From positions 1 through 64,000 of the forward strand of contig JAAQTN010000017.1 in the NCBI GenBank assembly GCA_011742915.1: a stretch of 64,000 bases of DNA, read 5' to 3'. Shown one piece after another: positions 1 to 64,000 of the stretch (position 1 is the stretch's first letter; the number at the start of each line of letters is the position of its first letter). The notes below the pieces were generated by a model that saw only the letters and a list, made by a program, of their open reading frames with translations, did not search any database and had not been told where the DNA came from. A program made the translations under genes and the position numbers. The stretch comes from Billgrantia desiderata (GTDB taxonomy: Bacteria; Pseudomonadota; Gammaproteobacteria; Pseudomonadales; Halomonadaceae).

Positions 1-2
1 TG

Positions 3-161
3 GAGCAGACGCTCAAACGCTACGCTTGGCTGTACAATCACCACATCCCGCAGAAGGCGCTGCATCATCAATCACCGGTCACGGCGATGAAGGAGTGGCA
101 GGCCAAACGACCAGAGATATTTACCAAGCGGGTAGTCAATCACACGGGACCCGACATATAG
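3..161 (+). pseudogene. IS481-family transposase, C-terminal end (cut by window edge)
   Basis: An open frame enters from the left edge and runs 52 codons to a TAG at 159-161. Its residues (RYAWLYNHHIPQKAL, then SPVTAMKEWQAKRPEIF) match the end of the integrase-type catalytic domain of IS481 transposases, where a Y-N-H-x-x-P-Q-x-A-L block is followed by P-x-x-A-M-K-x-W. Only the tail is visible, so whether the element is intact cannot be judged. It faces the solute-binding protein gene at 198-1169 and is separated from it by a hairpin. Family recognition is from the residue pattern only. Confidence 0.8.
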
Positions 162-166
162 TCAAT

Positions 167-192
167 AAGGCCGACTTCTTGGAGTCGGCCTT
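167..192. terminator. Hairpin between convergent transposase tail and TctC-like gene
   Basis: A perfect 10-bp stem (aaggccgact / agtcggcctt) with a 6-base loop lies between the two convergent stops. It probably serves both directions. The T tract is weak on either side, so strength is uncertain. Confidence 0.6.
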
Positions 193-197
193 GCGGA

Positions 198-1169
198 TCA
201 CTCTTCGACACCACCCATCTCTTCGATCAGAGCGGCGAAGGCATCGCGCTGCTCATGCAGGGTGTCGGTGAGCTCTTCTTCGCTCATGTACTGCACCGGC
301 AGCAGCAAGCGCTCTTCGGTCACTTCGATGAAGCGCTCGTCCTGGGTGGCCGCCTCGAGGGCCTCGGCCAGTCGCTCGGCGCGCTCGTCGGATACGTCAT
401 GCGGCAGTACGGCCATCAGGATGTCGCCCGGCGTGATGTCGTAGCCGGCTTCTACCAGGGTGGGGGCATCGGGAAAGGCCACCAGGCGATCGGCAGCCAG
501 GCTCAGCAACACCGGCATCTCGCCGCTGTCGGCATAGCCCGAGTGGGTGCCGCCGCTGTAGGCGAAGTCGACATCGCCGGAGAGAATCAGCGGTGCCATG
601 CCGGCGCCGCCTTCGGTAGGCACGATGCGCAGATCGAGTCCTTCCTGTTCGGCAATATAGTCGATGATGAGCCGGTCCTGAGCGGTCTGGGTGGCATAGC
701 TCACGCCGGGATTCTCGCGCGCGTATTCCACCAGCTCCTCCCAGCTGTCGCCGAAGGGGCGATCCTCGCCGGTGACGAAGCCGGCCTGAGCCAGGGAGAC
801 AGCGCCGACATAGCGGAAGTCGTCCAGCCCATAGTCGGTTTCCATCGCCAGCGGGGCGAAGGTCAGCGGCGAGGAGGGGCCATAGAGGAAGGTATGGCCA
901 TCGTCGGTATTGTTGGTCAGGCGGGTCAGGGCCACTCCCATGCCGGCCCCGGGCTGGTTCACCACGTTGACCGGCTGGCCCAGTTCCTCTTCCAGCACGT
1001 TGGCCAATACCCGGCCCTGGATGTCGGTGCTGCCGCCTGCGCCGAAGCCAATCACCATGGTGAGCGGCTGGCTGGGAAAGTCGTCGGCATTTACGGCAGT
1101 TGCTCCTACGGCCAGCAGTGATGCCAGGGCAACGGAGCTGGTCAACAGTGCCTTCTTCGGATACGTCAT
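198..1169 (-). CDS. Tripartite tricarboxylate transporter substrate-binding protein (TctC/Bug family)
   Basis: A 323-residue periplasmic solute-binding protein. The N-terminus MTYPKKALLTSSVALASLL is a signal peptide. The mature part has the family start DDFPSQPLTMVIGFGAGGSTD followed by a GQPVNVVNQPGAGMG block. Such proteins deliver carboxylates to a TctA/TctB permease. Those subunits are not adjacent, so this is an orphan binding protein or its partners lie beyond the IS fragment on the left. ATG at 1169 is preferred because it has an AGAGG eight bases upstream; a TTG two codons earlier is the alternative. Confidence 0.88.
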   Translation of the reverse strand: MTYPKKALLTSSVALASLLAVGATAVNADDFPSQPLTMVIGFGAGGSTDIQGRVLANVLEEELGQPVNVVNQPGAGMGVALTRLTNNTDDGHTFLYGPSSPLTFAPLAMETDYGLDDFRYVGAVSLAQAGFVTGEDRPFGDSWEELVEYARENPGVSYATQTAQDRLIIDYIAEQEGLDLRIVPTEGGAGMAPLILSGDVDFAYSGGTHSGYADSGEMPVLLSLAADRLVAFPDAPTLVEAGYDITPGDILMAVLPHDVSDERAERLAEALEAATQDERFIEVTEERLLLPVQYMSEEELTDTLHEQRDAFAALIEEMGGVEE

Positions 1170-1278
1170 CGTCAAGCCTCTAACTTATTGGAATGATGTT
1201 TCTTCTGTTGGCTCAGTAAACCTAGCACACTAACGAGGCGGCGATCCTCCCGCCGTGGGTTTGCCCGCTTACAGCTGC

Positions 1279-1284
1279 TAGAAT
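1279..1284 (+). promoter_or_regulatory. Candidate -10 box of the HI0933-family gene
   Basis: TAGAAT followed by G occurs here and again before dnaX and the arsR-type gene in this window, so it looks like a recurrent -10 hexamer. It overlaps an ATG at 1283, which argues that translation starts later, at GTG 1322. No good -35 is evident. Confidence 0.4.
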
Positions 1285-1321
1285 GCGCAGCCTCGAAGTG
1301 GCAACCCGGTGGGCGACGCAG

Positions 1322-2533
1322 GTGAGCATTCAAGCGGATGTGGTGGTGATCGGCGCAGGCGCCGCCGGGTTGATGTGTGCCCTCACGGCGGGCTATGCGG
1401 GTCGGCGGGTGCTGGTACTCGACCATGCCAACAAGCCGGGCAAGAAGATCCTCATGTCGGGTGGGGGGCGCTGCAACTTCACCAACCTGGCCACCGGCCC
1501 GGCCAACTTCTTCTCTGCCAATCCGCACTTCTGCATTTCGGCGCTCAAGCGCTACCGCCCCGAGCACTTCGTCGAGCTGGTGGAGCGCCACGCCGTGGAG
1601 TACGTGGAGAAAGCGCCGGGCCAGCTGTTCTGCGCGCATTCGGCCAAGGAGTTGCTCGACGTGCTGCTCACCGAGTGCGAGTGGGCCGGGGTGGAGCTGC
1701 GCTTGAAGACGAGCGTGGAGCGCATCGAGAGAGCGGGAGAGGGCATGCGGCTGGCCACTTCGGCGGGCCGTATCGAAGCGGGCGCGGTGGTGATCGCTAC
1801 GGGCGGACTCTCGATCCCCACCATGGGCGCTACCGGTTTCGGCTACGACATCGCCCGTCAGTTCGGCCTCGGCGTGACGCAGACGCGTCCGGCACTGGTG
1901 CCGTTCACCCTGACCTCGCAGTGGAAGGAGCGGGCGGCCGAGCTGGCCGGGGTGAGCTGCGACGTGGCGGTGAGCGCGCTACGCGACGGCCAGCGCTTGG
2001 GGCCGGGGCGGCAGCGGCGCTATCGTGAGCCTATGCTGTTCACCCACCGCGGCCTTTCCGGCCCCGGCATGCTGCAGATCTCCAGCTACTGGCAGCCCGG
2101 CGACGAACTGGAGATCGATCTGCTGCCTGGGCTCGGGATTGCCGACGCGCTTGCCGAGGCGCGTCAGGCGGCACCGCGGCGTCAGCTTTCCACCTGGCTG
2201 GGCGAGCACCTGCCGCGCCGCCTGGCCCAGGCGCTAGTGGAATGGCACGGCGAAGACCCCACCCTGGCCGAGCTTTCCAACTCCCGCATCGAGGCCTGGC
2301 AGGCTCGCCTGGGGGCCTGGCGGCTCAAGCCCGCCGGCACCGAGGGCTGGCGTACCGCCGAGGTGACCCTGGGTGGCGTGGATACCGCGGCGATCTCGTC
2401 GAAGGACTTCAGCGTCGAGGGGCTGCCGCAACTGCGCTTCATCGGTGAGGTGCTCGACGTGACCGGCGAGCTCGGCGGCTACAACTTCCAGTGGGCCTGG
2501 GCCTCGGGCGTGGCCTGCGGGCTCTCGCTGTAG
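1322..2533 (+). CDS. NAD(P)/FAD-dependent oxidoreductase, HI0933 (YhiN) family
   Basis: A 403-residue flavoprotein of the HI0933/BaiN type. It opens with an FAD-binding Rossmann motif (DVVVIGAGAAGLMCALTA), then the family signature KPGKKILMSGGGRCNFTN. The C-terminus has the second dinucleotide block (GEVLDVTGELGGYNFQWAW). The physiological substrate of these cytosolic enzymes is generally unknown. GTG 1322 gives the standard family N-terminus; an ATG at 1283 would add 13 residues but sits on a likely -10 box. It stands alone before egtB. Confidence 0.88.
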   Translation: MSIQADVVVIGAGAAGLMCALTAGYAGRRVLVLDHANKPGKKILMSGGGRCNFTNLATGPANFFSANPHFCISALKRYRPEHFVELVERHAVEYVEKAPGQLFCAHSAKELLDVLLTECEWAGVELRLKTSVERIERAGEGMRLATSAGRIEAGAVVIATGGLSIPTMGATGFGYDIARQFGLGVTQTRPALVPFTLTSQWKERAAELAGVSCDVAVSALRDGQRLGPGRQRRYREPMLFTHRGLSGPGMLQISSYWQPGDELEIDLLPGLGIADALAEARQAAPRRQLSTWLGEHLPRRLAQALVEWHGEDPTLAELSNSRIEAWQARLGAWRLKPAGTEGWRTAEVTLGGVDTAAISSKDFSVEGLPQLRFIGEVLDVTGELGGYNFQWAWASGVACGLSL

Positions 2534-2659
2534 CAATTGCAGGGGACGCGACAAAACCTTACCTAACGTAACCGGTCGCTTGCGGCAGCCTTGCTACGCT
2601 GGATAGACCTGTTCGTCTGGATGGTTCGTCACGGATGTGGCTCGTCACAGGAGTGCGCC

Positions 2660-3973
2660 ATGCCCCCCTTAGCTCATGAGTTGGCCTCCCCCCAGCAGTT
2701 GGAAACGCCCGATACCCTTCACACCAAGGAGTGGCTGAGACGCTACCAGCGCATACGCCAGGCCTCCGAGCGGCTGTGCCAGCCGCTGTCTACCGAGGAC
2801 TACGTGATCCAGAGCATGGATGACGTCAGCCCGCCGAAGTGGCATCTCGCCCACGTCACCTGGTTCTTCGAAGCGTTCCTTCTCGCTCCCTTTCAGCCCC
2901 GCTATCGACCTCTCGATCCCGTCTACGATCACCTCTTCAACTCCTATTACGAGACCCACGGCGTGCCCTTTCCGCGACCGCATCGCGGTACGCTGTCGCG
3001 TCCCACGGTGGCCGACGTCTACCGCTATCGAGCCCATGTCGACGCGGCCATGGCGGAGTTGCTCGAGTCGCCGCCGCCCGCAAATGCCGGGGAGATCGTC
3101 CGCCGCGTCGAGCTGGGGCTGCACCATGAGCAGCAGCACCAGGAACTGCTGCTCATGGACATCAAGCACATCCTGGCCCAGAACCCGCTGTGCCCCGCCT
3201 ACCGCGACGACCTGGTATCACCACCGGAGGAGACCCCGGGCGATCTGGCCTGGCTCGAGCATGCCGCCGGCATTCGCGAGATCGGCCACGACCTGCAAAC
3301 CGGCTTCGCCTATGACAACGAAGGGCCGGTGCATCGGCAGTTTCTCGAGGCGTTCCAGTTGGCCAATCGACCGGTGACCAACGCCGAGTTCCTGGCCTTC
3401 ATCGAAGACGGCGGCTATACCCGCCCGGCGCTGTGGCTCTCCGATGGCTGGCAGCAGGTCGGCCAGGCCGGCTGGCAGGCGCCGCTGTATTGGGTGAAGC
3501 GCGAAGAGGGCTGGTACCACTACACCCTGGGCGGACTGCGGCCGGTCGACCCGCAGGCGCCGGTGGTGCACGTGAGCTTCTTCGAGGCCGATGCCTATGC
3601 GTGTTGGGCCGGGGCGCGGCTGCCGAGCGAGGCGGAGTGGGAGGTGGCGGCCCGGGACGCATCCATGGGCGGCAATTTCGTCGAGAGCGACCACCTGCAG
3701 CCGGTGGCCGCCGCGGCGCGGGGCAGTGCCGCGGCTCAACTGTTCGGCGACGTATGGGAGTGGACCGGCAGCGCCTACCGGCCCTATCCGGGATTTCGGG
3801 CGCTGCCCGGCACCCTGGGCGAGTACAACGGCAAGTTCATGTCGGGACAGATGGTGCTGCGTGGGGGCTGCTGCGCCACGCCGAGCGATCACATTCGCCC
3901 GACCTACCGCAACTTCTTCCCACCCCACGCCCGCTGGGCGTTCTCAGGTTTCCGCCTGGCCAGGGAGGCATGA
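2660..3973 (+). CDS. egtB: Ergothioneine biosynthesis protein EgtB (iron-dependent sulfoxide synthase)
   Basis: A 437-residue non-heme iron enzyme that oxidatively joins a thiol (cysteine or gamma-glutamylcysteine) to hercynine. The N-terminal DinB-like half carries the iron ligands: His in WHLAHVTWFFE (about 62-65) and the HxxxHxE motif HEQQHQE at 156-162. The C-terminal half is an FGE-sulfatase fold with GDVWEWTGSAY and a G-F-R-L end. ATG 2660 is preceded by CAGGAG. The stop lies one base before egtD, so the two are co-transcribed. No egtA, egtC or egtE lies beside it. Confidence 0.95.
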   Translation: MPPLAHELASPQQLETPDTLHTKEWLRRYQRIRQASERLCQPLSTEDYVIQSMDDVSPPKWHLAHVTWFFEAFLLAPFQPRYRPLDPVYDHLFNSYYETHGVPFPRPHRGTLSRPTVADVYRYRAHVDAAMAELLESPPPANAGEIVRRVELGLHHEQQHQELLLMDIKHILAQNPLCPAYRDDLVSPPEETPGDLAWLEHAAGIREIGHDLQTGFAYDNEGPVHRQFLEAFQLANRPVTNAEFLAFIEDGGYTRPALWLSDGWQQVGQAGWQAPLYWVKREEGWYHYTLGGLRPVDPQAPVVHVSFFEADAYACWAGARLPSEAEWEVAARDASMGGNFVESDHLQPVAAAARGSAAAQLFGDVWEWTGSAYRPYPGFRALPGTLGEYNGKFMSGQMVLRGGCCATPSDHIRPTYRNFFPPHARWAFSGFRLAREA

Positions 3974-3974
3974 C

Positions 3975-4940
3975 ATGGACCCGTTCGTCACTTTTCACGA
4001 CCAGCACTCACCGGCGGCGGCGGGTTCGCTGAGCCAGGAGCTGATGGTTGGGCTTGCCGCCACGCCGAAATACACCTCGCCCAAGTTCTTCTACGATCGC
4101 CGCGGCTCGGAGCTGTTCGACGCCATCTGCGAGCAGCCCGAGTACTATCCCACCCGCACGGAAGAGGCGATTTTGCGTGCTGCCGTAAGGGAGATCGCCG
4201 AGGTGGTGGGGCGCGACGCGACCCTGATCGAGCTGGGCAGCGGCGCTAGCCGCAAGGTGCGGCTGCTGCTCGAGGCGCTGCATCCGGCCTGCTATCTGGG
4301 CGTGGACATTTCACGGGACTTTCTGCTCGACAGCACGCGCCGCCTGGCCACCGACTACCCCTGGCTGGAGGTGCATGCGGCCTGCGCCGATTTCTCGCAG
4401 CCGATGTGCTGGCCCGAGGGGCTGTCGGGAGAGCGTCCGGTGGCGTTCTTTCCCGGCTCGAGCATCGGTAACTTCACCCCCGCAGAGGCCGAGGCGTTCC
4501 TGGTGGGGCTGGCGCAGCTGCTCCCACCCGGCGGCGGGCTGTTGATCGGTGTCGACCTGATCAAGGATCGGGCGATACTTAACGCCGCCTACAACGATGC
4601 TGCCGGCATCACGGCGGCCTTCAACCTCAATTTACTGGAGCGGCTGCGCCGTGATTTCGAGGCCGAGGTGGAGCCGTCGCGGTTTCACCATCTGGCCTTC
4701 TACAATGAAGTCGAATCGCGCATCGAAATGCATCTGGTGAGTCGCTGCGACCAGGCCATTCGCTTGGCCGAGGAGCGTTTCTTCTTCGCCGAGGGCGAGA
4801 GCCTTCACACCGAAAATTCCTACAAGTACAGCGTGGCCGGATTTGTCGAGCTGGCGGGGCGCGCCGGGTTCGAGCCGTGTGCGCATTGGACCGATCGCGA
4901 TGCGCTATTCTGCATCCACTATCTGGAGCGGGCGGCCTGA
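3975..4940 (+). CDS. egtD: L-histidine N(alpha)-methyltransferase EgtD
   Basis: A 321-residue SAM-dependent enzyme that trimethylates histidine to hercynine, the substrate of EgtB. The family start is visible as TPKYTSPKFFYDRRGSELFD, followed by the SAM motif LIELGSGAS at 84-92 and FFPGSSIGNF. The ATG at 3975 follows the egtB TGA by a single base. The ribosome site GGGAGG lies inside the end of egtB. Together egtB and egtD form a two-gene ergothioneine unit. Confidence 0.95.
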   Translation: MDPFVTFHDQHSPAAAGSLSQELMVGLAATPKYTSPKFFYDRRGSELFDAICEQPEYYPTRTEEAILRAAVREIAEVVGRDATLIELGSGASRKVRLLLEALHPACYLGVDISRDFLLDSTRRLATDYPWLEVHAACADFSQPMCWPEGLSGERPVAFFPGSSIGNFTPAEAEAFLVGLAQLLPPGGGLLIGVDLIKDRAILNAAYNDAAGITAAFNLNLLERLRRDFEAEVEPSRFHHLAFYNEVESRIEMHLVSRCDQAIRLAEERFFFAEGESLHTENSYKYSVAGFVELAGRAGFEPCAHWTDRDALFCIHYLERAA

Positions 4941-5003
4941 TGGCGTCACCCGTAAACCGGGCTATGCTGCAAGCAGAACCATGCTGGAAGCCGAGGGCCA
5001 CCC

Positions 5004-5654
5004 ATGACCATGATCGCGATACAGGACTCTTCCCGGTCCGAAGCCTCTGCATTTGCCGATCTCGTCGTCGACGAGGCCGTGCGTCAGGCCGAGGAGCGCG
5101 GCTGGCAGGCGGTGCGGCTCTCGGATGTGGCACGCAACCTGGAGCTGCCGATGTCAGTGGTGCTGGAGCGCTTTCGCGACATGGACGCGGTAGCGAATGC
5201 CTGGTTCCAGCGCGGCTGGCGAGCCATGCTGGCGGAAAAGCCGGAAACCTTCGACGACTGGCCGGAGCGGGTGCGTATCGAGCATTGTCTGCAGGCCTGG
5301 TTCGATACCTTCGCCGCCCATCGCCAGGTCACCGTGCAGATGCTCCGGACCAAGGCGCATCTGCCGCATCCCCACACCTGGGTGCCGCTGGTGTTCGACC
5401 TGTCACGCACCGTTCAGTGGCTGCGCGAGGCGGCACGTCTGGAAGCCCGTTACGGCACGCGTCGCGCTCAGCTGGAAGAGGTCGCCCTCACCAGCCTGTT
5501 CGTGGCGGCGCTGGCGGTGTGGGCGAGGGATACCAGCGAAGGGCAGCGCAAGACACGCCACTTCATCGACAAGCGCCTGAAGCGTGGCGAGAGCTGGATG
5601 CGATGGGTACCGAGCGGGGTTAAAGGCCGACATAAGGCCGAAGCGCAGCTCTAG
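5004..5654 (+). CDS. TetR/AcrR-like transcriptional regulator
   Basis: A 216-residue protein with a TetR-type N-terminal helix-turn-helix at about residues 37-63 (AVRLSDVARNLELPMSVVLERF), where F-R-D-M-D replaces the usual F-x-x-K-x-x-L. The helical C-terminal half has no recognisable ligand signature. It lies 63 bases after egtD in the same direction and may be read with it or from its own promoter. The ATG at 5004 follows a purine-rich stretch; a second ATG at 5010 is possible. Target and ligand are unknown. Confidence 0.72.
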   Translation: MTMIAIQDSSRSEASAFADLVVDEAVRQAEERGWQAVRLSDVARNLELPMSVVLERFRDMDAVANAWFQRGWRAMLAEKPETFDDWPERVRIEHCLQAWFDTFAAHRQVTVQMLRTKAHLPHPHTWVPLVFDLSRTVQWLREAARLEARYGTRRAQLEEVALTSLFVAALAVWARDTSEGQRKTRHFIDKRLKRGESWMRWVPSGVKGRHKAEAQL

Positions 5655-5795
5655 GCTCTGCCCGAAAACTGGCTGCGCTCGGCCATACGGCGTTAAAAAT
5701 CAGCTCAAAGTACTCATTTACACACCGTAAACTCCGTCTTTTCGCTGATTTTTGCCTTGTCTGGCCTTCGCTCGCCGACTTTTCGTACAAAGCCT
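5654..5795. repeat. Large imperfect palindromic intergenic repeat
   Basis: The outer arms ggctctgcccgaaaa (from 5654) and the reverse complement of tttcgtacaaagcc (to about 5792) pair imperfectly. An inner perfect pair is aaaaatcagc (5695-5704) with gctgattttt (5744-5753). The block from 5671 to 5693 recurs with two mismatches at 35069-35091. It fills the gap between the convergent TetR-like and yqjK-like genes and may also terminate transcription. Confidence 0.65.
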
Positions 5796-5821
5796 GAACC
5801 GCCTTTCGAAGTCGTGGGCGG

Positions 5822-6163
5822 TCAGCGAACCTTCCCGAGCAGGTGCCTGGCTCGATGCAGCAGCAGGGCACCGGCGGTGGCTTGTCTGGTCAGCCGTATC
5901 AGCGTACGAGGATGGCGCAAGCCGGCGACCAGCAGGGCGCCGGCGGCCAGGTAGGCCACTCCCCGATAGTGTTTGAGAAAGGGCTTGAGGGAGCCCTCGA
6001 GACGCTGCCAGCCGGCATTGAGCCCCAAGGAACTCTGCTGCCAACGCTCCGCTTCCACCAGAAGTTCGATACGCTGCCGTTCGATAGTGGCGATGAGTTC
6101 GGCCTTGCGCTGGGCACGGCTCGCGGCAGCGGGCAGGGATTTCTCAACGGCGCGGCGTGTCAC
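5822..6163 (-). CDS. YqjK-like small membrane-associated protein
   Basis: A 113-residue protein, last of three overlapping genes matching the E. coli yqjD-yqjE-yqjK order. It is rich in Arg/Lys with one hydrophobic stretch (VAYLAAGALLVAGL) near residue 70. The GTG start at 6163 has GGAGGA five bases upstream, and the reading frame overlaps the end of the yqjE-like gene by about 20 bases. Function is not established. Assignment rests on position and general composition. Confidence 0.65.
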   Translation of the reverse strand: MTRRAVEKSLPAAASRAQRKAELIATIERQRIELLVEAERWQQSSLGLNAGWQRLEGSLKPFLKHYRGVAYLAAGALLVAGLRHPRTLIRLTRQATAGALLLHRARHLLGKVR

Positions 6164-6545
6164 GCGGCTCCTCCATCAGGTGACGGTCCAGCGCGAGCTG
6201 AGCCAGTGTCTCCTTGAGCAGGGTATGGCGACGCGCCAGGCGCATCCCCCAGAGTGCCAGGCCGATGCCGCTGCCCAGCAGCACCAGAGCGCTGATGCCG
6301 ATGGCGGCCAGGCGGTGAGTGTCCCAGAACAGTACCACCACCAGCAGGGTCAGCATGCCCAGGCCCAGCAGCAGCAGCAGCAGGCTGAGCCCGAGCATCA
6401 GCAGCAGCGTGACGAGGCGGGCGCGCTCCTCTTCGAGTTCGAGAACGGCGAGGCGCAAACGCGTCTCGCCCGTCGCCACCAGATTGGCCAGAATTCGCTT
6501 GGCGATGCTGAACAGGCGTTGCGCCGGTCCTTCGCTTGCAGCCAT
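6144..6545 (-). CDS. yqjE: YqjE-like inner-membrane protein (phage holin superfamily type)
   Basis: A 133-residue protein with an amphipathic N-terminal part and two adjacent transmembrane helices: LVTLLLMLGLSLLLLLLG and a second one around IGISALVLLGSGIGLALW. This is the layout of the YqjE/holin-X family of small inner-membrane proteins. ATG 6545 overlaps the TGA of the upstream yqjD-like gene by one base, so the genes are translationally coupled. Role is probably envelope or stress related, by analogy only. Confidence 0.8.
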   Translation of the reverse strand: MAASEGPAQRLFSIAKRILANLVATGETRLRLAVLELEEERARLVTLLLMLGLSLLLLLLGLGMLTLLVVVLFWDTHRLAAIGISALVLLGSGIGLALWGMRLARRHTLLKETLAQLALDRHLMEEPRDTPRR

Positions 6546-6877
6546 CAACGGCGTCCGATGAGCATGCCGATGACGACGCCCACCGCAGCGCCGATGCCGA
6601 TGCTGGTCCAGGGATTCTCGTGCACGTAGCGGTCGCAGGCGTCGGCCTGCTGGTGCATGGTGTCGCGTGCTTCGCCATAGAGCCGCTCACCGCGGGCTTC
6701 GAGTCGGTCGCGGGTGTCCTTCAGCCGCTGTTCGGCGCGCTCGCGCAGTTCCTTGATGTTGCTGCGGGAATCGTCGGCGGTGGCGTGCACTAGCTCCTCG
6801 ATGGTGCGGGTGAGCTGGTGCAGGTCTTCCTTGAGTTGCCGAGTGGTTTCATCGGTATGCGGGGTGCGCGTTGCCAT
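6545..6877 (-). CDS. yqjD: DUF883 family protein (YqjD/ElaB type)
   Basis: A 110-residue protein with a long helical heptad-rich N-terminal part (residues about 10-75). It ends in a C-terminal membrane anchor, PWTSIGIGAAVGVVIGMLIG, and a short RR tail. These features define YqjD/ElaB proteins, which in E. coli tether ribosomes to the inner membrane in stationary phase. AAAGGAAG precedes the ATG. First gene of the yqjD-yqjE-yqjK set. Confidence 0.88.
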   Translation of the reverse strand: MATRTPHTDETTRQLKEDLHQLTRTIEELVHATADDSRSNIKELRERAEQRLKDTRDRLEARGERLYGEARDTMHQQADACDRYVHENPWTSIGIGAAVGVVIGMLIGRR

Positions 6878-6956
6878 GACAGTCTTCCTTTGACGATGAA
6901 TGACAGCCTCAGCATAGCACTCGCTGATATGAGATCAACGCCGCTACTGTGTCAGG

Positions 6957-7973
6957 TCAGCGCATGCCGCCGGCGCCGGTGAACAGCGGATTGATGCTGA
7001 AGCCTACGCTGACGCGGTGGTTGCGGTGGTCGTAGTCGATCATGCTCTCGCCATAGCCGTAGAAGTACTGGACATGGCCGCGGATGTTGCCGAACAAGGG
7101 CCAGGAGTAGTCCACCTGGGTGCCCATGTTGCCGGGGCTGGGGTTGCCGCGCACCATGACGCTGGCCTCCTGGTCGCCGTTGAAACGGCGCGCGACGGTC
7201 ACGTCGCCATAGCCCCAGTAGCGGTCGATGTCGGGATTGTCGTCGTCGCCGTCGGATTCGGGAATGCGCCAGTGGGGTGCCACTGCCACTGCCCAGTCGC
7301 CGCGCTGGAAGATGCTCTCCAGGTAGATGCGGTTCCAACTGCGCGAGAGCGGCATCGAGCGTCCGTTGGAGAGGTGATTGAAGGCCACCCGGTTGCGCGT
7401 GTTGGTCCAACCCAGGAAGCGCGAGGTGTTGTCGAAATCGACGAACACCTCAGGCTCGTAGTTGGTCTCGCGGAAGGGCGAGGAGGCATCGGTGTTGTAG
7501 GCCTGCCACCAGCTGCGCTGGGTGTAGGCGAAGTAGAGATCCCCGGTGGTGCCCAGGATGTCTTCGAGCAGGTTGACCTTGGCGCTGAACTGGAACTTCA
7601 CCTCGAGATCGTTGGGGCTGCCGTCGGCATAGACGTCGCGAAAGGCCACCTGATTGGGATGCGTGGTATAACTCAGGGGAAACAGGTAATTTCGCCGGTG
7701 CATGGTAATGGCCAGCGGGTTGCGCGTCGATTCCCGCTCCAGCTGACGGCGCTGGGCGATCTCTTCCAGCACGGGGTCATCCACCTCGGTATAGAGGGGG
7801 TCGTCCTCTGGTGGCAGGGCGTCGAGCTGAAGCCGCAATGCCTCCAGCTCGCCGCTCAACGCTTCGATGCGAGATTCGAGCGCTTGTCGCTGGGCATCGG
7901 CCTCGCCCATGGCGAAGGTGGGCAGCAGCCCTAGCACGGCGGCGCTGGCGAAAAGAAGGGAACGGATGGTCAT
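6957..7973 (-). CDS. pldA: Outer-membrane phospholipase A (PldA/OMPLA)
   Basis: A 338-residue outer-membrane beta-barrel lipase. After a signal peptide (MTIRSLLFASAAVLGLLPTF) there is a coiled segment (about 25-60) and then the barrel. The catalytic signature is NHLSNGRS, containing the OMPLA His and Ser with the Asn of SRSWNRIY downstream, plus LYFAYTQRSWWQAYN typical of the family. The frame is open further upstream (to 8033). The ATG at 7973 is chosen because the signal peptide begins there, although its ribosome site is poor. Confidence 0.9.
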   Translation of the reverse strand: MTIRSLLFASAAVLGLLPTFAMGEADAQRQALESRIEALSGELEALRLQLDALPPEDDPLYTEVDDPVLEEIAQRRQLERESTRNPLAITMHRRNYLFPLSYTTHPNQVAFRDVYADGSPNDLEVKFQFSAKVNLLEDILGTTGDLYFAYTQRSWWQAYNTDASSPFRETNYEPEVFVDFDNTSRFLGWTNTRNRVAFNHLSNGRSMPLSRSWNRIYLESIFQRGDWAVAVAPHWRIPESDGDDDNPDIDRYWGYGDVTVARRFNGDQEASVMVRGNPSPGNMGTQVDYSWPLFGNIRGHVQYFYGYGESMIDYDHRNHRVSVGFSINPLFTGAGGMR

Positions 7974-8111
7974 GGAGGAACTCGAAGCGAGGCATTGAGC
8001 TTCCGTTTCTACCATGTCGCCTTGGCAAGTCAACTGCCAGTGCCACTATTGTCATGTTATTGCACCAAGCCGATCCTCGTTCTGACGAGGATCGCTGCTA
8101 CGAGGAATTTC

Positions 8112-11100
8112 GTGAACGTCACGCTTTACTCCGCTGCCGGTATCCCCCGACGTGCCAGTCAGGCGCTGTGCCTGCTGATCTGCTGTTGGCTTCTGTTGAC
8201 GACATCGGCACAGGCGGAAGATGCCCTGCCCGAGCGCCAGGCGGTGGAAGAGCGCCTGGTCGAGCTGCGTCCCGAAGAGGGGGAGAGTCTGAGCGAGTCC
8301 GAGCAGCGCGATGTCGAGGCTCTGGAGGCGACGCTGCGTGCCCTGGAGCAACTGCAGGGGATCGAGGAGCGGATCGAGGGGCTGGAGCAGCGGTTGGAAA
8401 GCGCACCTGCCGAACTGCTGCGCCTGGAACGGGAACTGCTGCAGGAAGAGGAGGCGGAGCTCGACCGCTCGATTGCCGAGCTCGACGATACGCCGCTGGA
8501 CGAGCTGGAGTACCGTCAGCAGGAGGCGGTGTTCGAGCTGCAGCAGCTGCAGGATCGCCTGGCCGACGTCAACTCCCAGCTGCTGGCGGCCCAGACGCTG
8601 CCGGAGCGGGCCCAGCAGGCCATTGCCGAGGCGATGCAGACCGCCGAGCGGACCCGGCGCGCGCTGGATACGCTGGAGGCGCAGGGTGTCAGCGAGGACT
8701 CGCCCCGGCTGTGGCAGCTACAGGTGGAACGGCGCCTTGCCGAGCGTACGCTGCGGCTGCGTCAGCGAGAGCTGGGCAGCAACACCCGCCTGCGGGAGCT
8801 GACCCAGCAGCGACGCGACCTGATCACCCAGCAGATCGCGCGCAAGGAGTCCGAGCTGGCCCTGCTGCAGGGGGTGATCGACCGCCAACGGCGCATCGCC
8901 TCGGAGCAGGCGATTGCCGATGCCGCACGCGACGACCCCCTGCTCGAGGCCGGACATCCGGTGCTGGAGCGCGCTCAGCACGTCAACCGCGAGCTCAGCC
9001 TCGAGCTGCTGCGGGCCAACGACCGTCACAACGGTCTGGTGCGCGAGAGCCTGGCCATACGCAGTCAGCTCGATCACGTACGTCAGCTGCAGCGCAGCTT
9101 GAACGAGCAGATAGAAGCCATTCGCGGCAGTTTGCTGCTGTCGCGCATTCTGCGCGAGCAGCGCCGCTCTCTGCCTCAGGTCGACCATGGGCGCGGCCTG
9201 CAGGATGAAATCGCCGACCTGCGCCTGCGCCAGTTCGACCTGGTGCGCCAGCGCGATGCCTTGCGCCAGAGCGAGCGGCTGGCCAATCAGCGTCTCGAGG
9301 AGGCCGGCGTCGAGGTCACTCAGGGACTGGTGGAGTCCCTTCAGGGGCTCTACCACTCGCGCCGTCAGCTCGTCGATCAGCTCGAGCAGACCTATGGCAG
9401 CCTGCTCAGCGCGGCCATCGAGCTGCAGCTCAATCAGCAGCAACTGCTAGAAACCACCCGGGAACTGCGCACCACCATCGATGAGCAGCTGTTCTGGATC
9501 GCCAATACCCGGCCGTTGGACCTGGCCTGGTTCCGTCAGCTGCCGGCCAATGTGACCGAAGAGCTGCAGCGTGGCGAATGGCGCGGCGTGCTGCCGGTGC
9601 ACTGGCGCATGCCGGGAGCCGAGGCCCTGTCGGGAGCGCCGCTGGTGCTCGTGGCGGCCTTGCTGCTGGGGCTGCGCCGCCGCATTCAGCGTCGTCTGGC
9701 CATGCTGCACGAGCAGATCGGTCGGCTGCGCAGCGATTCCCAGGCGCACACGCCCCAGGCGATCGGTCTCAATGCCTTGCTGGCGCTTCCCGGCCCGTTG
9801 ACGCTGGCCGGTATCGGCATCTCGCTTGCGAGCATCGGCACGGGAATCGCCTCTGGCCTGGGCCAGGCGTTCCTGCATCTGTCGCTGGCCTGGGGCTTCA
9901 TTGCCTGGTCGCGTCGCCTGCTGGTACGCGATGGCGTGGCGACCAAGCACTTCTACTGGCCTTCGGGCTATGTGGCGCGGCTGCGCTGGCTGTTGGGCTG
10001 GCTCGTGGTGGCCCTGGTGCCGGTGCTGCTGGTTTCCACCCTGGCACTGGATGGCGAGATCGATCTCTCGTCGCGGCCCATTGCCCTGCTGCTGCTGCTT
10101 GTCGGCCTGCTGGCCATGAGCGTGCTGCTGGCCAGACTGATCATGGCCCACACCCCGTTCTTCGGCGTCAAGCTGTTCCGCCTGGTGCTGGGCCTGCTGA
10201 TGGCCGGTGTGCCGCTGGTGCTGGCGGGGCTGATCGTGTCGGGTTTCGAATATACCGCCCTGAGCCTGATCGGGCGCTTCGTCATCACCCTCTATCTGCT
10301 GGCGATGTGGATCCTGGTCGAAGCCACAGTGGTGCGCGGCCTGGCGGTGGCGGCACGCCGGCTGGCGTTCAAGCGTGCGCTGATGCGACGCCGTGCCCAG
10401 GCCCAGGAGGGCGCAGAAGGCGGGCTCGAAGTGGTCGAGGAGCCGCCGCTGGACATGGAGCAGATCAATCAGCAGTCGCTGCGTCTCTCCAAGCTGATCC
10501 TGCTGCTCGGCTTCGCCGTGCTGCTCTACCTGGTATGGTCCGACCTGCTGACGGTGCTGGGTTACCTCAATGAGATCGCCATCTGGGAAGCCAGCGAAGG
10601 CGTCGGCGCCGAGCTCGTCACCAGTGCGCTGTCGGTGGCCGACATCTTCGCCGCGCTGCTGATCTTCGTGCTGACCCTGGTGATGGCGCGCAACCTGCCG
10701 GGCCTGCTCGAAGTGATGGTGCTGTCGCGGCTGGAGCTCAAGCAGGGCAGCGCCTATGCCATCTCGGCGCTGCTCTCCTACACCATCGTCGGCACCGGGT
10801 TGGTCGTTGCCCTGGCCACCCTTGGGGTGGCCTGGAGCCAGCTGCAGTGGCTGGTGGCGGCGCTGGGGGTGGGGCTGGGCTTCGGCTTGCAGGAGATCTT
10901 CGCCAACTTCGTCTCGGGTCTGATCATCCTGTTCGAACGCCCCATGCGTATCGGCGACACCATCACCCTGGGCAACCTCACCGGCACGGTGAGCCGGATC
11001 CGCATTCGTGCCACTACGGTGACCGACTTCGACCGCAAGGAGATCATCATCCCCAACAAGACCTTCGTCACCGATCAGCTGATCAACTGGTCGCTGTCGG

Positions 11101-11555
11101 ATACGGTCACCCGGGTGGTGCTGACCTTCGGCGTGGCCTACGGCTCCGACCAGCGCCTGGTGCACCGGCTGCTGCGTCAGGCGGCGGACGAGAACCCGCG
11201 GGTACTGGGCGATCCCGAGCCGCAGGTGTTCTTCATGAACTACGGCGAGAGCACTCTCAACTTCGAGCTGCGCATCTTCGTCAACGCGCTGGGCGACCGA
11301 CTCTACGCCACCGACGAGATCAACTGCCGGGTGGGCGAGCTGTTTGCCGAGCACGGCATCGACATCGCCTTCAACCAGCTCGAGGTGTGGTTGCACCGGG
11401 CGGACGGCGAGGCGCGGAAGGTGCAGAGCCAGGCGCCGGGACAAAGCCTGACCTCCCACCATCCGCCGCCCGGTGCGGGGGGCGACCCGGGCGACATCGA
11501 GATCGGCGACGGCGGCAGCGACGGCGGCAGCGACGGCGGAGATGGCGGACGCTGA
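8112..11555 (+). CDS. mscK: Mechanosensitive channel, MscK (KefA)-like
   Basis: A 1147-residue protein, close to E. coli MscK in length. It has a signal peptide (ALCLLICCWLLLTTSAQA), a long periplasmic coiled-coil region (about 40-490), a multi-helix membrane block, and a C-terminal MscS module. That module shows the pore-lining helix and following segment (GVGLGFGLQEIFANFVSGL) and the beta domain beginning RIGDTITLGNLTGTV. The GTG at 8112 has GAGGA seven bases upstream. The extreme C-terminus is a Gly/Asp/Ser tail (GDGGSDGGSDGGDGG). Its likely role is release of solutes on hypo-osmotic shock. Confidence 0.9.
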   Translation: MNVTLYSAAGIPRRASQALCLLICCWLLLTTSAQAEDALPERQAVEERLVELRPEEGESLSESEQRDVEALEATLRALEQLQGIEERIEGLEQRLESAPAELLRLERELLQEEEAELDRSIAELDDTPLDELEYRQQEAVFELQQLQDRLADVNSQLLAAQTLPERAQQAIAEAMQTAERTRRALDTLEAQGVSEDSPRLWQLQVERRLAERTLRLRQRELGSNTRLRELTQQRRDLITQQIARKESELALLQGVIDRQRRIASEQAIADAARDDPLLEAGHPVLERAQHVNRELSLELLRANDRHNGLVRESLAIRSQLDHVRQLQRSLNEQIEAIRGSLLLSRILREQRRSLPQVDHGRGLQDEIADLRLRQFDLVRQRDALRQSERLANQRLEEAGVEVTQGLVESLQGLYHSRRQLVDQLEQTYGSLLSAAIELQLNQQQLLETTRELRTTIDEQLFWIANTRPLDLAWFRQLPANVTEELQRGEWRGVLPVHWRMPGAEALSGAPLVLVAALLLGLRRRIQRRLAMLHEQIGRLRSDSQAHTPQAIGLNALLALPGPLTLAGIGISLASIGTGIASGLGQAFLHLSLAWGFIAWSRRLLVRDGVATKHFYWPSGYVARLRWLLGWLVVALVPVLLVSTLALDGEIDLSSRPIALLLLLVGLLAMSVLLARLIMAHTPFFGVKLFRLVLGLLMAGVPLVLAGLIVSGFEYTALSLIGRFVITLYLLAMWILVEATVVRGLAVAARRLAFKRALMRRRAQAQEGAEGGLEVVEEPPLDMEQINQQSLRLSKLILLLGFAVLLYLVWSDLLTVLGYLNEIAIWEASEGVGAELVTSALSVADIFAALLIFVLTLVMARNLPGLLEVMVLSRLELKQGSAYAISALLSYTIVGTGLVVALATLGVAWSQLQWLVAALGVGLGFGLQEIFANFVSGLIILFERPMRIGDTITLGNLTGTVSRIRIRATTVTDFDRKEIIIPNKTFVTDQLINWSLSDTVTRVVLTFGVAYGSDQRLVHRLLRQAADENPRVLGDPEPQVFFMNYGESTLNFELRIFVNALGDRLYATDEINCRVGELFAEHGIDIAFNQLEVWLHRADGEARKVQSQAPGQSLTSHHPPPGAGGDPGDIEIGDGGSDGGSDGGDGGR

Positions 11556-11557
11556 GA

Positions 11558-11580
11558 ACGCCGTCAGCACTTGACGGCGT
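11558..11580. terminator. Bidirectional hairpin between mscK-like and tlyA genes
   Basis: A nine-base perfect stem (acgccgtca / tgacggcgt) with loop gcact lies between the convergent genes. The tlyA stop codon (11564-11566) is inside the left arm. There is no clear T run. Confidence 0.55.
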
Positions 11581-12328
11581 GGAGCAGGAATTCGCGGTTG
11601 CCGTCTCCGCCGGCCAGCGGGCTCTCCTGCCAGTGGCGAACGTCAAGCCCGTACTCGGCGCAGCAGGCGCGAACGGTGGCTTCCACCTCGCCGTAGCGGG
11701 CCGGGTCGGAGACGATGCCGCGTGAATTGATCCCGCCCGGGCCCACCTCGAACTGCGGCTTGACCAGACTCAGCAGTTCGCCGCCGGGGCGCAGCAGTCG
11801 GGCGATCTCGGGCAGGATCAGCGTCTGCGAAATGAACGAGACGTCCATCACGACGATATCGGGGGCCGCGGCGCTCTGAGCGGCGAGGGCGTCGTGCAGG
11901 CGCGGCTCGTCGTGCATGGCCCGCGCATTGAGCCCCTCCAGGCAGGTCACGCGAGGGTCGCCACGCAGCTCCGGGTCTAGCTGGCCGTGGCCCACTTCGA
12001 TACCGATAACATGGCGCGCACCGAAGGCCAGGGCACAATCGGTGAAGCCGCCGGTGGACTGCCCCACGTCGAGCACCACTCGGCCCGACAGCTCGAGTCC
12101 CAGCGCTGCGACCAGTGCCTCCAGCTTCAGCCCCGCCCGTGAGACGTAGCGCTCCTCGGGGTCTTCGGTCACCGCCAGACGCACCCCTTCGGGCAGCTTC
12201 TCACCGGGCTTGCTGAGTATTTTTCCGCTCTCCGCCAGGCTGACCCGGCCATGGCGGATCAGCCGCTGGGCGCGGGTTCGCGAGCGGGCCAGGCCCTGGG
12301 AAACGAGCAGCTGATCGAGGCGGGGCAT
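11564..12328 (-). CDS. tlyA: TlyA family rRNA (cytidine-2'-O)-methyltransferase / S4-domain protein
   Basis: A 254-residue protein with an N-terminal S4 RNA-binding domain (MPRLDQLLVSQGLARSRTRA, residues 1-60). It is followed by an FtsJ-like SAM methyltransferase fold with VVLDVGQSTGGFTDCAL and VVMDVSFISQTLILP. TlyA enzymes 2'-O-methylate cytidines in 16S/23S rRNA. ATG 12328 matches the usual family start; the frame stays open upstream without homology. Motif I is D-V-G-Q-S-T-G-G rather than D-x-G-A-S-T-G-G. Divergent from the AbrB-family gene. Confidence 0.9.
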   Translation of the reverse strand: MPRLDQLLVSQGLARSRTRAQRLIRHGRVSLAESGKILSKPGEKLPEGVRLAVTEDPEERYVSRAGLKLEALVAALGLELSGRVVLDVGQSTGGFTDCALAFGARHVIGIEVGHGQLDPELRGDPRVTCLEGLNARAMHDEPRLHDALAAQSAAAPDIVVMDVSFISQTLILPEIARLLRPGGELLSLVKPQFEVGPGGINSRGIVSDPARYGEVEATVRACCAEYGLDVRHWQESPLAGGDGNREFLLHAVKC

Positions 12329-12422
12329 GCAATAGTTCCTCATGCAGCAAGAGTGGCAGCCAGAAGCGGGGCCGCCATTATGGCATAATCGTTTAGTTAG
12401 CCAGTTAACAGAAGGGAGCTGC

Positions 12423-13445
12423 GTGGAGCGAAGCGAAGGGAGGGCACTGGCCAGGTCGCTGGCCATCGGGGCGCTGGGTGGGCTGATTTTCCACCTCATC
12501 GGCATGCCGCTGGCATGGATGCGGGGGCCGCTGACGGCCAACCTGATCATGTCGGCGAAGGGCGGCGACGTGCGCGTGCCCGAACCGCTGCGCGAGGCCT
12601 TTATCGGCGTGCTCGGCCTGGTGCTGGGCAGTCAGGTGACGCCACAGCTGGCCCAGCGGGTGCTCGACTGGCCGCTTTCCGCGGCGCTGCTGCTGCTCGG
12701 CGTGGCCGCTTCCACGGCAGTGGCCGCCGCCTGGTACCGGCGCTGCGGCTTCGATTCGATGAGCGCCTGGTTCTCCTCGGCGCCCGGCGCGATGACGGCG
12801 ATGATCCTGATGGGGGAGAAGTGCGGCGGCGATCCGCGGCGTATCGCCATCGCCCAGTCGCTGCGTATCGTGCTGGTGATCATGATCCTGCCGCCGCTGT
12901 TCTGGGCCTACGAAGGTGGCGCAGCGCCCCAGGCGGCGGAGATCGAGAACGGCTTTGCCTCCGCCTGGATGCTGCTGGCTCTGCCGCTGCTGTTTCCCCT
13001 GGGGCGTTGGCTGCGCCTGCCCAGTTACACGCTGCTCGCACCGCTGCTCTTCGCCGGTCTGCTCTCCGGCTTCGACATTGCCAGCCTGCGCCTGCCGGAC
13101 TGGGGTATGAATGTCATGCTGTGGGTGCTCGGCTGTGCCATCGGCTCGCGTTTTCGCGGGCTCTCTTCCGCCAGGCTGGGACGCTATCTGTTCGAAGCCT
13201 TCATTGCCACGCTGCTGGCGCTGGCGGTGCTGGCAGGCTTCGCCGAACTGATCCACCGCCTGGTCGGCGTGCCCCGCGACGTGGCGCTGCTGGCGCTGGC
13301 CCCCGGCGGTATCGGCGAGATGGCGATACTCGCCGTGGCGCTGGATCTCGACCCCGTCTTCGTCGCCTTTCATCACCTGCTGCGCATGGTGGCGCTGATG
13401 CTCTTCGCGCCGTTCTGGGCGCGCTGGTTGATGCGTACACGTTGA
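12423..13445 (+). CDS. AbrB family transporter-like membrane protein
   Basis: A 340-residue polytopic membrane protein with about ten hydrophobic segments. It has the AbrB-family blocks (often mislabelled ammonia monooxygenase): HLIGMPLAWMRGPLTANLI near the start, FSSAPGAMTAMILMGE in the middle and LALAPGGIGEMAILAVALD near the end. The internal duplication of a P-G-x-x-x-E/M motif is typical. Substrate is unknown. The GTG at 12423 is preceded by GAAGGGAG; the open frame continues upstream but lacks membrane character. Confidence 0.87.
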   Translation: MERSEGRALARSLAIGALGGLIFHLIGMPLAWMRGPLTANLIMSAKGGDVRVPEPLREAFIGVLGLVLGSQVTPQLAQRVLDWPLSAALLLLGVAASTAVAAAWYRRCGFDSMSAWFSSAPGAMTAMILMGEKCGGDPRRIAIAQSLRIVLVIMILPPLFWAYEGGAAPQAAEIENGFASAWMLLALPLLFPLGRWLRLPSYTLLAPLLFAGLLSGFDIASLRLPDWGMNVMLWVLGCAIGSRFRGLSSARLGRYLFEAFIATLLALAVLAGFAELIHRLVGVPRDVALLALAPGGIGEMAILAVALDLDPVFVAFHHLLRMVALMLFAPFWARWLMRTR

Positions 13446-13514
13446 ATTTCAATATCATGATACCCATTCAGCAACTTCACAGGGACGCTCCATCCAATGA
13501 GCAGGAACGAATGA

Positions 13515-15506
13515 ATGCTTGAGCAGGCGCTGGTGCAGTTACTGCTGTTGCTTGGTGCAACGGTATTGGTCGTGCTGGTCTTTCAGCGCTTCAGGATCCC
13601 ACCTAGCCTGGGATATTTGCTAGTCGGCGTGATGCTGGGCGCCCACACGGCCGGCCCGGTAATCGACAACGACTACATCGACGTCATCGCCGAGTTCGGC
13701 ATCGTGTTTCTGCTCTTCACCATCGGCCTCAGCTTTTCCCTGCCGCAGATCTATGCGCTGCGCCATACCATTCTTGGATTGGGTACGGCACAGGTGGCGT
13801 TGACTACTCTGGTGGTGGCAATGATCGCATGGTGGCTGGGGTTGCCCGGGCCGGCGGCGTTCGTCGTCGGAGCGGTGTTCGCCCAGTCATCGACCTCCAT
13901 CATCACCAAGCAGTTGCTGGAGCAGGGTGAGAGTCAGGCGCGACATGGGCGGCTCGGCACTACCATGTCGGTCTTCCAGGATATTACTGCCGTTCCTTTC
14001 GTGGTGATCATCCCGGTGTTGGGTGTAGCTGCCATGCATGAGGTGGCAGGGGCGCTAGGGATGGCTCTGGCCAAGGCCTTCCTCGCGTTCGTTATCGTGC
14101 TGCTGTCGGGAAGGTATCTGCTGCGTCCTCTGTTTCACCTGGTAGCCGAACGGCGCTCGGCGGAGCTGTTCACCCTCACGGTGTTGTTCGTCTCTCTGGT
14201 ATCCGCCTGGACCACCAAGACGCTCGGGCTGTCCATGGCGTTCGGCGCCTTTCTTGCCGGCATGGTGCTCGGTGACACGGAGTTCCGCCATCAGGTCGAG
14301 TCCACCATTCGTCCGTTCCGCGACGTATTACTTGGGCTCTTCTTCGTCAGTATTGGCATGCTGGTCGAGCCCGCGCTTTTGCCCGATATCTGGCTCGAAG
14401 CGCTGCTGGGAGCGGTGGGGCTGCTGGGCATAAAGGTGGTGCTGATCACGCTGATCGTACGTTTCTCGGGGGTCGATCCCCAGACGGCGTTTCGTACCGG
14501 GCTGGTGCTGGCCGTCGGCGGTGAGTTCGGCTTCGCGCTGTTGGCCATTGGCCTGGATGGCAACGTCATCGCCAGTCGGCCGGCGCAGATCGTGCTCAAC
14601 GCCGTGCTGTTCTCGATGATCCTGGCGCCACTGCTGATTCGCTTCAATCAACCTTTGGCACTATGGGCATTCGGCCGCTCACGAGGCCGAGCGAAACCGG
14701 CTGGCGACGTACCGACGCCGTCCGAGCCAACCGAGAGCCAGGGCCATGTGGTGATTTGCGGCTTTGGCCGTACCGGCCAAACGGTGAGCCGTTTTCTCGA
14801 AAGCGAAGGCTTCGACTACCTGGCGCTGGATATGGACCCGGCCATCGTGAGGGAGGCGCGGCTGGCGGGGCAGCAGGTGTTCTATGGCGACTCATCGGAC
14901 CTGACGGTGCTGGAAAACGTCGGTGTGGAGCGGGCGGCGCTACTGGTCATCAGCCACGACGACAGGCCGGCGGCGCTGGCGACGCTGCGCAATGCCAAGC
15001 GCCTGAATCCCGAGCTGGCGGCAGTGGTTCGTACCCGGGACCAGCAGCATGTGGAGGAGCTGCGTAAGGCAGGTGCCACCGAGGTCATACCCGAGACACT
15101 GGAAGCGAGCATGCTGCTGACTTCCCACGCGCTGCAGTCGCTGGGCGTGCCTCTGTACCGGGTGGCGCTGCGATTGCAGGAGCAGCGCAGCAGCCACTAC
15201 CGCATGCTCAGGGAGCTGTTTCGCGGTACCCTGGACAGTATCAAACCGGAGGCATCGGAGCAGGAGCGATTGCATTCGGTGCTGATGTCCGAGGGCTCAC
15301 CGGCAATTGGCCAGAGCCTTTCGGAGCTGGATACCGAGCGGGACGATGTCTCCGTCACGGCGCTGGTTCGTGATGACAAGCGTGAGCGCTACCCAGGCGC
15401 TGCCACCGAAGTCCAGACCAACGACGTGCTGGTACTGTTGGGCTCGCAGGACAATCTCGAGCGGGTGGAACGGCGCCTCACCGGCTCTGGCCAGCCACCC
15501 GAGTAG
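13515..15506 (+). CDS. CPA2-family cation:proton antiporter with RCK domains (KefB/KefC/YbaL type)
   Basis: A 663-residue inner-membrane antiporter. Residues 1-380 form an Na+/H+ exchanger domain with LGYLLVGVMLGAHTAG and the conserved AVFAQSSTSIITKQL helix. Residues about 410-530 are a TrkA-N (RCK) domain with GHVVICGFGRTGQTVSRFL. A TrkA-C domain follows at about 570-655. It likely exchanges K+ or Na+ for H+ under nucleotide control. ATG 13515 starts directly at the first helix. No KefF/KefG ancillary gene is adjacent. Confidence 0.9.
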   Translation: MLEQALVQLLLLLGATVLVVLVFQRFRIPPSLGYLLVGVMLGAHTAGPVIDNDYIDVIAEFGIVFLLFTIGLSFSLPQIYALRHTILGLGTAQVALTTLVVAMIAWWLGLPGPAAFVVGAVFAQSSTSIITKQLLEQGESQARHGRLGTTMSVFQDITAVPFVVIIPVLGVAAMHEVAGALGMALAKAFLAFVIVLLSGRYLLRPLFHLVAERRSAELFTLTVLFVSLVSAWTTKTLGLSMAFGAFLAGMVLGDTEFRHQVESTIRPFRDVLLGLFFVSIGMLVEPALLPDIWLEALLGAVGLLGIKVVLITLIVRFSGVDPQTAFRTGLVLAVGGEFGFALLAIGLDGNVIASRPAQIVLNAVLFSMILAPLLIRFNQPLALWAFGRSRGRAKPAGDVPTPSEPTESQGHVVICGFGRTGQTVSRFLESEGFDYLALDMDPAIVREARLAGQQVFYGDSSDLTVLENVGVERAALLVISHDDRPAALATLRNAKRLNPELAAVVRTRDQQHVEELRKAGATEVIPETLEASMLLTSHALQSLGVPLYRVALRLQEQRSSHYRMLRELFRGTLDSIKPEASEQERLHSVLMSEGSPAIGQSLSELDTERDDVSVTALVRDDKRERYPGAATEVQTNDVLVLLGSQDNLERVERRLTGSGQPPE

Positions 15507-15509
15507 CGC

Positions 15510-15857
15510 TCAGTCGAACGGGTGCTCCTTGCTCAGGGCCTTGATGTGTTCCGTCAGCCCCAGCGCCTTGGACACCTCGATTTCCAGCGCAATGCCCGTG
15601 TCGAGACTCTCGTCGAGCTTGCCCGCCGTGCTCACGGCGTTCAGTACATCCTCTGAACGGCGGGCTTCCACCAGAATGAGAATCACGCTGCGAGACGCCA
15701 TGAATTCCAGGCCGAAGAAGGTCAACTGTGGCTTGAGCCCCTGGCCTTGGGCGTTGTTGATGATGGTAGCCCCGGTGGCGCCTGCTTCCCGTGCGGCAGT
15801 CAGAACGGTATCGGTCCGGTCCTGATCGACGAAAACCATCAATAACTTGAAATCCAT
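15510..15857 (-). CDS. PII-like small protein
   Basis: A 115-residue protein with the beta-alpha-beta repeat of PII-type trimers (MDFKLLMVFVDQDRTDTVL, later SVILILVEARRSEDVLNAV). The segment equivalent to the T-loop is short and lacks the uridylylated Tyr context of GlnB/GlnK, so it is a divergent PII relative, not GlnB. ATG 15857 has GAGGGAG upstream. It lies 77 bases after the 682-residue gene in the same direction; that gap holds a possible extended -10 (TGCCAGAAT on the minus strand). Ligand unknown. Confidence 0.72.
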   Translation of the reverse strand: MDFKLLMVFVDQDRTDTVLTAAREAGATGATIINNAQGQGLKPQLTFFGLEFMASRSVILILVEARRSEDVLNAVSTAGKLDESLDTGIALEIEVSKALGLTEHIKALSKEHPFD

Positions 15858-15894
15858 TCGAACTCCCTCGAAGCGAGCCTCACATTGAGATACT

Positions 15895-15909
15895 GCCATT
15901 CTGGCAGAG
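15895..15909. promoter_or_regulatory. Possible promoter/hairpin before PII-like gene
   Basis: On the minus strand AGGACA, 17 bases and CAGAAT (with TG extension) form a plausible promoter upstream of 15857. The same place contains a small hairpin ctgcc-agaat-ggcag. If real, the PII-like gene can be expressed separately from the two upstream genes. Confidence 0.35.
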
Positions 15910-15934
15910 CCCCGAGTCATTGTCCTGATGCGGG

Positions 15935-17983
15935 TCAAGTACCTGGGTTCGGGTGTCCGCTATCAGCCTGCAGATCGGCGGCGGGTACCCGGTTCGCCCC
16001 CCAACTGCGATGAACGTAGCCGGTGACCCGGTTGAGCTCCTCCTGGGTGACGTTGGCCAGCTCGCCGCGCTCCAGCGGATCGTAGTGGAAGATGTAGAGC
16101 CGCGAGGCGAACTGCTCGAAGGGCAGGGAGGCTTCGCCGAAGCGCTCGCCGTTGCCTGCCGTACTGACCCTGACGCCATCGCCCCAGTCCTGGCCGCTGT
16201 CGTTGTTGGGATTGAAGAAGTAGACCCGCATTACGTCCGTGGGATCGAGGGAGACGCGCAGGATGGTGATGGCGTGCCAACCGATGAAGCGCGCCGCGCT
16301 ATCGGTCACGGCGATGCCCGCCGGCTGCGGGTGGATGAGGGGCTGATTGCCGTTGTAGTAGGGGTGATAGCTGGCGTAGAAGTGGCGCAAAAAGACGTCC
16401 AGCTCATGCAGCTGGCCGCTGGCCACGTCCACGTTGATACGAAAGCCGCGCCCCGACCACCAACCGTGGAACTCCGGATTGACCCAACGGTGCGGGTCGC
16501 CCTCGCGGCCGATGCAGCGCCGGCCCATCTCGGCATAGATGCGGTCCAGGTGCGGCACCACGATCAGCGACACCGGATCGAGATCCATCGGCAGGCTCTG
16601 TGCCACGCCACCACTGCTCTCCATCGAGGAGATCGGCTGGCCTTCGAAGTGCATCACGATCTCGTCGTCGCGGGCGGCCCAGGCCACCATCTGCAGCAGG
16701 TAGTCGGGATCGTTGTAAGCCCACATGGAGAGTGCCCTGGCCGACTGACAGGTCGGGTTGTTGCCCTGACCTACGCCCAGCGGCAGCCCCAGCATGCACA
16801 ACACCCCCTCGAGCAGGCGGGCACGCGGCGAGACCGCATCGCCGTATGCCAGGTTGAGGCGGGCCTGGGACCACTCGGAGAGCGGTAGTCCCAGTTGACG
16901 CCACATGGCGGGGGCAACAGGGGGTTGATAGAGGATGCCGCGCTCCAGCATCAACGCCAGGCCGTACACCGCCTGGGGTGTGGCCGGGTGCACGGCGCTG
17001 CGGATCAGCGCGTGGGCCAGTTCGCGATAGCACAGCAGGCAGTCGCGGCCGGTGGAGGAGAGCCCCAGGGCCTCGGTGATGAGATGGTCGCCGTGGTCGA
17101 GCAGGTGGCGCAGCAGCACCGGGTGGTAGGGGGACACCAGCCCGGTGTCGTGCATGGCGCGGGCGAAGCCGGTGGCCTCTCCCTGCAAGGCGGCGTTGTC
17201 CATGCTGGCCAGGCGCTGACGATAGACCTCGAGGCCGGGGTCTTCGCGGCAGGCGCGGGTAGGGCCATACAGTGAACTCACCAGGCGGTCGGCGCCCTGG
17301 CCGCTGGTTCCCAGGTCGATGGCGGGGTCGGCCTGGCAGATGGCGATCTGGGTGATCATCTGCTTGACCGCCTCCACTTGGATCGGGCGCTGTTGCAGGA
17401 TCCGCCAGATCTCCTCGATCAGCTGATCGATGATGTGCTCGTAGCCGATACGCTCGGCAAGGTGATGGAACAGGTATCGCGGAATCCGCGCCAGGCGCCC
17501 CTGGGTTTCCCGCTCTGCCTCGCTGGGGGCGCTGAACAGCAGCCAGAGGTTGAGCGCCATCACCTGGGTCAGGTAGTGGTGAGCCTGCTCGGCGGATACC
17601 AGCGGGTGCAGGTAGTCGCCCATGGCCACCGCCAGCAGCCGCAGCTCGCTCAAGGCCTCGATCACCACCGTGTTGGCATCGGGGCTCTTGAGCGAATAGG
17701 TGGTCAGAGAAGGGAGCAGATACTGCGGCGAGTCCCAGTCGGAGCCGAGAAACACGCCGGCCTCTTCCAATGCCCTGGCGCGTACCTCCAGGGCGGCGGC
17801 GCCACCGGGGTGGAGCAGCACGCGGCGTGCCGTATCCAGCACGCGTGGAAGTTTGCCCGGCTTGGCGAAGTCGCGGGCCTCACCGAGCATGGCGGTCGCC
17901 TCGTCGAGGTTGGCCAGCAATCTGGGCAGCTTCTCCTCGTCCGCTGGCGGGGTGCCCTCGTGCATGTGCCGGTTCGTGGTCAC
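15935..17983 (-). CDS. Conserved-looking 682-residue protein of unknown function, possible papain-like fold
   Basis: I do not recognise this protein. It has no signal peptide or membrane helix and is mostly helical in residues 1-390. The C-terminal third holds a run with the order expected of papain-like enzymes: Cys412 at the start of a probable helix (GNNPTCQSARALSMWA), His570 in a beta-like stretch (FIGWHAITILRV), and Asn591/Asn593 (FFNPNNDSGQDWG) 21-23 residues later. That C-H-N order suggests a cysteine peptidase, amidase or transglutaminase-like acyl transferase; this is inference. The GTG at 17983 has AAGGAG upstream. It follows the ATP-grasp gene by 42 bases. Confidence 0.75.
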   Translation of the reverse strand: MTTNRHMHEGTPPADEEKLPRLLANLDEATAMLGEARDFAKPGKLPRVLDTARRVLLHPGGAAALEVRARALEEAGVFLGSDWDSPQYLLPSLTTYSLKSPDANTVVIEALSELRLLAVAMGDYLHPLVSAEQAHHYLTQVMALNLWLLFSAPSEAERETQGRLARIPRYLFHHLAERIGYEHIIDQLIEEIWRILQQRPIQVEAVKQMITQIAICQADPAIDLGTSGQGADRLVSSLYGPTRACREDPGLEVYRQRLASMDNAALQGEATGFARAMHDTGLVSPYHPVLLRHLLDHGDHLITEALGLSSTGRDCLLCYRELAHALIRSAVHPATPQAVYGLALMLERGILYQPPVAPAMWRQLGLPLSEWSQARLNLAYGDAVSPRARLLEGVLCMLGLPLGVGQGNNPTCQSARALSMWAYNDPDYLLQMVAWAARDDEIVMHFEGQPISSMESSGGVAQSLPMDLDPVSLIVVPHLDRIYAEMGRRCIGREGDPHRWVNPEFHGWWSGRGFRINVDVASGQLHELDVFLRHFYASYHPYYNGNQPLIHPQPAGIAVTDSAARFIGWHAITILRVSLDPTDVMRVYFFNPNNDSGQDWGDGVRVSTAGNGERFGEASLPFEQFASRLYIFHYDPLERGELANVTQEELNRVTGYVHRSWGANRVPAADLQADSGHPNPGT

Positions 17984-18025
17984 GCCGACTCCTTGTGATC
18001 GAGCTGTCGTGCCATGACGCCTTGA

Positions 18026-19249
18026 TCAAACGTAGAAATCAAGCTCTTCCTGGTGCTTGAGCAGCTCCCGCAGGCGATTCGGATCATCGCCCTTGAAGTA
18101 GATCAGGCCCCAGTGGGTACCGAAGGCGGTGCGCTTGGTCACGGTTTCTTCCATGGGCGGCGTGAGTTCGTGGGACTCGAAGTAGGGGTCGTCTTCCACC
18201 TCTTCGGGGATCTCCAGGCGACTGACCACGCGACGCCGTGGATAAACGCCGAAGCAGCCGGCATAGCACTTGGCGTCCTCGACTTCGCGGGGGAAGAAGG
18301 CCGCGACCTCCTCGGCGGTGCTCTTGGGGTCGAACACCAGCATGCTGGCCTGGTAGGCATTGAAGCCGTAGACCCGTTCGAGCAGCTCGAACACCTTGAA
18401 GCCCGGGGGACGATAGGCCACCTCGCCGAAGTACATCTCGCCGTCGCTGGTGACGAAGTACTCGGGGTGGATCAGGCCGAAATCGATATCGAAGGCCTTG
18501 ATCAGCTTCTCGATCTGAGCGGTGATCTGGGGTCGGTAGCGTTCCAGCTCCGGCGAGGCGGGCACGAAGACCGAATAGCCCAGGGTGACGTATTCCGAGA
18601 TGTTGAGAAAGGCAATCTTGCCGTCATGGATCCACGCCTCCACGGCGAACTCCCAGCCGTCCAGATGCGATTCCATCAGCACCGGAAACTCTTCGTCGGG
18701 AATGGTATCGACCTCATCAGGGGTGCGGATCACCCGGTGCCCCAGGCAGCCGGCCTTGTCGAAGGCCTTGAGGTGGATGGGGTCGTTGGGGTCGCCGTCC
18801 AGCTTGAGCAGGGTCTGGTTGACGCGCTTGAGAAAGCGGATGACGTCGCCCTTGTCGTGGGCTTCCTCGAAGATACCCACGCGAATGCCGCCAAGCTGGG
18901 CGCGGCGTTTCATCAGCGCCTTGTCGCGCAGCAGCAGCGACTGGCCGTAGAGCCGTGGGTTGTCGAGCAGCACCGAGTTGATGGCGCCGGCCCATTCGAC
19001 GGTTTCCTCGAACAGCGGGATCGCCACGTCGACCCCCATCTCCTTCAGGGTCTCGGCAATTTCCAGCGAGCGGTCGTTGAGTCGTTCGAAGTTCCATGGC
19101 ACATGAGGGATGCCGTGCTTCTGGCAGTACTCTTCGGCCCATTCCGGCGCCACCACGATGTAGCGACGGTCGAAGTTCTCGGCCGCCTCGACGGCATTCA
19201 GACTCCAGCCGAGCAGTGCGATGTAGCCCTTGTCGGGATTCTTGTCCAT
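18026..19249 (-). CDS. ATP-grasp domain protein
   Basis: A 407-residue probable carboxylate-amine or carboxylate-thiol ligase. The N-terminal pre-ATP-grasp part begins GYIALLGWSLNAVEAAENF. The ATP-grasp core includes FPVLMESHLDGWEFAVEAWI and the metal-binding end GEMYFGEVAYRPPGFKVFE, equivalent to the E-x-N/A-x-R-x-G motif. The C-terminal 110 residues are family specific and acidic. ATG 19249 follows GGAGA. It is the first gene of a leftward set with the 682-residue protein and the PII-like protein. Substrate is not predictable from sequence; a peptide or amide-bond-forming role is inferred. Confidence 0.82.
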   Translation of the reverse strand: MDKNPDKGYIALLGWSLNAVEAAENFDRRYIVVAPEWAEEYCQKHGIPHVPWNFERLNDRSLEIAETLKEMGVDVAIPLFEETVEWAGAINSVLLDNPRLYGQSLLLRDKALMKRRAQLGGIRVGIFEEAHDKGDVIRFLKRVNQTLLKLDGDPNDPIHLKAFDKAGCLGHRVIRTPDEVDTIPDEEFPVLMESHLDGWEFAVEAWIHDGKIAFLNISEYVTLGYSVFVPASPELERYRPQITAQIEKLIKAFDIDFGLIHPEYFVTSDGEMYFGEVAYRPPGFKVFELLERVYGFNAYQASMLVFDPKSTAEEVAAFFPREVEDAKCYAGCFGVYPRRRVVSRLEIPEEVEDDPYFESHELTPPMEETVTKRTAFGTHWGLIYFKGDDPNRLRELLKHQEELDFYV

Positions 19250-19370
19250 GGAGCGTCTCCTCAGGTGTGTGTACATCTCCTCATCGTTCCCTTGCTTCTT
19301 TCACCCTAGCCGATTTAGCTCCCCACTCACAGCCCGGACCGCAGCCCATGCCGGCCTCGAGCGACGGTCC

Positions 19371-19399
19371 TTGCTCGCCTCCGGTGCCGCTGGTATAGT
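19371..19399 (+). promoter_or_regulatory. Promoter of the SRP RNA gene
   Basis: TTGCTC (19371-19376), a 17-base spacer and TATAGT (19394-19399) make a good sigma-70 promoter. The predicted start near 19406 would leave a leader of about 58 bases before the mature RNA. Confidence 0.6.
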
Positions 19400-19463
19400 G
19401 CACGCGCACTCGGCAAGCCATTGATGCAGGCCGGGTTCGATGCCCTCAATGGCATCGTGTCGT

Positions 19464-19573
19464 GGTGGCCCCGTCGGTCCTCCCGCAACGCTAAACCGCA
19501 AACCCCGCCAGGCCCGGAAGGGAGCAACGGTAGTGGTGGTCGCGTGTGCCGGGATGTGGCTGTCGGGGCCGCC
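19464..19573 (+). ncRNA. ffs: Signal recognition particle 4.5S RNA
   Basis: About 110 nt with the complete small-type bacterial SRP RNA. The terminal stem pairs ggtggccccg (19464-19473) with cggggccgcc (19564-19573). The 5' side has the conserved tcctcccgcaacgct. The apical domain carries the GGAA tetraloop in ggcccggaagggagc, and the 3' side has gcgtgtgccgggatgtggc. It binds Ffh and scaffolds co-translational targeting of membrane proteins. Ends are set from the stem and may be off by one or two bases. Confidence 0.95.
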
Positions 19574-19587
19574 TCCATTTCGGCCCC
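19565..19587 (+). terminator. Possible terminator overlapping the SRP RNA 3' end
   Basis: ggggccg (19565-19571) can pair with cggcccc (19581-19587) as an alternative to the RNA's terminal stem. No T run follows, so this is weak. Confidence 0.3.
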
Positions 19588-19636
19588 TGGGTACCGGGTG
19601 CAGCCTCGTGTCTCTCAGCTCAGCACGCTTCGATGT

Positions 19637-19671
19637 TAGACCTTGGTCTATTTAGACTTTGGTGTTAATAT
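19637..19671 (+). promoter_or_regulatory. Promoter with palindromic operator
   Basis: TTGGTC (19643-19648), 17 bases, then TAATAT (19666-19671) form a strong promoter. The -35 sits inside a perfect palindrome tagacc-tt-ggtcta (19637-19650), and a half-site tagac follows at about 19652. This looks like a repressor or activator site controlling the small gene at 19708. Confidence 0.6.
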
Positions 19672-19707
19672 GCAGTGCAGCAAAACGCTTGCGAGAGGAT
19701 GTGCACC

Positions 19708-20013
19708 ATGCAGATCGACGCCACGCCCAACGCCGGTATACAGCGCAGCCTGCGCCAGTGCCTGTCGAACGCTGCCTTTCTGCTCTACCAGCAGGGTCAC
19801 GTGCTGGAGACCATCACCATCCCCTTTCGCGGACTCGATAGCCGCGCGCTGCGCCAGATGCGCGAAGCCTCTCAGGAGTGGCCTGCCTGTCAGCGGGTGC
19901 TGGAGAGCAGCGAGGCTGCCGTCTACAACGAACACGGCCGCTTCGTGCTGAGCGCCATGGGCCGCGAGCTGCTGTTCGACATGTTCGGCCAGGGTGCGGC
20001 GGACTGCGCCTGA
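19708..20013 (+). CDS. Small conserved-type protein of unknown function
   Basis: A 101-residue soluble protein I cannot assign. It has no signal peptide or membrane helix and is mixed helical (SLRQCLSNAAFLLYQQGHVL) with Cys at about 14, 61 and 100. ATG 19708 follows GAGAGG and lies about 30 bases after the predicted transcript start; an ATG at 19699 and one at 19675 are alternatives, the latter too close to the promoter. Ends before a strong hairpin, so it is probably a single-gene transcript under a dedicated operator. Confidence 0.65.
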   Translation: MQIDATPNAGIQRSLRQCLSNAAFLLYQQGHVLETITIPFRGLDSRALRQMREASQEWPACQRVLESSEAAVYNEHGRFVLSAMGRELLFDMFGQGAADCA

Positions 20014-20047
20014 GCCCGACAGCAACGAGCAATGCAAGGAACGAACG

Positions 20048-20074
20048 AGCGGGGAGGCCAATGGCCTCCCCGCT
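20048..20074. terminator. Strong bidirectional hairpin
   Basis: A perfect 12-base stem (agcggggaggcc / ggcctccccgct) with a 3-base loop lies between the small gene (plus) and the amino-acid binding protein (minus). Confidence 0.75.
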
Positions 20075-20106
20075 GCGTTTGCGCGCCTGGATTGCTGGCC
20101 GGGAGC

Positions 20107-20901
20107 TTACTGCGAGATATCGCGACCGAAGTATCGCTCGCTGATCTCGGCGTAGCGGCCGTTGGCCTTGATCGCCGCCAGCGCTTCGTTCAAGCGCTCC
20201 AGCAGTTCCTCGTTGCCCTTGTTCACGGCGATGCCGATGTCGTCGACGTAGATCGGCTCGCCCAGCGGCTGCACCGGCAGATTGGCGTTGTGGATGGCGT
20301 TCTCGCCGATCAGTTGGTCGGTGATCACCGCATCCACCCGGCCGCGAACGGTGAGGTCGCGCAGGGCGGTGACGTCGTCGGTGTAGGTCGTCAAGTCATC
20401 GCTGTACTCGCGGGCGGCATCGGCGAAGCTGCTGGCCACCAGCACGCCGAGGGTCTTGCCGCGAATGTCCTCGACCTCGTGCAGCTCGCCGTTGTTGGCG
20501 CTGATGAAGACCTGAGCCCCGGAGCTGTAGTAAGGGTCGGTGAAGTCGACCTGCTCCTGGCGTGCTTCGGTGATCGCCATGCTGCCGATGATGGCATCGA
20601 AGCGGTTGGAGCGCAGCGCGGCGATCAGGGTTTGCCAAGGGTTGGCCACCGGTTCGGCGGTCATGCCCATCTCCTCGGCCAGGGCTCGGCCGATATCCAC
20701 GTCGAAACCGGCCAGTTTGCCGTTCTCGCGGTAGCTGAAGGGCGGATAGAGCCCGGTCATGGCGTAGGTGAAAGTCTCCTGCTCGGCGCGGGCCTCGCTC
20801 ACCGGCAGCAGCGTGGCGGTAGCGACCACGGCCAGGGTAGCGGTCGTGGCGAGTGCAGTGGAGAAAGTCGTGGCGAAAAGAGAGCGCAGTGTATTGTTCA
20901 T
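20107..20901 (-). CDS. Polar amino-acid ABC transporter substrate-binding protein (family 3)
   Basis: A 264-residue periplasmic protein with a signal peptide (residues 1 to about 39, ending SEARA) and the family 3 signature GFDVDIGRALAEEMG. Other family blocks are NRFDAIIGSMAITEARQEQVDFTDPYY and the late AVNKGNEELLERLNEAL. It would capture an amino acid or related cation for the permease and ATPase encoded upstream on the same strand. It is the last gene of the transporter set, 82 bases after the ATPase, a spacing that fits higher expression of the binding protein. Confidence 0.92.
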   Translation of the reverse strand: MNNTLRSLFATTFSTALATTATLAVVATATLLPVSEARAEQETFTYAMTGLYPPFSYRENGKLAGFDVDIGRALAEEMGMTAEPVANPWQTLIAALRSNRFDAIIGSMAITEARQEQVDFTDPYYSSGAQVFISANNGELHEVEDIRGKTLGVLVASSFADAAREYSDDLTTYTDDVTALRDLTVRGRVDAVITDQLIGENAIHNANLPVQPLGEPIYVDDIGIAVNKGNEELLERLNEALAAIKANGRYAEISERYFGRDISQ

Positions 20902-20983
20902 TGTCTTGCCTCTTGTTCCGGTGCAGGTTGCGTTGAGGTGGCGTCGCCGGCATTACGGCATCGGGTACCGGCGCCGCCGGCTG

Positions 20984-21706
20984 TTACAGCACCCGGCTGA
21001 GAAACTGCCTGGCCTTGGGGTGCTGTGGGTTACTGAAGAGGGTTCCCGGTGGGCCCTGCTCGGCGATGGTGCCGCCGTCGAGGAACACCACCCGGTCGGC
21101 CACTTCGCGGGCGAAGCCCATCTCGTGGGTGACGACCACCATGGTCATGCCATCGGCGGCGAGTCCCTTCATCACTTCCAGCACCTCGCCGACCAGCTCC
21201 GGATCGAGCGCCGAGGTAGGCTCGTCGAACAGCATCACTGAGGGTTCCATGGCCAATGCCCGGGCGATGGCCACGCGCTGCTTCTGGCCCCCGGAGAGCT
21301 TCTCCGGATAGGCGTCGCTCTTGTCGCCGAGCCCGACCTTGTCGAGTAGCTGACGAGCCCGTTCGATGGCCTCGGCCTTGGGGATGCGCTTGACGTGCAC
21401 CGGCGCCTCGATGACGTTTTCCAGCACCGTCATGTGCGGGAAGAGATTGAAGTGCTGGAACACCATGCCGACGTTCTCGCGCACCTTGTTCAGCGGCGTG
21501 GTGGCGGGATCGATCTCCTGGCCGTCGATGACGATGCTGCCCTCGTCCTTCAGCTCCAGGAAATTGAGGCAGCGCAGCAGTGTGCTCTTGCCGGAGCCGC
21601 TGGCCCCGATCAGCACCACGACCTCCCGAGGGCGGACTTCGAGGTCGACGCCCTTGAGGACGTGGAGCTCGCCGAAATACTTGTGCAGGTTGCTGACGAT
21701 GATCAT
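20984..21706 (-). CDS. Amino-acid ABC transporter ATP-binding protein
   Basis: A 240-residue ATPase of the GlnQ/HisP type. Walker A is GASGSGKST, the Q-loop is [19 protein letters not shown], the signature is LSGGQKQR, Walker B is [13 protein letters not shown] and the switch His is in [13 protein letters not shown] 21706 overlaps the permease TGA by four bases. The frame remains open much further upstream, but that part is out of frame with the permease gene that occupies it. Confidence 0.95.
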
Positions 21707-22356
21707 TTGGCGGTATCCATGCGATGTTCGAGGCGGCTGAGGACGTAGGTGAACAGCGCCACCATGGCCAGGTAGTAGAGGCCGGCGATGGTGTAGAACT
21801 CGAGCTGCTTGAAGGTCACCGCCGCGTTGTCCATGGAGAGGCTGAAGATCTCGGTGATGCCGATGAAGGCCACCAGCGAGGAGTCCTTGAGGCCGATGAT
21901 GAACTGGTTGCCCATGGGCGGGATGGCACGCTTGAAGGCCTGGGGCAGGATGATCCGGCGCATCGCCAGGCCGCGTTTCATGCCCAGCGACTGCGCGGCT
22001 TCCATCTGGCCGCGGTCCACCGACTGGATGCAGCCGCGGAAGATCTCGGCGATGTAGGCGCCGCTGTGAATGGCCAGCGCGATGGTGCCGGCCCAGAAGG
22101 CGGAGAGCACCACGAAGTGGGTGATGCCGAAATAGAGCCACATGATCTGCACGATCAGCGGCGTGCCGCGAATGATGCCGACATAGCCGTTGTAGACGAT
22201 GCCCAGCGATCTCAGGCCCGAGACCTTCATCAGGGCGAAGATGAGCCCGATGACGAGGGCCAGGCCGAGCGAAATGCCGGTGATCTGGAGGGTCATCCAC
22301 GCTGCCCGCGTGAAGGCGGGAAAGGTGGCGATCAGGTCGTGAAGAAAGGAGGTCAT
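21703..22356 (-). CDS. Amino-acid ABC transporter permease (HisM/GlnP type)
   Basis: A 217-residue inner-membrane permease with about five helices. The EAA loop is visible as [20 protein letters not shown], and the family block [18 protein letters not shown] is present. A single permease gene suggests a homodimer. Start ATG 22356 has AAAGGAGG immediately upstream. It follows the thiolase gene by 37 bases in the same direction, placing the transporter at the downstream end of the catabolic genes. Confidence 0.94.
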
Positions 22357-22393
22357 GGTCGAATTCCGTTGTTGTTCGTTTCGGCGCAGCGCT

Positions 22394-23587
22394 TCATAGG
22401 CAGCTTTCGATCACCACGGCGATACCCTGCCCGCCGCCGACGCAGGCGGTGGCGCAGCCATAACGGCCGCCGCGAGAGGCGAGTATTCGCGCGAGGGTGC
22501 CGGCCAGGCGTATGCCGGTGGCGCCTAGCGGGTGGCCCAGGGCCAGGGCGCCACCCCAGACGTTGACCCGGGCGGGATCGAGTCCGAGCTTGCGCATGGC
22601 ATGCAGCGGTACCGCGGCAAAGGCTTCGTTGATCTCCCAGACGTCGATCTGCGCGGCGGTCAGGCCGGCACGCGCCAGCGCCTGTTCGGCGGCTGCCGCG
22701 GCTCCGGCGCCCATGCGTTCGGGAGTCACGCCCACGTCGGCGAAGGCGACGATGCGGGCGATGGGGCTGACGTCGTGGCGCTCGAGGGCGCCGGCAGACA
22801 TCAGCAGCGTCGCCGCGGCACCGGACGTCAGCGGCGAGCTGTTGCCGGCGGTGACCCGACCCTCGTCGAGGAAGACCGGAGCGAGCCCGGAAAGCCGCTC
22901 GAGGCTGGTATCGGGACGGATGTTCGCGTCCCGCTCGACCGCTTTCCCGGCGGGGTTGGTCAGCGCCAGGCGTTCGCCGTCGAAGCGCCCCTCGGCGTCG
23001 GCCTGGGCGGCGCGGCGGTGCGATGCCAGAGCGAACTCGTCCATTTCGTCGCGCGCGATGCCGGCCGCCTGGGCCAGGCGCTCGGCGGTGAGGCCCATGT
23101 TCAGCGCCACCTCGAGTTCGAGCCAGGGAGCGTTCTGCAGGGCGCCGGGGAGGGTCAGTGCGCCCTCCTGGAACAGGGTGGGGCCCATGGGCACCCGGCT
23201 CATGTTCTCACAGCCGCCCGCCACGGCCACTTCCACCGCGCCGGCCTGGATCTCGCGGGCGGCGCTGCGCAGGGCGGCCAGCCCCGAGCCGCACTGCTGG
23301 TCGATCTGACGGCTGGCGCAGTCGCGGCCATGTGGGCCGAGCCGCTGCGACAGCCATAGCGGGTAGCGTCCGCCAAAGCTCCACTGCTCCTTGACCGGCA
23401 GCGCACAGCCGACGCTGAGATCCTCCACTGCCTGCGGGTCGAGACCGCTGCGCTCGAGCAGGGCATCGATCACCTGGGCGAGCAGGGCGTCGCCACGGAT
23501 CTCGGCCCAGTCATCCACCTCGGGCTTGCGCGGGTGGGCGCGGCTGAAGGCGCTGCGGCCATAGTCGACGAGGTACGCCTCCTTCAC
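22394..23587 (-). CDS. Thiolase (acetyl-CoA acetyltransferase family)
   Basis: A 397-residue thiolase with the nucleophilic Cys99 in DQQCGSGLAALRSA, the His motif GGALALGHPLGATGIRL and the second Cys in CVGGGQGIAVVIE near the end. It would cleave a beta-ketoacyl-CoA (for example acetoacetyl-CoA) with CoA. The GTG start at 23587 overlaps the TGA of the upstream M20 gene by four bases. Chain-length preference cannot be read from the sequence; context with a 3-oxoacid CoA-transferase suggests the degradative direction. Confidence 0.92.
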   Translation of the reverse strand: MKEAYLVDYGRSAFSRAHPRKPEVDDWAEIRGDALLAQVIDALLERSGLDPQAVEDLSVGCALPVKEQWSFGGRYPLWLSQRLGPHGRDCASRQIDQQCGSGLAALRSAAREIQAGAVEVAVAGGCENMSRVPMGPTLFQEGALTLPGALQNAPWLELEVALNMGLTAERLAQAAGIARDEMDEFALASHRRAAQADAEGRFDGERLALTNPAGKAVERDANIRPDTSLERLSGLAPVFLDEGRVTAGNSSPLTSGAAATLLMSAGALERHDVSPIARIVAFADVGVTPERMGAGAAAAAEQALARAGLTAAQIDVWEINEAFAAVPLHAMRKLGLDPARVNVWGGALALGHPLGATGIRLAGTLARILASRGGRYGCATACVGGGQGIAVVIESCL

Positions 23588-24882
23588 GAGCGATCTCCCC
23601 TGGTTCTGGTACCCATGGTCCGGGGCATCTCCGCCCAGCGATGGATGAACAGCGCGTAGGTGGTCAGCACGTGGCGAATCGAGTCAATCTCGACGCACTC
23701 GTCGACACCGTGGATGCGCTGGGCCACCGGCCCGTAGCAGGTGCCATTGATCGCGCCGCTGACGTGGAAGGCGCGCAGGTCGGTAGTGCAGGTGGAGAGA
23801 TAGGTGGCCGGCGACTCGCCGAGCAGATCCTGATGGCAGCGCGAAAGCAGCTCGATGCCCGGCGCCTCGAGGTCGACCAGGTGTCCTTCGGAGCGGAAGC
23901 CATGAAACTCCACCCGGGGTGCGGGGCCGGCATCGGCAAGTTCGGCGTGGCGCGACGCCACGCAGTGGCGCACACGCTCCATCACCTCATCGGGCGTCAT
24001 GCCCGGCGGAAAGCCCACGCGCCCTTCGAGGATGGCATGGGCAGGCACGCTGGACGCCCAATTGCCGCCCTCGATCTTGCCGATGCTGAGGTTGAAGGGG
24101 CTGTCGAGGGCATCGTAGGGCGCCTGGCGCGGCAGGCCGTTGATCTCGGCCTCCAGCGCCTTGAATGCGGGCAGATACTCGACCAGGGTCTCGATGGCGT
24201 TGCGTCCGGCACGGGTGTCGAGCACGTGGGCCGGCACGCCGTCGAGGCGCATGCGGAACCACAGCACGCCGACCTGGCCGGCGTAGATCCGGGCACCGAA
24301 GGGCTCGGGAATCAGCACGAAGTCGCCGCTGAAGCCCTGGTGCAGGCAGGCAAGAGCGCCGTTACCGGTGCACTCCTCCTCGATCACCGTCTGCAGGGTC
24401 AGGGGGAAGTCGATGGCGATGCCGGCCTGGCGTACCGCCTGCACGGCCATCACCATGGCGGCAATGCCGGCCTTCATGTCGCCGGCGCCGCGCCCGTAGA
24501 GCCAGCCGTCCTGCTCCCAGGGCTCCCAGGGCGGGCGGGCCCACATGTCGGTGGGCTCGGCGGGTACCACGTCGAGGTGACCGTTGAACACCAGGTGCGG
24601 CCCAGGGGAATCGGCATTGAGCTGAGCCACCAGGTTGTAGCGTCCGGCGCAGTCCCATTCGGTGGGGACGCGGTGGGCATGCGCGGCGAAACCGGGGGCG
24701 TCCAGCGGTACCCGGGTAACCGGCAGTTCGAGGCGTTCGAACCAGCGCTCCATGGTCTCCAGCGCGCCGTGCTCACGGCCCAGCACGCTGTAGCTGCGCA
24801 CCAGATCGCAGGTCAGCGCCAGGGTGTCGTCCAGCAGCGCCTCGCAGCGTTCGACGATGCGCTGTTCGATGTCACTCAGCAT
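23584..24882 (-). CDS. M20 family deacylase/peptidase (ArgE/DapE-like)
   Basis: A 432-residue zinc metalloenzyme. Metal-binding motifs are FNGHLDVVP, YGRGAGDMKAG (bridging Asp) and the catalytic EEE in VIEEECTGNG, with a late H in RIHGVDECV. Members hydrolyse N-acyl amino acids or dipeptides in the cytoplasm. The ATG at 24882 shares one base with the TGA of the CoA-transferase beta subunit, so it is translationally coupled to it. Within this operon it probably releases a free amino acid from an acylated substrate; that is inferred from context. Confidence 0.88.
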   Translation of the reverse strand: MLSDIEQRIVERCEALLDDTLALTCDLVRSYSVLGREHGALETMERWFERLELPVTRVPLDAPGFAAHAHRVPTEWDCAGRYNLVAQLNADSPGPHLVFNGHLDVVPAEPTDMWARPPWEPWEQDGWLYGRGAGDMKAGIAAMVMAVQAVRQAGIAIDFPLTLQTVIEEECTGNGALACLHQGFSGDFVLIPEPFGARIYAGQVGVLWFRMRLDGVPAHVLDTRAGRNAIETLVEYLPAFKALEAEINGLPRQAPYDALDSPFNLSIGKIEGGNWASSVPAHAILEGRVGFPPGMTPDEVMERVRHCVASRHAELADAGPAPRVEFHGFRSEGHLVDLEAPGIELLSRCHQDLLGESPATYLSTCTTDLRAFHVSGAINGTCYGPVAQRIHGVDECVEIDSIRHVLTTYALFIHRWAEMPRTMGTRTRGDRS

Positions 24883-25535
24883 CAGAACCTCCCCAGTCGA
24901 CGTTCGTCGACGATCAGTTCGGCCTCGGTGGCCTCGCGCAGCTCGGCAACGCTCAGCCCTTCGGCGATATCCACCACGGCGAGCCCCTGCGGCGTGACGT
25001 CCATCACCGCCTTGTCGGTGACGATGCGCGACACGCAGCGCTCGGCGGTGAGCGGCAGGCGGCAGCGCTCGAGTATCTTGGGGTTGCCGTGCTTGTCGTT
25101 GTGCGAACACAGGATCACCAGGCGCCTGACCTTCTGCGCCAGTTCCATGGCGCCGCCGATGCCGGGCGAGAACTTGCCGGGGATCTTCCAGTTGGCCAGG
25201 TTGCCCAGTTCATCCACCTCGAAGGCGCCCATGAAGGTGACGTCCACGCGGCTGCGCCGGATCATGGCGAAGGACATGGCGCTGTCGAACACGCTGGCGC
25301 CGGGGCGGGTGGCGATGTAGGCGCCGCCGGAGTCGATCAGGTCCCAGTCCGGCGCTTCATCGGCGTGGCGCGGGCGACAGCCCAGCACGCCGTTCTCCGA
25401 GTGCACCAGCACCTCCATCTCGTCGGGCAGGTAGTGGAACAATTGGGTGGGCAGGCCGATGCCGAGGTTGACGATCTGCCCCGAGATCACCTCGCGGGCG
25501 GCGCGGGCGAGAATGCGCTGCTGGTCAGCCGACAT
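24882..25535 (-). CDS. 3-oxoacid CoA-transferase, beta subunit
   Basis: A 217-residue subunit with the catalytic glutamate in HSENGVLG, preceded by the family start VNLGIGLPTQLFHYLP. It works with the alpha subunit encoded immediately upstream (11-base overlap) to transfer CoA from a donor such as succinyl-CoA or acetyl-CoA to a 3-oxoacid. It resembles AtoA/ScoB/PcaJ; the sequence does not separate these. The product would be a substrate for the thiolase encoded downstream. Confidence 0.93.
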   Translation of the reverse strand: MSADQQRILARAAREVISGQIVNLGIGLPTQLFHYLPDEMEVLVHSENGVLGCRPRHADEAPDWDLIDSGGAYIATRPGASVFDSAMSFAMIRRSRVDVTFMGAFEVDELGNLANWKIPGKFSPGIGGAMELAQKVRRLVILCSHNDKHGNPKILERCRLPLTAERCVSRIVTDKAVMDVTPQGLAVVDIAEGLSVAELREATEAELIVDERRLGRF

Positions 25536-26226
25536 GGGCGCGCCTCCCCTGGTCGCTGGTTTCGCGGGCGACCTCTACCACCTGGCTGACGAAGGCGCAG
25601 GGGGTGTGGATCGTCTCGGGCGGCAGGCTGCCGGGCTCGTCGACCCGGTAGGCCTGGGCGATGACGGTATCGGCGGCCATCGCCATCAGCGGGTTGAAGT
25701 TGCTGGCGGTGGCGCGGTAGATCAGGTTGCCGTAGCGGTCGGCGCGTTCGGCGTGGACCAGGGCAAAATCGGCGTACAGCGCCGGCTCGATGCCCCAGGT
25801 GCGGCCATCCAGCTCGATCTCGCGACGCTTGGCGGCGATCTCGGTGCCCTGGCCGATATCGGTGATGAAGGCGTGATGGCCGGCGCCGGCGCTGCGGATC
25901 TTCTCGGCGAGAAGCCCTTGGGGAAAGAGCTCAACTTCCAGCTCGCCGCGGTTCATCGCCGCGATGGCATCGCGGTTGAGGCCGATGTGCGAGGTGATCA
26001 GCCGGCGCACCCGACCGGCCGCGATCAGCTTGCCGACGCCGATGCCCGGCTCGTTGGCGTCGTTCTTGATCAGGGTGAGATCCCCCTGGCCCTGGGCCAG
26101 CAGCTCATCGATCAGGGCGAAGGGCGTGCCTGGCGAGCCGAAGCCGCCGACCATGATCGAGGCGCCGTGCGGAATGGCCGCGACGGCTTCCTCGAGGGGG
26201 CGATGTTTCTGGTTGAGAAGCGTCAT
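25525..26226 (-). CDS. 3-oxoacid CoA-transferase, alpha subunit
   Basis: A 233-residue subunit with the family motif SIMVGGFGSPGTPFALIDEL near the start and KNDANEPGIGVGKLI. Later blocks include ELFPQGLLAEKIRSAGAG. It overlaps the beta-subunit gene and follows the aminotransferase by 24 bases. It is AtoD/ScoA/PcaI-like. Together with the neighbours it defines a path through a 3-oxoacyl-CoA. Confidence 0.93.
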   Translation of the reverse strand: MTLLNQKHRPLEEAVAAIPHGASIMVGGFGSPGTPFALIDELLAQGQGDLTLIKNDANEPGIGVGKLIAAGRVRRLITSHIGLNRDAIAAMNRGELEVELFPQGLLAEKIRSAGAGHHAFITDIGQGTEIAAKRREIELDGRTWGIEPALYADFALVHAERADRYGNLIYRATASNFNPLMAMAADTVIAQAYRVDEPGSLPPETIHTPCAFVSQVVEVARETSDQGRRAHVG

Positions 26227-26250
26227 GAGTGAGCCTTGTCCATCCGGCGG

Positions 26251-27603
26251 TCAGAGGGTCGTTGCGTTCATCGGCGTCGCGGCGGGCACCTCGCGGTCGA
26301 AGCGCTGCATGGCGCGCTCGAGGCGGGTGAGCAGCTCGGCCGTGTCGGCGGCGTCGATGGTAAGCGGCGGGGTGATCAGGAAGTGATCGCCGGCTATCCC
26401 GTCGAGGGTGCGCCGCGGATAGATCAGCAGCCCCTCCTCCCGGGCCAGCGCGGTGATGCGGGCGAAGCGGTTCTGCTCGGCGGGGAAGGGCGCCTTGCTG
26501 GCGGCATCGGCCACCAGCTCCACGCCCCAGAGCAGACCCAGTCCACGCACGTCGCCGACCCAGGGAAAGCGTGCCTTGAGCGCTTCGAGACCTGCCGCCA
26601 ACTGCCGCCCGCGCGCCGCCACGTTATCCAGTATTTTTTCGCGTTCGATGGCCTCGACCACGGCGAGTCCGGTGGCGCAGGCCAGGGGGTTGCCGGCATA
26701 GGTGTGGCCATGCTGGAAACCGCCCGAGGCCATCACCGTCTCGACGATGTCGGCACGTGACAGCACCGCCCCCACCGGGTAGTAGCCGGCCCCCAGCCCC
26801 TTGGCGGTGGAGAGCAGGTCGGGCGTCACGCCGTAGTGCTGATAGGCGAACCAGGTGCCGGTGCGGCCGATGCCGGTCAGCACCTCGTCGAGGATCAGCA
26901 GGCAGCCGAACTCGTCGCACAGCGCGCGAATGCCGGCGAGGTAGCTGCGGTCGAGCTTGCGCGCGCCGGTGCTGGCGCCACCCACTGGCTCGAGCACGAA
27001 GGCGGCGATGGTGTCGGGGCCGGCGGCTTCGATGGCGGCGCGGGTGTCGGCCAGGACGCGGGCGACGTGACGGCCGTCGTCGGTATCGTCATGACGGTAG
27101 AAGTCAGGGCCAGCCACCTTGAGCGAGCCGATGGCGATGTCGCGGAACGGGGCTTCGAGCGGCTGATAGCCGGTGACCCCAAGCGCTCCCAGGGTGCTGC
27201 CGTGATAGGAAGGGCGCAGCGAGACGAAACGGCGGCGCTGGGGCTCGCCCCTGGCGACGAAATACTGGCGGGCCAGCTTGAGTGCGGACTCCACCGCCTC
27301 CGAGCCGCTGGAGACGAAGAACACCTTCTCCAGTTGCTGCTGGGTGAATCCCACCAAGGCCTTGGCCAGGGCCACTGCAGGGGCATTCTCGAACTGGGTG
27401 CGATAGGTGAAGGCCACGCGGTCGAGCTGGGCGAGCATGGCCTCGCGGATGTCGTTGCGGCCATGGCCGAGATTGCAGGAGATCGCCCCGGAGCAGCCGT
27501 CCAGATACTGTCTACCGGTCTCGTCCCACAGGTAGACGCCCTTGGCGTGGCTCACTTCGGGCAGGGCCGGGCCGGCCTGGTAGAAAAGAGGAGATGGATC
27601 CAT
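26251..27603 (-). CDS. Class III aminotransferase (aspartate aminotransferase superfamily)
   Basis: A 450-residue PLP enzyme. The PLP site shows LLILDEVLTGIGRTGTWFA and the lysine in STAKGLGAGYYPVGAVLSR; the pyridine contact block is SSGSEAVESALKLARQY. Class III enzymes act on omega- or beta-amino groups. It is the first gene of the operon running to the thiolase. It is divergent from the LysR gene, so that regulator likely controls it. If the amino group is beta, its product is directly a 3-oxoacid for the CoA-transferase (inference). Confidence 0.92.
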   Translation of the reverse strand: MDPSPLFYQAGPALPEVSHAKGVYLWDETGRQYLDGCSGAISCNLGHGRNDIREAMLAQLDRVAFTYRTQFENAPAVALAKALVGFTQQQLEKVFFVSSGSEAVESALKLARQYFVARGEPQRRRFVSLRPSYHGSTLGALGVTGYQPLEAPFRDIAIGSLKVAGPDFYRHDDTDDGRHVARVLADTRAAIEAAGPDTIAAFVLEPVGGASTGARKLDRSYLAGIRALCDEFGCLLILDEVLTGIGRTGTWFAYQHYGVTPDLLSTAKGLGAGYYPVGAVLSRADIVETVMASGGFQHGHTYAGNPLACATGLAVVEAIEREKILDNVAARGRQLAAGLEALKARFPWVGDVRGLGLLWGVELVADAASKAPFPAEQNRFARITALAREEGLLIYPRRTLDGIAGDHFLITPPLTIDAADTAELLTRLERAMQRFDREVPAATPMNATTL

Positions 27604-27714
27604 GGGTTCGCTCGTTATCGTTATGTGTCGGTGAACGGTCGTTAAGCAGTCTATGTAGCGAACGCCAGGTATTTCAATATATGATCTTTTTATTGCATTC
27701 TATGAGTTTTAGTC
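27604..27714. promoter_or_regulatory. Divergent control region, aminotransferase / LysR
   Basis: This 111-base gap is clearly more AT-rich than its surroundings, especially 27670-27712 (atttcaatatatgatctttttattgc). It contains several T-rich half-sites of the LysR T-N11-A type and TATGAT/TATGAG hexamers usable as -10 boxes. Exact sites cannot be fixed by eye. Confidence 0.5.
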
Positions 27715-28641
27715 ATGCCTGATGTCACCATTCATTCGCTCAAGGCGCTGGCGGTGTTCAAGACGCTGTTCGAGTCGGGGACCGCCTCTCAGGCAGCCCG
27801 CACCCTGGGCATCACGCAGTCGGGAGTGAGCCGTTCGCTGGCGCAGCTCGAGGAGAACCTGGGCATCCAACTGTTCCTGCGCGAGAAGAACCGCCTGGTG
27901 GCCACGCCCGAGGCGCGAGAGCTCTACGACGAAATCCTGCGCTTGATGGGCAACATCGAAGAGCTGCGCCATAGCGTGCTGGCACTCAAGGAATTCGGCA
28001 CCTCGCGGCTGCGCATTGCGGCGATCCCGGGGTTGTCGTTCGGCTTCGTGCCCAGGCTGGTGGCGTCGCTGCTGGAGGAGAACCGGCAGTTCAGTATCAG
28101 CCTCGACATGATGTCGAGTCATGAGGTGCAACTTGCAGTTGAGTCGAGCCATGCCGACATCGGTTTCGTTACGCTGCCCATCACCTCGCGGGTGCTGCGG
28201 GTGGAGCCCTGGTTCACGACCGAGGCGGTATGCCTGCTGCCCCGCGACCATCCGCTGACGGCGCTGGAGTGCATCGACGTGCAGGATCTGCGGGGTCAGC
28301 ATCTGGTGATCAGCAATCAACCGAGCATCAGTACCAACCCACTGCTGGAGCTCACCTCGAAGCACCGCGTGCAGATCGCCGGCAAGACCGAAGCCAATAT
28401 CGGTACCATCACTGCCCTGGTGGCAAATCACGTCGGTATCACGGTGATGAACCCGATCACCGCCAAGGATCAGCTCGCTCCCCACGATGGTCTGGTGATG
28501 CGGCCTTTCTCGCCGGCCATGACCTTCAGCTTCGGGCTGGTCTATCGCGACAACTGGAAGCAGGCCCGGGCGCTCGACTTCCTGCGACGGCGGGGTCGGG
28601 CGCTGCTGGAGGGCTACGGCGCCGAGTATCAGGGACATTGA
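27715..28641 (+). CDS. LysR-family transcriptional regulator
   Basis: A 308-residue LysR protein. The winged helix-turn-helix lies in residues 5-60 (ALAVFKTLFESGTASQAART, then LGITQSGVSRSLAQLE). A periplasmic-binding-protein-like effector domain occupies about 90-300. It is transcribed away from the aminotransferase operon across a short AT-rich region, the usual arrangement for a regulator of the divergent genes. The co-inducer is probably the pathway substrate or an intermediate. Confidence 0.93.
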   Translation: MPDVTIHSLKALAVFKTLFESGTASQAARTLGITQSGVSRSLAQLEENLGIQLFLREKNRLVATPEARELYDEILRLMGNIEELRHSVLALKEFGTSRLRIAAIPGLSFGFVPRLVASLLEENRQFSISLDMMSSHEVQLAVESSHADIGFVTLPITSRVLRVEPWFTTEAVCLLPRDHPLTALECIDVQDLRGQHLVISNQPSISTNPLLELTSKHRVQIAGKTEANIGTITALVANHVGITVMNPITAKDQLAPHDGLVMRPFSPAMTFSFGLVYRDNWKQARALDFLRRRGRALLEGYGAEYQGH

Positions 28642-28710
28642 GGGGAGTGGACTGGCACCTCGGCCCGGGGCATGGCAAGGTCAAGCGAACCATTCCGAAG
28701 AGGTGTCGTC

Positions 28711-29757
28711 ATGCTGACCTTCCATAGCGAGTCGACCAAGCTGCGTCGCGCCAAGACCGAGCTCAACGAGGGGCTGCTCATGACGCCCTTCGAGTGTCCG
28801 GAGCGCGTCGACCTGGTGCTCGAGCGGGTTCGGGCAAGCGGGCTCGGCCCGGTGCAGGCCCCGACCCGCTTCGGTCTCGACCCGGTGCTGGCCGTGCACG
28901 ATCGCGACTACGTCGAGTTCCTGGCCAGCTGCTGGGAGGAGTGGAAGGCGGCCGGCATGGCCGGCGAGGCGATCCCCAACATCTGGCCGTCCCGTTCGAT
29001 GCCCGGCGTGCGGATACCCGAGCACATCGAAGGGCGGCTCGGCCATTACGCCCAGACCGGCGAGACCTCGATCTGCGCCAACACCTTCGAGGCCGCCGAG
29101 GTCAGCAAGGACATTGCCCTGTCGGCGCTGGGCCACACGCTCGAGAGCGGCGAGCCGAGCTTCGGTCTGTGCCGTCCGCCGGGCCACCATGCGTCGTCGA
29201 ATCAGTTCGGCGGCTACTGCTTCTTCAACAACGCGGCCATCGCCGCCGAGCAGGCCCTGAGGCACGGGCATTCGCGGGTGGCGGTGCTGGACATCGACTT
29301 TCACCACGGCAACGGCACCCAGGAGATCTTCTACGCCCGCGACGACGTGATCGTCGTATCGCTGCACGGCGACCCGCTGCACTGCTTTCCCTATTACCTG
29401 GGCCACGCCGACGAGACCGGCAGCGGCCGGGGCGAAGGCTTCAACGTCAACTATCCCATGCCACCCGGCACCGACTACGCGCGCTGGTCGGCGGCTCTCG
29501 ACGAGGGGCTGGCGCGCATTCGTCAGGTCGGGGCCGAGCTGCTGGTCGTATCGCTCGGGGTGGACACCTTCGAGCACGACCCGATCAGCAGCTTCAAGCT
29601 GCGCAGCGATGACTACCCGGATGTCGGGCGCCGTCTGGCCGCATTGGGCCTGCCCACCGTCTTCCTGCTCGAAGGCGGCTACGCGGTGGAGGAGATCGGC
29701 ATCAACGTGGTGAATGTGTTGAGCGGCTTCGACGCTGCCCTAGCCAGAGTCGAATAG
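28711..29757 (+). CDS. Histone deacetylase family protein (acetylpolyamine amidohydrolase type)
   Basis: A 348-residue zinc deacetylase. Diagnostic blocks are PPGHHASSNQFGGYCFFNNA (tandem active-site His) and the metal-binding VLDIDFHHGNGTQEIFY. SLGVDTFEHDP and LEGGYAVEEI follow. Bacterial members remove acetyl groups from polyamines, other small amides or proteins. ATG 28711 has GAAGAGGTG upstream. It lies 69 bases after lysR and probably belongs to the same transcript. With the neighbouring amine oxidase it points to acetylated amine breakdown. Confidence 0.9.
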   Translation: MLTFHSESTKLRRAKTELNEGLLMTPFECPERVDLVLERVRASGLGPVQAPTRFGLDPVLAVHDRDYVEFLASCWEEWKAAGMAGEAIPNIWPSRSMPGVRIPEHIEGRLGHYAQTGETSICANTFEAAEVSKDIALSALGHTLESGEPSFGLCRPPGHHASSNQFGGYCFFNNAAIAAEQALRHGHSRVAVLDIDFHHGNGTQEIFYARDDVIVVSLHGDPLHCFPYYLGHADETGSGRGEGFNVNYPMPPGTDYARWSAALDEGLARIRQVGAELLVVSLGVDTFEHDPISSFKLRSDDYPDVGRRLAALGLPTVFLLEGGYAVEEIGINVVNVLSGFDAALARVE

Positions 29758-29763
29758 AGCCGC

Positions 29764-30975
29764 CTAGAGCCGCCGTTCCAGCAGGCTGCCCAGCTCGGCA
29801 TCGGTCAGCACCAGGGGGTTGGTCTTCATGCTGCCGCCCCGGGCGCCGGCGACCACGCGCTCGATGTCGTCTCGCTGCATGCCGTAGGCAGCGAGCCTCG
29901 GCATGTCGAGCCGCTGGGTCCATTCGCGCAGCGTTTCGACCAGGGCATCGCAGGCGTCGTCGTCGCTCAGCTCGCTTTTGCCGCTGACCAGGCGGCCGGC
30001 CTCGGCGTATTTGGCCAGGGCTGCTGCGTGCGGCGCACGCTGGCGCAGCGCCGCGACGTTGACCTCGGTGGCCTCGGCGACCAGGGTGCCGCACACCGTA
30101 CCATGGGGAATCGGGAAGAAGGCGCCCAGCGGCGAGGCCAGCCCGTGTACCGAGCCCAGGCCCGCCTGGGCCAGGGCGATACCCGACATCAGCGACGCGT
30201 AGGCGAGCTGGCCGTAGCCCTGGTCGGCCTCGGGATGATCCATCGCCCAGGCCGGCCAGAAGCCGCGACGGAACGCCTGCATGCCGGACCAGGCCAGAGC
30301 GTCGGTGGCGGGACTGGCATTGAGCGAGACGTAGGATTCGAGCAACTGGGTGAAGGCATCCATGCCGTTGGCGGCGATCTGCGCCTTGGGGCAGCCCGCC
30401 AGCAGCTCCGGGTCGACCAGCGCCACGGCGGCGACCAGCCGCTCATCGCGGAACGACTTCTTGAACCCGTCGGCGCCCTGTACGCTGAGCACGGCGTTCT
30501 TGGTCGCCTCGCTGCCGGTACCGGCGGTAGTGGGCACGGCGATCAGCGGTACCGCCGGGCCGCGATAGGGCAGGCCACGGCCGACGCCCTCGAGGTGATC
30601 CATCACCGAATTGCCGGGGCGTAGCAGGCCGGCCACCGCCTTGGCTGCATCCAGCACGCTGCCGCCGCCGATGGCGACCACGACGTCGATGGCGTGCCCC
30701 CGATGCTCGGCGACGATGGCGTCCACCCGCTGCGGCGAGGGCTCCCCCTCGACGGTGACGTGATGCCAGCTGGCGCCCTGTGCCTCGAGTGCTGCGACCA
30801 GCGCCTGCCAGCGTGGCGTGGCGACGAAGGAGCGCCTGCCCGTGACCACCAGCACGCTCGTGCCGTAGTCGGCGATCAGTCCTGGCAGCAATTGGATGCT
30901 GCCGGAGCCGAAGCGGATATCCGGCAGACGGGCGATACGAAAGGCGTCGATACGTTCGGGAGAGGAAGCTGTCAT
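29764..30975 (-). CDS. Iron-containing alcohol dehydrogenase
   Basis: A 403-residue group III alcohol dehydrogenase. It has the NAD-binding GGGSVLDAAKAVAG, the signature AVPTTAGTGSEATKNAVL, and metal-binding His in GLGSVHGLASPLGAFFPIPH. These cytosolic enzymes interconvert short-chain or hydroxy-acid aldehydes and alcohols. It is convergent with the deacetylase gene (six bases apart) and follows the amine oxidase gene by 41 bases on the same strand. It may reduce or oxidise an aldehyde produced by that oxidase. Confidence 0.9.
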   Translation of the reverse strand: MTASSPERIDAFRIARLPDIRFGSGSIQLLPGLIADYGTSVLVVTGRRSFVATPRWQALVAALEAQGASWHHVTVEGEPSPQRVDAIVAEHRGHAIDVVVAIGGGSVLDAAKAVAGLLRPGNSVMDHLEGVGRGLPYRGPAVPLIAVPTTAGTGSEATKNAVLSVQGADGFKKSFRDERLVAAVALVDPELLAGCPKAQIAANGMDAFTQLLESYVSLNASPATDALAWSGMQAFRRGFWPAWAMDHPEADQGYGQLAYASLMSGIALAQAGLGSVHGLASPLGAFFPIPHGTVCGTLVAEATEVNVAALRQRAPHAAALAKYAEAGRLVSGKSELSDDDACDALVETLREWTQRLDMPRLAAYGMQRDDIERVVAGARGGSMKTNPLVLTDAELGSLLERRL

Positions 30976-31016
30976 GGCCGGCCCGCTATTCTAGTTGTTG
31001 GATTATCAGACACAGC

Positions 31017-32303
31017 TTAACGCCAGCGCTCGAGGAGCTGGTAATACCACATCCCCGCGGCCAGCAGCGGATTGCCCAGCGCGTCACCGAATGGCACCTT
31101 GAGGTGGCGGCAGGCGGCGAAGGTGTCGAACTCCTCCATGTGACCGGCAATCGCCTTGGCCATGATCTCGCCGACGATGTGCGAGGTCGCCACGCCGTGG
31201 CCCGAGTAGCCCTGGGCGTAGTAGACGGTGTCGGAGAGCTTGCCGAGCATGGGGATGCGATTGATCACGATGCCGGCCATGCCCTGCCAGGCGTAATCGA
31301 TGGGCGTGCCCGCGAGCTGCGGAAAGGTGGCTTCCAGACGCGGGCGCAGCTCGGCGGCGATGTCGGGGGAGTCCTTGCCCGAGTAGTTGGCGCCGCCGCC
31401 GAACAGCAGCCGGCCGTCGGCGGTGAGACGGTAGTAGTCGAGTACGAAGCGGCAGTCGTACACCGCCAGATCCTGGGGGTTGATCGCTTCGGCCAGCCCA
31501 CCCAGCGGCGCGGTGGTGACGATGCCCAGCGAGGCCGGAAACAGCCTGCCGCCCAGGCGGCGGCGCTCCAGGCGGTGATAGGCATTGCCGGCCAGCAGCA
31601 CGCGGTCGGCGCGCAGCGTGCCGTGCGCCGTGATCACGGCCGGCGAGGGGCCATGGTCGATGCGCTCCACCGGGGAGCGCTCGAAGATCAGCGCCCCCAG
31701 GCTTGCGGCCACTCGCGCCTCGCCCAGGCACAGGTTGAGCGGGTGCAGGTGCAGGTTGTAGCGATTGAGCAGACCGCCATGATAGAGCTCGGTGCGGATG
31801 ACGTCGCGTACCTGATGCGCGTCGAGCAGCTCGACGTGCTCGCCCATGCCGCGGGCCTGGCAGGCCTCGAAGTCGGCGCGTAGCGCCGTCATGTGCGAGG
31901 GCTTCCAGGCTGCCTGCAGATGACCGTGCTTCAGGTCGCAGGCAATGCCGTACTGCTCGACCCGTTGGCGAATGATGCGCTGGCCGCGCCAGCGCAGGTT
32001 CCAGACGAAGTCGTCGGCGGCCTCGCCCAGGGTGCGGCGCATCTGCTTGCGCATGGCAGCCTCGCCGGAGAGGCTGCCGGTCACCTGGCCGCCGTTGCGT
32101 CCGCTGGCGCCCCAGCCGATCTTGTTGGCCTCGACGATGGCTACCCGATAGCCGCGCTCGGCCAGTTCAACCGCCGTGGCCACGCCGGTGAAGCCGCCGC
32201 CGACGATGGCTACGTCGACCGTCACTTCGCCTTCCAGCCGAGGATAGTCCGACTCCTGGTGGATCGAGGCGGTGTAGTAGGAGGCGCAGCGCGGTTCGCT
32301 CAT
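31017..32303 (-). CDS. FAD-dependent amine/amino-acid oxidase (DadA/PuuB-like)
   Basis: A 428-residue DAO-family flavoprotein. The FAD Rossmann motif is DVAIVGGGFTGVATAVELAE followed by GWGASGRNGGQV, and the C-terminus has YYAQGYSGHGVATSHIVGE. This pattern is closest to gamma-glutamylputrescine oxidase (PuuB) and related amine oxidases. ATG 32303 follows TGGAG; the frame opens 15 codons earlier without homology. Context with an acetylpolyamine-type deacetylase supports an amine substrate, but no puuA or puuC lies beside it. Confidence 0.87.
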   Translation of the reverse strand: MSEPRCASYYTASIHQESDYPRLEGEVTVDVAIVGGGFTGVATAVELAERGYRVAIVEANKIGWGASGRNGGQVTGSLSGEAAMRKQMRRTLGEAADDFVWNLRWRGQRIIRQRVEQYGIACDLKHGHLQAAWKPSHMTALRADFEACQARGMGEHVELLDAHQVRDVIRTELYHGGLLNRYNLHLHPLNLCLGEARVAASLGALIFERSPVERIDHGPSPAVITAHGTLRADRVLLAGNAYHRLERRRLGGRLFPASLGIVTTAPLGGLAEAINPQDLAVYDCRFVLDYYRLTADGRLLFGGGANYSGKDSPDIAAELRPRLEATFPQLAGTPIDYAWQGMAGIVINRIPMLGKLSDTVYYAQGYSGHGVATSHIVGEIMAKAIAGHMEEFDTFAACRHLKVPFGDALGNPLLAAGMWYYQLLERWR

Positions 32304-32419
32304 GATGACTCCATCGAAATGTCGAAAATACTCAACGCATGCTAACACAGCCAGCCTGGCGGACGAGCCCCCTGGGCGGTGCTTCGGCTGGCGTGCCGCG
32401 GGTCATTGCCGGGTGTGCT

Positions 32420-32447
32420 TTGCGCCCCAGGCATCAGCCGGTAGAAT
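32420..32447 (+). promoter_or_regulatory. Promoter of dnaX
   Basis: TTGCGC (32420-32425), 16 bases and TAGAAT (32442-32447) precede dnaX by about 100 bases. The TAGAATGGG context is the same as before the arsR-type gene. Confidence 0.5.
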
Positions 32448-32552
32448 GGGAGTTTTCGCGTTCGGCTCGTTACCGGACACCTTCGTCGGGGCGCAGCAGG
32501 CCCTGCTCCGATCGGCTGCCCGCCAGCCCTGTTGCAAGGAATCCGTACTGCA

Positions 32553-34691
32553 ATGAGCTACCAGGTTCTGGCCCGCAAATGGCGCCCGCGTACGTTCCAT
32601 GAACTGGTCGGCCAGGAGCACGTCCAGCGTGCACTGGTCAATGCCCTGGATCAGGGGCGTTTGCATCATGCCTACCTGTTCACCGGGACACGCGGTGTCG
32701 GCAAGACAACGCTGGCAAGAATACTTGCCAAATGTCTCAACTGTACGGCCAAAGGGTATGGCGACGAAGGCATTACCTCCACCCCGTGCGGTCAGTGCGA
32801 CAGCTGCCGTGCCATCGACGAAGGCCGCTTCGTCGATCTGATCGAAGTGGACGCCGCTTCGCGCACCAAGGTGGAGGATACCCGCGAGCTGCTCGACAAC
32901 GTGCAGTACGCCCCCACGCAGGGCCGCTACAAGGTGTATCTCATCGACGAGGTGCACATGCTCTCCACCAGCAGTTTCAATGCGCTGCTCAAGACGCTGG
33001 AAGAGCCGCCGCCCCACGTCAAGTTCCTGCTTGCCACCACCGATCCGCAGAAGCTGCCGGCCACGGTACTGTCGCGCTGTCTGCAGTTCACCCTCAAGAA
33101 CATGCCGCCGGAGCGTATCGTCACCCATCTGGCCAAGGTGCTCGAGGCCGAGGGCATCGGCTTCGAGGAGAGCGCGCTGTGGCTGCTGGGACGGGCCGCC
33201 GACGGCTCCATGCGCGATGCCATGAGCCTGACCGATCAGGCCATTGCCTTCGGTCAAGGCCAGGTGCGCCATGCCGACGTGGCCGCCATGCTGGGGACGC
33301 TCGACCACCGCCACGTGCTGGCGCTGGTCGAGGCGCTGGCGGATGTCGATGCGCCGCGGCTGCTGGCCGAGATCGCCCAGTTGGCGGAGCAGGGGCCGGA
33401 TTTCGCCGCCGTGCTCGACGACCTGAGTGCGGTGCTGCACCGCCTGGCGGTAGCTCAGATGGTGCCCGCCGCCGTGGACAACGGCCATGGCGACCGCGAC
33501 ACGGTGCTGGCTCTGGCCGCGCGCTTCACCGCCGAGGACGTGCAGCTCTACTACCAGATCGGCATTCAGGGGCGCGGCGACATGGCTCACGCCCCCGATC
33601 TGCGCACGGCGCTGGAGATGACGCTGCTGCGCATGCTGGCATTCCGCCCCCAGGGCGTGCCGCAGCCGGCCAAGACCCCGCTGCCGCTGCGCGGTGCCGA
33701 CAGCGGCGGTTCGTCCGCCGCGCCTGCGAGTGGCGCCGACGAGCCTGCCTCACCGGAGGGCGAGTCGGCTGGCGCGACCCCGCGCCATCCCGAACCGGAG
33801 TCGGCATCCGAGCCGGCCCCGGCGATAAGTGCACCGTCGCCTGCTGCCGAGGCCGTGCGCCCGCCGGAGCCGCCCCCGCCCTGGGAGGAAGCGGCGCCGG
33901 AGCCGTCGCTTGATTCCGCCGCCCAGGCGACGGCCGAACCCGAGTTCACCGCGGAAGCGACCGTCGCGCCAAGGCCTGAACATGAGCCTGAGCCAGAACC
34001 GCTGCCCGAGTCCCGGTTTTCGTCGGAACCTGAGCCTGGGCCTGAACCGGAGCCTGTTCCGGAACCGGAGTTTGCTCACGCGCCCGCGCCTGAACCTGCC
34101 TTTGAGCCGCGCGCTGTCACCGTCTTGCCGCAGGAGTACGCGGGCAGGGCAGCAGCACAGACAGAAGCAACACAGACAGAAGAGAGCGACCTGGCCGTGC
34201 TCGACGAGCCCGAGCCGGCCGTCGGCGCCGCGTCCGCCGATGCCCCCGAGCGGCGCCCTGCGGTAGAGCAGGCGGCAGACGGCGAACTGCTCAGCCATGA
34301 TCGCTGGTTGCTAGGCTTCGACGCCCTGGGGCTCGGCGGGTTGACCCGCAACCTGGCGGCCCACTGTGTGGTCGAAGCCGATGACGGCAGGCGCTTGACG
34401 CTGCGCCTCGATCCGTCCCAGGAGGCCATGAACGCAGAGATCCACGAACGTCGCGTGCAGGAGGCGCTGGCCGGCATCGGCATCGTACGCCAGCTCGCGA
34501 TCGTGCCGGGGCCCTTGCCGACCGACATCGAGACGCCGCGCCAGCGTGCCGACCGGATTGCCGCCGAGCGCCACGCCGAGGCGGTGGCCGCCCTGCATCG
34601 CGACCCTCACGTCAGACAGCTGCAGGAAACCTTCGGTGCGCGCCTGATCGAGTCGAGCGTCAAGCCGGCCGAAGCGGCATCCAGGGCCTGA
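32553..34691 (+). CDS. dnaX: DNA polymerase III subunit gamma/tau
   Basis: A 712-residue clamp-loader ATPase. Domain I has Walker [10 protein letters not shown], the zinc-binding cysteines from CLNC to CGQCDSC and Walker B LIDEVHML; domains II-III extend to about residue 365. A low-complexity linker rich in Pro and Glu (about 375-540, for example [16 protein letters not shown]) leads to the tau C-terminal domain that contacts the polymerase. I see no run of six A residues that could act as the E. coli type slippery site. ATG 32553 follows AAGGA. It heads dnaX-ybaB-recR. Confidence 0.97.
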
Positions 34692-34728
34692 AAAGACAAG
34701 TTCACTTTGCCAAGCGAGAGGAACGACC

Positions 34729-35055
34729 ATGATGAAAGGTGGAATGGGCAACCTGATGAAGCAGGCCCAGGAGATGCAGCAGAAAATGCAGCGTGTCCAG
34801 GAAGAGATCGCCAAGGCCGAGGTGACCGGTGAAGCCGGCGCCGGCATGGTCAAGGTGACCATGAACGGTCGCCACGACGTGAGCAAGGTCGATATCGATC
34901 CCAGCGTCATGGAAGAGGACAAGGAGCTGCTCGAGGACCTGCTGGCCGCGGCGGTCAACGACGCGGTGCGCAAGGTCGAGGCCAGCTCGCGGGCCAAGAT
35001 GGAAGAGGCCACGGCGGGGCTCAACCTGCCGCCTGGCTTCAAGATGCCTTTCTGA
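34729..35055 (+). CDS. ybaB: YbaB/EbfC family nucleoid-associated protein
   Basis: A 108-residue DNA-binding protein with a Gly/Met-rich start ([20 protein letters not shown]) and the family core [16 protein letters not shown]. It forms dimers that bind DNA as part of the nucleoid. GAGAGGAA precedes the ATG. It lies between dnaX and recR, a conserved order in gammaproteobacteria. Confidence 0.96.
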
Positions 35056-35068
35056 CTCGACTGAAACC

Positions 35069-35091
35069 GGCTGAGCTCGGCCATGCGGCGT
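35069..35091 (+). repeat. Partial copy of the 5.7-kb palindromic repeat
   Basis: Twenty-one of 23 bases match 5671-5693. It lies in the ybaB-recR gap, just after the ybaB stop. Only this piece of the larger palindrome is present. Confidence 0.55.
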
Positions 35092-35114
35092 CACTCATCC
35101 TCTAGAGGTATCGA

Positions 35115-35720
35115 ATGAGCTTCTCCCCCCTCGTCGAGAGACTGATGGAGTCGCTGCGTGTGCTGCCGGGGGTAGGCCCCAAGACCGCGCAGCGCATGGC
35201 GATGCATCTGCTCGAACGTGACCGCGATGGCGGGCGTCGTCTGGCCGGCGTGCTCGAGCAGGCCATCGAGCAGGTCGGCTACTGCCGGCGCTGTCGCACC
35301 CTCACCGAGGAGGAGGTCTGCGGCCTGTGTACCAGCAGCCGGCGCGACGACGCCCTGCTGTGCGTGGTAGAGTCGCCTGCCGACCAGCTCGCCATCGAGG
35401 AGGCGGGCGGCTACCGTGGCCGCTATTTCGTGCTCCACGGTCACCTTTCGCCGCTGGATGGCATCGGCCCAGAGGACTTGGGTCTCGACCAGCTCGAAGC
35501 GCGTATCGCCGAGGGCGGTATCGGCGAGGTGATCCTGGCCACCAATCCCACCGTGGAGGGCGAGGCCACGGCGCACTACATCGCTGCTCAGCTGTCACCC
35601 CATGGGGTGACGCTGTCGCGCCTGGCCTATGGTGTACCCATGGGTGGGGAACTTGAGTACGTCGATGGCGGTACTCTCAGTCGTGCCTTCAACGGCCGCC
35701 TGCCGTTTCGCGGCGATTGA
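35115..35720 (+). CDS. recR: Recombination mediator protein RecR
   Basis: A 201-residue protein of standard length. It has a helix-hairpin-helix near the start ([20 protein letters not shown]), a four-Cys zinc finger ([16 protein letters not shown]) and a Toprim domain ([17 protein letters not shown] through [16 protein letters not shown]). It acts with RecO and RecF to load RecA at gaps. Third gene of dnaX-ybaB-recR. Confidence 0.97.
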
Positions 35721-35753
35721 AGTCGCTGCCTTTTCCTGTTGCCGGATGACCGC

Positions 35754-36884
35754 ATGACCCTGACCCCCGAGATACGCTGGATCGACACCCCCGAGGCGCT
35801 GGATGCCGCCTGCGCCGAGGTGGCCGGCGCCGAGGTGATCGCGCTGGATACCGAATTCTTTCGCGAGAAGACCTTTCACCCGATTCCCGCGCTGATCCAG
35901 TTTTCCGCCGGTGGGCCGGCCTGGCTGGTCGATCCTGTCGTGGTGGACTGCACCGCTGCCTTTCGCCGCCTGTTGGGCGAGGGGCCGCTGAAGCTGCTGC
36001 ATGCCAGCAGCGAGGATCTGGAGGTGTTGGCCCACTGGGCTGACGTGTCGGTGGCGCCGCTGGTGGATACCCAGGTGGCTCAGGCACTGCTGGGGGAAGA
36101 CCCCGCCATGGGCTATCAGCGCATGGTGCATCACTGGACCGGGGAGACGCTGCCCAAGGACGAGACCCGCTCCGACTGGCTGCAGCGTCCACTGAGCGAA
36201 TCCCAGCGGCTCTATGCGGCGCTCGACGTGGTCTACCTGCTCAAGGTCTGGGAGCGTCAGCGCGAAGCGCTGGAACGACAGCAGCGCCGTGAATGGCTCG
36301 AGGCCGACTGCCGTGAGCTGATGGCACAGGCACTGCGCAGCGACGAGACGGATGGGCAGTGGTATCGGCGGCATCGCCAGCTCTGGCGCCTCACGCCACG
36401 TCAGGTCGAGGCCTATCGGCTGATGACCACCTGGCGCGAAGGCGAGGCCCGGCGACGCAACTTGCCGCGAGGCTGGCTGGTCAATGATCGGGTGCTGTAT
36501 GCCATTGCCGAGCGCATGCCGGAGAATCGTCATCAGCTCGCCGAGGTCGAAGAGATCAAGCCGAGCCTGATCAAGCGCGACGGCGACACTCTGCTGGCGA
36601 TGGTGAAGCAGGCGCGCCAGTGCGAGGCGGACACTCTGCCAGCATCGCAGCCCTCGCCGCTGGGGGCGGACTACAAGCGGCGAATGAAGGCGCTCAAGCG
36701 GGTGGTGAACGAACATGCCGAGCGGTTGGGGTTGGCACCGGAGGTACTGATGCGCCGCCGCGAGCTGGAAGCGCTGATCGCCGCCGATCTGGCTGGGGAA
36801 CCGCTGCCTTTGCCTGAGGGCTGGCGTGGCGACTGCCTCGCGGCACCCCTGGAGCAAGCGTTGGATGAGGTGAAGGCCGAATGA
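35754..36884 (+). CDS. rnd: Ribonuclease D
   Basis: A 376-residue 3'-5' exoribonuclease for tRNA and small-RNA maturation. DEDD motifs are visible: [26 protein letters not shown] and the tyrosine-bearing [19 protein letters not shown] domains follow at about 210-370. ATG 35754 matches the family start; a TTG five codons earlier is possible and neither has a strong ribosome site. It overlaps ycgL by four bases. Confidence 0.93.
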
Positions 36885-37192
36885 AAGACGACCGCCTGCA
36901 AGGCGACAAGCTGCTGTGCGAGATCTTCAAGAGCCCGCGCAAGGATGAAATGTACCTCTACGTCGACAAGCGTCAGGGGCTGGCCGAGGTGCCTGCGGTA
37001 CTGCTCGAGCGCTTCGGCAAGCCGATATCGGTCATGACCATGATCCTGACGCCGGAAAAGCCGCTGGCCCGCGCCAAGACGGAAGACGTGATGGCGGCGA
37101 TCCGCGACAAGGGGTTCTATCTGCAGATGCCCCCGGCCAAGGAGGAGTATCTGCTGGACCTGTACCGTACCCCCACCGAGTCGCGCTACTGA
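36881..37192 (+). CDS. ycgL: YcgL domain-containing protein
   Basis: A 103-residue protein with the YcgL core ([20 protein letters not shown] and a [16 protein letters not shown] stretch). The molecular role is not known. ATG overlaps the rnd stop as ATGA, and the next gene starts one base after its stop, so rnd-ycgL-ycgN is one transcription unit. Confidence 0.93.
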
Positions 37193-37193
37193 C

Positions 37194-37643
37194 ATGCGCG
37201 AATTGTTCTGGGAGCGCTTCGACCTCGAGGAGCTCACCGCCGAGGAGTGGGAAGCGCTGTGCGACGGCTGTGGCCAGTGCTGTCTCATCAAGTTCCAGGA
37301 CGAGGACAGCGGCGACCTCGCCGTGCTTGGCGTGGCCTGCGAGCTGCTCGACATCCACAGCTGTCGCTGTAGCGACTATCCCAACCGTCAGGCCCGGGTA
37401 CCCGACTGTGCCCGACTCACGCCGCAGCGCGTCGACGAGTTCCGCTGGCTGCCGAAGTCCTGCGCCTACCGTCGTATCGCCGAAGGCCGCCGGCTGGCGG
37501 GGTGGCATCCGCTGATTTCCGGCGACCCCGAGCGCGTTCATCGCAAAGGCATCAGCGTACGCAGCTTTGCCATCTCCCAGCGTGATGTGGCCGAGGACGA
37601 ACTGGAAGACCACATCATCGCCATACTGCCGATTGACGGCTGA
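37194..37643 (+). CDS. ycgN: YcgN family cysteine-cluster protein
   Basis: A 149-residue protein with a cysteine-rich segment (CDGCGQCCLIKF at about 22-33) and further Cys in CSDYPNRQARVPDC and SCAYR. This is the UPF0153-type cluster thought to bind metal. Biochemical function is unknown. It directly follows ycgL. A small hairpin (cccggc-cgac-gccggg, 37664-37679) separates it from the convergent oligopeptidase gene. Confidence 0.92.
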   Translation: MRELFWERFDLEELTAEEWEALCDGCGQCCLIKFQDEDSGDLAVLGVACELLDIHSCRCSDYPNRQARVPDCARLTPQRVDEFRWLPKSCAYRRIAEGRRLAGWHPLISGDPERVHRKGISVRSFAISQRDVAEDELEDHIIAILPIDG

Positions 37644-37663
37644 GTGACATAGGGAAGAGGAGG

Positions 37664-37679
37664 CCCGGCCGACGCCGGG
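37664..37679. terminator. Hairpin between ycgN and oligopeptidase B gene
   Basis: A six-base GC stem with loop cgac lies between two convergent stops. On the minus strand it is followed by a pyrimidine-rich run. Confidence 0.5.
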
Positions 37680-39818
37680 TCATTGCTTCAAGTTCGTTGC
37701 TTTTCTCTCAGCCAGCCCTAGAGCCCAGAGAATGAAGGCGTCCTGGCGGGCATTGTCGTGCCAGGCCTTGAAGCGACCCGAAGCGCCGCCGTGTCCGGCG
37801 GCCATGTCGGTACGCAGCAGCACCGGGCCGCGCGCGGTGCCCATTTCCCGCAGCCGGGCATAGAGCTTGGCGGGCTCCCAGTAAGGCACCCGGGTGTCGT
37901 GCCAACTGCCCTGAAGAAACAGGGTGGGGTAGGGCTGAGGCGTCAGGTTGTCGAGCGGCGAATAGGCGCGAATGCGCTTGCGCGCATCCGGCTCGTCGGG
38001 GTTGCCCCATTCGGTGTATTCGGCTGTGGTCAGCGGCAGGTCGGGGTTCTCCATCGTGCGCAGTACGTCGACGAAGGGAACATCCAGCACGGCAGCACAG
38101 AAGGCCTCCGGTGCCAGATTGAGGCTGGCGCCCACCAGCAGGCCGCCGGCGCTGGCGCCATAGGCGGCAATGCGTTCGGCGTCGCTGAAGCCTTTTTCCA
38201 CCAGCGCGTGGCGCGCCGCCAGAAAGTCGCGAAAACTGTTTTCCTTGTGTTCGAGCTTGCCGGCCAGGTACCAGGGTTCGCCTCGGTCGCCGCCGCCGCG
38301 CACATGCGCCACGGCAAAGGCAACGCCGCGCGCCAGCAGCTCGAGCCTGGCCACCGAGAACCAAGGGTCTAGCACTTCGCCATAGGCGCCATAGCCGTAC
38401 AGCAGGGTGGGCAGTGGGCGTCCGGCGAGGTCGGCGCGCATTACCACCGAGACCGGAATTCGTTCGCCATCGTGGGCGCGTGCCCAGATGCGCTCGGAGC
38501 ACAGGTCCTCTGGCTGCAGGTCGCCGTGAATCGGCTGTGTCTTGAGTATCTGGCGCTGGCCACTGTCGAGATCGTGCTCGAGCCAGCGCACCGGCATGAC
38601 GAAGGACTCTTCTCGCAGGCGCAGGCGGCGACTGTCGAAGTGTGGCATGTCGCCGAGCATCAGACTGCAGGGTGATTCCGGCAGCGGCAAGCGCTCGTCT
38701 CGGCGTACGGCATGGCTGCCATCGAGTTCGACGATGCGAACCCTGACCTGGGCCTCGTGATGGTCGCGCTCGGTAATGGCCAGGCCCCAGTCGAAGGCTT
38801 CGACATCCTCCAGGGTGGTGTCGTCGCGGTGTTCGAGCAGGGGGCGCCATGGCGCCTGCGGGTCATGTTCGTCCGCGACCTCGAGGCAGAAGTGAGGGGC
38901 GTTGCGGTTGTGCAACACGTAGAAATACCCGGGGCGGTGCTCCAGTCCGTACTCCACGCCCTTCTCTCGGGGGCGGAAGCAGCGTGGTGCCTGGTCGGGT
39001 GCCCGGGCAGGCAGCAGGTAGCACTCGCTGGTGTCCTTGGAGGCGCTCTCCAGCACCAGCCATTGCCGTGAGCGCGTCTTGCCGAGCCCCAGCCAGAATT
39101 CCGGATCGTCTTCACGCAGGATCAGCGCCGGCTCCCCGGCCTGGCTCTGATTCAGTGGCAGACGCCAGATGCTGTCCGGTCGCTGGGTGGCATCGTAGCG
39201 AGTGAAGAGCAGCGTGGCGTTGTCCTCGGCCCAGGTCAGTTCAGGGCCGATTTCCTCCAGCAGCAGTAGTGGCTCGCCGTCGGGCAGGGCCTTGAGATAG
39301 AGCGTGAAGCGCTCATCGCCGCTGGTATCCTCGGTCCAGGCCAGCCAGCGCTCGTCCGGCGAGAGGGCCATGTCGCCCAATTCCAGATAGTGCTCCGCCT
39401 CGGCGCGCCGTTGCAGGTCCAGAAAGGGCGTGGCATCGCTCACGTTGCCGTTCAGATGACGCCACCAGACCGGATAGTCGGCATCGCTCGCCGTCTCGCT
39501 CCAGTAGGTGAAGTGGTCCAGCGCGGTGGGCAGTCCCTTGACGCCCAGCTCGCGGCGAGAAAGATGGCTGTGATAAAGACGTTCGACGAGGTCGTCGAGC
39601 GGCTTCATCCATGATTTCGATTCGTCATTCGCCGCTTCCAGAAAGGCGCTGACCTGGGGGTCGTCTCGGTCTTCCAGCCAATGCCATTCGGGGTCGTCGG
39701 CGCGGCGAAAGCGTTCGACCGGCGACGGCGATGAAAAATCGGCGGTGGGGATAGAGGAACTTTGTGGCGGCTGTGCTTTCATTGGGGCGGGTGTACCATA
39801 CTCAAAATGACTTTCCAT
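37680..39818 (-). CDS. ptrB: Oligopeptidase B / prolyl oligopeptidase family (S9A)
   Basis: A 712-residue serine peptidase. An N-terminal beta-propeller (to about 410) is followed by an alpha/beta hydrolase domain. The nucleophile Ser is in YGASAGGLLVGASLN, Asp is in DTRVPYWEP and His is in AAGHGGASGRF. The order and sequence fit protease II, which cuts small peptides after basic residues in the cytoplasm or periplasm. ATG 39818 has ATGGAG eight bases upstream; 39854 and 39782 are alternative ATGs. Confidence 0.9.
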   Translation of the reverse strand: MESHFEYGTPAPMKAQPPQSSSIPTADFSSPSPVERFRRADDPEWHWLEDRDDPQVSAFLEAANDESKSWMKPLDDLVERLYHSHLSRRELGVKGLPTALDHFTYWSETASDADYPVWWRHLNGNVSDATPFLDLQRRAEAEHYLELGDMALSPDERWLAWTEDTSGDERFTLYLKALPDGEPLLLLEEIGPELTWAEDNATLLFTRYDATQRPDSIWRLPLNQSQAGEPALILREDDPEFWLGLGKTRSRQWLVLESASKDTSECYLLPARAPDQAPRCFRPREKGVEYGLEHRPGYFYVLHNRNAPHFCLEVADEHDPQAPWRPLLEHRDDTTLEDVEAFDWGLAITERDHHEAQVRVRIVELDGSHAVRRDERLPLPESPCSLMLGDMPHFDSRRLRLREESFVMPVRWLEHDLDSGQRQILKTQPIHGDLQPEDLCSERIWARAHDGERIPVSVVMRADLAGRPLPTLLYGYGAYGEVLDPWFSVARLELLARGVAFAVAHVRGGGDRGEPWYLAGKLEHKENSFRDFLAARHALVEKGFSDAERIAAYGASAGGLLVGASLNLAPEAFCAAVLDVPFVDVLRTMENPDLPLTTAEYTEWGNPDEPDARKRIRAYSPLDNLTPQPYPTLFLQGSWHDTRVPYWEPAKLYARLREMGTARGPVLLRTDMAAGHGGASGRFKAWHDNARQDAFILWALGLAERKATNLKQ

Positions 39819-39867
39819 CCTGTACGCTCCATCATGCGGCGGGGCGTAATGCAACGAAGAGGTATCG

Positions 39868-40350
39868 ATGCTGACATCCGATTCGATGTCCCTACTATGG
39901 CTGACCTATCTGGGTTTGTCGCTAGTCGTGCTGCTGGCGGGTTATCTGGGGCTGGCATTTCTACCGCGTATGCTGCGCCTGCCCATCACCTGGGCGGTGG
40001 CCGGCATTCTGTGGATGCCGACGCGTTTTCGGCTGCCCTTGGTAGAAGGTGAGACCTATACCGGCATGGCGCCGGCGGTGGTGGTGGCAGCCGTGGCGTT
40101 TCTCGAGCGCAACGCGTCGACACTGATGTCGACGGCTTTGCTGTTGGCTGCGGGCGCACTGCTGGGCCTGGCCATCGGCGTGTTGCAGGTATGGATGTTT
40201 CGTGCCGAGCCTGTGGTTGAAGGCGGTGCGCAGAAGAAAAAGCAACAGGACGAAGAGAGCAGGAAGCGGGATCATAACAGAAGGCGCGCTGGCCAGGGCG
40301 GTAGACAACCGCATGCGTCAACCAAGCGCCGGGAGCCGAAGATCGGCTAG
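39868..40350 (+). CDS. Small membrane protein of unknown function
   Basis: A 160-residue protein with probable transmembrane helices at about 7-30 (LLWLTYLGLSLVVLLAGYLG), 66-80 and 90-110. A strongly basic hydrophilic tail follows (KKKQQDEESRKRDHNRRRAG onward). ATG 39868 has GAAGAGG upstream. It precedes the VWA gene by nine bases and is probably co-transcribed. No family recognised. Confidence 0.7.
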   Translation: MLTSDSMSLLWLTYLGLSLVVLLAGYLGLAFLPRMLRLPITWAVAGILWMPTRFRLPLVEGETYTGMAPAVVVAAVAFLERNASTLMSTALLLAAGALLGLAIGVLQVWMFRAEPVVEGGAQKKKQQDEESRKRDHNRRRAGQGGRQPHASTKRREPKIG

Positions 40351-40359
40351 GGAGCCCCG

Positions 40360-42210
40360 ATGGGGAGGGAGCGCAACACGATATGGCGCTGGCTGGCAGG
40401 GTTGGCCGGTTGCCTGGTAATGGCGGGTCATCTCTCCGCTGCAGAGGTAGCGGAGCGGCCCGAGGTCAGGGTCATCTTCGACGTTTCGGGGAGCATGCGC
40501 CACAACGACCCCGATCAGTTGGCCGGCAAGGCGCTGGAACTTCTTGTCGCCATGGTGCCCAATGGTGCCACGGCAGGGATCTGGACCTTCGGCGAGCGGG
40601 TGGCGAGCCCGCTACCGCCGGCGCCGGTCAACCCCGAGTGGCGCGACCGCGCCAGAGCGCTGGCGCCGAGGCTGGTCGACTACGAGCAATACACCGACAT
40701 CGAGTCGGCGGTCTACCATGCGGCCATGGCCGAGCCGAACGGCGTTCCGATCCACCTGGTACTGCTCACCGACGGCATGATCGATCTGCCACCCTGGCGC
40801 GGTAGCAAGCCGGCCATCGACGCGTCCTCGCGTGAGGCGCTGCTCGATGAGCTCGGCCCACGTCTGGCCGATGAAGGCGTGGTGATACACGCCATCGCCT
40901 TCTCGGACGAGGCCGACCTCGATCTGGTCGAACGCCTGGCTCAGATGACCGGTGGGCTTTCGGCGTCGGTCGCCGCTCCCGACGCGCTGATGGGCGCCTT
41001 CGTCGATATCGTCGACCGCATCTATCCCAGCGACCGCGTGCCGCTCACCGACCGGGGATTCCTCGTCGAGCCGGGACTGCGCGGCTTCACTGCACTGCTG
41101 TTTCGCGGCGAAGAGCCGGCGACGCTGGTCGCCCCCGATGGCCGGCGCTACACCGCCGAAGACCCCCCGGAAGGCGCCGAGTGGCGCAGCGAGCCTCACT
41201 ACGAGCTCATTCATGTGCCCGATCCTCAGGCGGGCCAATGGCGCCTCGAGGGCGGGGCGGGGCCGAACAGCCGCATCACCGTCGAGTCGCCGCTCAACCT
41301 GCAGATGAGCGGCGTTTCTAGCACCCTGTATCTCGGTTTCGGCGTGCCGGTCGAGGCTTGGTTCGTGCGCGAGGGTGAGGAGGTGGAGGCCGACGCGTTG
41401 CCGGCCCATCTCCGTTTGACGGCAGAGCTGCGTGACGAATCGGGCTCGGCCCAGTCGGCGGTGGTGCTCGAGCAGCAGGAAGCGCGTTTCGTCGGCAGGC
41501 TGCCGGCGCCGGCGCTGGCGGGCAAGGCCCAACTGGCGGTGCGTGCCGAAGGCCAGGGCTTTCGCCGCCAGCGTGTTCAGCCGGTCAATGTCCTGCCGGC
41601 CGTGGCGGCCCGCCATGACGAGGCCAGCCGGCGGGTCCTGTTGAATGCCGAGCATCCCTTGCTGGATCGTCACAATACCCGGCTTTACGGTCAGCTCCAG
41701 GGCGCACACCTTGCCGCCGAGCCGACTTCCGAGCGGCGCTGGAGCATTGCGCTACCGGAGCTGGATACGGCGCTCAGCGTGCCGCTGGTGCTGCGCGGTG
41801 AGGCCACCCTGGACGGCGAGACCCACGAGCTGCAGCTGCCGCGCCTGGTGCTGTTCCCGTCGGTGGCGACGGCAATCGATCAGGTGGATGCCGGCCCGGC
41901 CCTGGATGTGGTGCGCTTCCACGAAGAGCTGACCCCGGTGCGCGAGCCGCGTGCCACCTCGGAGTCGCCGCTGCCACAGCCGCTGGAACAAGCCGTGCGC
42001 AGCATTCAGCAACTGCCGCGGGTGGCCCAGGAGCGCTGGCGAGAGTGGCAGCCCGTGTTGACCCGGCCGCTCGAGGAGGCCATGGGGGACCGGCGCGGGG
42101 CCGGGGCGTTGTTGGCCGGCGGGCTACTGCTATTGCTGGTACTGTTGGTCGCCTGGCGAATGGCGATACGGCATCGTCATGCCGGGTCACGGGAGGAGCC
42201 GCATGTGTGA
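40360..42210 (+). CDS. VWA domain membrane protein
   Basis: A 616-residue protein with an N-terminal signal (WRWLAGLAGCLVMAGHLSAAE) and a VWA domain at about 40-215. The MIDAS start is FDVSGSMRHND, followed by LLTDGMIDLP. Beta-rich extracytoplasmic segments follow. A single C-terminal helix (GALLAGGLLLLLVLLVAWRM) ends in a short cytoplasmic tail. This is the layout of the TIGR03503-type family in gammaproteobacteria; function is unknown. It overlaps the amidotransferase gene by eight bases. Confidence 0.83.
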   Translation: MGRERNTIWRWLAGLAGCLVMAGHLSAAEVAERPEVRVIFDVSGSMRHNDPDQLAGKALELLVAMVPNGATAGIWTFGERVASPLPPAPVNPEWRDRARALAPRLVDYEQYTDIESAVYHAAMAEPNGVPIHLVLLTDGMIDLPPWRGSKPAIDASSREALLDELGPRLADEGVVIHAIAFSDEADLDLVERLAQMTGGLSASVAAPDALMGAFVDIVDRIYPSDRVPLTDRGFLVEPGLRGFTALLFRGEEPATLVAPDGRRYTAEDPPEGAEWRSEPHYELIHVPDPQAGQWRLEGGAGPNSRITVESPLNLQMSGVSSTLYLGFGVPVEAWFVREGEEVEADALPAHLRLTAELRDESGSAQSAVVLEQQEARFVGRLPAPALAGKAQLAVRAEGQGFRRQRVQPVNVLPAVAARHDEASRRVLLNAEHPLLDRHNTRLYGQLQGAHLAAEPTSERRWSIALPELDTALSVPLVLRGEATLDGETHELQLPRLVLFPSVATAIDQVDAGPALDVVRFHEELTPVREPRATSESPLPQPLEQAVRSIQQLPRVAQERWREWQPVLTRPLEEAMGDRRGAGALLAGGLLLLLVLLVAWRMAIRHRHAGSREEPHV

Positions 42211-43033
42211 GCTGCTGGGCATGAGCGCCAACGTGCCCACCGACATCTGCTTCAGTTTCACCGGCTTCCTGCATCGCGGCGGCGGCACCGGGCCCCATCG
42301 TGACGGCTGGGGTATCGCCTTCTACGAGGCGGGCGGCTATCGCGATTTCCGCGATCCTCACCCGTCGATCCGCTCGCCCATTGCCCGGTTGATCACCGAC
42401 TATCCGATCAAGTCCCATATCGCCATCAGCCACATCCGGCAGGCCAATGTCGGCCAAGTTCGCCTGGCCAACACCCACCCCTTTACCCGGGAAATGTGGG
42501 GCAGAACCTGGTGCTACGCACACAATGGTCAGCTTGAAGAGTGGCAGGAATTGCCCCTGAGCTTCTACCGGCCGGTGGGCGATACCGACAGCGAACATGC
42601 CTTCTGTTGGCTGCTGGCCAGCTTGCGCGAGCGCTTCGCCGAGGCACCGCGACTGGCAACGAGCGATACGCTGCTGAGCGAAGAACACCAGGCGCTCTGG
42701 CAACGCCTCCATGGCCTGTGCGAAACGCTGCGCGGCAAAGGAGTCTTCAATCTGCTGCTGGCCGACGGCGAGTTTCTCTACACCTATTGCTCGACCAAGC
42801 TGGCCCACATCACGCGGCGGGCTCCGTTCGGCAGCGCCGAGCTCTCGGATGCCGAGCTGACGGTCAACTTTGCCGAGCATACGACCCCCGACGACATCGT
42901 CTCGGTGATTGCGACGGAGCCGCTGACCAGTAACGAGGCATGGGTTCGCATGGTGCCGGGTGAGCTACTGGTGTGGCGGCATGGGCGGATCGTGGCCCGC
43001 TTCGTGGCCGAGGCACCGACTGAACGAGACTGA
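42203..43033 (+). CDS. Class II glutamine amidotransferase (YafJ-like)
   Basis: A 276-residue N-terminal-nucleophile enzyme. After Met removal Cys2 (MCELLGMSAN) is the catalytic residue; supporting blocks are GGGTGPHRDGWGIAF and HIRQANVGQVRLANTHPF. The protein has only the glutaminase domain, as in YafJ, so an acceptor partner is not evident. ATG 42203 lies inside the end of the VWA gene. It is EgtC-like in fold but far from egtBD. Confidence 0.9.
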   Translation: MCELLGMSANVPTDICFSFTGFLHRGGGTGPHRDGWGIAFYEAGGYRDFRDPHPSIRSPIARLITDYPIKSHIAISHIRQANVGQVRLANTHPFTREMWGRTWCYAHNGQLEEWQELPLSFYRPVGDTDSEHAFCWLLASLRERFAEAPRLATSDTLLSEEHQALWQRLHGLCETLRGKGVFNLLLADGEFLYTYCSTKLAHITRRAPFGSAELSDAELTVNFAEHTTPDDIVSVIATEPLTSNEAWVRMVPGELLVWRHGRIVARFVAEAPTERD

Positions 43034-43120
43034 GCCCTTTGCCCGCGCCGGCTTGCCTTTCTGGCCGATTTTGCCCAGCTTGGTAGACAAAGGAGCACCC
43101 TGAAACCGCGTATTCTTGTG

Positions 43121-43135
43121 TGAACGATCGTTTGA
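43121..43135 (+). promoter_or_regulatory. PsrA-like operator upstream of fadD
   Basis: tgaacgatcgtttga resembles the fatty-acid regulator PsrA pattern (G/CAAAC-N4-GTTTG/C) and contains the perfect palindrome aacgatcgtt. It sits just upstream of a possible promoter, TTTACA (43145-43150), 16 bases, TATATC (43167-43172). Confidence 0.45.
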
Positions 43136-43250
43136 ATCGTACGTTTTACAGACGAGCGATGCCTGGTATATCGTACGGGCTTTGTCACAACAAGAACCGT
43201 CGGGGTCGAGGGTGAGTGACCGTGTCGACGAAGCTGTGGAGATAGCGCCT

Positions 43251-44924
43251 ATGAATGAACAAGCCAACGCCGGTATTCTCAATGGACCTGAGCTGGAAGG
43301 CATGGATCGGTACCGGTCGCTGATGGACGTCTTCCATGAGGCAGTGAAACGTTTTGCCGACAATCCGGCATTCACCTGCATGGGTCAGACACTCACCTTT
43401 GCCGAACTCGACCGTCTCTCGGCCGATTTCGCCGCCTGGCTGCAGCACGAGACCGGGCTGCAGCCAGGCGATCGCATTGCGATTCAACTGCCCAACGTAC
43501 TGCAGTTCCCTATCGCGGTGTTTGGCGCCTTGCGCGCCGGCCTGGTGGTGGTCAATACCAACCCGCTCTACACCGAGCGCGAGATGGCGCATCAGTTCAA
43601 GGACTCCGGTGCCCGGGCGATCCTGATTCTGGCCAACATGGCCAGCAAGCTCGAGAAGGTGCTCGATCGTACCGACATCGAGCACGTGCTGGTCACCGAG
43701 CTTGGCGACATGCACGGTTTCCCCAAGCGTTTTCTCATCAACGCCGTGGTCAAGTACGTCAAGAAGATGGTGCCCTCCTACTCGCTGCCGATGGCGATAC
43801 CGTTCCGCAAGGCGCTGAAGGACGGTGCTTCGCGTCAGCATCGCGAAGTCGAGCGGGGGCTCGACGACATCGCCGCGTTGCAGTACACCGGCGGCACCAC
43901 CGGCCTGCCCAAGGGCACCATGCTCACCCACTGCAACCTGGTGGCCAACATGCTGCAGGCTGACGCCGCCATTGGCCCGGGCCTGGATGAGGGCAAGGAG
44001 GTGGTGATCGCGCCGCTGCCGGTCTATCACATCTATACCTTCACCGTGAACTGCCTGTTCCTGATGAAGACCGGCAACCACTCGATCCTGATTCCCAACC
44101 CCCGGGACCTGGACAACTTCGTCAAGGAACTGCAGAAGATCAAGTTCACCGCCTTCATCGGTTTGAACACGCTGTTCAATGCGCTGTGCAACCGTGAGGA
44201 TTTCCGCAAGCTCGACTTCTCGCAACTGCACCTGACCATCTCCGGCGGCATGGCGCTGACCAAGGCCTCGGCGGAACGCTGGAAGGAGGTCACGGGATGC
44301 GACATCGCCGAGGGCTACGGGCTCACCGAAACCGCGCCGGTGGTCAGCTTCAACCCCATCGACGCCATTCAGCTCGGCACCATCGGCAAGCCGGTGGCGG
44401 GCACCGCGGTCAAAGTGGTGGATAGCGACGGCAATACTCTGCCGCTGGGCGAGCCGGGCGAGCTGTGCGTGAAGGGTCCACAGGTGATGAAGGGCTACTG
44501 GAACCTGGATGAAGAGACCGCCAAGGTACTGAGTGACGATGGCTGGTTCTCCACCGGCGACATCGCCGTGCTGCAGGAGGACGGCTACATCAAGATCGTC
44601 GACCGCAAGAAGGACATGATCCTGGTGTCGGGCTTCAACGTCTATCCCAACGAGATCGAGGACGTGGTGGCCGGTCATCCGGGCGTGGTCGAGTCGGCGG
44701 CTGTCGGGGTGAAGGACGAGGACAGCGGCGAGGCGGTGAAGCTGTTCGTGGTCAAGCGCGACGAGAGCCTGGACGAGAAGACGCTGCGCGAGTGGTGCAA
44801 GAAGGAGCTGGCCGGCTACAAGGTGCCCAAGTTCGTCGAGTTCCGTGACGAGTTGCCCAAGACCAACGTCGGCAAGGTGCTGCGCCGTCAGTTGCGCGAC
44901 GAGGAAGGCGACAGCAAGGAGTAG
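43251..44924 (+). CDS. fadD: Long-chain fatty acid-CoA ligase
   Basis: A 557-residue AMP-forming enzyme. The P-loop is YTGGTTGLPKGTMLTHCNL, followed by EGYGLTETAPVVSFNP, the hinge VDRKKDMILVSGFNVYPNE and the catalytic Lys near GKVLRRQLRDEE. It activates long-chain fatty acids at the inner membrane for beta-oxidation. ATG 43251 follows GGAGATA. It is monocistronic, ending in a clear terminator. The upstream region has a PsrA-like site, consistent with fatty-acid control. Confidence 0.95.
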   Translation: MNEQANAGILNGPELEGMDRYRSLMDVFHEAVKRFADNPAFTCMGQTLTFAELDRLSADFAAWLQHETGLQPGDRIAIQLPNVLQFPIAVFGALRAGLVVVNTNPLYTEREMAHQFKDSGARAILILANMASKLEKVLDRTDIEHVLVTELGDMHGFPKRFLINAVVKYVKKMVPSYSLPMAIPFRKALKDGASRQHREVERGLDDIAALQYTGGTTGLPKGTMLTHCNLVANMLQADAAIGPGLDEGKEVVIAPLPVYHIYTFTVNCLFLMKTGNHSILIPNPRDLDNFVKELQKIKFTAFIGLNTLFNALCNREDFRKLDFSQLHLTISGGMALTKASAERWKEVTGCDIAEGYGLTETAPVVSFNPIDAIQLGTIGKPVAGTAVKVVDSDGNTLPLGEPGELCVKGPQVMKGYWNLDEETAKVLSDDGWFSTGDIAVLQEDGYIKIVDRKKDMILVSGFNVYPNEIEDVVAGHPGVVESAAVGVKDEDSGEAVKLFVVKRDESLDEKTLREWCKKELAGYKVPKFVEFRDELPKTNVGKVLRRQLRDEEGDSKE

Positions 44925-44971
44925 CACGGCCGCGATTGGCCGAACTCCGCTTCCCGGCGTTACAATGATCT

Positions 44972-45007
44972 GCCCGCTCCGGTGGCCTGGAGCGGGCAGG
45001 TTTTTTC
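44972..45007 (+). terminator. Rho-independent terminator of fadD
   Basis: A nine-base GC stem (gcccgctcc / ggagcgggc), eight-base loop and a following run of seven T residues. Confidence 0.93.
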
Positions 45008-45019
45008 CATGGCAAGAGG

Positions 45020-48000
45020 ATGGCTGTGAGCACCGCAACCCCTACTGGTTCTGCCAATGCCGCCGACAGGGCTGCGCTGGAGCGTCTGGAGCGCGCTTTG
45101 GATGAGGTCATGCTGCGTGATCGCGAGACGCTCACGCGCAGGCTCAAGGGCCTCGAGCGACGGCTGCGGGAGGGTAAGCCGGTGGATCGCGGCCTGGCCG
45201 AGGTGGTGCGCGGCATCGAGCGCTCCGCGGCGCTGGTGGCCAGGCGCCGCGCACAGACGGTAACGCTCGACTATCCCGCCGAGCTGCCGGTAGCGGAACG
45301 GCGAGACGAGATTCTCGCCGCGCTGCGCGAGCATCAGGTGGTGGTGGTGGCCGGGGAGACCGGCTCGGGCAAGACCACCCAGCTGCCCAAGCTGTGCCTG
45401 GAGCTGGGCCTGGGACGGCGCGGTTTGATCGGCCACACCCAGCCGCGGCGGCTGGCGGCGCGCTCGGTGGCCACGCGTCTGGCCGAGGAGCTCCAGGTCC
45501 CGCTGGGCGAGCAGGTGGGCTATCAGGTGCGCTTCACCGACCAGAGTAGCGACGACACCCTGGTCAAGCTGATGACCGACGGCATCCTGCTGGCCGAGAC
45601 CCGCCACGACCCGGATCTGACCCGCTACGAAGCGATCGTCATCGACGAGGCCCACGAGCGCAGTCTCAACATCGATTTCCTGCTCGGCTACCTCAAGCGG
45701 CTGCTGCCACGGCGGCCGGAGCTCAAGGTGATCATCACCTCGGCCACCATCGACGTGGCGCGCTTCGCCGAGCACTTCGCGCTGCCCGGGAAGGATGGCG
45801 TGCCCCGACCGGCGCCAGTGGTAGAGGTGTCGGGGCGTACCTACCCGGTTGAGGTACGCTACCGGCCGCTGGTGCGCGAGGAGGAGGACGAGGCCGACCG
45901 CACCCTGCAGGAGGGCATTCTCCACGCGGTGGAGGAGATCGAGCAGATCGAGCGGGAAAAGCGCTGGTTCCACGGCCCGCGGGACATCCTGGTGTTCCTG
46001 CCCGGCGAGCGCGAGATTCGCGAGACTGCCGATACGCTGCGCCGCGCCGACCTCAAGGCCACCGAGATCCTGCCGCTCTACGCGCGGCTCTCCAACGCCG
46101 AGCAGAACCGCGTCTTCGCCCCCCACGCCGGACGGCGCATCGTGCTGGCCACCAACGTCGCCGAGACTTCGCTCACGGTGCCGGGCATTCGCTACGTGAT
46201 CGACCCGGGGCTGGTGCGCATCAGCCGCTACAGCTATCGCTCCAAGATCCAGCGGCTGCCGGTGGAGCCGGTCAGCCAGGCCAGCGCCGACCAGCGCAAG
46301 GGGCGCTGCGGGCGCGTGGCGGAAGGGCTTTGCATCCGCCTCTATGATGAGGCGGATTTCCTCTCCCGTCCCGAATTCACCGATCCCGAGATCCGGCGCA
46401 CCAACCTGGCCTCGGTGATCCTGTCGATGCTGTCGCTCAAGCTCGGCGACATCGAACGGTTCCCCTTCGTCGACCCGCCCGACTCGCGCTTCATCACCGA
46501 CGGCTTCCGCCTGCTGTTCGAACTGGGTGCGGTGGACGAGAGCAATCGTCTGACGGCGATAGGGCGCAAGCTCGCCCGGCTGCCCATCGACCCGCGCCTG
46601 GCGCGCATGGTGCTGGCCGGCGCCGAGCAGGGCAGCCTGCGCGACGTGCTTGTGGTGGTCTCGGCGTTGGCGGTGCAGGACCCGCGCGACCGCCCGGCGG
46701 AGAAGCGCGAGGCCGCCGATCAGGCCCACCGCCGCTGGCACGACCCGGACTCCGACTTCGTCGCCCTGCTCAACCTGTGGCAGGGCTTCGAGGCGGCCCG
46801 TGAGGAACTCTCGGGCAACCGCCTGCGACGCTGGTGCAAGGAGCGCTACCTCAACTACCTGCGTCTGCGCGAATGGCACGACACCTTCCGCCAGCTGCGT
46901 CAGCTGCTGCGCGAGATGGAGATCGAGGTGCCGCCGCCCACGCCGCCGCCCGAGCCCGCCGGTGAAGGGGAGACCCTCGACCAGGCCCGACAGCAGGCCC
47001 GCCGGCAGAACGCCGTGCAGCTGCACAAGGCGCTGCTGCCGGGGCTGCTCTCGCATCTGGGCATGCTCACCGAAAACCGCGAATACCTGGGCGCACGTAA
47101 CCGCAAGTTCGTCATCCACCCCGGCTCCGGGCTGGCCAAGAAAGCGCCCAAGTGGCTGATGGCCTTCGAGCTGGTGGAGACCACCCGGCTGTTCGCGCGA
47201 ACGGTGGCCAGGATCGAGCCGCAGTGGATCGAACCCGTGGCCGGGCATCTGGTCAAGCGCAGCCATAGCGAACCCCACTGGGAGATGAAGCGTGCCCAGG
47301 TGGTGGCCAAGGAGCAGGTCACCCTGTTCGGTCTGCCCATCGTCAGCGGGCGCAGCGTGCACTATGGGCCGATTGCGCCGCAGGAGTCGCGCGAACTGTT
47401 CATCCGCCGCGCGCTGGTGGAGGGGAATTTCCGCACCAAGGGTGAGTTCTTCGACTACAATCGCGCTCTGGTGGAGGAGGTCGAGGAGCTGGAGGATCGC
47501 GCCCGCAAGCGCGACATTCTGGTCGACGAGGAGACGCTGTTCGCCTTCTACGACGAGCGCATCCCCGAGGATATCGTCAACGGCAAGGGCTTCGAGGCGT
47601 GGCGCAGCAAGGCCGAGGCCAAGGATCCCGCCATCCTCAAGTTCGACCGCGCCGCGCTGCTGGCCCGGGAGGCCGCGGAGGTCACCCAGGCTCAGTACCC
47701 CGATGAGCTGGTGCTCGGTGGAGTGCGTTATCCGCTTGTCTACCGCTTCGAACCCGGCGCGCCGGACGACGGCGTGACGCTGACGGTGCCGGCGGCAATG
47801 CTGCCGCAGCTGCCGCGGGCACGGCTCGAGTGGCTGGTGCCGGGGCTGCTGCGCGAGAAGTGCATCGCCCTGCTCAAGTCGCTGCCCAAGTCGATCCGCC
47901 GCCAGGTGGTGCCGATTCCCGACTGGGTCGACGCGGCGCTGGAGACTCTCACGCCCGACGACGTGCCGCTCAGCGAGGCGCTGGGGGAGTTTCTGCGCCG

Positions 48001-49066
48001 CCGCACCGGGGTGCGCGTGCACCCCGACGATTGGCGCTACGACCAGCTCGAGCCCCACCTGATCATGAACGTGCGTGTCGTGAATCATGAAGGCAAGGAG
48101 CTTGGCCAGGGGCGTGACGTGCGCGAGCTGGAGCGGCGCTTCGAGGCGGCAGCGGGCGAGGGTGCCCGGGCGCTGGCGGCCGAAGTCAGCGACGCACCGG
48201 ACGTCGCCGGGCTACCCGACACCCCGCTGCCCGCGTCGCGGGTGACCACTCAGGTGGGTATCCGGGTCGAAGCGTATCCGGCGCTGGTGCCGGAAGGAGA
48301 CGCCTTCCGCATCGAGCTGTTCGATCACCCCGGCAAGGCCGAGCAGGCCCATCGCCGCGGCGTGGTGCGGCTGGCCATGACCCGCCTGCCCGAGCAGGTG
48401 CGTGTCATCCAGCAGCTCAAGGGGCTCGACGCCTGCGCTCTGCTGTTCACCAAGGTGGGCAGCAAGCGGGTCCTGGTCGACGACGTGGTCGAAGCAGTCT
48501 TCGCCCGTAGCATGGGCATGGCACCGTTGCCGCGCAGCAACGCCGAGCTCGAGGCTCGCCTCGCTGCGACCCGCGGCGAACTGGTGCCCACTGCCGAAGC
48601 GCTGGTTGCCACGCTCAAGCGAGCGTTGGAAGGCCACCTGGCCGTGACCAAGGCGCTGAAGGGCAACCTGAACCTGGCGCTGGCCTTGGTATACAGTGAT
48701 TTGAAGGCGCAGATGCAGCGGTTGGTGCACCCCGGCTTCGTGAGCGAAGCTGGAGAATGGCTCGAGGAGTACCCGCGTTACATGGAGGCGGCCCTGATTC
48801 GCCTGGAGAAAGCCCCGCGCGAGCGCATGCGCGATCAGATGCACATGCAGGAGGTGCAGGACTTCGAGGCGCGCTTGGCCGCGCGCCGTGAGAGTCAGCG
48901 CCGCGGTGGCCACGAGGATCCCGAGCTGGTGGAATTCGGCTGGTGGATCGAGGAACTGCGGGTTTCGCTGTTCGCCCAGCAGTTGGGCACCCGCATGCCG
49001 GTTTCCGTCAAGCGCCTCGAGCGACGCTGGATGGAACTGACAGGACACGGTCAAGGTGGGGCCTGA
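45020..49066 (+). CDS. hrpA: ATP-dependent RNA helicase HrpA
   Basis: A 1348-residue DEAH-box helicase, typical HrpA length. Motif I is AGETGSGKTTQLPKL, motif II is VIDEAHERSLN, motif III is ITSATIDV and motif VI is QRKGRCGRV. HA2/OB-fold and the long DUF3418 C-terminal domain follow. It unwinds RNA and rescues stalled or collided ribosomes in E. coli. The start ATG has AAGAGG upstream, directly after the fadD terminator. No partner gene is coupled. Confidence 0.96.
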   Translation: MAVSTATPTGSANAADRAALERLERALDEVMLRDRETLTRRLKGLERRLREGKPVDRGLAEVVRGIERSAALVARRRAQTVTLDYPAELPVAERRDEILAALREHQVVVVAGETGSGKTTQLPKLCLELGLGRRGLIGHTQPRRLAARSVATRLAEELQVPLGEQVGYQVRFTDQSSDDTLVKLMTDGILLAETRHDPDLTRYEAIVIDEAHERSLNIDFLLGYLKRLLPRRPELKVIITSATIDVARFAEHFALPGKDGVPRPAPVVEVSGRTYPVEVRYRPLVREEEDEADRTLQEGILHAVEEIEQIEREKRWFHGPRDILVFLPGEREIRETADTLRRADLKATEILPLYARLSNAEQNRVFAPHAGRRIVLATNVAETSLTVPGIRYVIDPGLVRISRYSYRSKIQRLPVEPVSQASADQRKGRCGRVAEGLCIRLYDEADFLSRPEFTDPEIRRTNLASVILSMLSLKLGDIERFPFVDPPDSRFITDGFRLLFELGAVDESNRLTAIGRKLARLPIDPRLARMVLAGAEQGSLRDVLVVVSALAVQDPRDRPAEKREAADQAHRRWHDPDSDFVALLNLWQGFEAAREELSGNRLRRWCKERYLNYLRLREWHDTFRQLRQLLREMEIEVPPPTPPPEPAGEGETLDQARQQARRQNAVQLHKALLPGLLSHLGMLTENREYLGARNRKFVIHPGSGLAKKAPKWLMAFELVETTRLFARTVARIEPQWIEPVAGHLVKRSHSEPHWEMKRAQVVAKEQVTLFGLPIVSGRSVHYGPIAPQESRELFIRRALVEGNFRTKGEFFDYNRALVEEVEELEDRARKRDILVDEETLFAFYDERIPEDIVNGKGFEAWRSKAEAKDPAILKFDRAALLAREAAEVTQAQYPDELVLGGVRYPLVYRFEPGAPDDGVTLTVPAAMLPQLPRARLEWLVPGLLREKCIALLKSLPKSIRRQVVPIPDWVDAALETLTPDDVPLSEALGEFLRRRTGVRVHPDDWRYDQLEPHLIMNVRVVNHEGKELGQGRDVRELERRFEAAAGEGARALAAEVSDAPDVAGLPDTPLPASRVTTQVGIRVEAYPALVPEGDAFRIELFDHPGKAEQAHRRGVVRLAMTRLPEQVRVIQQLKGLDACALLFTKVGSKRVLVDDVVEAVFARSMGMAPLPRSNAELEARLAATRGELVPTAEALVATLKRALEGHLAVTKALKGNLNLALALVYSDLKAQMQRLVHPGFVSEAGEWLEEYPRYMEAALIRLEKAPRERMRDQMHMQEVQDFEARLAARRESQRRGGHEDPELVEFGWWIEELRVSLFAQQLGTRMPVSVKRLERRWMELTGHGQGGA

Positions 49067-49088
49067 CCCGCCGATAAACGAGACATGA

Positions 49089-49108
49089 GGCATCGGTTCG
49101 CCGATGCC
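49089..49108 (+). terminator. UUCG-capped hairpin after hrpA
   Basis: An eight-base perfect stem (ggcatcgg / ccgatgcc) closed by ttcg, an exceptionally stable tetraloop. There is no T run, so it may act as a 3'-end stabiliser or partial terminator. Confidence 0.5.
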
Positions 49109-49144
49109 AGCCAGCGGTCAGCAGGCCGCATGAGGGAGAAACTG

Positions 49145-50266
49145 ATGACAGACGTCGTGATTACCGGTACGGGACTCTTCACGCCGGAGCACGCCATCGA
49201 CAACGATGCGCTGGTCGCCTCGTTCAACGCCTGGGTGGATATCGAGAACGAACGCCATGCCGCCGCCATCGCGGCCGGCGAGCGCGAACCGCTGGCATAT
49301 TCGAGCAGCGAGTTCATCGTCAAGGCATCGGGGATCCACAGTCGCTACGTGCTGGATGCCGAGGGCATTCTCGACCCCGAGCGCATGCGTCCGCGTCTGC
49401 CCCAGCGCAGCAACGACGAACCCTCCATCCAGTGTGAGATGGGGCTTGCGGCCGCGACCCAGGCCCTCGCGGCCGCCGGCGTCGAGGCCGGTGACATCGA
49501 CATGGTGATCGTCGCCTGTTCCAACCTGGAGCGCCCCTATCCGGCGGTAGCGGTGGAACTGCAGGCGGCGCTGGGCACCACCGGGCATGCGTTCGACATG
49601 AACGTGGCCTGCAGTTCGGCGACCTTCGCCATCGACCTGGCGGCAGGCGCCATTCGCGGCGGCAACGTCAAGCGCGCGCTGGTGGTCAATCCCGAGATCT
49701 GCTCGGCCCACCTCAACTTCCGCGACCGCGACAGCCATTTCATCTTCGGCGATGCTTGCACCGCGATCGTGCTGGAGAGTGCCGAGCTGGCCACCGCCGA
49801 GAGTCGCTTCGAGATCCTCGGGACGCGCCTGGCCACTCGCTTCTCCAATGCCATTCGCAACAATGCCGGCTTCCTCAATCGTGTCACCGACAGCGACCCG
49901 CTGGCCAGCGACAAGCTGTTCGTGCAAGAGGGGCGGCGGGTGTTCAAGGAGGTCTGTCCCATGGTGGCGGCCATGATCAGCGATCATCTGGCCAGCCTCG
50001 ACCTGTCCGGCGACGACCTTGCGCGCCTGTGGCTGCACCAGGCCAACCACCATATGAACGACCTGATCGCCCGGCGGGTACTGGGCCACGATCCCGAACC
50101 CGGACAGGCACCGATCATCCTCGATCGCTATGCCAACACCAGCTCCGCGGGTTCGATCATTGCCTTCCATCTGCACCGTGATGACCTGACGTCGGGCGAC
50201 ATAGGGGTGGTCTGCTCGTTCGGCGCCGGGTACAGTGCCGGCTGCGTGGTGGTGCGCCGGCTGTGA
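49145..50266 (+). CDS. Beta-ketoacyl-ACP synthase III (KAS III family)
   Basis: A 373-residue condensing enzyme. The catalytic triad is visible as Cys in NVACSSATFAID, His in LWLHQANHHM and Asn in RYANTSSAGSI. It is about 50 residues longer than E. coli FabH, with an insertion near the start (NAWVDIENERHAAAIAAGE). This fits the Pseudomonas PA3286-type enzymes that use medium-chain acyl-CoA from beta-oxidation; that preference is inferred. ATG 49145 follows GAGGGAG. An upstream in-frame ATG at 49130 is less likely. Confidence 0.9.
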   Translation: MTDVVITGTGLFTPEHAIDNDALVASFNAWVDIENERHAAAIAAGEREPLAYSSSEFIVKASGIHSRYVLDAEGILDPERMRPRLPQRSNDEPSIQCEMGLAAATQALAAAGVEAGDIDMVIVACSNLERPYPAVAVELQAALGTTGHAFDMNVACSSATFAIDLAAGAIRGGNVKRALVVNPEICSAHLNFRDRDSHFIFGDACTAIVLESAELATAESRFEILGTRLATRFSNAIRNNAGFLNRVTDSDPLASDKLFVQEGRRVFKEVCPMVAAMISDHLASLDLSGDDLARLWLHQANHHMNDLIARRVLGHDPEPGQAPIILDRYANTSSAGSIIAFHLHRDDLTSGDIGVVCSFGAGYSAGCVVVRRL

Positions 50267-50302
50267 CCCACCCCCTATGAGAATCTTCAGGAGACGTAGC
50301 CG

Positions 50303-51109
50303 ATGGTCGTGAAGCAGACCGGCTTTTTCACACGGGCCCTGGTCGCCATGTCGCTGTTGGCCATGCTGGCGGGCTGTGCCGGACGGATGGCGGTGGAGGA
50401 TCGCCATCCCGACGACCCCTGGGAGGGTTTCAATCGCCGGGTGTTCGCCTTCAACGAGGCGGTCGACCGGGCCGTACTGCGGCCGGTAGCGCGCGGCTAC
50501 CGCACCGTCACGCCACAGCCGGTGCAGACCGGGGTCGGCAACTTCTTCTCCAACCTCGGCGAGATCCGCACCGCGCTCAACAGCCTGCTGCAGGGCAAGC
50601 CGGCCAACGCCGGTCTCGCGACCTCGCGCTTCGTGATCAACTCCACGGTGGGTATTGCCGGTCTGTGGGACTTCGCCACCCATATGGGCATCACCGTACA
50701 GGACGAGGATTTCGGCCAGACCCTGGGCGTCTGGGGGGTATCGGAGGGGCCTTACCTGGTGTTGCCGTTCCTGGGCCCCAGCACGGTAAGGGACACCGCC
50801 GGCCTGCCGCTGGATACGGTGACCTATCCGCTCTACTACGTGGAAGACGACAAGGTGCGCTATGGCCTGACCGCGCTGCGTGTCGTCGACGTGCGCGCAG
50901 GCTTCCTCGATCAGGAGGAGTTGATCCGGGGGGACCGCTATGTCTTCATACGCGATGCTTACCTGCAGCGTAGACGCTTCGAAGTCAGCGACGGCGAGCT
51001 GGGCGACGACCCGTTCGCCAGCGATGAGTTCGACTTCGATTTCGATGACGCCGACTTCGACGATGCCTTCGAAGAACCCGAGAGCGACGATGCCGATATC
51101 GCCGATTGA
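50303..51109 (+). CDS. mlaA: MlaA (VacJ) family outer-membrane lipoprotein
   Basis: A 268-residue lipoprotein with a lipobox LLAMLAGC at about residues 18-25. Family blocks are DDPWEGFNRRVFAFNEAVDR and GVWGVSEGPYLVLPFLGPS. MlaA removes phospholipids from the outer leaflet and passes them to MlaC. The last 35 residues form an unusually acidic Asp/Phe tail (DEFDFDFDDADFDDAFEEPE). It is followed closely by rssB and rssC. Confidence 0.95.
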   Translation: MVVKQTGFFTRALVAMSLLAMLAGCAGRMAVEDRHPDDPWEGFNRRVFAFNEAVDRAVLRPVARGYRTVTPQPVQTGVGNFFSNLGEIRTALNSLLQGKPANAGLATSRFVINSTVGIAGLWDFATHMGITVQDEDFGQTLGVWGVSEGPYLVLPFLGPSTVRDTAGLPLDTVTYPLYYVEDDKVRYGLTALRVVDVRAGFLDQEELIRGDRYVFIRDAYLQRRRFEVSDGELGDDPFASDEFDFDFDDADFDDAFEEPESDDADIAD

Positions 51110-51120
51110 GGTCTGAGCCG

Positions 51121-52326
51121 ATGGATCTACCCAAGCCGTTGATTGGCGTTCTCGACGAGCCCGGTGCCTACCGGGACGCCCTGGCGGAGACCATCGCCCG
51201 GGACGGCCTGGCGGTGTTCGCCGCCGAGCGCCTCGAGGATCTGCCCAAGGAGACGGTCTTGGTGGTGGCCCATGCTCAGGCGATTCCCAGTCTGGCCTGG
51301 TCGAGCCTGACTGAGCGCTTGCCCACCGTGGTGGTGAGCGACTCGCGGCTCGATGCCGATCTGCTGACCGCCGTCGACGTGGGCCTGGTGGATTACGTGG
51401 TCGAGCCGATGCGTCATGGGCAGCTGTTGCGGCGCATGATCCGCAAGGCCATCGAGCTACGGCGGTTGGAAGATCAGCGCAAGCACGACCGTGAGCGACT
51501 CGCCCAGCTCAACGCGCACCTGGAAGAGTTGAACGAGAGCCTGGAGACGCACCTGGCGCTGCTGCGACTCGACCAGCAGGCCGGTGGGCAGATTCAGCGC
51601 AAGCTGCTGCCGCCTCACCCGCAGACCATCGAAGGGGTGACCTGCGATTACTGGCTGATTCCCTCGCTCTACCTGTCGGGAGATTTCCTCGATTTCCAGC
51701 GTCTGGACGATCGTCACATTCTTTTCTATTTTGCCGACGTGTCCGGCCACGGCGCCTCTTCCGCGTTCGTCACCGTGCTGCTCAAGTATCTGTTCAACCG
51801 CTGGTTGGCGGCCTGGGAGGCGGGCCAGCCGGCAGAGATGCCGGCGCGTTGGCTGGCGTCGCTCAACCGGGAATTGTTGGACACCGGGATCGGCAAGCAC
51901 GCCACCCTGTTCGTTGGTGTCATTGACCGGCAGACCCGCGAGCTTCACTATTCGCTTGGCGCCCAACTGCCGAAGCCGCTGTTGGTAGCCGACGGGACGG
52001 TGAGCGAGCTGCCCGGTGAGGGTATGCCGGTGGGTCTGTTTCCGGACGTGGAGTATCCACGTTTGACGTATACGCTACCGTCGAACTTCCGGTTATGGTT
52101 GTGTTCGGATGGAATACTGGAGTGCCTGCCGGGCGAAACGCTCGACACGCGGCTCAGGGAACTCGAGCAACGTGTTTTGAACTGTGCCACGTTGGAGCGG
52201 CTTCGCGACAGCCTGATGCTGGACACTCCCCGCGACATCGATGCCGAAGGGGATGGCGGCGGACAGGAACTGCCCGATGACCTGACGATCATGATGTTGA
52301 GCGGATTTGGCAATGATCACGAATGA
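51121..52326 (+). CDS. rssB: Response-regulator-like PP2C/SpoIIE serine phosphatase (RssB type)
   Basis: A 401-residue protein. Residues 1-120 are receiver-like but degenerate: the usual phosphoacceptor Asp region reads LVVAHAQAIPSL and the conserved K-P is E-P. A coiled linker (120-160) joins a SpoIIE phosphatase with SGDFLDF and FADVSGHGASSAFVTVLLKYL. In P. aeruginosa such a protein partners the STAS antagonist RssC to control RpoS activity. ATG 51121 is 11 bases after the mlaA stop. Confidence 0.85.
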   Translation: MDLPKPLIGVLDEPGAYRDALAETIARDGLAVFAAERLEDLPKETVLVVAHAQAIPSLAWSSLTERLPTVVVSDSRLDADLLTAVDVGLVDYVVEPMRHGQLLRRMIRKAIELRRLEDQRKHDRERLAQLNAHLEELNESLETHLALLRLDQQAGGQIQRKLLPPHPQTIEGVTCDYWLIPSLYLSGDFLDFQRLDDRHILFYFADVSGHGASSAFVTVLLKYLFNRWLAAWEAGQPAEMPARWLASLNRELLDTGIGKHATLFVGVIDRQTRELHYSLGAQLPKPLLVADGTVSELPGEGMPVGLFPDVEYPRLTYTLPSNFRLWLCSDGILECLPGETLDTRLRELEQRVLNCATLERLRDSLMLDTPRDIDAEGDGGGQELPDDLTIMMLSGFGNDHE

Positions 52327-52825
52327 AGGCCGCGTCAAGGCGGCGTTCGACTCTGGTGTCTTCGTGCTCAAGCTGTGCGGTGACGTACGCTTGACGCTCT
52401 GCGCGACCCTCGACAGTCAGGCTCAGCAGCTGGCCCGAACGCCGGGGCTGCAGTCGCTGATAATCGACCTGCGCGAAGCCACCAACGTGGACTCTACCGC
52501 TCTGGGCTTCCTGGCCAAGGTCGCCATGGCGGTCAAGGACCACATCCTCTACAAGCCCACCATCGTGGTGGATAACCCCGATGTGCAGCGCATGCTCGAA
52601 GTGATGGGCTTCGCTCAGTTCTTCGCCATGGTGAAAGCGCCGCTGACCGAAACCTGTGAGCTGTGCGAGCTGCCTGAAATTCCCGCCGACATGGAAGAGA
52701 TGCGCAAGCGCATCCTGGAAGCGCACCGCATCCTGATGCGCATGAACGAGCACAACCGGGAAGAGTTTCAACCGCTGGTGGAAATGCTCGAGGCGCAGGA
52801 GACCTCACACTCCCACAAGGATTGA
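52313..52825 (+). CDS. rssC: STAS-domain anti-anti-sigma factor (RssC type)
   Basis: A 170-residue protein with a STAS domain at about 5-110. The phosphorylatable serine context is REATNVDSTALGFLAKVA. A C-terminal helical extension has a Cys pair (CELCELPEIP) and runs to residue 170. It overlaps the phosphatase gene by 14 bases. The phosphatase probably dephosphorylates it in a partner-switching module that affects sigma factor or anti-sigma availability. ATG 52313 is chosen; a TTG two codons earlier is possible. Confidence 0.85.
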   Translation: MITNEGRVKAAFDSGVFVLKLCGDVRLTLCATLDSQAQQLARTPGLQSLIIDLREATNVDSTALGFLAKVAMAVKDHILYKPTIVVDNPDVQRMLEVMGFAQFFAMVKAPLTETCELCELPEIPADMEEMRKRILEAHRILMRMNEHNREEFQPLVEMLEAQETSHSHKD

Positions 52826-52882
52826 GCTTCCCAGGGGCTGCCCAGACAGGACCAAGCCCCCAGGATAGACCCGCCTGCGGCC

Positions 52883-52904
52883 GGCATGGCGTCGCTGCCA
52901 TGCC
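52883..52904. terminator. Hairpin between rssC and tal
   Basis: An eight-base perfect stem (ggcatggc / gccatgcc) with a six-base loop lies between convergent genes. No T run. Confidence 0.5.
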
Positions 52905-52933
52905 AACCGCACCCATCGTCGTCAAGCCGCTGC

Positions 52934-53872
52934 TCAGCCTTGACGCAGCTCGCCCAGCAGTTTCTCCAGCTTGCGCTGATCGTCGGCGAACTTGCGGATC
53001 CCCTCGGCCAGCTTCTCCGTGGCCATGGCGTCTTCGTTCATCGCCCAGCGGAACTCGGCTTCGTCCTGAGGCTCGGGCGGCGACGTCTCGGCGTCGACCG
53101 GCGACAGGCGGCGCTCGAGCCGGTCTTGGCGCTCTGCCAGCTCGCTGAGCAGGGCAGGCGAGATGGTCAGGCGGTCGCAGCCGGCCAGGGCCAGGATCTC
53201 ACCGGTGTTGCGGAAGCTGGCGCCCATCACGATGGTCTTGTAGCCGTGCCCCTTGTAGTGCTCGTAGATGCGCTTGACCGACTTCACGCCGGGGTCGTTG
53301 TCGCCGCTGAAGTCGGCATCCGGCCATTTCTCGCGATTCCAGTCGAGGATGCGGCCGACGAAAGGCGAGACCAGGGTCACCCCGGCATCGGCGCAGGCCT
53401 GGGCCTGGGCGAAGCTGAACAGCAGGGTCAGGTTGCAGTGGATACCCTCGCGCTCGAGCTGGCGGGCGGCGCGAATGCCCTCCCAGGTCGAGGCGATCTT
53501 GATCAGGATGCGCTCGGCCCCGATGCCGTGGCGCTCGTAACGTTCGATCAGTGAGCGGGCGCGGGCCAGGGTCGCCTCGGTATCGAAGGAGAGCCGGGCG
53601 CTGACCTCGGTGGAGACGTAGCCGGGCACGAGACCGCTGATCTCGCTGCCGATCTCCACCGCCACGGCGTCCAGCGCATCGTCGATGTCGGTGGCCTGCC
53701 GGGCGATCTCTGCCAGCCGCTCGCGTCGGCCCTCATGCTGGGCTGCCTGCAGAATCAAGGAGGGATTGGTGGTCGCATCGGTGGGGGCAAAACGACGAAT
53801 GGCATCGATGTCGCCGGTGTCGGCCACGACGGTACTCATCGTCTTGAGTTGGGTAAGCAGATCCTCGGCCAT
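52934..53872 (-). CDS. tal: Transaldolase
   Basis: A 312-residue enzyme of the non-oxidative pentose phosphate pathway. The Schiff-base Lys is in [15 protein letters not shown]; the start has [14 protein letters not shown] and the middle [20 protein letters not shown]. It transfers a dihydroxyacetone unit between sugar phosphates in the cytosol. Convergent with rssC, completing the mlaA-rssB-rssC-tal order. Confidence 0.96.
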
Positions 53873-53904
53873 GGGACTCCCTTCGTCGGCGTGATGGTGT
53901 CATG

Positions 53905-55578
53905 TCACTTTAACAAGGCGGCGCTGCTTTCTGTACCCCGCAGGTGGGGTGGAGCATTGATGACGCGAGGCTGCCAGACATCGGCATGAAGGACAGGCTC
54001 GGACTCTGGAAGACTTTCCTGGGCTGCAGTGATGCGGAAGCGGCCGGCGTGGGCCTGCATGTGCTCGGCCTTCTCGCGCAGTGTGTGGGCACTTTGGGTA
54101 GAGAGAATCACCAACTGCTGGTTGTCCTGGGTGACCCTGGTCATGTCGTCCATGGCCTGGTTGAGCTGCGCGATGCCGTCATGCTGCTGATGTGACGCGC
54201 GTTCGATGTCCTCCATCAGTCGGTTGACTTCGTCGATTGCCTGCACGATCTCCGTCATGCCCTGATTGGCGTGGCTCGAGAGTTCGTTACCACGCCGAGT
54301 GCTGTTGCGGGAGGCGCCGAGAAGGTCGCGAATGCGGTGGGCGGCCTCGGCACTGCGAGAGGCCAGCGAGCGCACCTCGCCGGCAACGACGCCGAAGCCA
54401 CGGCCCTGGTCGCCGGCCCGGGCGGCCTCCACCGATGCATTGAGCGCCAGGATGTTGGTCTGGAAAGCGATCGAGTCGATCAGGTCTACGATTGAGTTGA
54501 CCTGGGTCGCGTGCTCGTGGATCTCTTCCATCGTCCTGATGAAGCGCTGCATCACGACTTCTCCCTGCTGCGCCTTGTCGAGAGCCGTATTGGTCAGTGT
54601 TCTGACCTGGTTGGCGCTTTCGGCATTGTCCGCCACGTTGTCGGTCAGCTCACGCAGGTGCGAGGCGGTCTTTTCGAGGGCTGCGCCCTGCTGGCGAGTG
54701 CGTACGGCAAGCGACTGGTTGCTCTGCGCCAATCGCTCGGCGCTGTCGAAGACGTGATGGCTGGTGTCGTGCAGATGGCTAACCGTCTCTACCAGCGATT
54801 GCTGCATGCCCGAAAGTTCGTGGAAGAGCTGTCTGATCTCCTTGAAGCCGCTGGCCACGACAGGCTCGGTCAGGTTGCCCTTGGCGATGGTGCGGAAATG
54901 GACTACGACGTTCTGCAGCGGGGTAAGAACGCAGCGCTGACCCAGCCAGGCCATGAGAACCAGGACGACGAGGGTCAGAGCGAGACCGGAGGTCAGCAGC
55001 CAGGTGAACAGCTGGGCCTGACCTTCCGCATGGTGCAGCAGCGCCACACCCTGTTGGTCGGCCAAGGCATAGAAGTGCCGCGCGCTCTCGGTCAGGGCTT
55101 GGCTGTTATCCACGGCTTCCAGGGTCAACTGCCGGTAGGCGCTGCGATCGCCTGCTCGTATGGCCATGAGCTGTTGCTGCATCGTTTCGATCAGCCTCGT
55201 GGCGTCAGCGTCGAGGGTATCGCGCAAGGCGCCATGCGGCGTAGAGCGTGTAGCTTCGAGGAAGGAAGTAAGGCTAGTCGTCATTTCTTCGAGTTCGGCT
55301 TCTATCGCTTGCAGAGCCGCCAACGGGTCACCCAAGGAGGGGCGCAGCTGTCGCTCCAGGGCGCGGTCCATGCGATTGAGCCCCTCGAGGCTGGCGATAT
55401 GCATGCGGTTGAGCGTCGAAGCCTGCTCTACGTTGATCCGTTCGAGCGCGGCAAGGTCGAGCCGGCTCTGCTGCATCACTTTCCAGGTCAGCGAAGCGAA
55501 AGCCAGCAGCAGCAGGGTTACCAGACTCAGCATGGCAAGGCTGGTTCGACGGATGGAGAGGTTCTGAAGGCGCGTCAC
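53905..55578 (-). CDS. Methyl-accepting chemotaxis protein
   Basis: A 557-residue chemoreceptor. TM1 is at about 15-32 (AMLSLVTLLLLAFASLTW). A four-helix-bundle-like periplasmic sensor spans about 33-190, and TM2 is LFTWLLTSGLALTLVVLVLM. A HAMP segment and the conserved signalling tip IAFQTNILALNASVEAARAG follow. The sensor is of the TarH type but the ligand is not predictable. The GTG start at 55578 has AGGGAG upstream. It is isolated from other chemotaxis genes here. Confidence 0.93.
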   Translation of the reverse strand: MTRLQNLSIRRTSLAMLSLVTLLLLAFASLTWKVMQQSRLDLAALERINVEQASTLNRMHIASLEGLNRMDRALERQLRPSLGDPLAALQAIEAELEEMTTSLTSFLEATRSTPHGALRDTLDADATRLIETMQQQLMAIRAGDRSAYRQLTLEAVDNSQALTESARHFYALADQQGVALLHHAEGQAQLFTWLLTSGLALTLVVLVLMAWLGQRCVLTPLQNVVVHFRTIAKGNLTEPVVASGFKEIRQLFHELSGMQQSLVETVSHLHDTSHHVFDSAERLAQSNQSLAVRTRQQGAALEKTASHLRELTDNVADNAESANQVRTLTNTALDKAQQGEVVMQRFIRTMEEIHEHATQVNSIVDLIDSIAFQTNILALNASVEAARAGDQGRGFGVVAGEVRSLASRSAEAAHRIRDLLGASRNSTRRGNELSSHANQGMTEIVQAIDEVNRLMEDIERASHQQHDGIAQLNQAMDDMTRVTQDNQQLVILSTQSAHTLREKAEHMQAHAGRFRITAAQESLPESEPVLHADVWQPRVINAPPHLRGTESSAALLK

Positions 55579-55737
55579 ATGGTGCTCCCTGAAGGCGTCT
55601 GATCGAATTCAGGGAAAGGGTAAAGCGCTAATATTACATTCCATGACAAAGGCGGCTTCGCTTCGAGGCGATCTTCCCCAAGCATGCTAGTATCATTAGC
55701 GACCTATCTTTCTGCCACTCGAGCATAGGGAGTTGCC

Positions 55738-56922
55738 TTGACCCTGACGCCTGGACGAGTCTCTCTGCTGGTTGCCATCAATACCGCGCTGGCTCCCTTT
55801 GCCATCGATGCCTATTTGCCGGCCATGGGCGTGCTGGCGGCCAGCATCGGGGCCAGCATTCACCATACCGAGCTCTCGATCAGCGTGTTCATGGCCGGCT
55901 TCGCCATCGGCCAGCTGCTGTTCGGCCCGGTGTCAGACCGCCTGGGTCGCAAGCCGGTGCTGCTGTCGGGGCTGGTGGTGTTCCTGCTGGCCAGCCTGAT
56001 GCTGGCCACGGTCGGCACCCTGACGGAGCTGCTCGCATGGCGTTTCGTGCAGGCTCTGGGCGGTGGGGCCTGCGTGGTCAATTCGGCAGCCATCGTGCGC
56101 GACTGTTTCAGCGGCAAGCAGGCGGCGAGCGTCATCTCCACCATGGCGATGATCATGATGCTGGCGCCGTTGGTGGCGCCGCTGTTCGGTAGTGCCTTGT
56201 TATATTTGTCCGGCTGGCGCGTGATCTTCGTCTTCCTGGCGGGCTACGCGGCGTTTCTGCTGTGGCTGATGTCCACCCAACTGCCCGAGACGCGCGATCC
56301 GAATCAGCCTGTGGCATCCTTTCCTCAGGTATTGCGCAACTACGTCAGCGTGGTGCGCCATCGAGAGGGGTTGGGCTACATCTTCGCGGTGTCGGCCTCG
56401 TTTGGCGGCCTGTTCGCCTTCGTCACCGCGTCGCCCTTCGTCTACATGGAGCACTTCGGCCTGTCGCCGGCCGTCTATCCCTTCGTGCTGGGGGCCAACG
56501 TGATCTTCATCGCGCTTTCCAATCGGCTCAACATCCACCTGTTGAAGTCGCGTACGCCGCTGCAGAATCTCTACCTGGGACTCGCCATCCAACTGGTGGC
56601 GGCGGGTAGCCTGGTGACGACCGTACTGACCGGGATGGCCTCGCTGCCGATGGTAGTGGCCCTGGTGATGCTCTATTCAGGCATGATCGGGCTGATCTCG
56701 CCCAATGCCATGGCGCTGCTGCTGGATCACTTCGGCCACATGAGCGCCACGGCCACGGCGCTGATGGGGGCGGCCAAGTTCGGCTCCGCGGCGCTGGCGG
56801 GGGTGATGGTAGGCGCCTTCGAGATCGAGAGCCTGTGGCCCATGGTACTGACCATGCTGGTGGCCTCGCTGTTCGGCAACGTCATGCTGTCGCGGCTGGC
56901 CGGGCGCCCCGTGCATGCCTGA
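55738..56922 (+). CDS. Bcr/CflA-type multidrug MFS exporter
   Basis: A 394-residue, 12-helix major facilitator. The drug:H+ family blocks are FAIDAYLPAMGVLAASIG in TM1 and FGPVSDRLGRKPVLLSGL in the 2-3 loop. It likely exports small hydrophobic compounds. The TTG start at 55738 has AGGGAG upstream, and begins right at the first helix. The stop overlaps the next gene by eight bases. Confidence 0.88.
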   Translation: MTLTPGRVSLLVAINTALAPFAIDAYLPAMGVLAASIGASIHHTELSISVFMAGFAIGQLLFGPVSDRLGRKPVLLSGLVVFLLASLMLATVGTLTELLAWRFVQALGGGACVVNSAAIVRDCFSGKQAASVISTMAMIMMLAPLVAPLFGSALLYLSGWRVIFVFLAGYAAFLLWLMSTQLPETRDPNQPVASFPQVLRNYVSVVRHREGLGYIFAVSASFGGLFAFVTASPFVYMEHFGLSPAVYPFVLGANVIFIALSNRLNIHLLKSRTPLQNLYLGLAIQLVAAGSLVTTVLTGMASLPMVVALVMLYSGMIGLISPNAMALLLDHFGHMSATATALMGAAKFGSAALAGVMVGAFEIESLWPMVLTMLVASLFGNVMLSRLAGRPVHA

Positions 56923-57649
56923 CGCCTTCCTTCTGTGGCTCGACATGGCGCCGATCACCTGGCTCGGCTGTGCCCTGGTATTGGCGCTTGGGGCCTTCGT
57001 CCAGCGTGCCACAGGCTTCGGCCTGGCGGTGGTCGGCGCGCCGCTGCTGCTGATGCTCGAGCCGCGTCTGGTACCGGTGATACTGGTGCTGTTCGGCTTC
57101 ACCGTGTCGTTGATGACGGTGCGTCATTACCGTCACGAGGTGCAGATCGGTGAGATCGGTATGGCGCTGATCGGGCGCCTTCCCGGCAATGCCCTGGGCC
57201 TGTGGCTGCTGCTCGCCGCCCCCATGGTGCTGTTGGAAAAGCTGATTGCCTTCAGCGTGCTGTTCGCCGTGGCGGTTACGCTGTTTCGTTTCCGCCTGCC
57301 GGTCAACCGAGCGAGCCTGTTCGGTGCCGGCGTGGTCTCGGGTATCTTCGGCACCGTGGCGGCCATCGGCGGGCCGCCCATGGTGCTGCTGATGCACGGC
57401 CTATCGCCGGATCGGCTGCGTGGCAATCTGGCGGCCTTCTTCATCATCACCTCCAGCCTGACGCTGGTGACTCTGGCGCTGGCCGGTCAGGTACGTCTGT
57501 GGCATCTGGGGCTGGCGCTCACCTTTTTGCCGGCGGTGCTGGCCGGCAACGCCCTGGCTGATCGTATCGCCCACAAGCTAGACCGGCGTCGCCTGCAGGG
57601 CGCTTCACTCGCCTTGTGTACGCTAGCGGCAGTGGGGCTGCTGCTGTAA
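56915..57649 (+). CDS. TauE/SafE family sulfite exporter-like permease
   Basis: A 244-residue membrane protein with about eight helices and the duplicated TauE/SafE motifs (FVQRATGFGLAVVGAPLLLM and VVSGIFGTVAAIGGPPMVLL). Members export sulfite, sulfoacetate or other organic anions. Coupled by overlap to the MFS exporter. The substrate cannot be read from the sequence. Confidence 0.87.
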   Translation: MPDAFLLWLDMAPITWLGCALVLALGAFVQRATGFGLAVVGAPLLLMLEPRLVPVILVLFGFTVSLMTVRHYRHEVQIGEIGMALIGRLPGNALGLWLLLAAPMVLLEKLIAFSVLFAVAVTLFRFRLPVNRASLFGAGVVSGIFGTVAAIGGPPMVLLMHGLSPDRLRGNLAAFFIITSSLTLVTLALAGQVRLWHLGLALTFLPAVLAGNALADRIAHKLDRRRLQGASLALCTLAAVGLLL

Positions 57650-57668
57650 TTCGTTACGTTCCGTTCAC

Positions 57669-57686
57669 GTGTCATCTTTCTGCAAT
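57669..57686 (+). promoter_or_regulatory. Pho box upstream of pstS
   Basis: The 18 bases gTGTCAT-cttt-CTGcAAT match the PhoB consensus (CTGTCAT-AWAW-CTGTCAY) at most positions. A weaker half repeat lies just upstream. This indicates induction under phosphate limitation. Confidence 0.65.
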
Positions 57687-57786
57687 CAAGCATCTCCAGA
57701 ATCTCTCTTGCGAATGGCCCTCGGGCCAAGACGACACTGCCAGGCCGTGGGGTCTGTCGGATCAAAACGCAGAGAGGATCGTGAAG

Positions 57787-58803
57787 ATGAGCTTCAAGAA
57801 GAGCACGCTGAGCATGGCGATCGCCGCTTCCCTTGCCGCCGGTCTGTCGACCGCCGCCCAGGCCCGTGACACCATCCAGATCGCCGGTTCCTCCACCGTG
57901 CTGCCCTTTGCCAGCATCGTTGCCGAGGAGTTCGGTGGCTCCTTCCCGCAGTTCAACACCCCGGTGGTCGGTTCCGGAGGTTCCGGCGGCGGTCTGCGCC
58001 AGTTCTGTCAGGGCGTCGGCGAGAACACCATCGACATCGCCAACTCCTCCCGGGCCATCCGCTCTGGCGAGCTCGAGAACTGCGCCGCCAATGGCGTCAA
58101 CGACGTGCTCGAGGTCATGTTCGGCTATGACGGCATCGTCTTCGCATCGCGCGCCGACCGCGGTGAGTTCGCCCTGACCCCGCAGCACGTCTTTGCCGCT
58201 GCCGCCGCCCAGATTCCTCAGGACGGCCAACTGGTCGCCAACCCCTATACCCGTTGGTCCGAGATCGACAGCAACCTGCCCGATCAGGAGATCGTGCTGG
58301 TCATCCCGGCCTCCAACCACGGCACCCGTGAAGTCTTCGAAGAGAAGGTGCTGCACGCCGGCTGCGACAGCTACGCCGAGATCGAGGGCGATGCCTGTAA
58401 CAACCTGCGCGGCGACGGTCGCATCATCGAGATCGCCGGTGACTACACCGAGACCCTGGCGCGTCTGGACGCCCAGGCCGATGCTGTGGGCGTGTTCGGT
58501 CTGAGCTTCTACGACCAGAACCGCGACCGCCTGCAGGTGGCTACCGTCGACGGCGTTACGCCGAGCCTGGAGACCATCGGCTCCGGCGAGTATCCGGTGT
58601 CGCGTCCGCTGTTCTTCTATGTCAAGGGTGAGCATCTCGACGTGATTCCCGGCCTGGCCGAGTACACCGAGTTCTTCCTCAGCGATGCCATCTCCGGCTT
58701 CGGTAGCCCGCTGGAAGACGCCGGTCTGATACCGATGGATGACGACGAACGTGCCCAGGCGCTGGAGCAGTTCCAGGCGCGCACCGTGGTCTCCGCCGAG
58801 TAA
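57787..58803 (+). CDS. pstS: Phosphate ABC transporter substrate-binding protein
   Basis: A 338-residue periplasmic protein. After a signal peptide (MSFKKSTLSMAIAASLAAGL to AQA) the mature start IQIAGSSTVLPFASIVAEEF and GSGGSGGGLRQFCQGVGE carry the phosphate-binding Ser/Gly loops. IANSSRAIRSGE is the third contact. ATG 57787 follows GAGAGG; a GTG two codons earlier is possible. First gene of the pst operon behind a Pho box. Confidence 0.95.
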   Translation: MSFKKSTLSMAIAASLAAGLSTAAQARDTIQIAGSSTVLPFASIVAEEFGGSFPQFNTPVVGSGGSGGGLRQFCQGVGENTIDIANSSRAIRSGELENCAANGVNDVLEVMFGYDGIVFASRADRGEFALTPQHVFAAAAAQIPQDGQLVANPYTRWSEIDSNLPDQEIVLVIPASNHGTREVFEEKVLHAGCDSYAEIEGDACNNLRGDGRIIEIAGDYTETLARLDAQADAVGVFGLSFYDQNRDRLQVATVDGVTPSLETIGSGEYPVSRPLFFYVKGEHLDVIPGLAEYTEFFLSDAISGFGSPLEDAGLIPMDDDERAQALEQFQARTVVSAE

Positions 58804-58875
58804 GAGGGTTGCAGTAACGGGGAGCGGTAGCCGCCGCTCCCCGACTCGGACTCAAGAGCGCGAGATGGAGAGACG

Positions 58876-60246
58876 ATGAATCTTGTCTTGATCGCTACCG
58901 TGTTGATCGTGATGGCCATGGCCTATCAGGTCGGGCTGTCCCGCAGTAGGGCGGTAGCAGACGGTGGGGTGCGGCTGCATTCCCGCCCCGGATATTACGG
59001 CGTGCTGGTCGCCCTCTGGTGTGGGCTGCCGGCACTGCTGCTTTTTGGCGTCTGGCTACTGCTGCAGGATGCCATCGTCGAGGTGCTGGTCGTTCAGCAA
59101 TTACCGGCTGAGCTTGCCGCATTGAGTGAGCGTGAGATGCAGGTGCTGCTGCGTCGCATCGGGGCGCTGGCCTCGGGGCAGGGCGTGAGCGGTGAGGTGC
59201 AGGCCTACGAGGTTGCCGCCGCTCAGCAGATGGCTCGCCTCGAAAGCATGGGGCGGCTGGCCATGATCGCGGCCATGGCCGTGCTGGCCGTCGTCGGCCT
59301 GGTCACGGCGCAGCGGCGTGTCTCGCCGCAGCTTCGTGCGCGCAACCAAGTCGAACGGGTGATAACGGCACTGCTGGCGCTGAGTTCCGGCGTCGCCATC
59401 CTGACCACGGTGGGTATCGTGCTGTCGCTGGTGGGCGAGGCGCTCCACTTCTTCCGCTACATCAGCCCTGCGGAGTTCTTCTTCGGTACCGTATGGAACC
59501 CCCGCTTCAGCACCTCCGGGGTAGGCCAGCAGGGCGAGTTCGGGCTGTTGCCGCTGCTGTGGGGTACGCTCATGGTCAGCGCCATTGCGCTGCTGGTGGC
59601 GATACCCCTGGGGCTGATGACGGCCATCTACATGGCCGAGTATGCGCCGCCGTGGCTGCGCAACGTGGCCAAGCCGATCATCGAGGTGCTGGCAGGCATC
59701 CCGACCATCGTATACGGCTTCTTCGCCCTGATCGTGATCGGCCCGTTCCTGTCCGGGCTGGGCGACATGCTGGGAATCGGCATTCGTGCCACCAGCGCGC
59801 TGACGGCGGGCCTGGTGATGGGGATCATGATCATTCCCTTCGTCTCTTCGCTCTCCGACGACATCATCACCCAGGTGCCGAAATCGCTGCGCGACGGCGC
59901 CCTGGGGCTCGGTGCTACCAAGTCGGAGATGATTCGCCAAGTCGTGCTGCCCGCCGCGCTGCCGGGCATCGTCGGTGCTTTTCTGCTGGCTGCCAGTCGC
60001 GCCATCGGCGAGACCATGATCGTGGTGTTGGCTGCCGGCAACAACCCGGTGCTGCATGCCAATCCTTTTGAGGCTATCTCCACCATCACCGTGACCATCG
60101 TCAACCAGTTGACCGGCGACATGGACTTCTCCAGCCCGCAGTCGCTGGTGGCGTTCGCGCTTGGTCTTACGCTGTTCGTCATCACTCTGGGGCTCAATGT
60201 GATCGCCCTGGTGGTGGTACGTAAATACCGTCAGCAATATGAGTGA
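58876..60246 (+). CDS. pstC: Phosphate ABC transporter permease PstC
   Basis: A 456-residue permease, longer than E. coli PstC (319). The extra N-terminal region holds about three helices and a periplasmic loop (to about 170). The transport core has WGTLMVSAIALLVAIPLGLM and the EAA-like SLRDGALGLGATKSEMIRQV. It forms the membrane channel with PstA. It lies 72 bases after pstS; pstA follows six bases downstream. Confidence 0.94.
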   Translation: MNLVLIATVLIVMAMAYQVGLSRSRAVADGGVRLHSRPGYYGVLVALWCGLPALLLFGVWLLLQDAIVEVLVVQQLPAELAALSEREMQVLLRRIGALASGQGVSGEVQAYEVAAAQQMARLESMGRLAMIAAMAVLAVVGLVTAQRRVSPQLRARNQVERVITALLALSSGVAILTTVGIVLSLVGEALHFFRYISPAEFFFGTVWNPRFSTSGVGQQGEFGLLPLLWGTLMVSAIALLVAIPLGLMTAIYMAEYAPPWLRNVAKPIIEVLAGIPTIVYGFFALIVIGPFLSGLGDMLGIGIRATSALTAGLVMGIMIIPFVSSLSDDIITQVPKSLRDGALGLGATKSEMIRQVVLPAALPGIVGAFLLAASRAIGETMIVVLAAGNNPVLHANPFEAISTITVTIVNQLTGDMDFSSPQSLVAFALGLTLFVITLGLNVIALVVVRKYRQQYE

Positions 60247-60252
60247 CGCCCT

Positions 60253-61623
60253 GTGACCGCTACCAATTTCGACATTGCCGATACCAGACGCCGCGCACGG
60301 CTCGATACCATCCAGCGTTCACTGAACGCCCGACATGCCCGCGAGCGTCGCTTCAGGTTCATGGGGCTGGCTGCCGTCGTCACCGGCCTGGTGCTGGTGG
60401 CGATTCTGTTCACCAGCATTCTGGCACGCGGGCTGCCGGCCTTCTGGCAGGCCACCCTCTATCTCGACGTCTACCTCGACCCCGAGGTCATCCAGGTAGA
60501 CGAGCGGCCGGTGCGCGAGACAGGGGAGAGCCCGGCCCAGTTTCGGGAGCGTGAACTCGCCTGGCTGAATCAGCTTGGCCTGGTCAACTGGAATGCGCTG
60601 ATCGACGAGGCGCTCAAGGCCCACCTGCCGGGAGAGATCGAGTCGCGCCAGGCGCGTGACCTGCGCGCCCTGGTGGCCACCGGTGAGCGCTTCGCGCTGC
60701 GCGAGCGGGTGGTCGCGAACCCCGAACTGATCGGACAGACCATCAATGTCAAGATGCTGGCCAGCGCCAACGTGGACGTCTGGCTGAAGGGGAACATCGA
60801 CCGTAACCTTCCGGATCACCGCCAGCAGCTGAGCGCCCAGACCCGCGAGTGGGCGGATCATCTGGAAGCGCAGGGAGTGATTCGCAACGCCTTCAGCACG
60901 GCGCTGTTCCTCAATACCGATTCGCGCAGCTCGCCAGCCTCGGCGGGTCTGGCCGGTGCCTTCATGGGCTCGCTGTTCATGATGCTGATCGTCATCGCAT
61001 TGTCGATACCGCTGGGGGTGGCCAGTGCCATTTACCTAGAGGAGTTCGCGCCCAGGAACCGCCTGACCGATCTCATCGAGATCAACATCAATAACCTGGC
61101 GGCAGTGCCTTCGATCATCTTCGGCCTGCTGGGGGCGGCGATCTTCATCGGCTATCTGCGCCTGCCGCTTTCCGCGCCGCTGGTGGGCGGCCTGGTGCTT
61201 ACGCTGATGACGCTGCCCACCATCATCATCGCCACGCGTTCGGCGCTGCGCGCGATTCCGCCATCGATTCGCCAGGCGGCGCTGGGCATCGGTGCGTCGC
61301 GGGTGCAGACGGTGTTCCATCACGTGCTGCCGCTGGCGCTGCCCGGCATCCTGACCGGCTCGATCCTGGGGGTGGCCCAGGCGCTGGGGGAGACGGCACC
61401 GCTGCTGCTGATCGGCATGAACGCCTTCGTCGCCAACGTGCCCAGCTCGCCCATGGACCAGGCCACGGCGCTGCCGGTGCAGATCTACCTGTGGCAAGGC
61501 AACGAACTACGCAACTTCTTCGAGGCACGCACCTCGGCGGCCATCATCGTGCTGCTGGGGCTGATGCTGAGCCTCAATGCGACGGCCATCTGGCTGCGCA
61601 AGAAATTCGAGACGAGGTGGTAA
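60253..61623 (+). CDS. pstA: Phosphate ABC transporter permease PstA
   Basis: A 456-residue permease, also longer than E. coli PstA. It has one N-terminal helix ([20 protein letters not shown]) and a large periplasmic segment (about 60-230). The core follows, with [20 protein letters not shown] and the EAA loop [23 protein letters not shown] 60253 is the start. Paired with pstC, whose matching extra region suggests a long-form Pst transporter. Confidence 0.94.
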
Positions 61624-61625
61624 CC

Positions 61626-62438
61626 ATGACTGTATCCGTCACCGTGCCAACGGCCATGAACAAGCGCGCGGCGCAAGCGGCGAGCGTCAAGATGAGCGCC
61701 CGCGGCGTCAAGGTCTTCTACGGCGAGAACGAGGCGCTGCACGGCATCGATCTCGATATCATGGAGCATGAGGTGATCGCTTTCATCGGTCCGTCGGGCT
61801 GCGGCAAGTCGACCTTCCTGCGCTGCCTGAACCGCATGAACGACACCATTGCGGGGAGTCGCGTCGAGGGCCAGGTGACTCTCGACGGCAACGACATCTA
61901 CGACCCCTCGCTCGACGTGGTGCTGCTGCGTGCCCAGGTCGGCATCGTGTTCCAGAAGCCCAATCCCTTCCCCAAGTCGATCTACGAGAACATCGCCTAC
62001 GGCCCGCGCCTGCACGGTCTGGCCCGGCGCCGTGCCGAACTCGACGACATCGTCGAGAGCAGCCTGCGGCGTGCCGGGCTGTGGGACGAGGTGAAGGACC
62101 GCCTCAACGAGCCCGGTACCAGCCTCTCCGGCGGTCAGCAGCAGCGCCTGTGCATTGCGCGCACCATTGCGGTGAGCCCCGAGGTGATCCTGATGGACGA
62201 GCCCTGCTCGGCCCTCGATCCCATCGCTACTGGCAAGATCGAGCAGCTCATCGATGAGCTGAGCGAGAGCTACACCATCGTCATGGTGACCCACAACATG
62301 CAGCAGGCAGCGCGGGTGGCGCACAAGACGGCCTTCTTCCACCTGGGCGACCTGGTCGAAGTGGGCGATACCGACGACATTTTTACCAACCCACGCGAGC
62401 AGCGCACCCACGACTACATTACCGGTCGTTTCGGCTAG
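61626..62438 (+). CDS. pstB: Phosphate ABC transporter ATP-binding protein
   Basis: A 270-residue ATPase. Walker A is GPSGCGKST, and PstB-specific residues are [20 protein letters not shown]. The signature is LSGGQQQR and Walker B is [16 protein letters not shown] 61626 lies two bases after the pstA stop. No phoU follows; the next gene is an ArsR-type regulator with its own promoter. Confidence 0.96.
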
Positions 62439-62464
62439 GCTGGGGTGCAGGCTCGAGGCGAACG

Positions 62465-62494
62465 CTGACGCCCGGGACGCCACTTCGCTAGAAT
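62465..62494 (+). promoter_or_regulatory. Promoter of the arsR-type gene
   Basis: CTGACG (62465-62470), an 18-base spacer and TAGAAT (62489-62494), followed by GGGGG, resemble the dnaX promoter context in this window. Confidence 0.5.
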
Positions 62495-62526
62495 GGGGGC
62501 TCCTATCGCGCCGTTGGAGACGTCTC

Positions 62527-62880
62527 GTGCCCGAGCTCGATCCCGTTCGCCTCTTCAAATGCCTTGCCGACGAGACCCGCCTGACGCTGACTCTGCTGAT
62601 TCGTGAGGAAGGGGAGCTGTGCGTCTGCGAGATGACTCACGCCCTGCAAGAGTCGCAGCCCAAGGTCTCGCGGCACCTGGCTCAGCTGCGCGCCTGCGGG
62701 CTGCTCAGCGACCGCCGCGAGGGGCAGTGGGTCTACTACCGCATCTCCGATGCGCTGCCGGGCTGGGTGAGCGAGGTGCTGGCGGCGGCAGATACAGGTA
62801 TGCAAAGCCGCCTGGTCGAGTTCCAGCAGCGCCTGCAGGGCATGGGGAATCGGCCCGAGCGGAGAGCCGCTCTCTGCTGA
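62527..62880 (+). CDS. ArsR-family metalloregulator
   Basis: A 117-residue winged-helix repressor. The start LFKCLADETRLTLTLLI, the recognition region QPKVSRHLAQLRACGLL and the metal motif ELCVCEM (Cys pair in helix 3) mark a type-I As(III)/Sb(III)-responsive ArsR. The GTG start follows GGAGA. No ars transport or reductase gene lies downstream; the convergent neighbour is an MFS transporter ending eight bases away. Confidence 0.9.
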   Translation: MPELDPVRLFKCLADETRLTLTLLIREEGELCVCEMTHALQESQPKVSRHLAQLRACGLLSDRREGQWVYYRISDALPGWVSEVLAAADTGMQSRLVEFQQRLQGMGNRPERRAALC

Positions 62881-62887
62881 TTCGGCT

Positions 62888-64000
62888 TCATGCCTGCCGT
62901 GCCGGCGCGGGCTCTGCCGAACCGCTCACGCCACGCAGCGCCCACAGGCCGAGGATCGGTCCCGGCAGCAGCCACCACAGCACCCAGAGCTCCTGCAGCG
63001 ACCACAGCGTGGTGGTCAGCGAGATGGCGGGAATGGTGAGTGCGAAGCCGATGGCGTTCATCACCGCCAGGGTGGAGCCTACCCGCTCGCGGGGAGCCGC
63101 CGCGGCGGCCAGGGCGGAGAACTGCGGCGAGTCGGCGATTACCGTGAATCCCCACAGGAACAGCAGTGCCAACAGCAGGCCCGGCGGAGCCCAGGCCAGC
63201 AGCGGGTAGATCAGACAGAGCACGCCGGAGGCCGTCAGTGCCCAGCGCGCCACCCACAGGCTGCCCAGCCGCCGGCTCAGCGCACCGCCCCCCACGCAGC
63301 CCGCCAGTCCCAGCGCAATGATGCCGAAGGAGAGCCAGGCCACCAGATCGGTGGGGGCCATGAGCCGTTCGACTTCGCGCATGACCAGGAAGGGCGTCAG
63401 CATCCAGAAGGCGTAGAGTTCCCAGCAGTGACCGAAGTAACCGCCGGCCACGGCGCGAAAGCGTTTTGCGCCCAAGGCGGCGAGGCCTTCGGAAAGCCGC
63501 GCCTTGCCTGCGGAAGGCGGCAGGTGCGGGCCGTCGCCGAGCCGCAGCACCATGGCGCCGCCCAGCAGGGCCAGCAGCGAGGCGCCCAGCAGCGGCCACT
63601 CCCACGGCATGCCCAGGGTTCCACCGCGCAGCAGATGCGGCATGGAGGTACCGAGAGTCAGCATGCCCACCAGCCAGGAGAGTGCCGCTCCGGTGTGCTT
63701 GGGCGTCCAGCCGATCACCAGCTTCATGCCCAGCGGGTAGATGCCGGCCAGGCACAGTCCGGTGACGAAGCGCAGCAGCACCGCCAGCGGAAACTGGGTA
63801 GCCGCCAGCACGAAGGCGCCATTGACCAGCGCGCCGGCCAGGCAGGAGGCGGCGAAGATGCGGCTGGCGCGAAAGCGGTCGGCAAGCCCGGTGGTGGCGA
63901 TGAACAGGGTGCCGCAGATGAAGCCCGCCTGTACGGCGAGCGTCAGCCGGCCCAGGTCGACCTCGGAGAAGCCGAGATCCCGCGACAGCGAGAGTCCTAC
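62888..64000 (-). CDS. MFS transporter (5' end beyond window)
   Basis: At least 370 residues of a major facilitator, open to the right edge. Visible parts include RFVTGLCLAGIYPLGMKLVI (helices 4-5), a central loop at about GDGPHLPPSAGKARLSEGL, and the late FLWGFTVIADSPQFSALAAA. The TM2-TM3 region reads through the edge with GLADRFRASRIF. It resembles the cyanate/nitrate-sugar MFS group; substrate unknown. Its convergence with the arsR-type gene raises, but does not prove, a metalloid link. Confidence 0.85.
   Translation of the reverse strand, partial: VGLSLSRDLGFSEVDLGRLTLAVQAGFICGTLFIATTGLADRFRASRIFAASCLAGALVNGAFVLAATQFPLAVLLRFVTGLCLAGIYPLGMKLVIGWTPKHTGAALSWLVGMLTLGTSMPHLLRGGTLGMPWEWPLLGASLLALLGGAMVLRLGDGPHLPPSAGKARLSEGLAALGAKRFRAVAGGYFGHCWELYAFWMLTPFLVMREVERLMAPTDLVAWLSFGIIALGLAGCVGGGALSRRLGSLWVARWALTASGVLCLIYPLLAWAPPGLLLALLFLWGFTVIADSPQFSALAAAAAPRERVGSTLAVMNAIGFALTIPAISLTTTLWSLQELWVLWWLLPGPILGLWALRGVSGSAEPAPARQA

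Follow-up and report, generated by a model that had tools for sequence, protein, structure and literature searches.

Organization of the locus

The window, a stretch of 64,000 nucleotides from Billgrantia desiderata (contig JAAQTN010000017.1), contains three consecutive open reading frames on the reverse strand. An earlier note had described them as three leftward genes separated by 42 and 77 bases, and both the reading frames and the gaps were verified. The first gene (18026..19249, reverse strand; pair member A in the following) encodes an ATP-grasp ligase-like protein of 407 aa, here termed type 1, which was assigned from Pfam, homologues and alignment. Its reading frame is readable from 19276, and the start at 19249 was favoured since nearly all listed ATP-grasp homologues have 407–408 residues. 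The second gene (15935..17983, reverse strand; pair member B) encodes a protein of 682 aa for which conservation and models predict a helical N-terminal half and a papain-fold C-terminal domain. The third (15510..15857, reverse strand, with ATG at 15857 and stop at 15510) encodes a PII-like protein of 115 aa, which is adjacent and was judged from Pfam, neighbourhoods and co-occurrence to lie outside the pair. Tail to tail with it follows a gene for a KefB-type cation/proton antiporter with TrkA domains (13515..15506, forward strand), as seen in the neighbourhood comparison. No sigma-70 promoter-like site was detected in 15350..19700; the two terminator-like sites in this region did not exceed the number in shuffled sequences (mean 2.1), and none lies between the genes.

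The ATP-grasp protein

The sequence evidence agrees with the earlier annotation of the 407-aa protein as an ATP-grasp enzyme, probably of the ligase type. PF13535 (ATP-grasp_4) is assigned to many of its homologues, and the window copy itself matches this family with an E-value of 4.4e-5 and 23.6 bits, under the cut-off of 27. Residues E263, E276 and R280 are invariant in 18/18 aligned rows; they correspond to the acidic and basic positions at which the last ATP-grasp strands contribute to the metal/ATP site. The best solved matches of the profile are two L-amino acid ligases, 4wd3 (RizA) and BL00235 (3vot), which are dipeptide makers in Bacillus and, as amino-acid ligases, use small-molecule substrates. 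E276 and R280 align with the E-x-[AG]-x-R stretch common to both structures in this profile comparison, although the alignment is limited to about 120 residues with E ~8e-4.

Predicted fold and conserved residues of the 682-residue protein

Neither Pfam nor NCBIfam contained a match to the 682-residue protein up to E = 1. In sequence-only searches of solved structures, the whole protein gave two matches, both at chance level (E-values of 0.57 and 1.8), and the profile of its C-terminal domain gave none in the PDB. The N-terminal half (approximately residues 15–400) is predicted to be helical and, judging from the model, perhaps forms a solenoid. The full-length model (pLDDT 72.5) retrieved mainly weak HEAT/armadillo-type matches with Foldseek and VIA-align and, for residues 374–633, a small number of calpain cores; since the helical half dominates these matches, the C-terminal domain was modelled separately. 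The resulting model (approximately residues 383–645) resembles the folds of calpain, papain and phytochelatin synthase, although the scores are modest; calpain-type peptidases score above transferases. A papain fold is predicted for the C-terminal domain by the model.

The candidate triad residues Cys412, His570 and Asn591 occupy the expected positions of such a fold in the model. Cys412, at the nucleophile position of the papain-like superfamily, is the first residue of a core helix (412–424) in the C-domain model, and it closes the conserved stretch QGNNPTC that begins with Gln406 (codons at 16748..16768, reverse strand). His570, the candidate catalytic histidine (16274..16276, reverse strand), lies within strand 566–579 (184–197 of the C-domain model), and Asn591, the candidate third triad residue (16211..16213, reverse strand), immediately follows strand 585–590 (203–208 of the C-domain model). 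Gln406, a candidate oxyanion-hole residue, Cys412 and His570 are unchanged in 240/240 homologues and Asn591 in 239/240; residues 403–410 are of low confidence in both models. The order Gln-Cys-His-Asn is that of the calpain core and papain (C1 and C2 peptidases), which are also the best structural matches, and the Gln-Cys spacing of 6 equals that of papain. The 682-residue protein differs from these peptidases by the lack of a PDB sequence-profile match, by the helical half in front of the domain and by its co-occurring ATP-grasp partner.

The suggestion of the earlier note that this protein may be papain-like, a guess made from the sequence, is supported by both conservation and the C-domain model, and the structure prediction that it had proposed returned a papain-like C-terminal domain, at modest scores. 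It is quite improbable that the 682-residue protein is a structural or regulatory controller of the ligase in which the triad-like residues are merely residues of the fold. Papain-fold proteins without catalytic activity are indeed known, including one that carries armadillo repeats (PMC10318531). Against such a role stand the near-complete conservation of the four residues and the distribution of identity to the window protein, which among 120 distant homologues amounts to 56% in the C-terminal domain versus 36% in the N-terminal half.

Co-occurrence of the two genes

The genes for the ATP-grasp protein and the 682-residue protein are present together in 10/276 genomes of the class, 9/299 genomes of the phylum and 73/121 genomes of the family, with identical presence patterns in each of these overlapping samples. 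A genome with just one of the two was found in none of the three samples at the thresholds used (1e-60 throughout for the ATP-grasp gene; E <= 1e-3 in class and phylum and 1e-60 in the family for the large gene). In G671 the large gene is split into two pieces and was entered once in the test with 121 genomes. Seven tested genomes lack a full ATP-grasp gene beside the large gene, and all seven encode a full ATP-grasp protein of a second type elsewhere. The earlier note held that homologues that do not co-occur would speak against a functional link; the ATP-grasp and 682-residue genes always appeared together in our samples.

Of the operon of three genes claimed in that note, the conserved co-occurring pair is supported and the PII-like third part is not: the unit consists of two genes. 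The PII-like protein reached the cut-off of PF00543 (P-II; 26.6 bits against 25), and its gene lies on the same strand, 77 bases downstream of the pair. The PII-like gene adjoins the pair in 3/80 named loci, which are the best 80 of 571 and biased to close relatives; the adjacency is also seen in L007, L014 and L017 and, by coordinates, in G616. Across the 121 family genomes, the PII-like gene was not associated with the pair, either when only copies of 42% identity or more were counted (11 genomes; Fisher p = 1) or with all 22 genomes that had a match (p = 0.48); both values ignore kinship. At L173 and L174, relatives of the PII-like protein are encoded together with KefB at a distance from the pair, and at L175–L179 and L181 they accompany genes for DUF1538-type antiporters. 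A three-gene unit in which the PII-like protein controls the pair allosterically, as had been proposed, is therefore very improbable. The gene is likely a neighbour from a different, antiporter-linked unit, and the KefB-type antiporter is the likelier partner of its product.

A conserved third gene was likewise not found among 29 distant loci, where the commonest neighbour families had at most four members (25 families shown of 127; 105 of 108 selected proteins, one each at L129, L130 and L132 being left out). Mechanosensitive channels (2), BCCT transporters (2) and Mqo (3) among the neighbours were too few to be taken as osmotic or metabolic hints. A GCS2-like ligase lies beside an orphan paralogue (L104); among the compared loci it was seen again only at L094, which is the same place. 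UniRef labels two homologues as Zorya ZorC. A reading as a defence system was rejected: up to E = 1, five proteins gave no PADLOC match, and a Pfam search extended to E = 10 returned no EH domain, both labelled homologues being among the proteins searched.

Comparison with known systems

The general kind of system, an ATP-grasp ligase combined with a papain-fold amidase or transferase, is already known. In glutathionylspermidine synthetase/amidase (GspS) and trypanothione synthetase, an ATP-grasp ligase and a papain-superfamily cysteine amidase make and break one amide, both activities residing in one fused protein; a comparable division of labour is proposed here for the products of two separate genes. 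Glutathionylspermidine amidase belongs to the CHAP group (PMC10318531), whereas the C-terminal domain of the 682-residue protein best matches calpain- and papain-like structures. Membership of the pair in the GspS type was rejected on account of the separate genes and the absence of CHAP and GSP_synth Pfam matches from both proteins.

The butirosin pathway offers a second parallel, since its ATP-grasp ligase BtrJ acts upstream of the papain-fold acyltransferase BtrH, as the ATP-grasp protein may act upstream of the predicted papain fold. By analogy with BtrH and phytochelatin synthase, the 682-residue protein could be a transferase: the ligase product would donate its acyl or peptidyl moiety to Cys412 as a thioester, from which it would pass to an acceptor, with paralogues that differ in the acceptor. 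We consider this rather unlikely: no acyl-carrier family occurs among the 25 commonest of the 127 neighbour families, and calpain-type peptidases outrank transferases in the structural matches of the C-terminal domain. The acyl donor of BtrH is an acyl carrier protein (PMC10318531). A BtrH_N domain was not detected in the pair by Pfam up to E = 1.

A third parallel is found in Pseudomonas, where RimK/RimB and RloC/RloA/RloB each combine an ATP-grasp gene with an adjacent gene for a protease, in Rlo together with a transglutaminase-like gene (PMC12239564). RimK adds glutamates to a ribosomal protein, and the peptidase RimB binds and regulates it; both RimB and RloA are aspartic peptidases (PMC12239564), unlike the predicted papain fold with its conserved Cys-His-Asn set. 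Modelled on RimK with RimB, the ATP-grasp enzyme could act as a writer that tags a protein with an amino acid or a peptide. The papain-fold protein could then be the eraser, which holds the target by its helical half, with its weak armadillo/HEAT-type matches, and removes the tag. Such protein tagging seems unlikely in our case: RimK- or RimB-type Pfam matches are absent from both pair proteins, and the closest solved relatives of the ATP-grasp protein are the amino-acid ligases, which act on small molecules. In the open-licence literature (titles and beginnings of abstracts), no paper on this pair was found.

Proposed function of the pair

Most likely, the pair makes and then breaks or transfers one amide-type product; we infer this chemistry, its direction and a compound shared by both enzymes. 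Quite possibly, though tentatively, the two genes form a make-and-break pair in which the ligase builds an amide and the papain-fold enzyme hydrolyses it. In this scheme, the ATP-grasp enzyme would spend ATP on coupling a carboxylate with an amine, and the amide or peptide so formed would be the substrate that the predicted papain-fold enzyme cleaves with Cys412, His570 and Asn591. The helical half may serve to place a partner, which could be the ligase or a product-carrying protein. The product could be a peptide-like osmolyte, a storage compound or a protein tag, as the earlier note suggested. Papain-fold genes outnumber ATP-grasp genes in 13/73 family genomes, and hence a single ligase product may be shared among several papain-fold enzymes.

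The homologue names place the pair in Halomonas, Marinobacter and Alcanivorax, genera of halophiles and oil degraders. That two genes are kept or absent jointly, and that no curated family covers one of them, hints at a reaction not yet recognised in these organisms, and the conserved Cys-His-Asn set together with the ligase partner makes the role of the pair directly testable. The redefined unit assigns the PII-like protein likely to the cation antiporters instead of the pair, and this link is a separate lead. More speculatively, and with some doubt, the pair may represent an intracellular amide currency, so far undescribed, that marine and salt-loving Proteobacteria would use. Its single peptide-like compound or tag would be made by one ATP-grasp ligase of extreme conservation, and a multi-paralogue family of solenoid-papain-fold proteins would cut it or pass it to different partners. 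A second ligase type encoded in trans could replace the first, the two functions never being separated.

Gene content and layout of the locus

Three leftward genes follow one another in the window: an ATP-grasp gene (19249..18026, 407 aa), a gene of 682 codons with a predicted C-terminal papain fold (17983..15935; hereafter the large gene) and a PII-like gene (15857..15510, 115 aa). The coordinates agree with the gaps of 42 and 77 bases reported in an earlier note. A KefB-type antiporter gene (13515-15506) lies tail to tail with the PII-like gene. On the upstream side of the pair formed by the ATP-grasp and large genes, a small bacterial SRP RNA gene (RF00169, 74 bits; 19472-19568, + strand) is divergently oriented. 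The 407-aa protein shows weak similarity to ATP-grasp_4 (23.6 bits, cut-off 27), the 115-aa protein matches P-II (26.6, cut-off 25; Pfam), and the large protein had no family match in Pfam or NCBIfam at E up to 1. It is common, with 3098 relatives among 7996 candidates scored in one search; its closest named relatives belong to Billgrantia and Halomonas (98-99% identity). The UniRef name of two homologs (P0090, P0261), 'Zorya protein ZorC EH domain-containing', was rejected for want of PADLOC or Pfam support.

Among the best 80 of 571 loci, 72 have a full ATP-grasp gene immediately upstream of the large gene and in its orientation, at a median distance of about 42 bases; one further locus ends at a contig edge. 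In the remaining seven loci no complete ATP-grasp gene adjoins the large gene, which is itself intact; four of them hold short ligase remnants, one has a copy about 7.5 kb away and two show no match. All seven genomes encode elsewhere a full-length ATP-grasp gene belonging to another type (type 2, 79-80% identity), found without a neighboring large gene at L195-L198 and L200 and adjoining a second large paralog at L194 and L199. Consequently, no tested genome showed the large gene without an ATP-grasp partner. A type-2 copy occurred in 5 of 18 genomes with an intact local ATP-grasp gene (19 entered, one belonging to the seven; Fisher p = 0.0016 against the seven, kinship ignored). As five of the seven combine the window-type large protein with a type-2 ligase alone, ligase type and large-protein type are not strictly tied. 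The main groups in the trees of both proteins match, type 1 going with the window-type large protein and type 2 with other paralog groups; L130-L132 cluster together in both trees, and L129 and L201, both from genome G537, are mismatched. Judged by sequence identity, the ATP-grasp protein (76-89% across 17 other rows) is more conserved than its partner (41-45% in L129-L132).

At two loci in the family sample, L206 (G566) and L207 (G671), both pair genes appear damaged, which may reflect sequencing error. An orphan large paralog (L104, 5219-11868) lies beside genes for a Memo protein, a GCS2-like ligase, thus a further ligase neighbor, and an AstE/AspA-like protein (just below cut-off). A different large paralog (L097, 963-9062) adjoins a carbohydrate phosphorylase gene and two genes that look glycogen-related by eye. 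Two full-length relatives (P0351, P0360) come from bins labeled Dehalococcoidia and Thermoanaerobaculia, which may reflect real spread or misbinning.

Co-occurrence of the pair

The earlier note had treated the three genes as one unit, and for the ATP-grasp and large genes this held, since their homologs co-occur in the class, phylum and family samples, which share genomes and together comprise 87 distinct pair-bearing genomes. In the class sample (E <= 1e-3 for the large gene, E <= 1e-60 for the ATP-grasp gene) both occurred in the identical 10 of 276 genomes, in the phylum sample in the identical 9 of 299, and in the family sample (E <= 1e-60 for both) in the identical 73 of 121, with neither in 48. 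The two genes were less than 1 kb apart in 70 of these 73. More distant genomes, including three presumed Marinobacter relatives, carry them either co-oriented or on different strands; in G537 about 55 kb separate the two. Presence varies within genera g2, g4, g383 and g387, so that the two genes were probably acquired or lost jointly on several occasions.

The data do not support the PII-like gene as a third part: it adjoins the pair in 3 of the 80 best loci, and of 22 family genomes (of 121) with a match (E <= 1e-3), 15 have the pair (p = 0.48). Copies of at least 42% identity, a limit of our own choice, occur in 11 genomes, 7 of them with the pair (p = 1). For close copies, the tail-to-tail arrangement with a KefB-type antiporter gene recurs next to the pair (window, L007) as well as at a distance from it (L173, L174); at L014 and L017 the gene adjoins the pair and no KefB match was found in the locus. 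Wider relatives adjoin membrane-protein and CBS-type genes (L175: two DUF1538 genes and one CBS gene, Pfam; L176-L179 and L181 by eye). The DUF1538 pair of Halomonas zhaodongensis has Na+(Li+, K+)/H+ antiporter activity (PMC5484666, the portion covered making no mention of PII). Given these neighbors and this activity, the PII-like protein is most likely an antiporter regulator. At L180 (C1:203907-204137) the window's own genome (G000) also holds a PII-like stretch, together with one DUF1538 and one CBS gene.

Possible function and relation to known systems

Matches to the ATP-grasp profile (E about 8e-4) comprise two L-amino acid ligases and a chain labeled phosphoribosylglycinamide synthetase. 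Our preferred, though tentative, reading is a make-and-break pair, in which the ligase would use ATP to build an amide or peptide, and hydrolysis of that product would fall to the papain-fold protein. Of the 73 family genomes, 13 have more large genes than ATP-grasp genes, 5 have fewer and 55 have equal numbers; the surplus in the 13 may indicate a shared product. By analogy, the pair would work like the GspS-type synthetase/amidases and like BtrJ/BtrH. Two close rivals assign the papain-fold protein another task: action as a transferase is rather unlikely, and removal of a protein tag slightly more so. To RimK/RimB and RloABC the pair is similar in layout, as far as the covered portion of PMC12239564 goes. 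In contrast to these likenesses, the pair lacks, by Pfam, a defining feature of GspS, one of RimK/RimB and one of BtrH. A search of open-licence papers (titles and abstract starts) found no published description of it. The large protein would thus represent a predicted family of papain-fold proteins, so far undescribed, that is tightly kept in a new partnership with an ATP-grasp enzyme.
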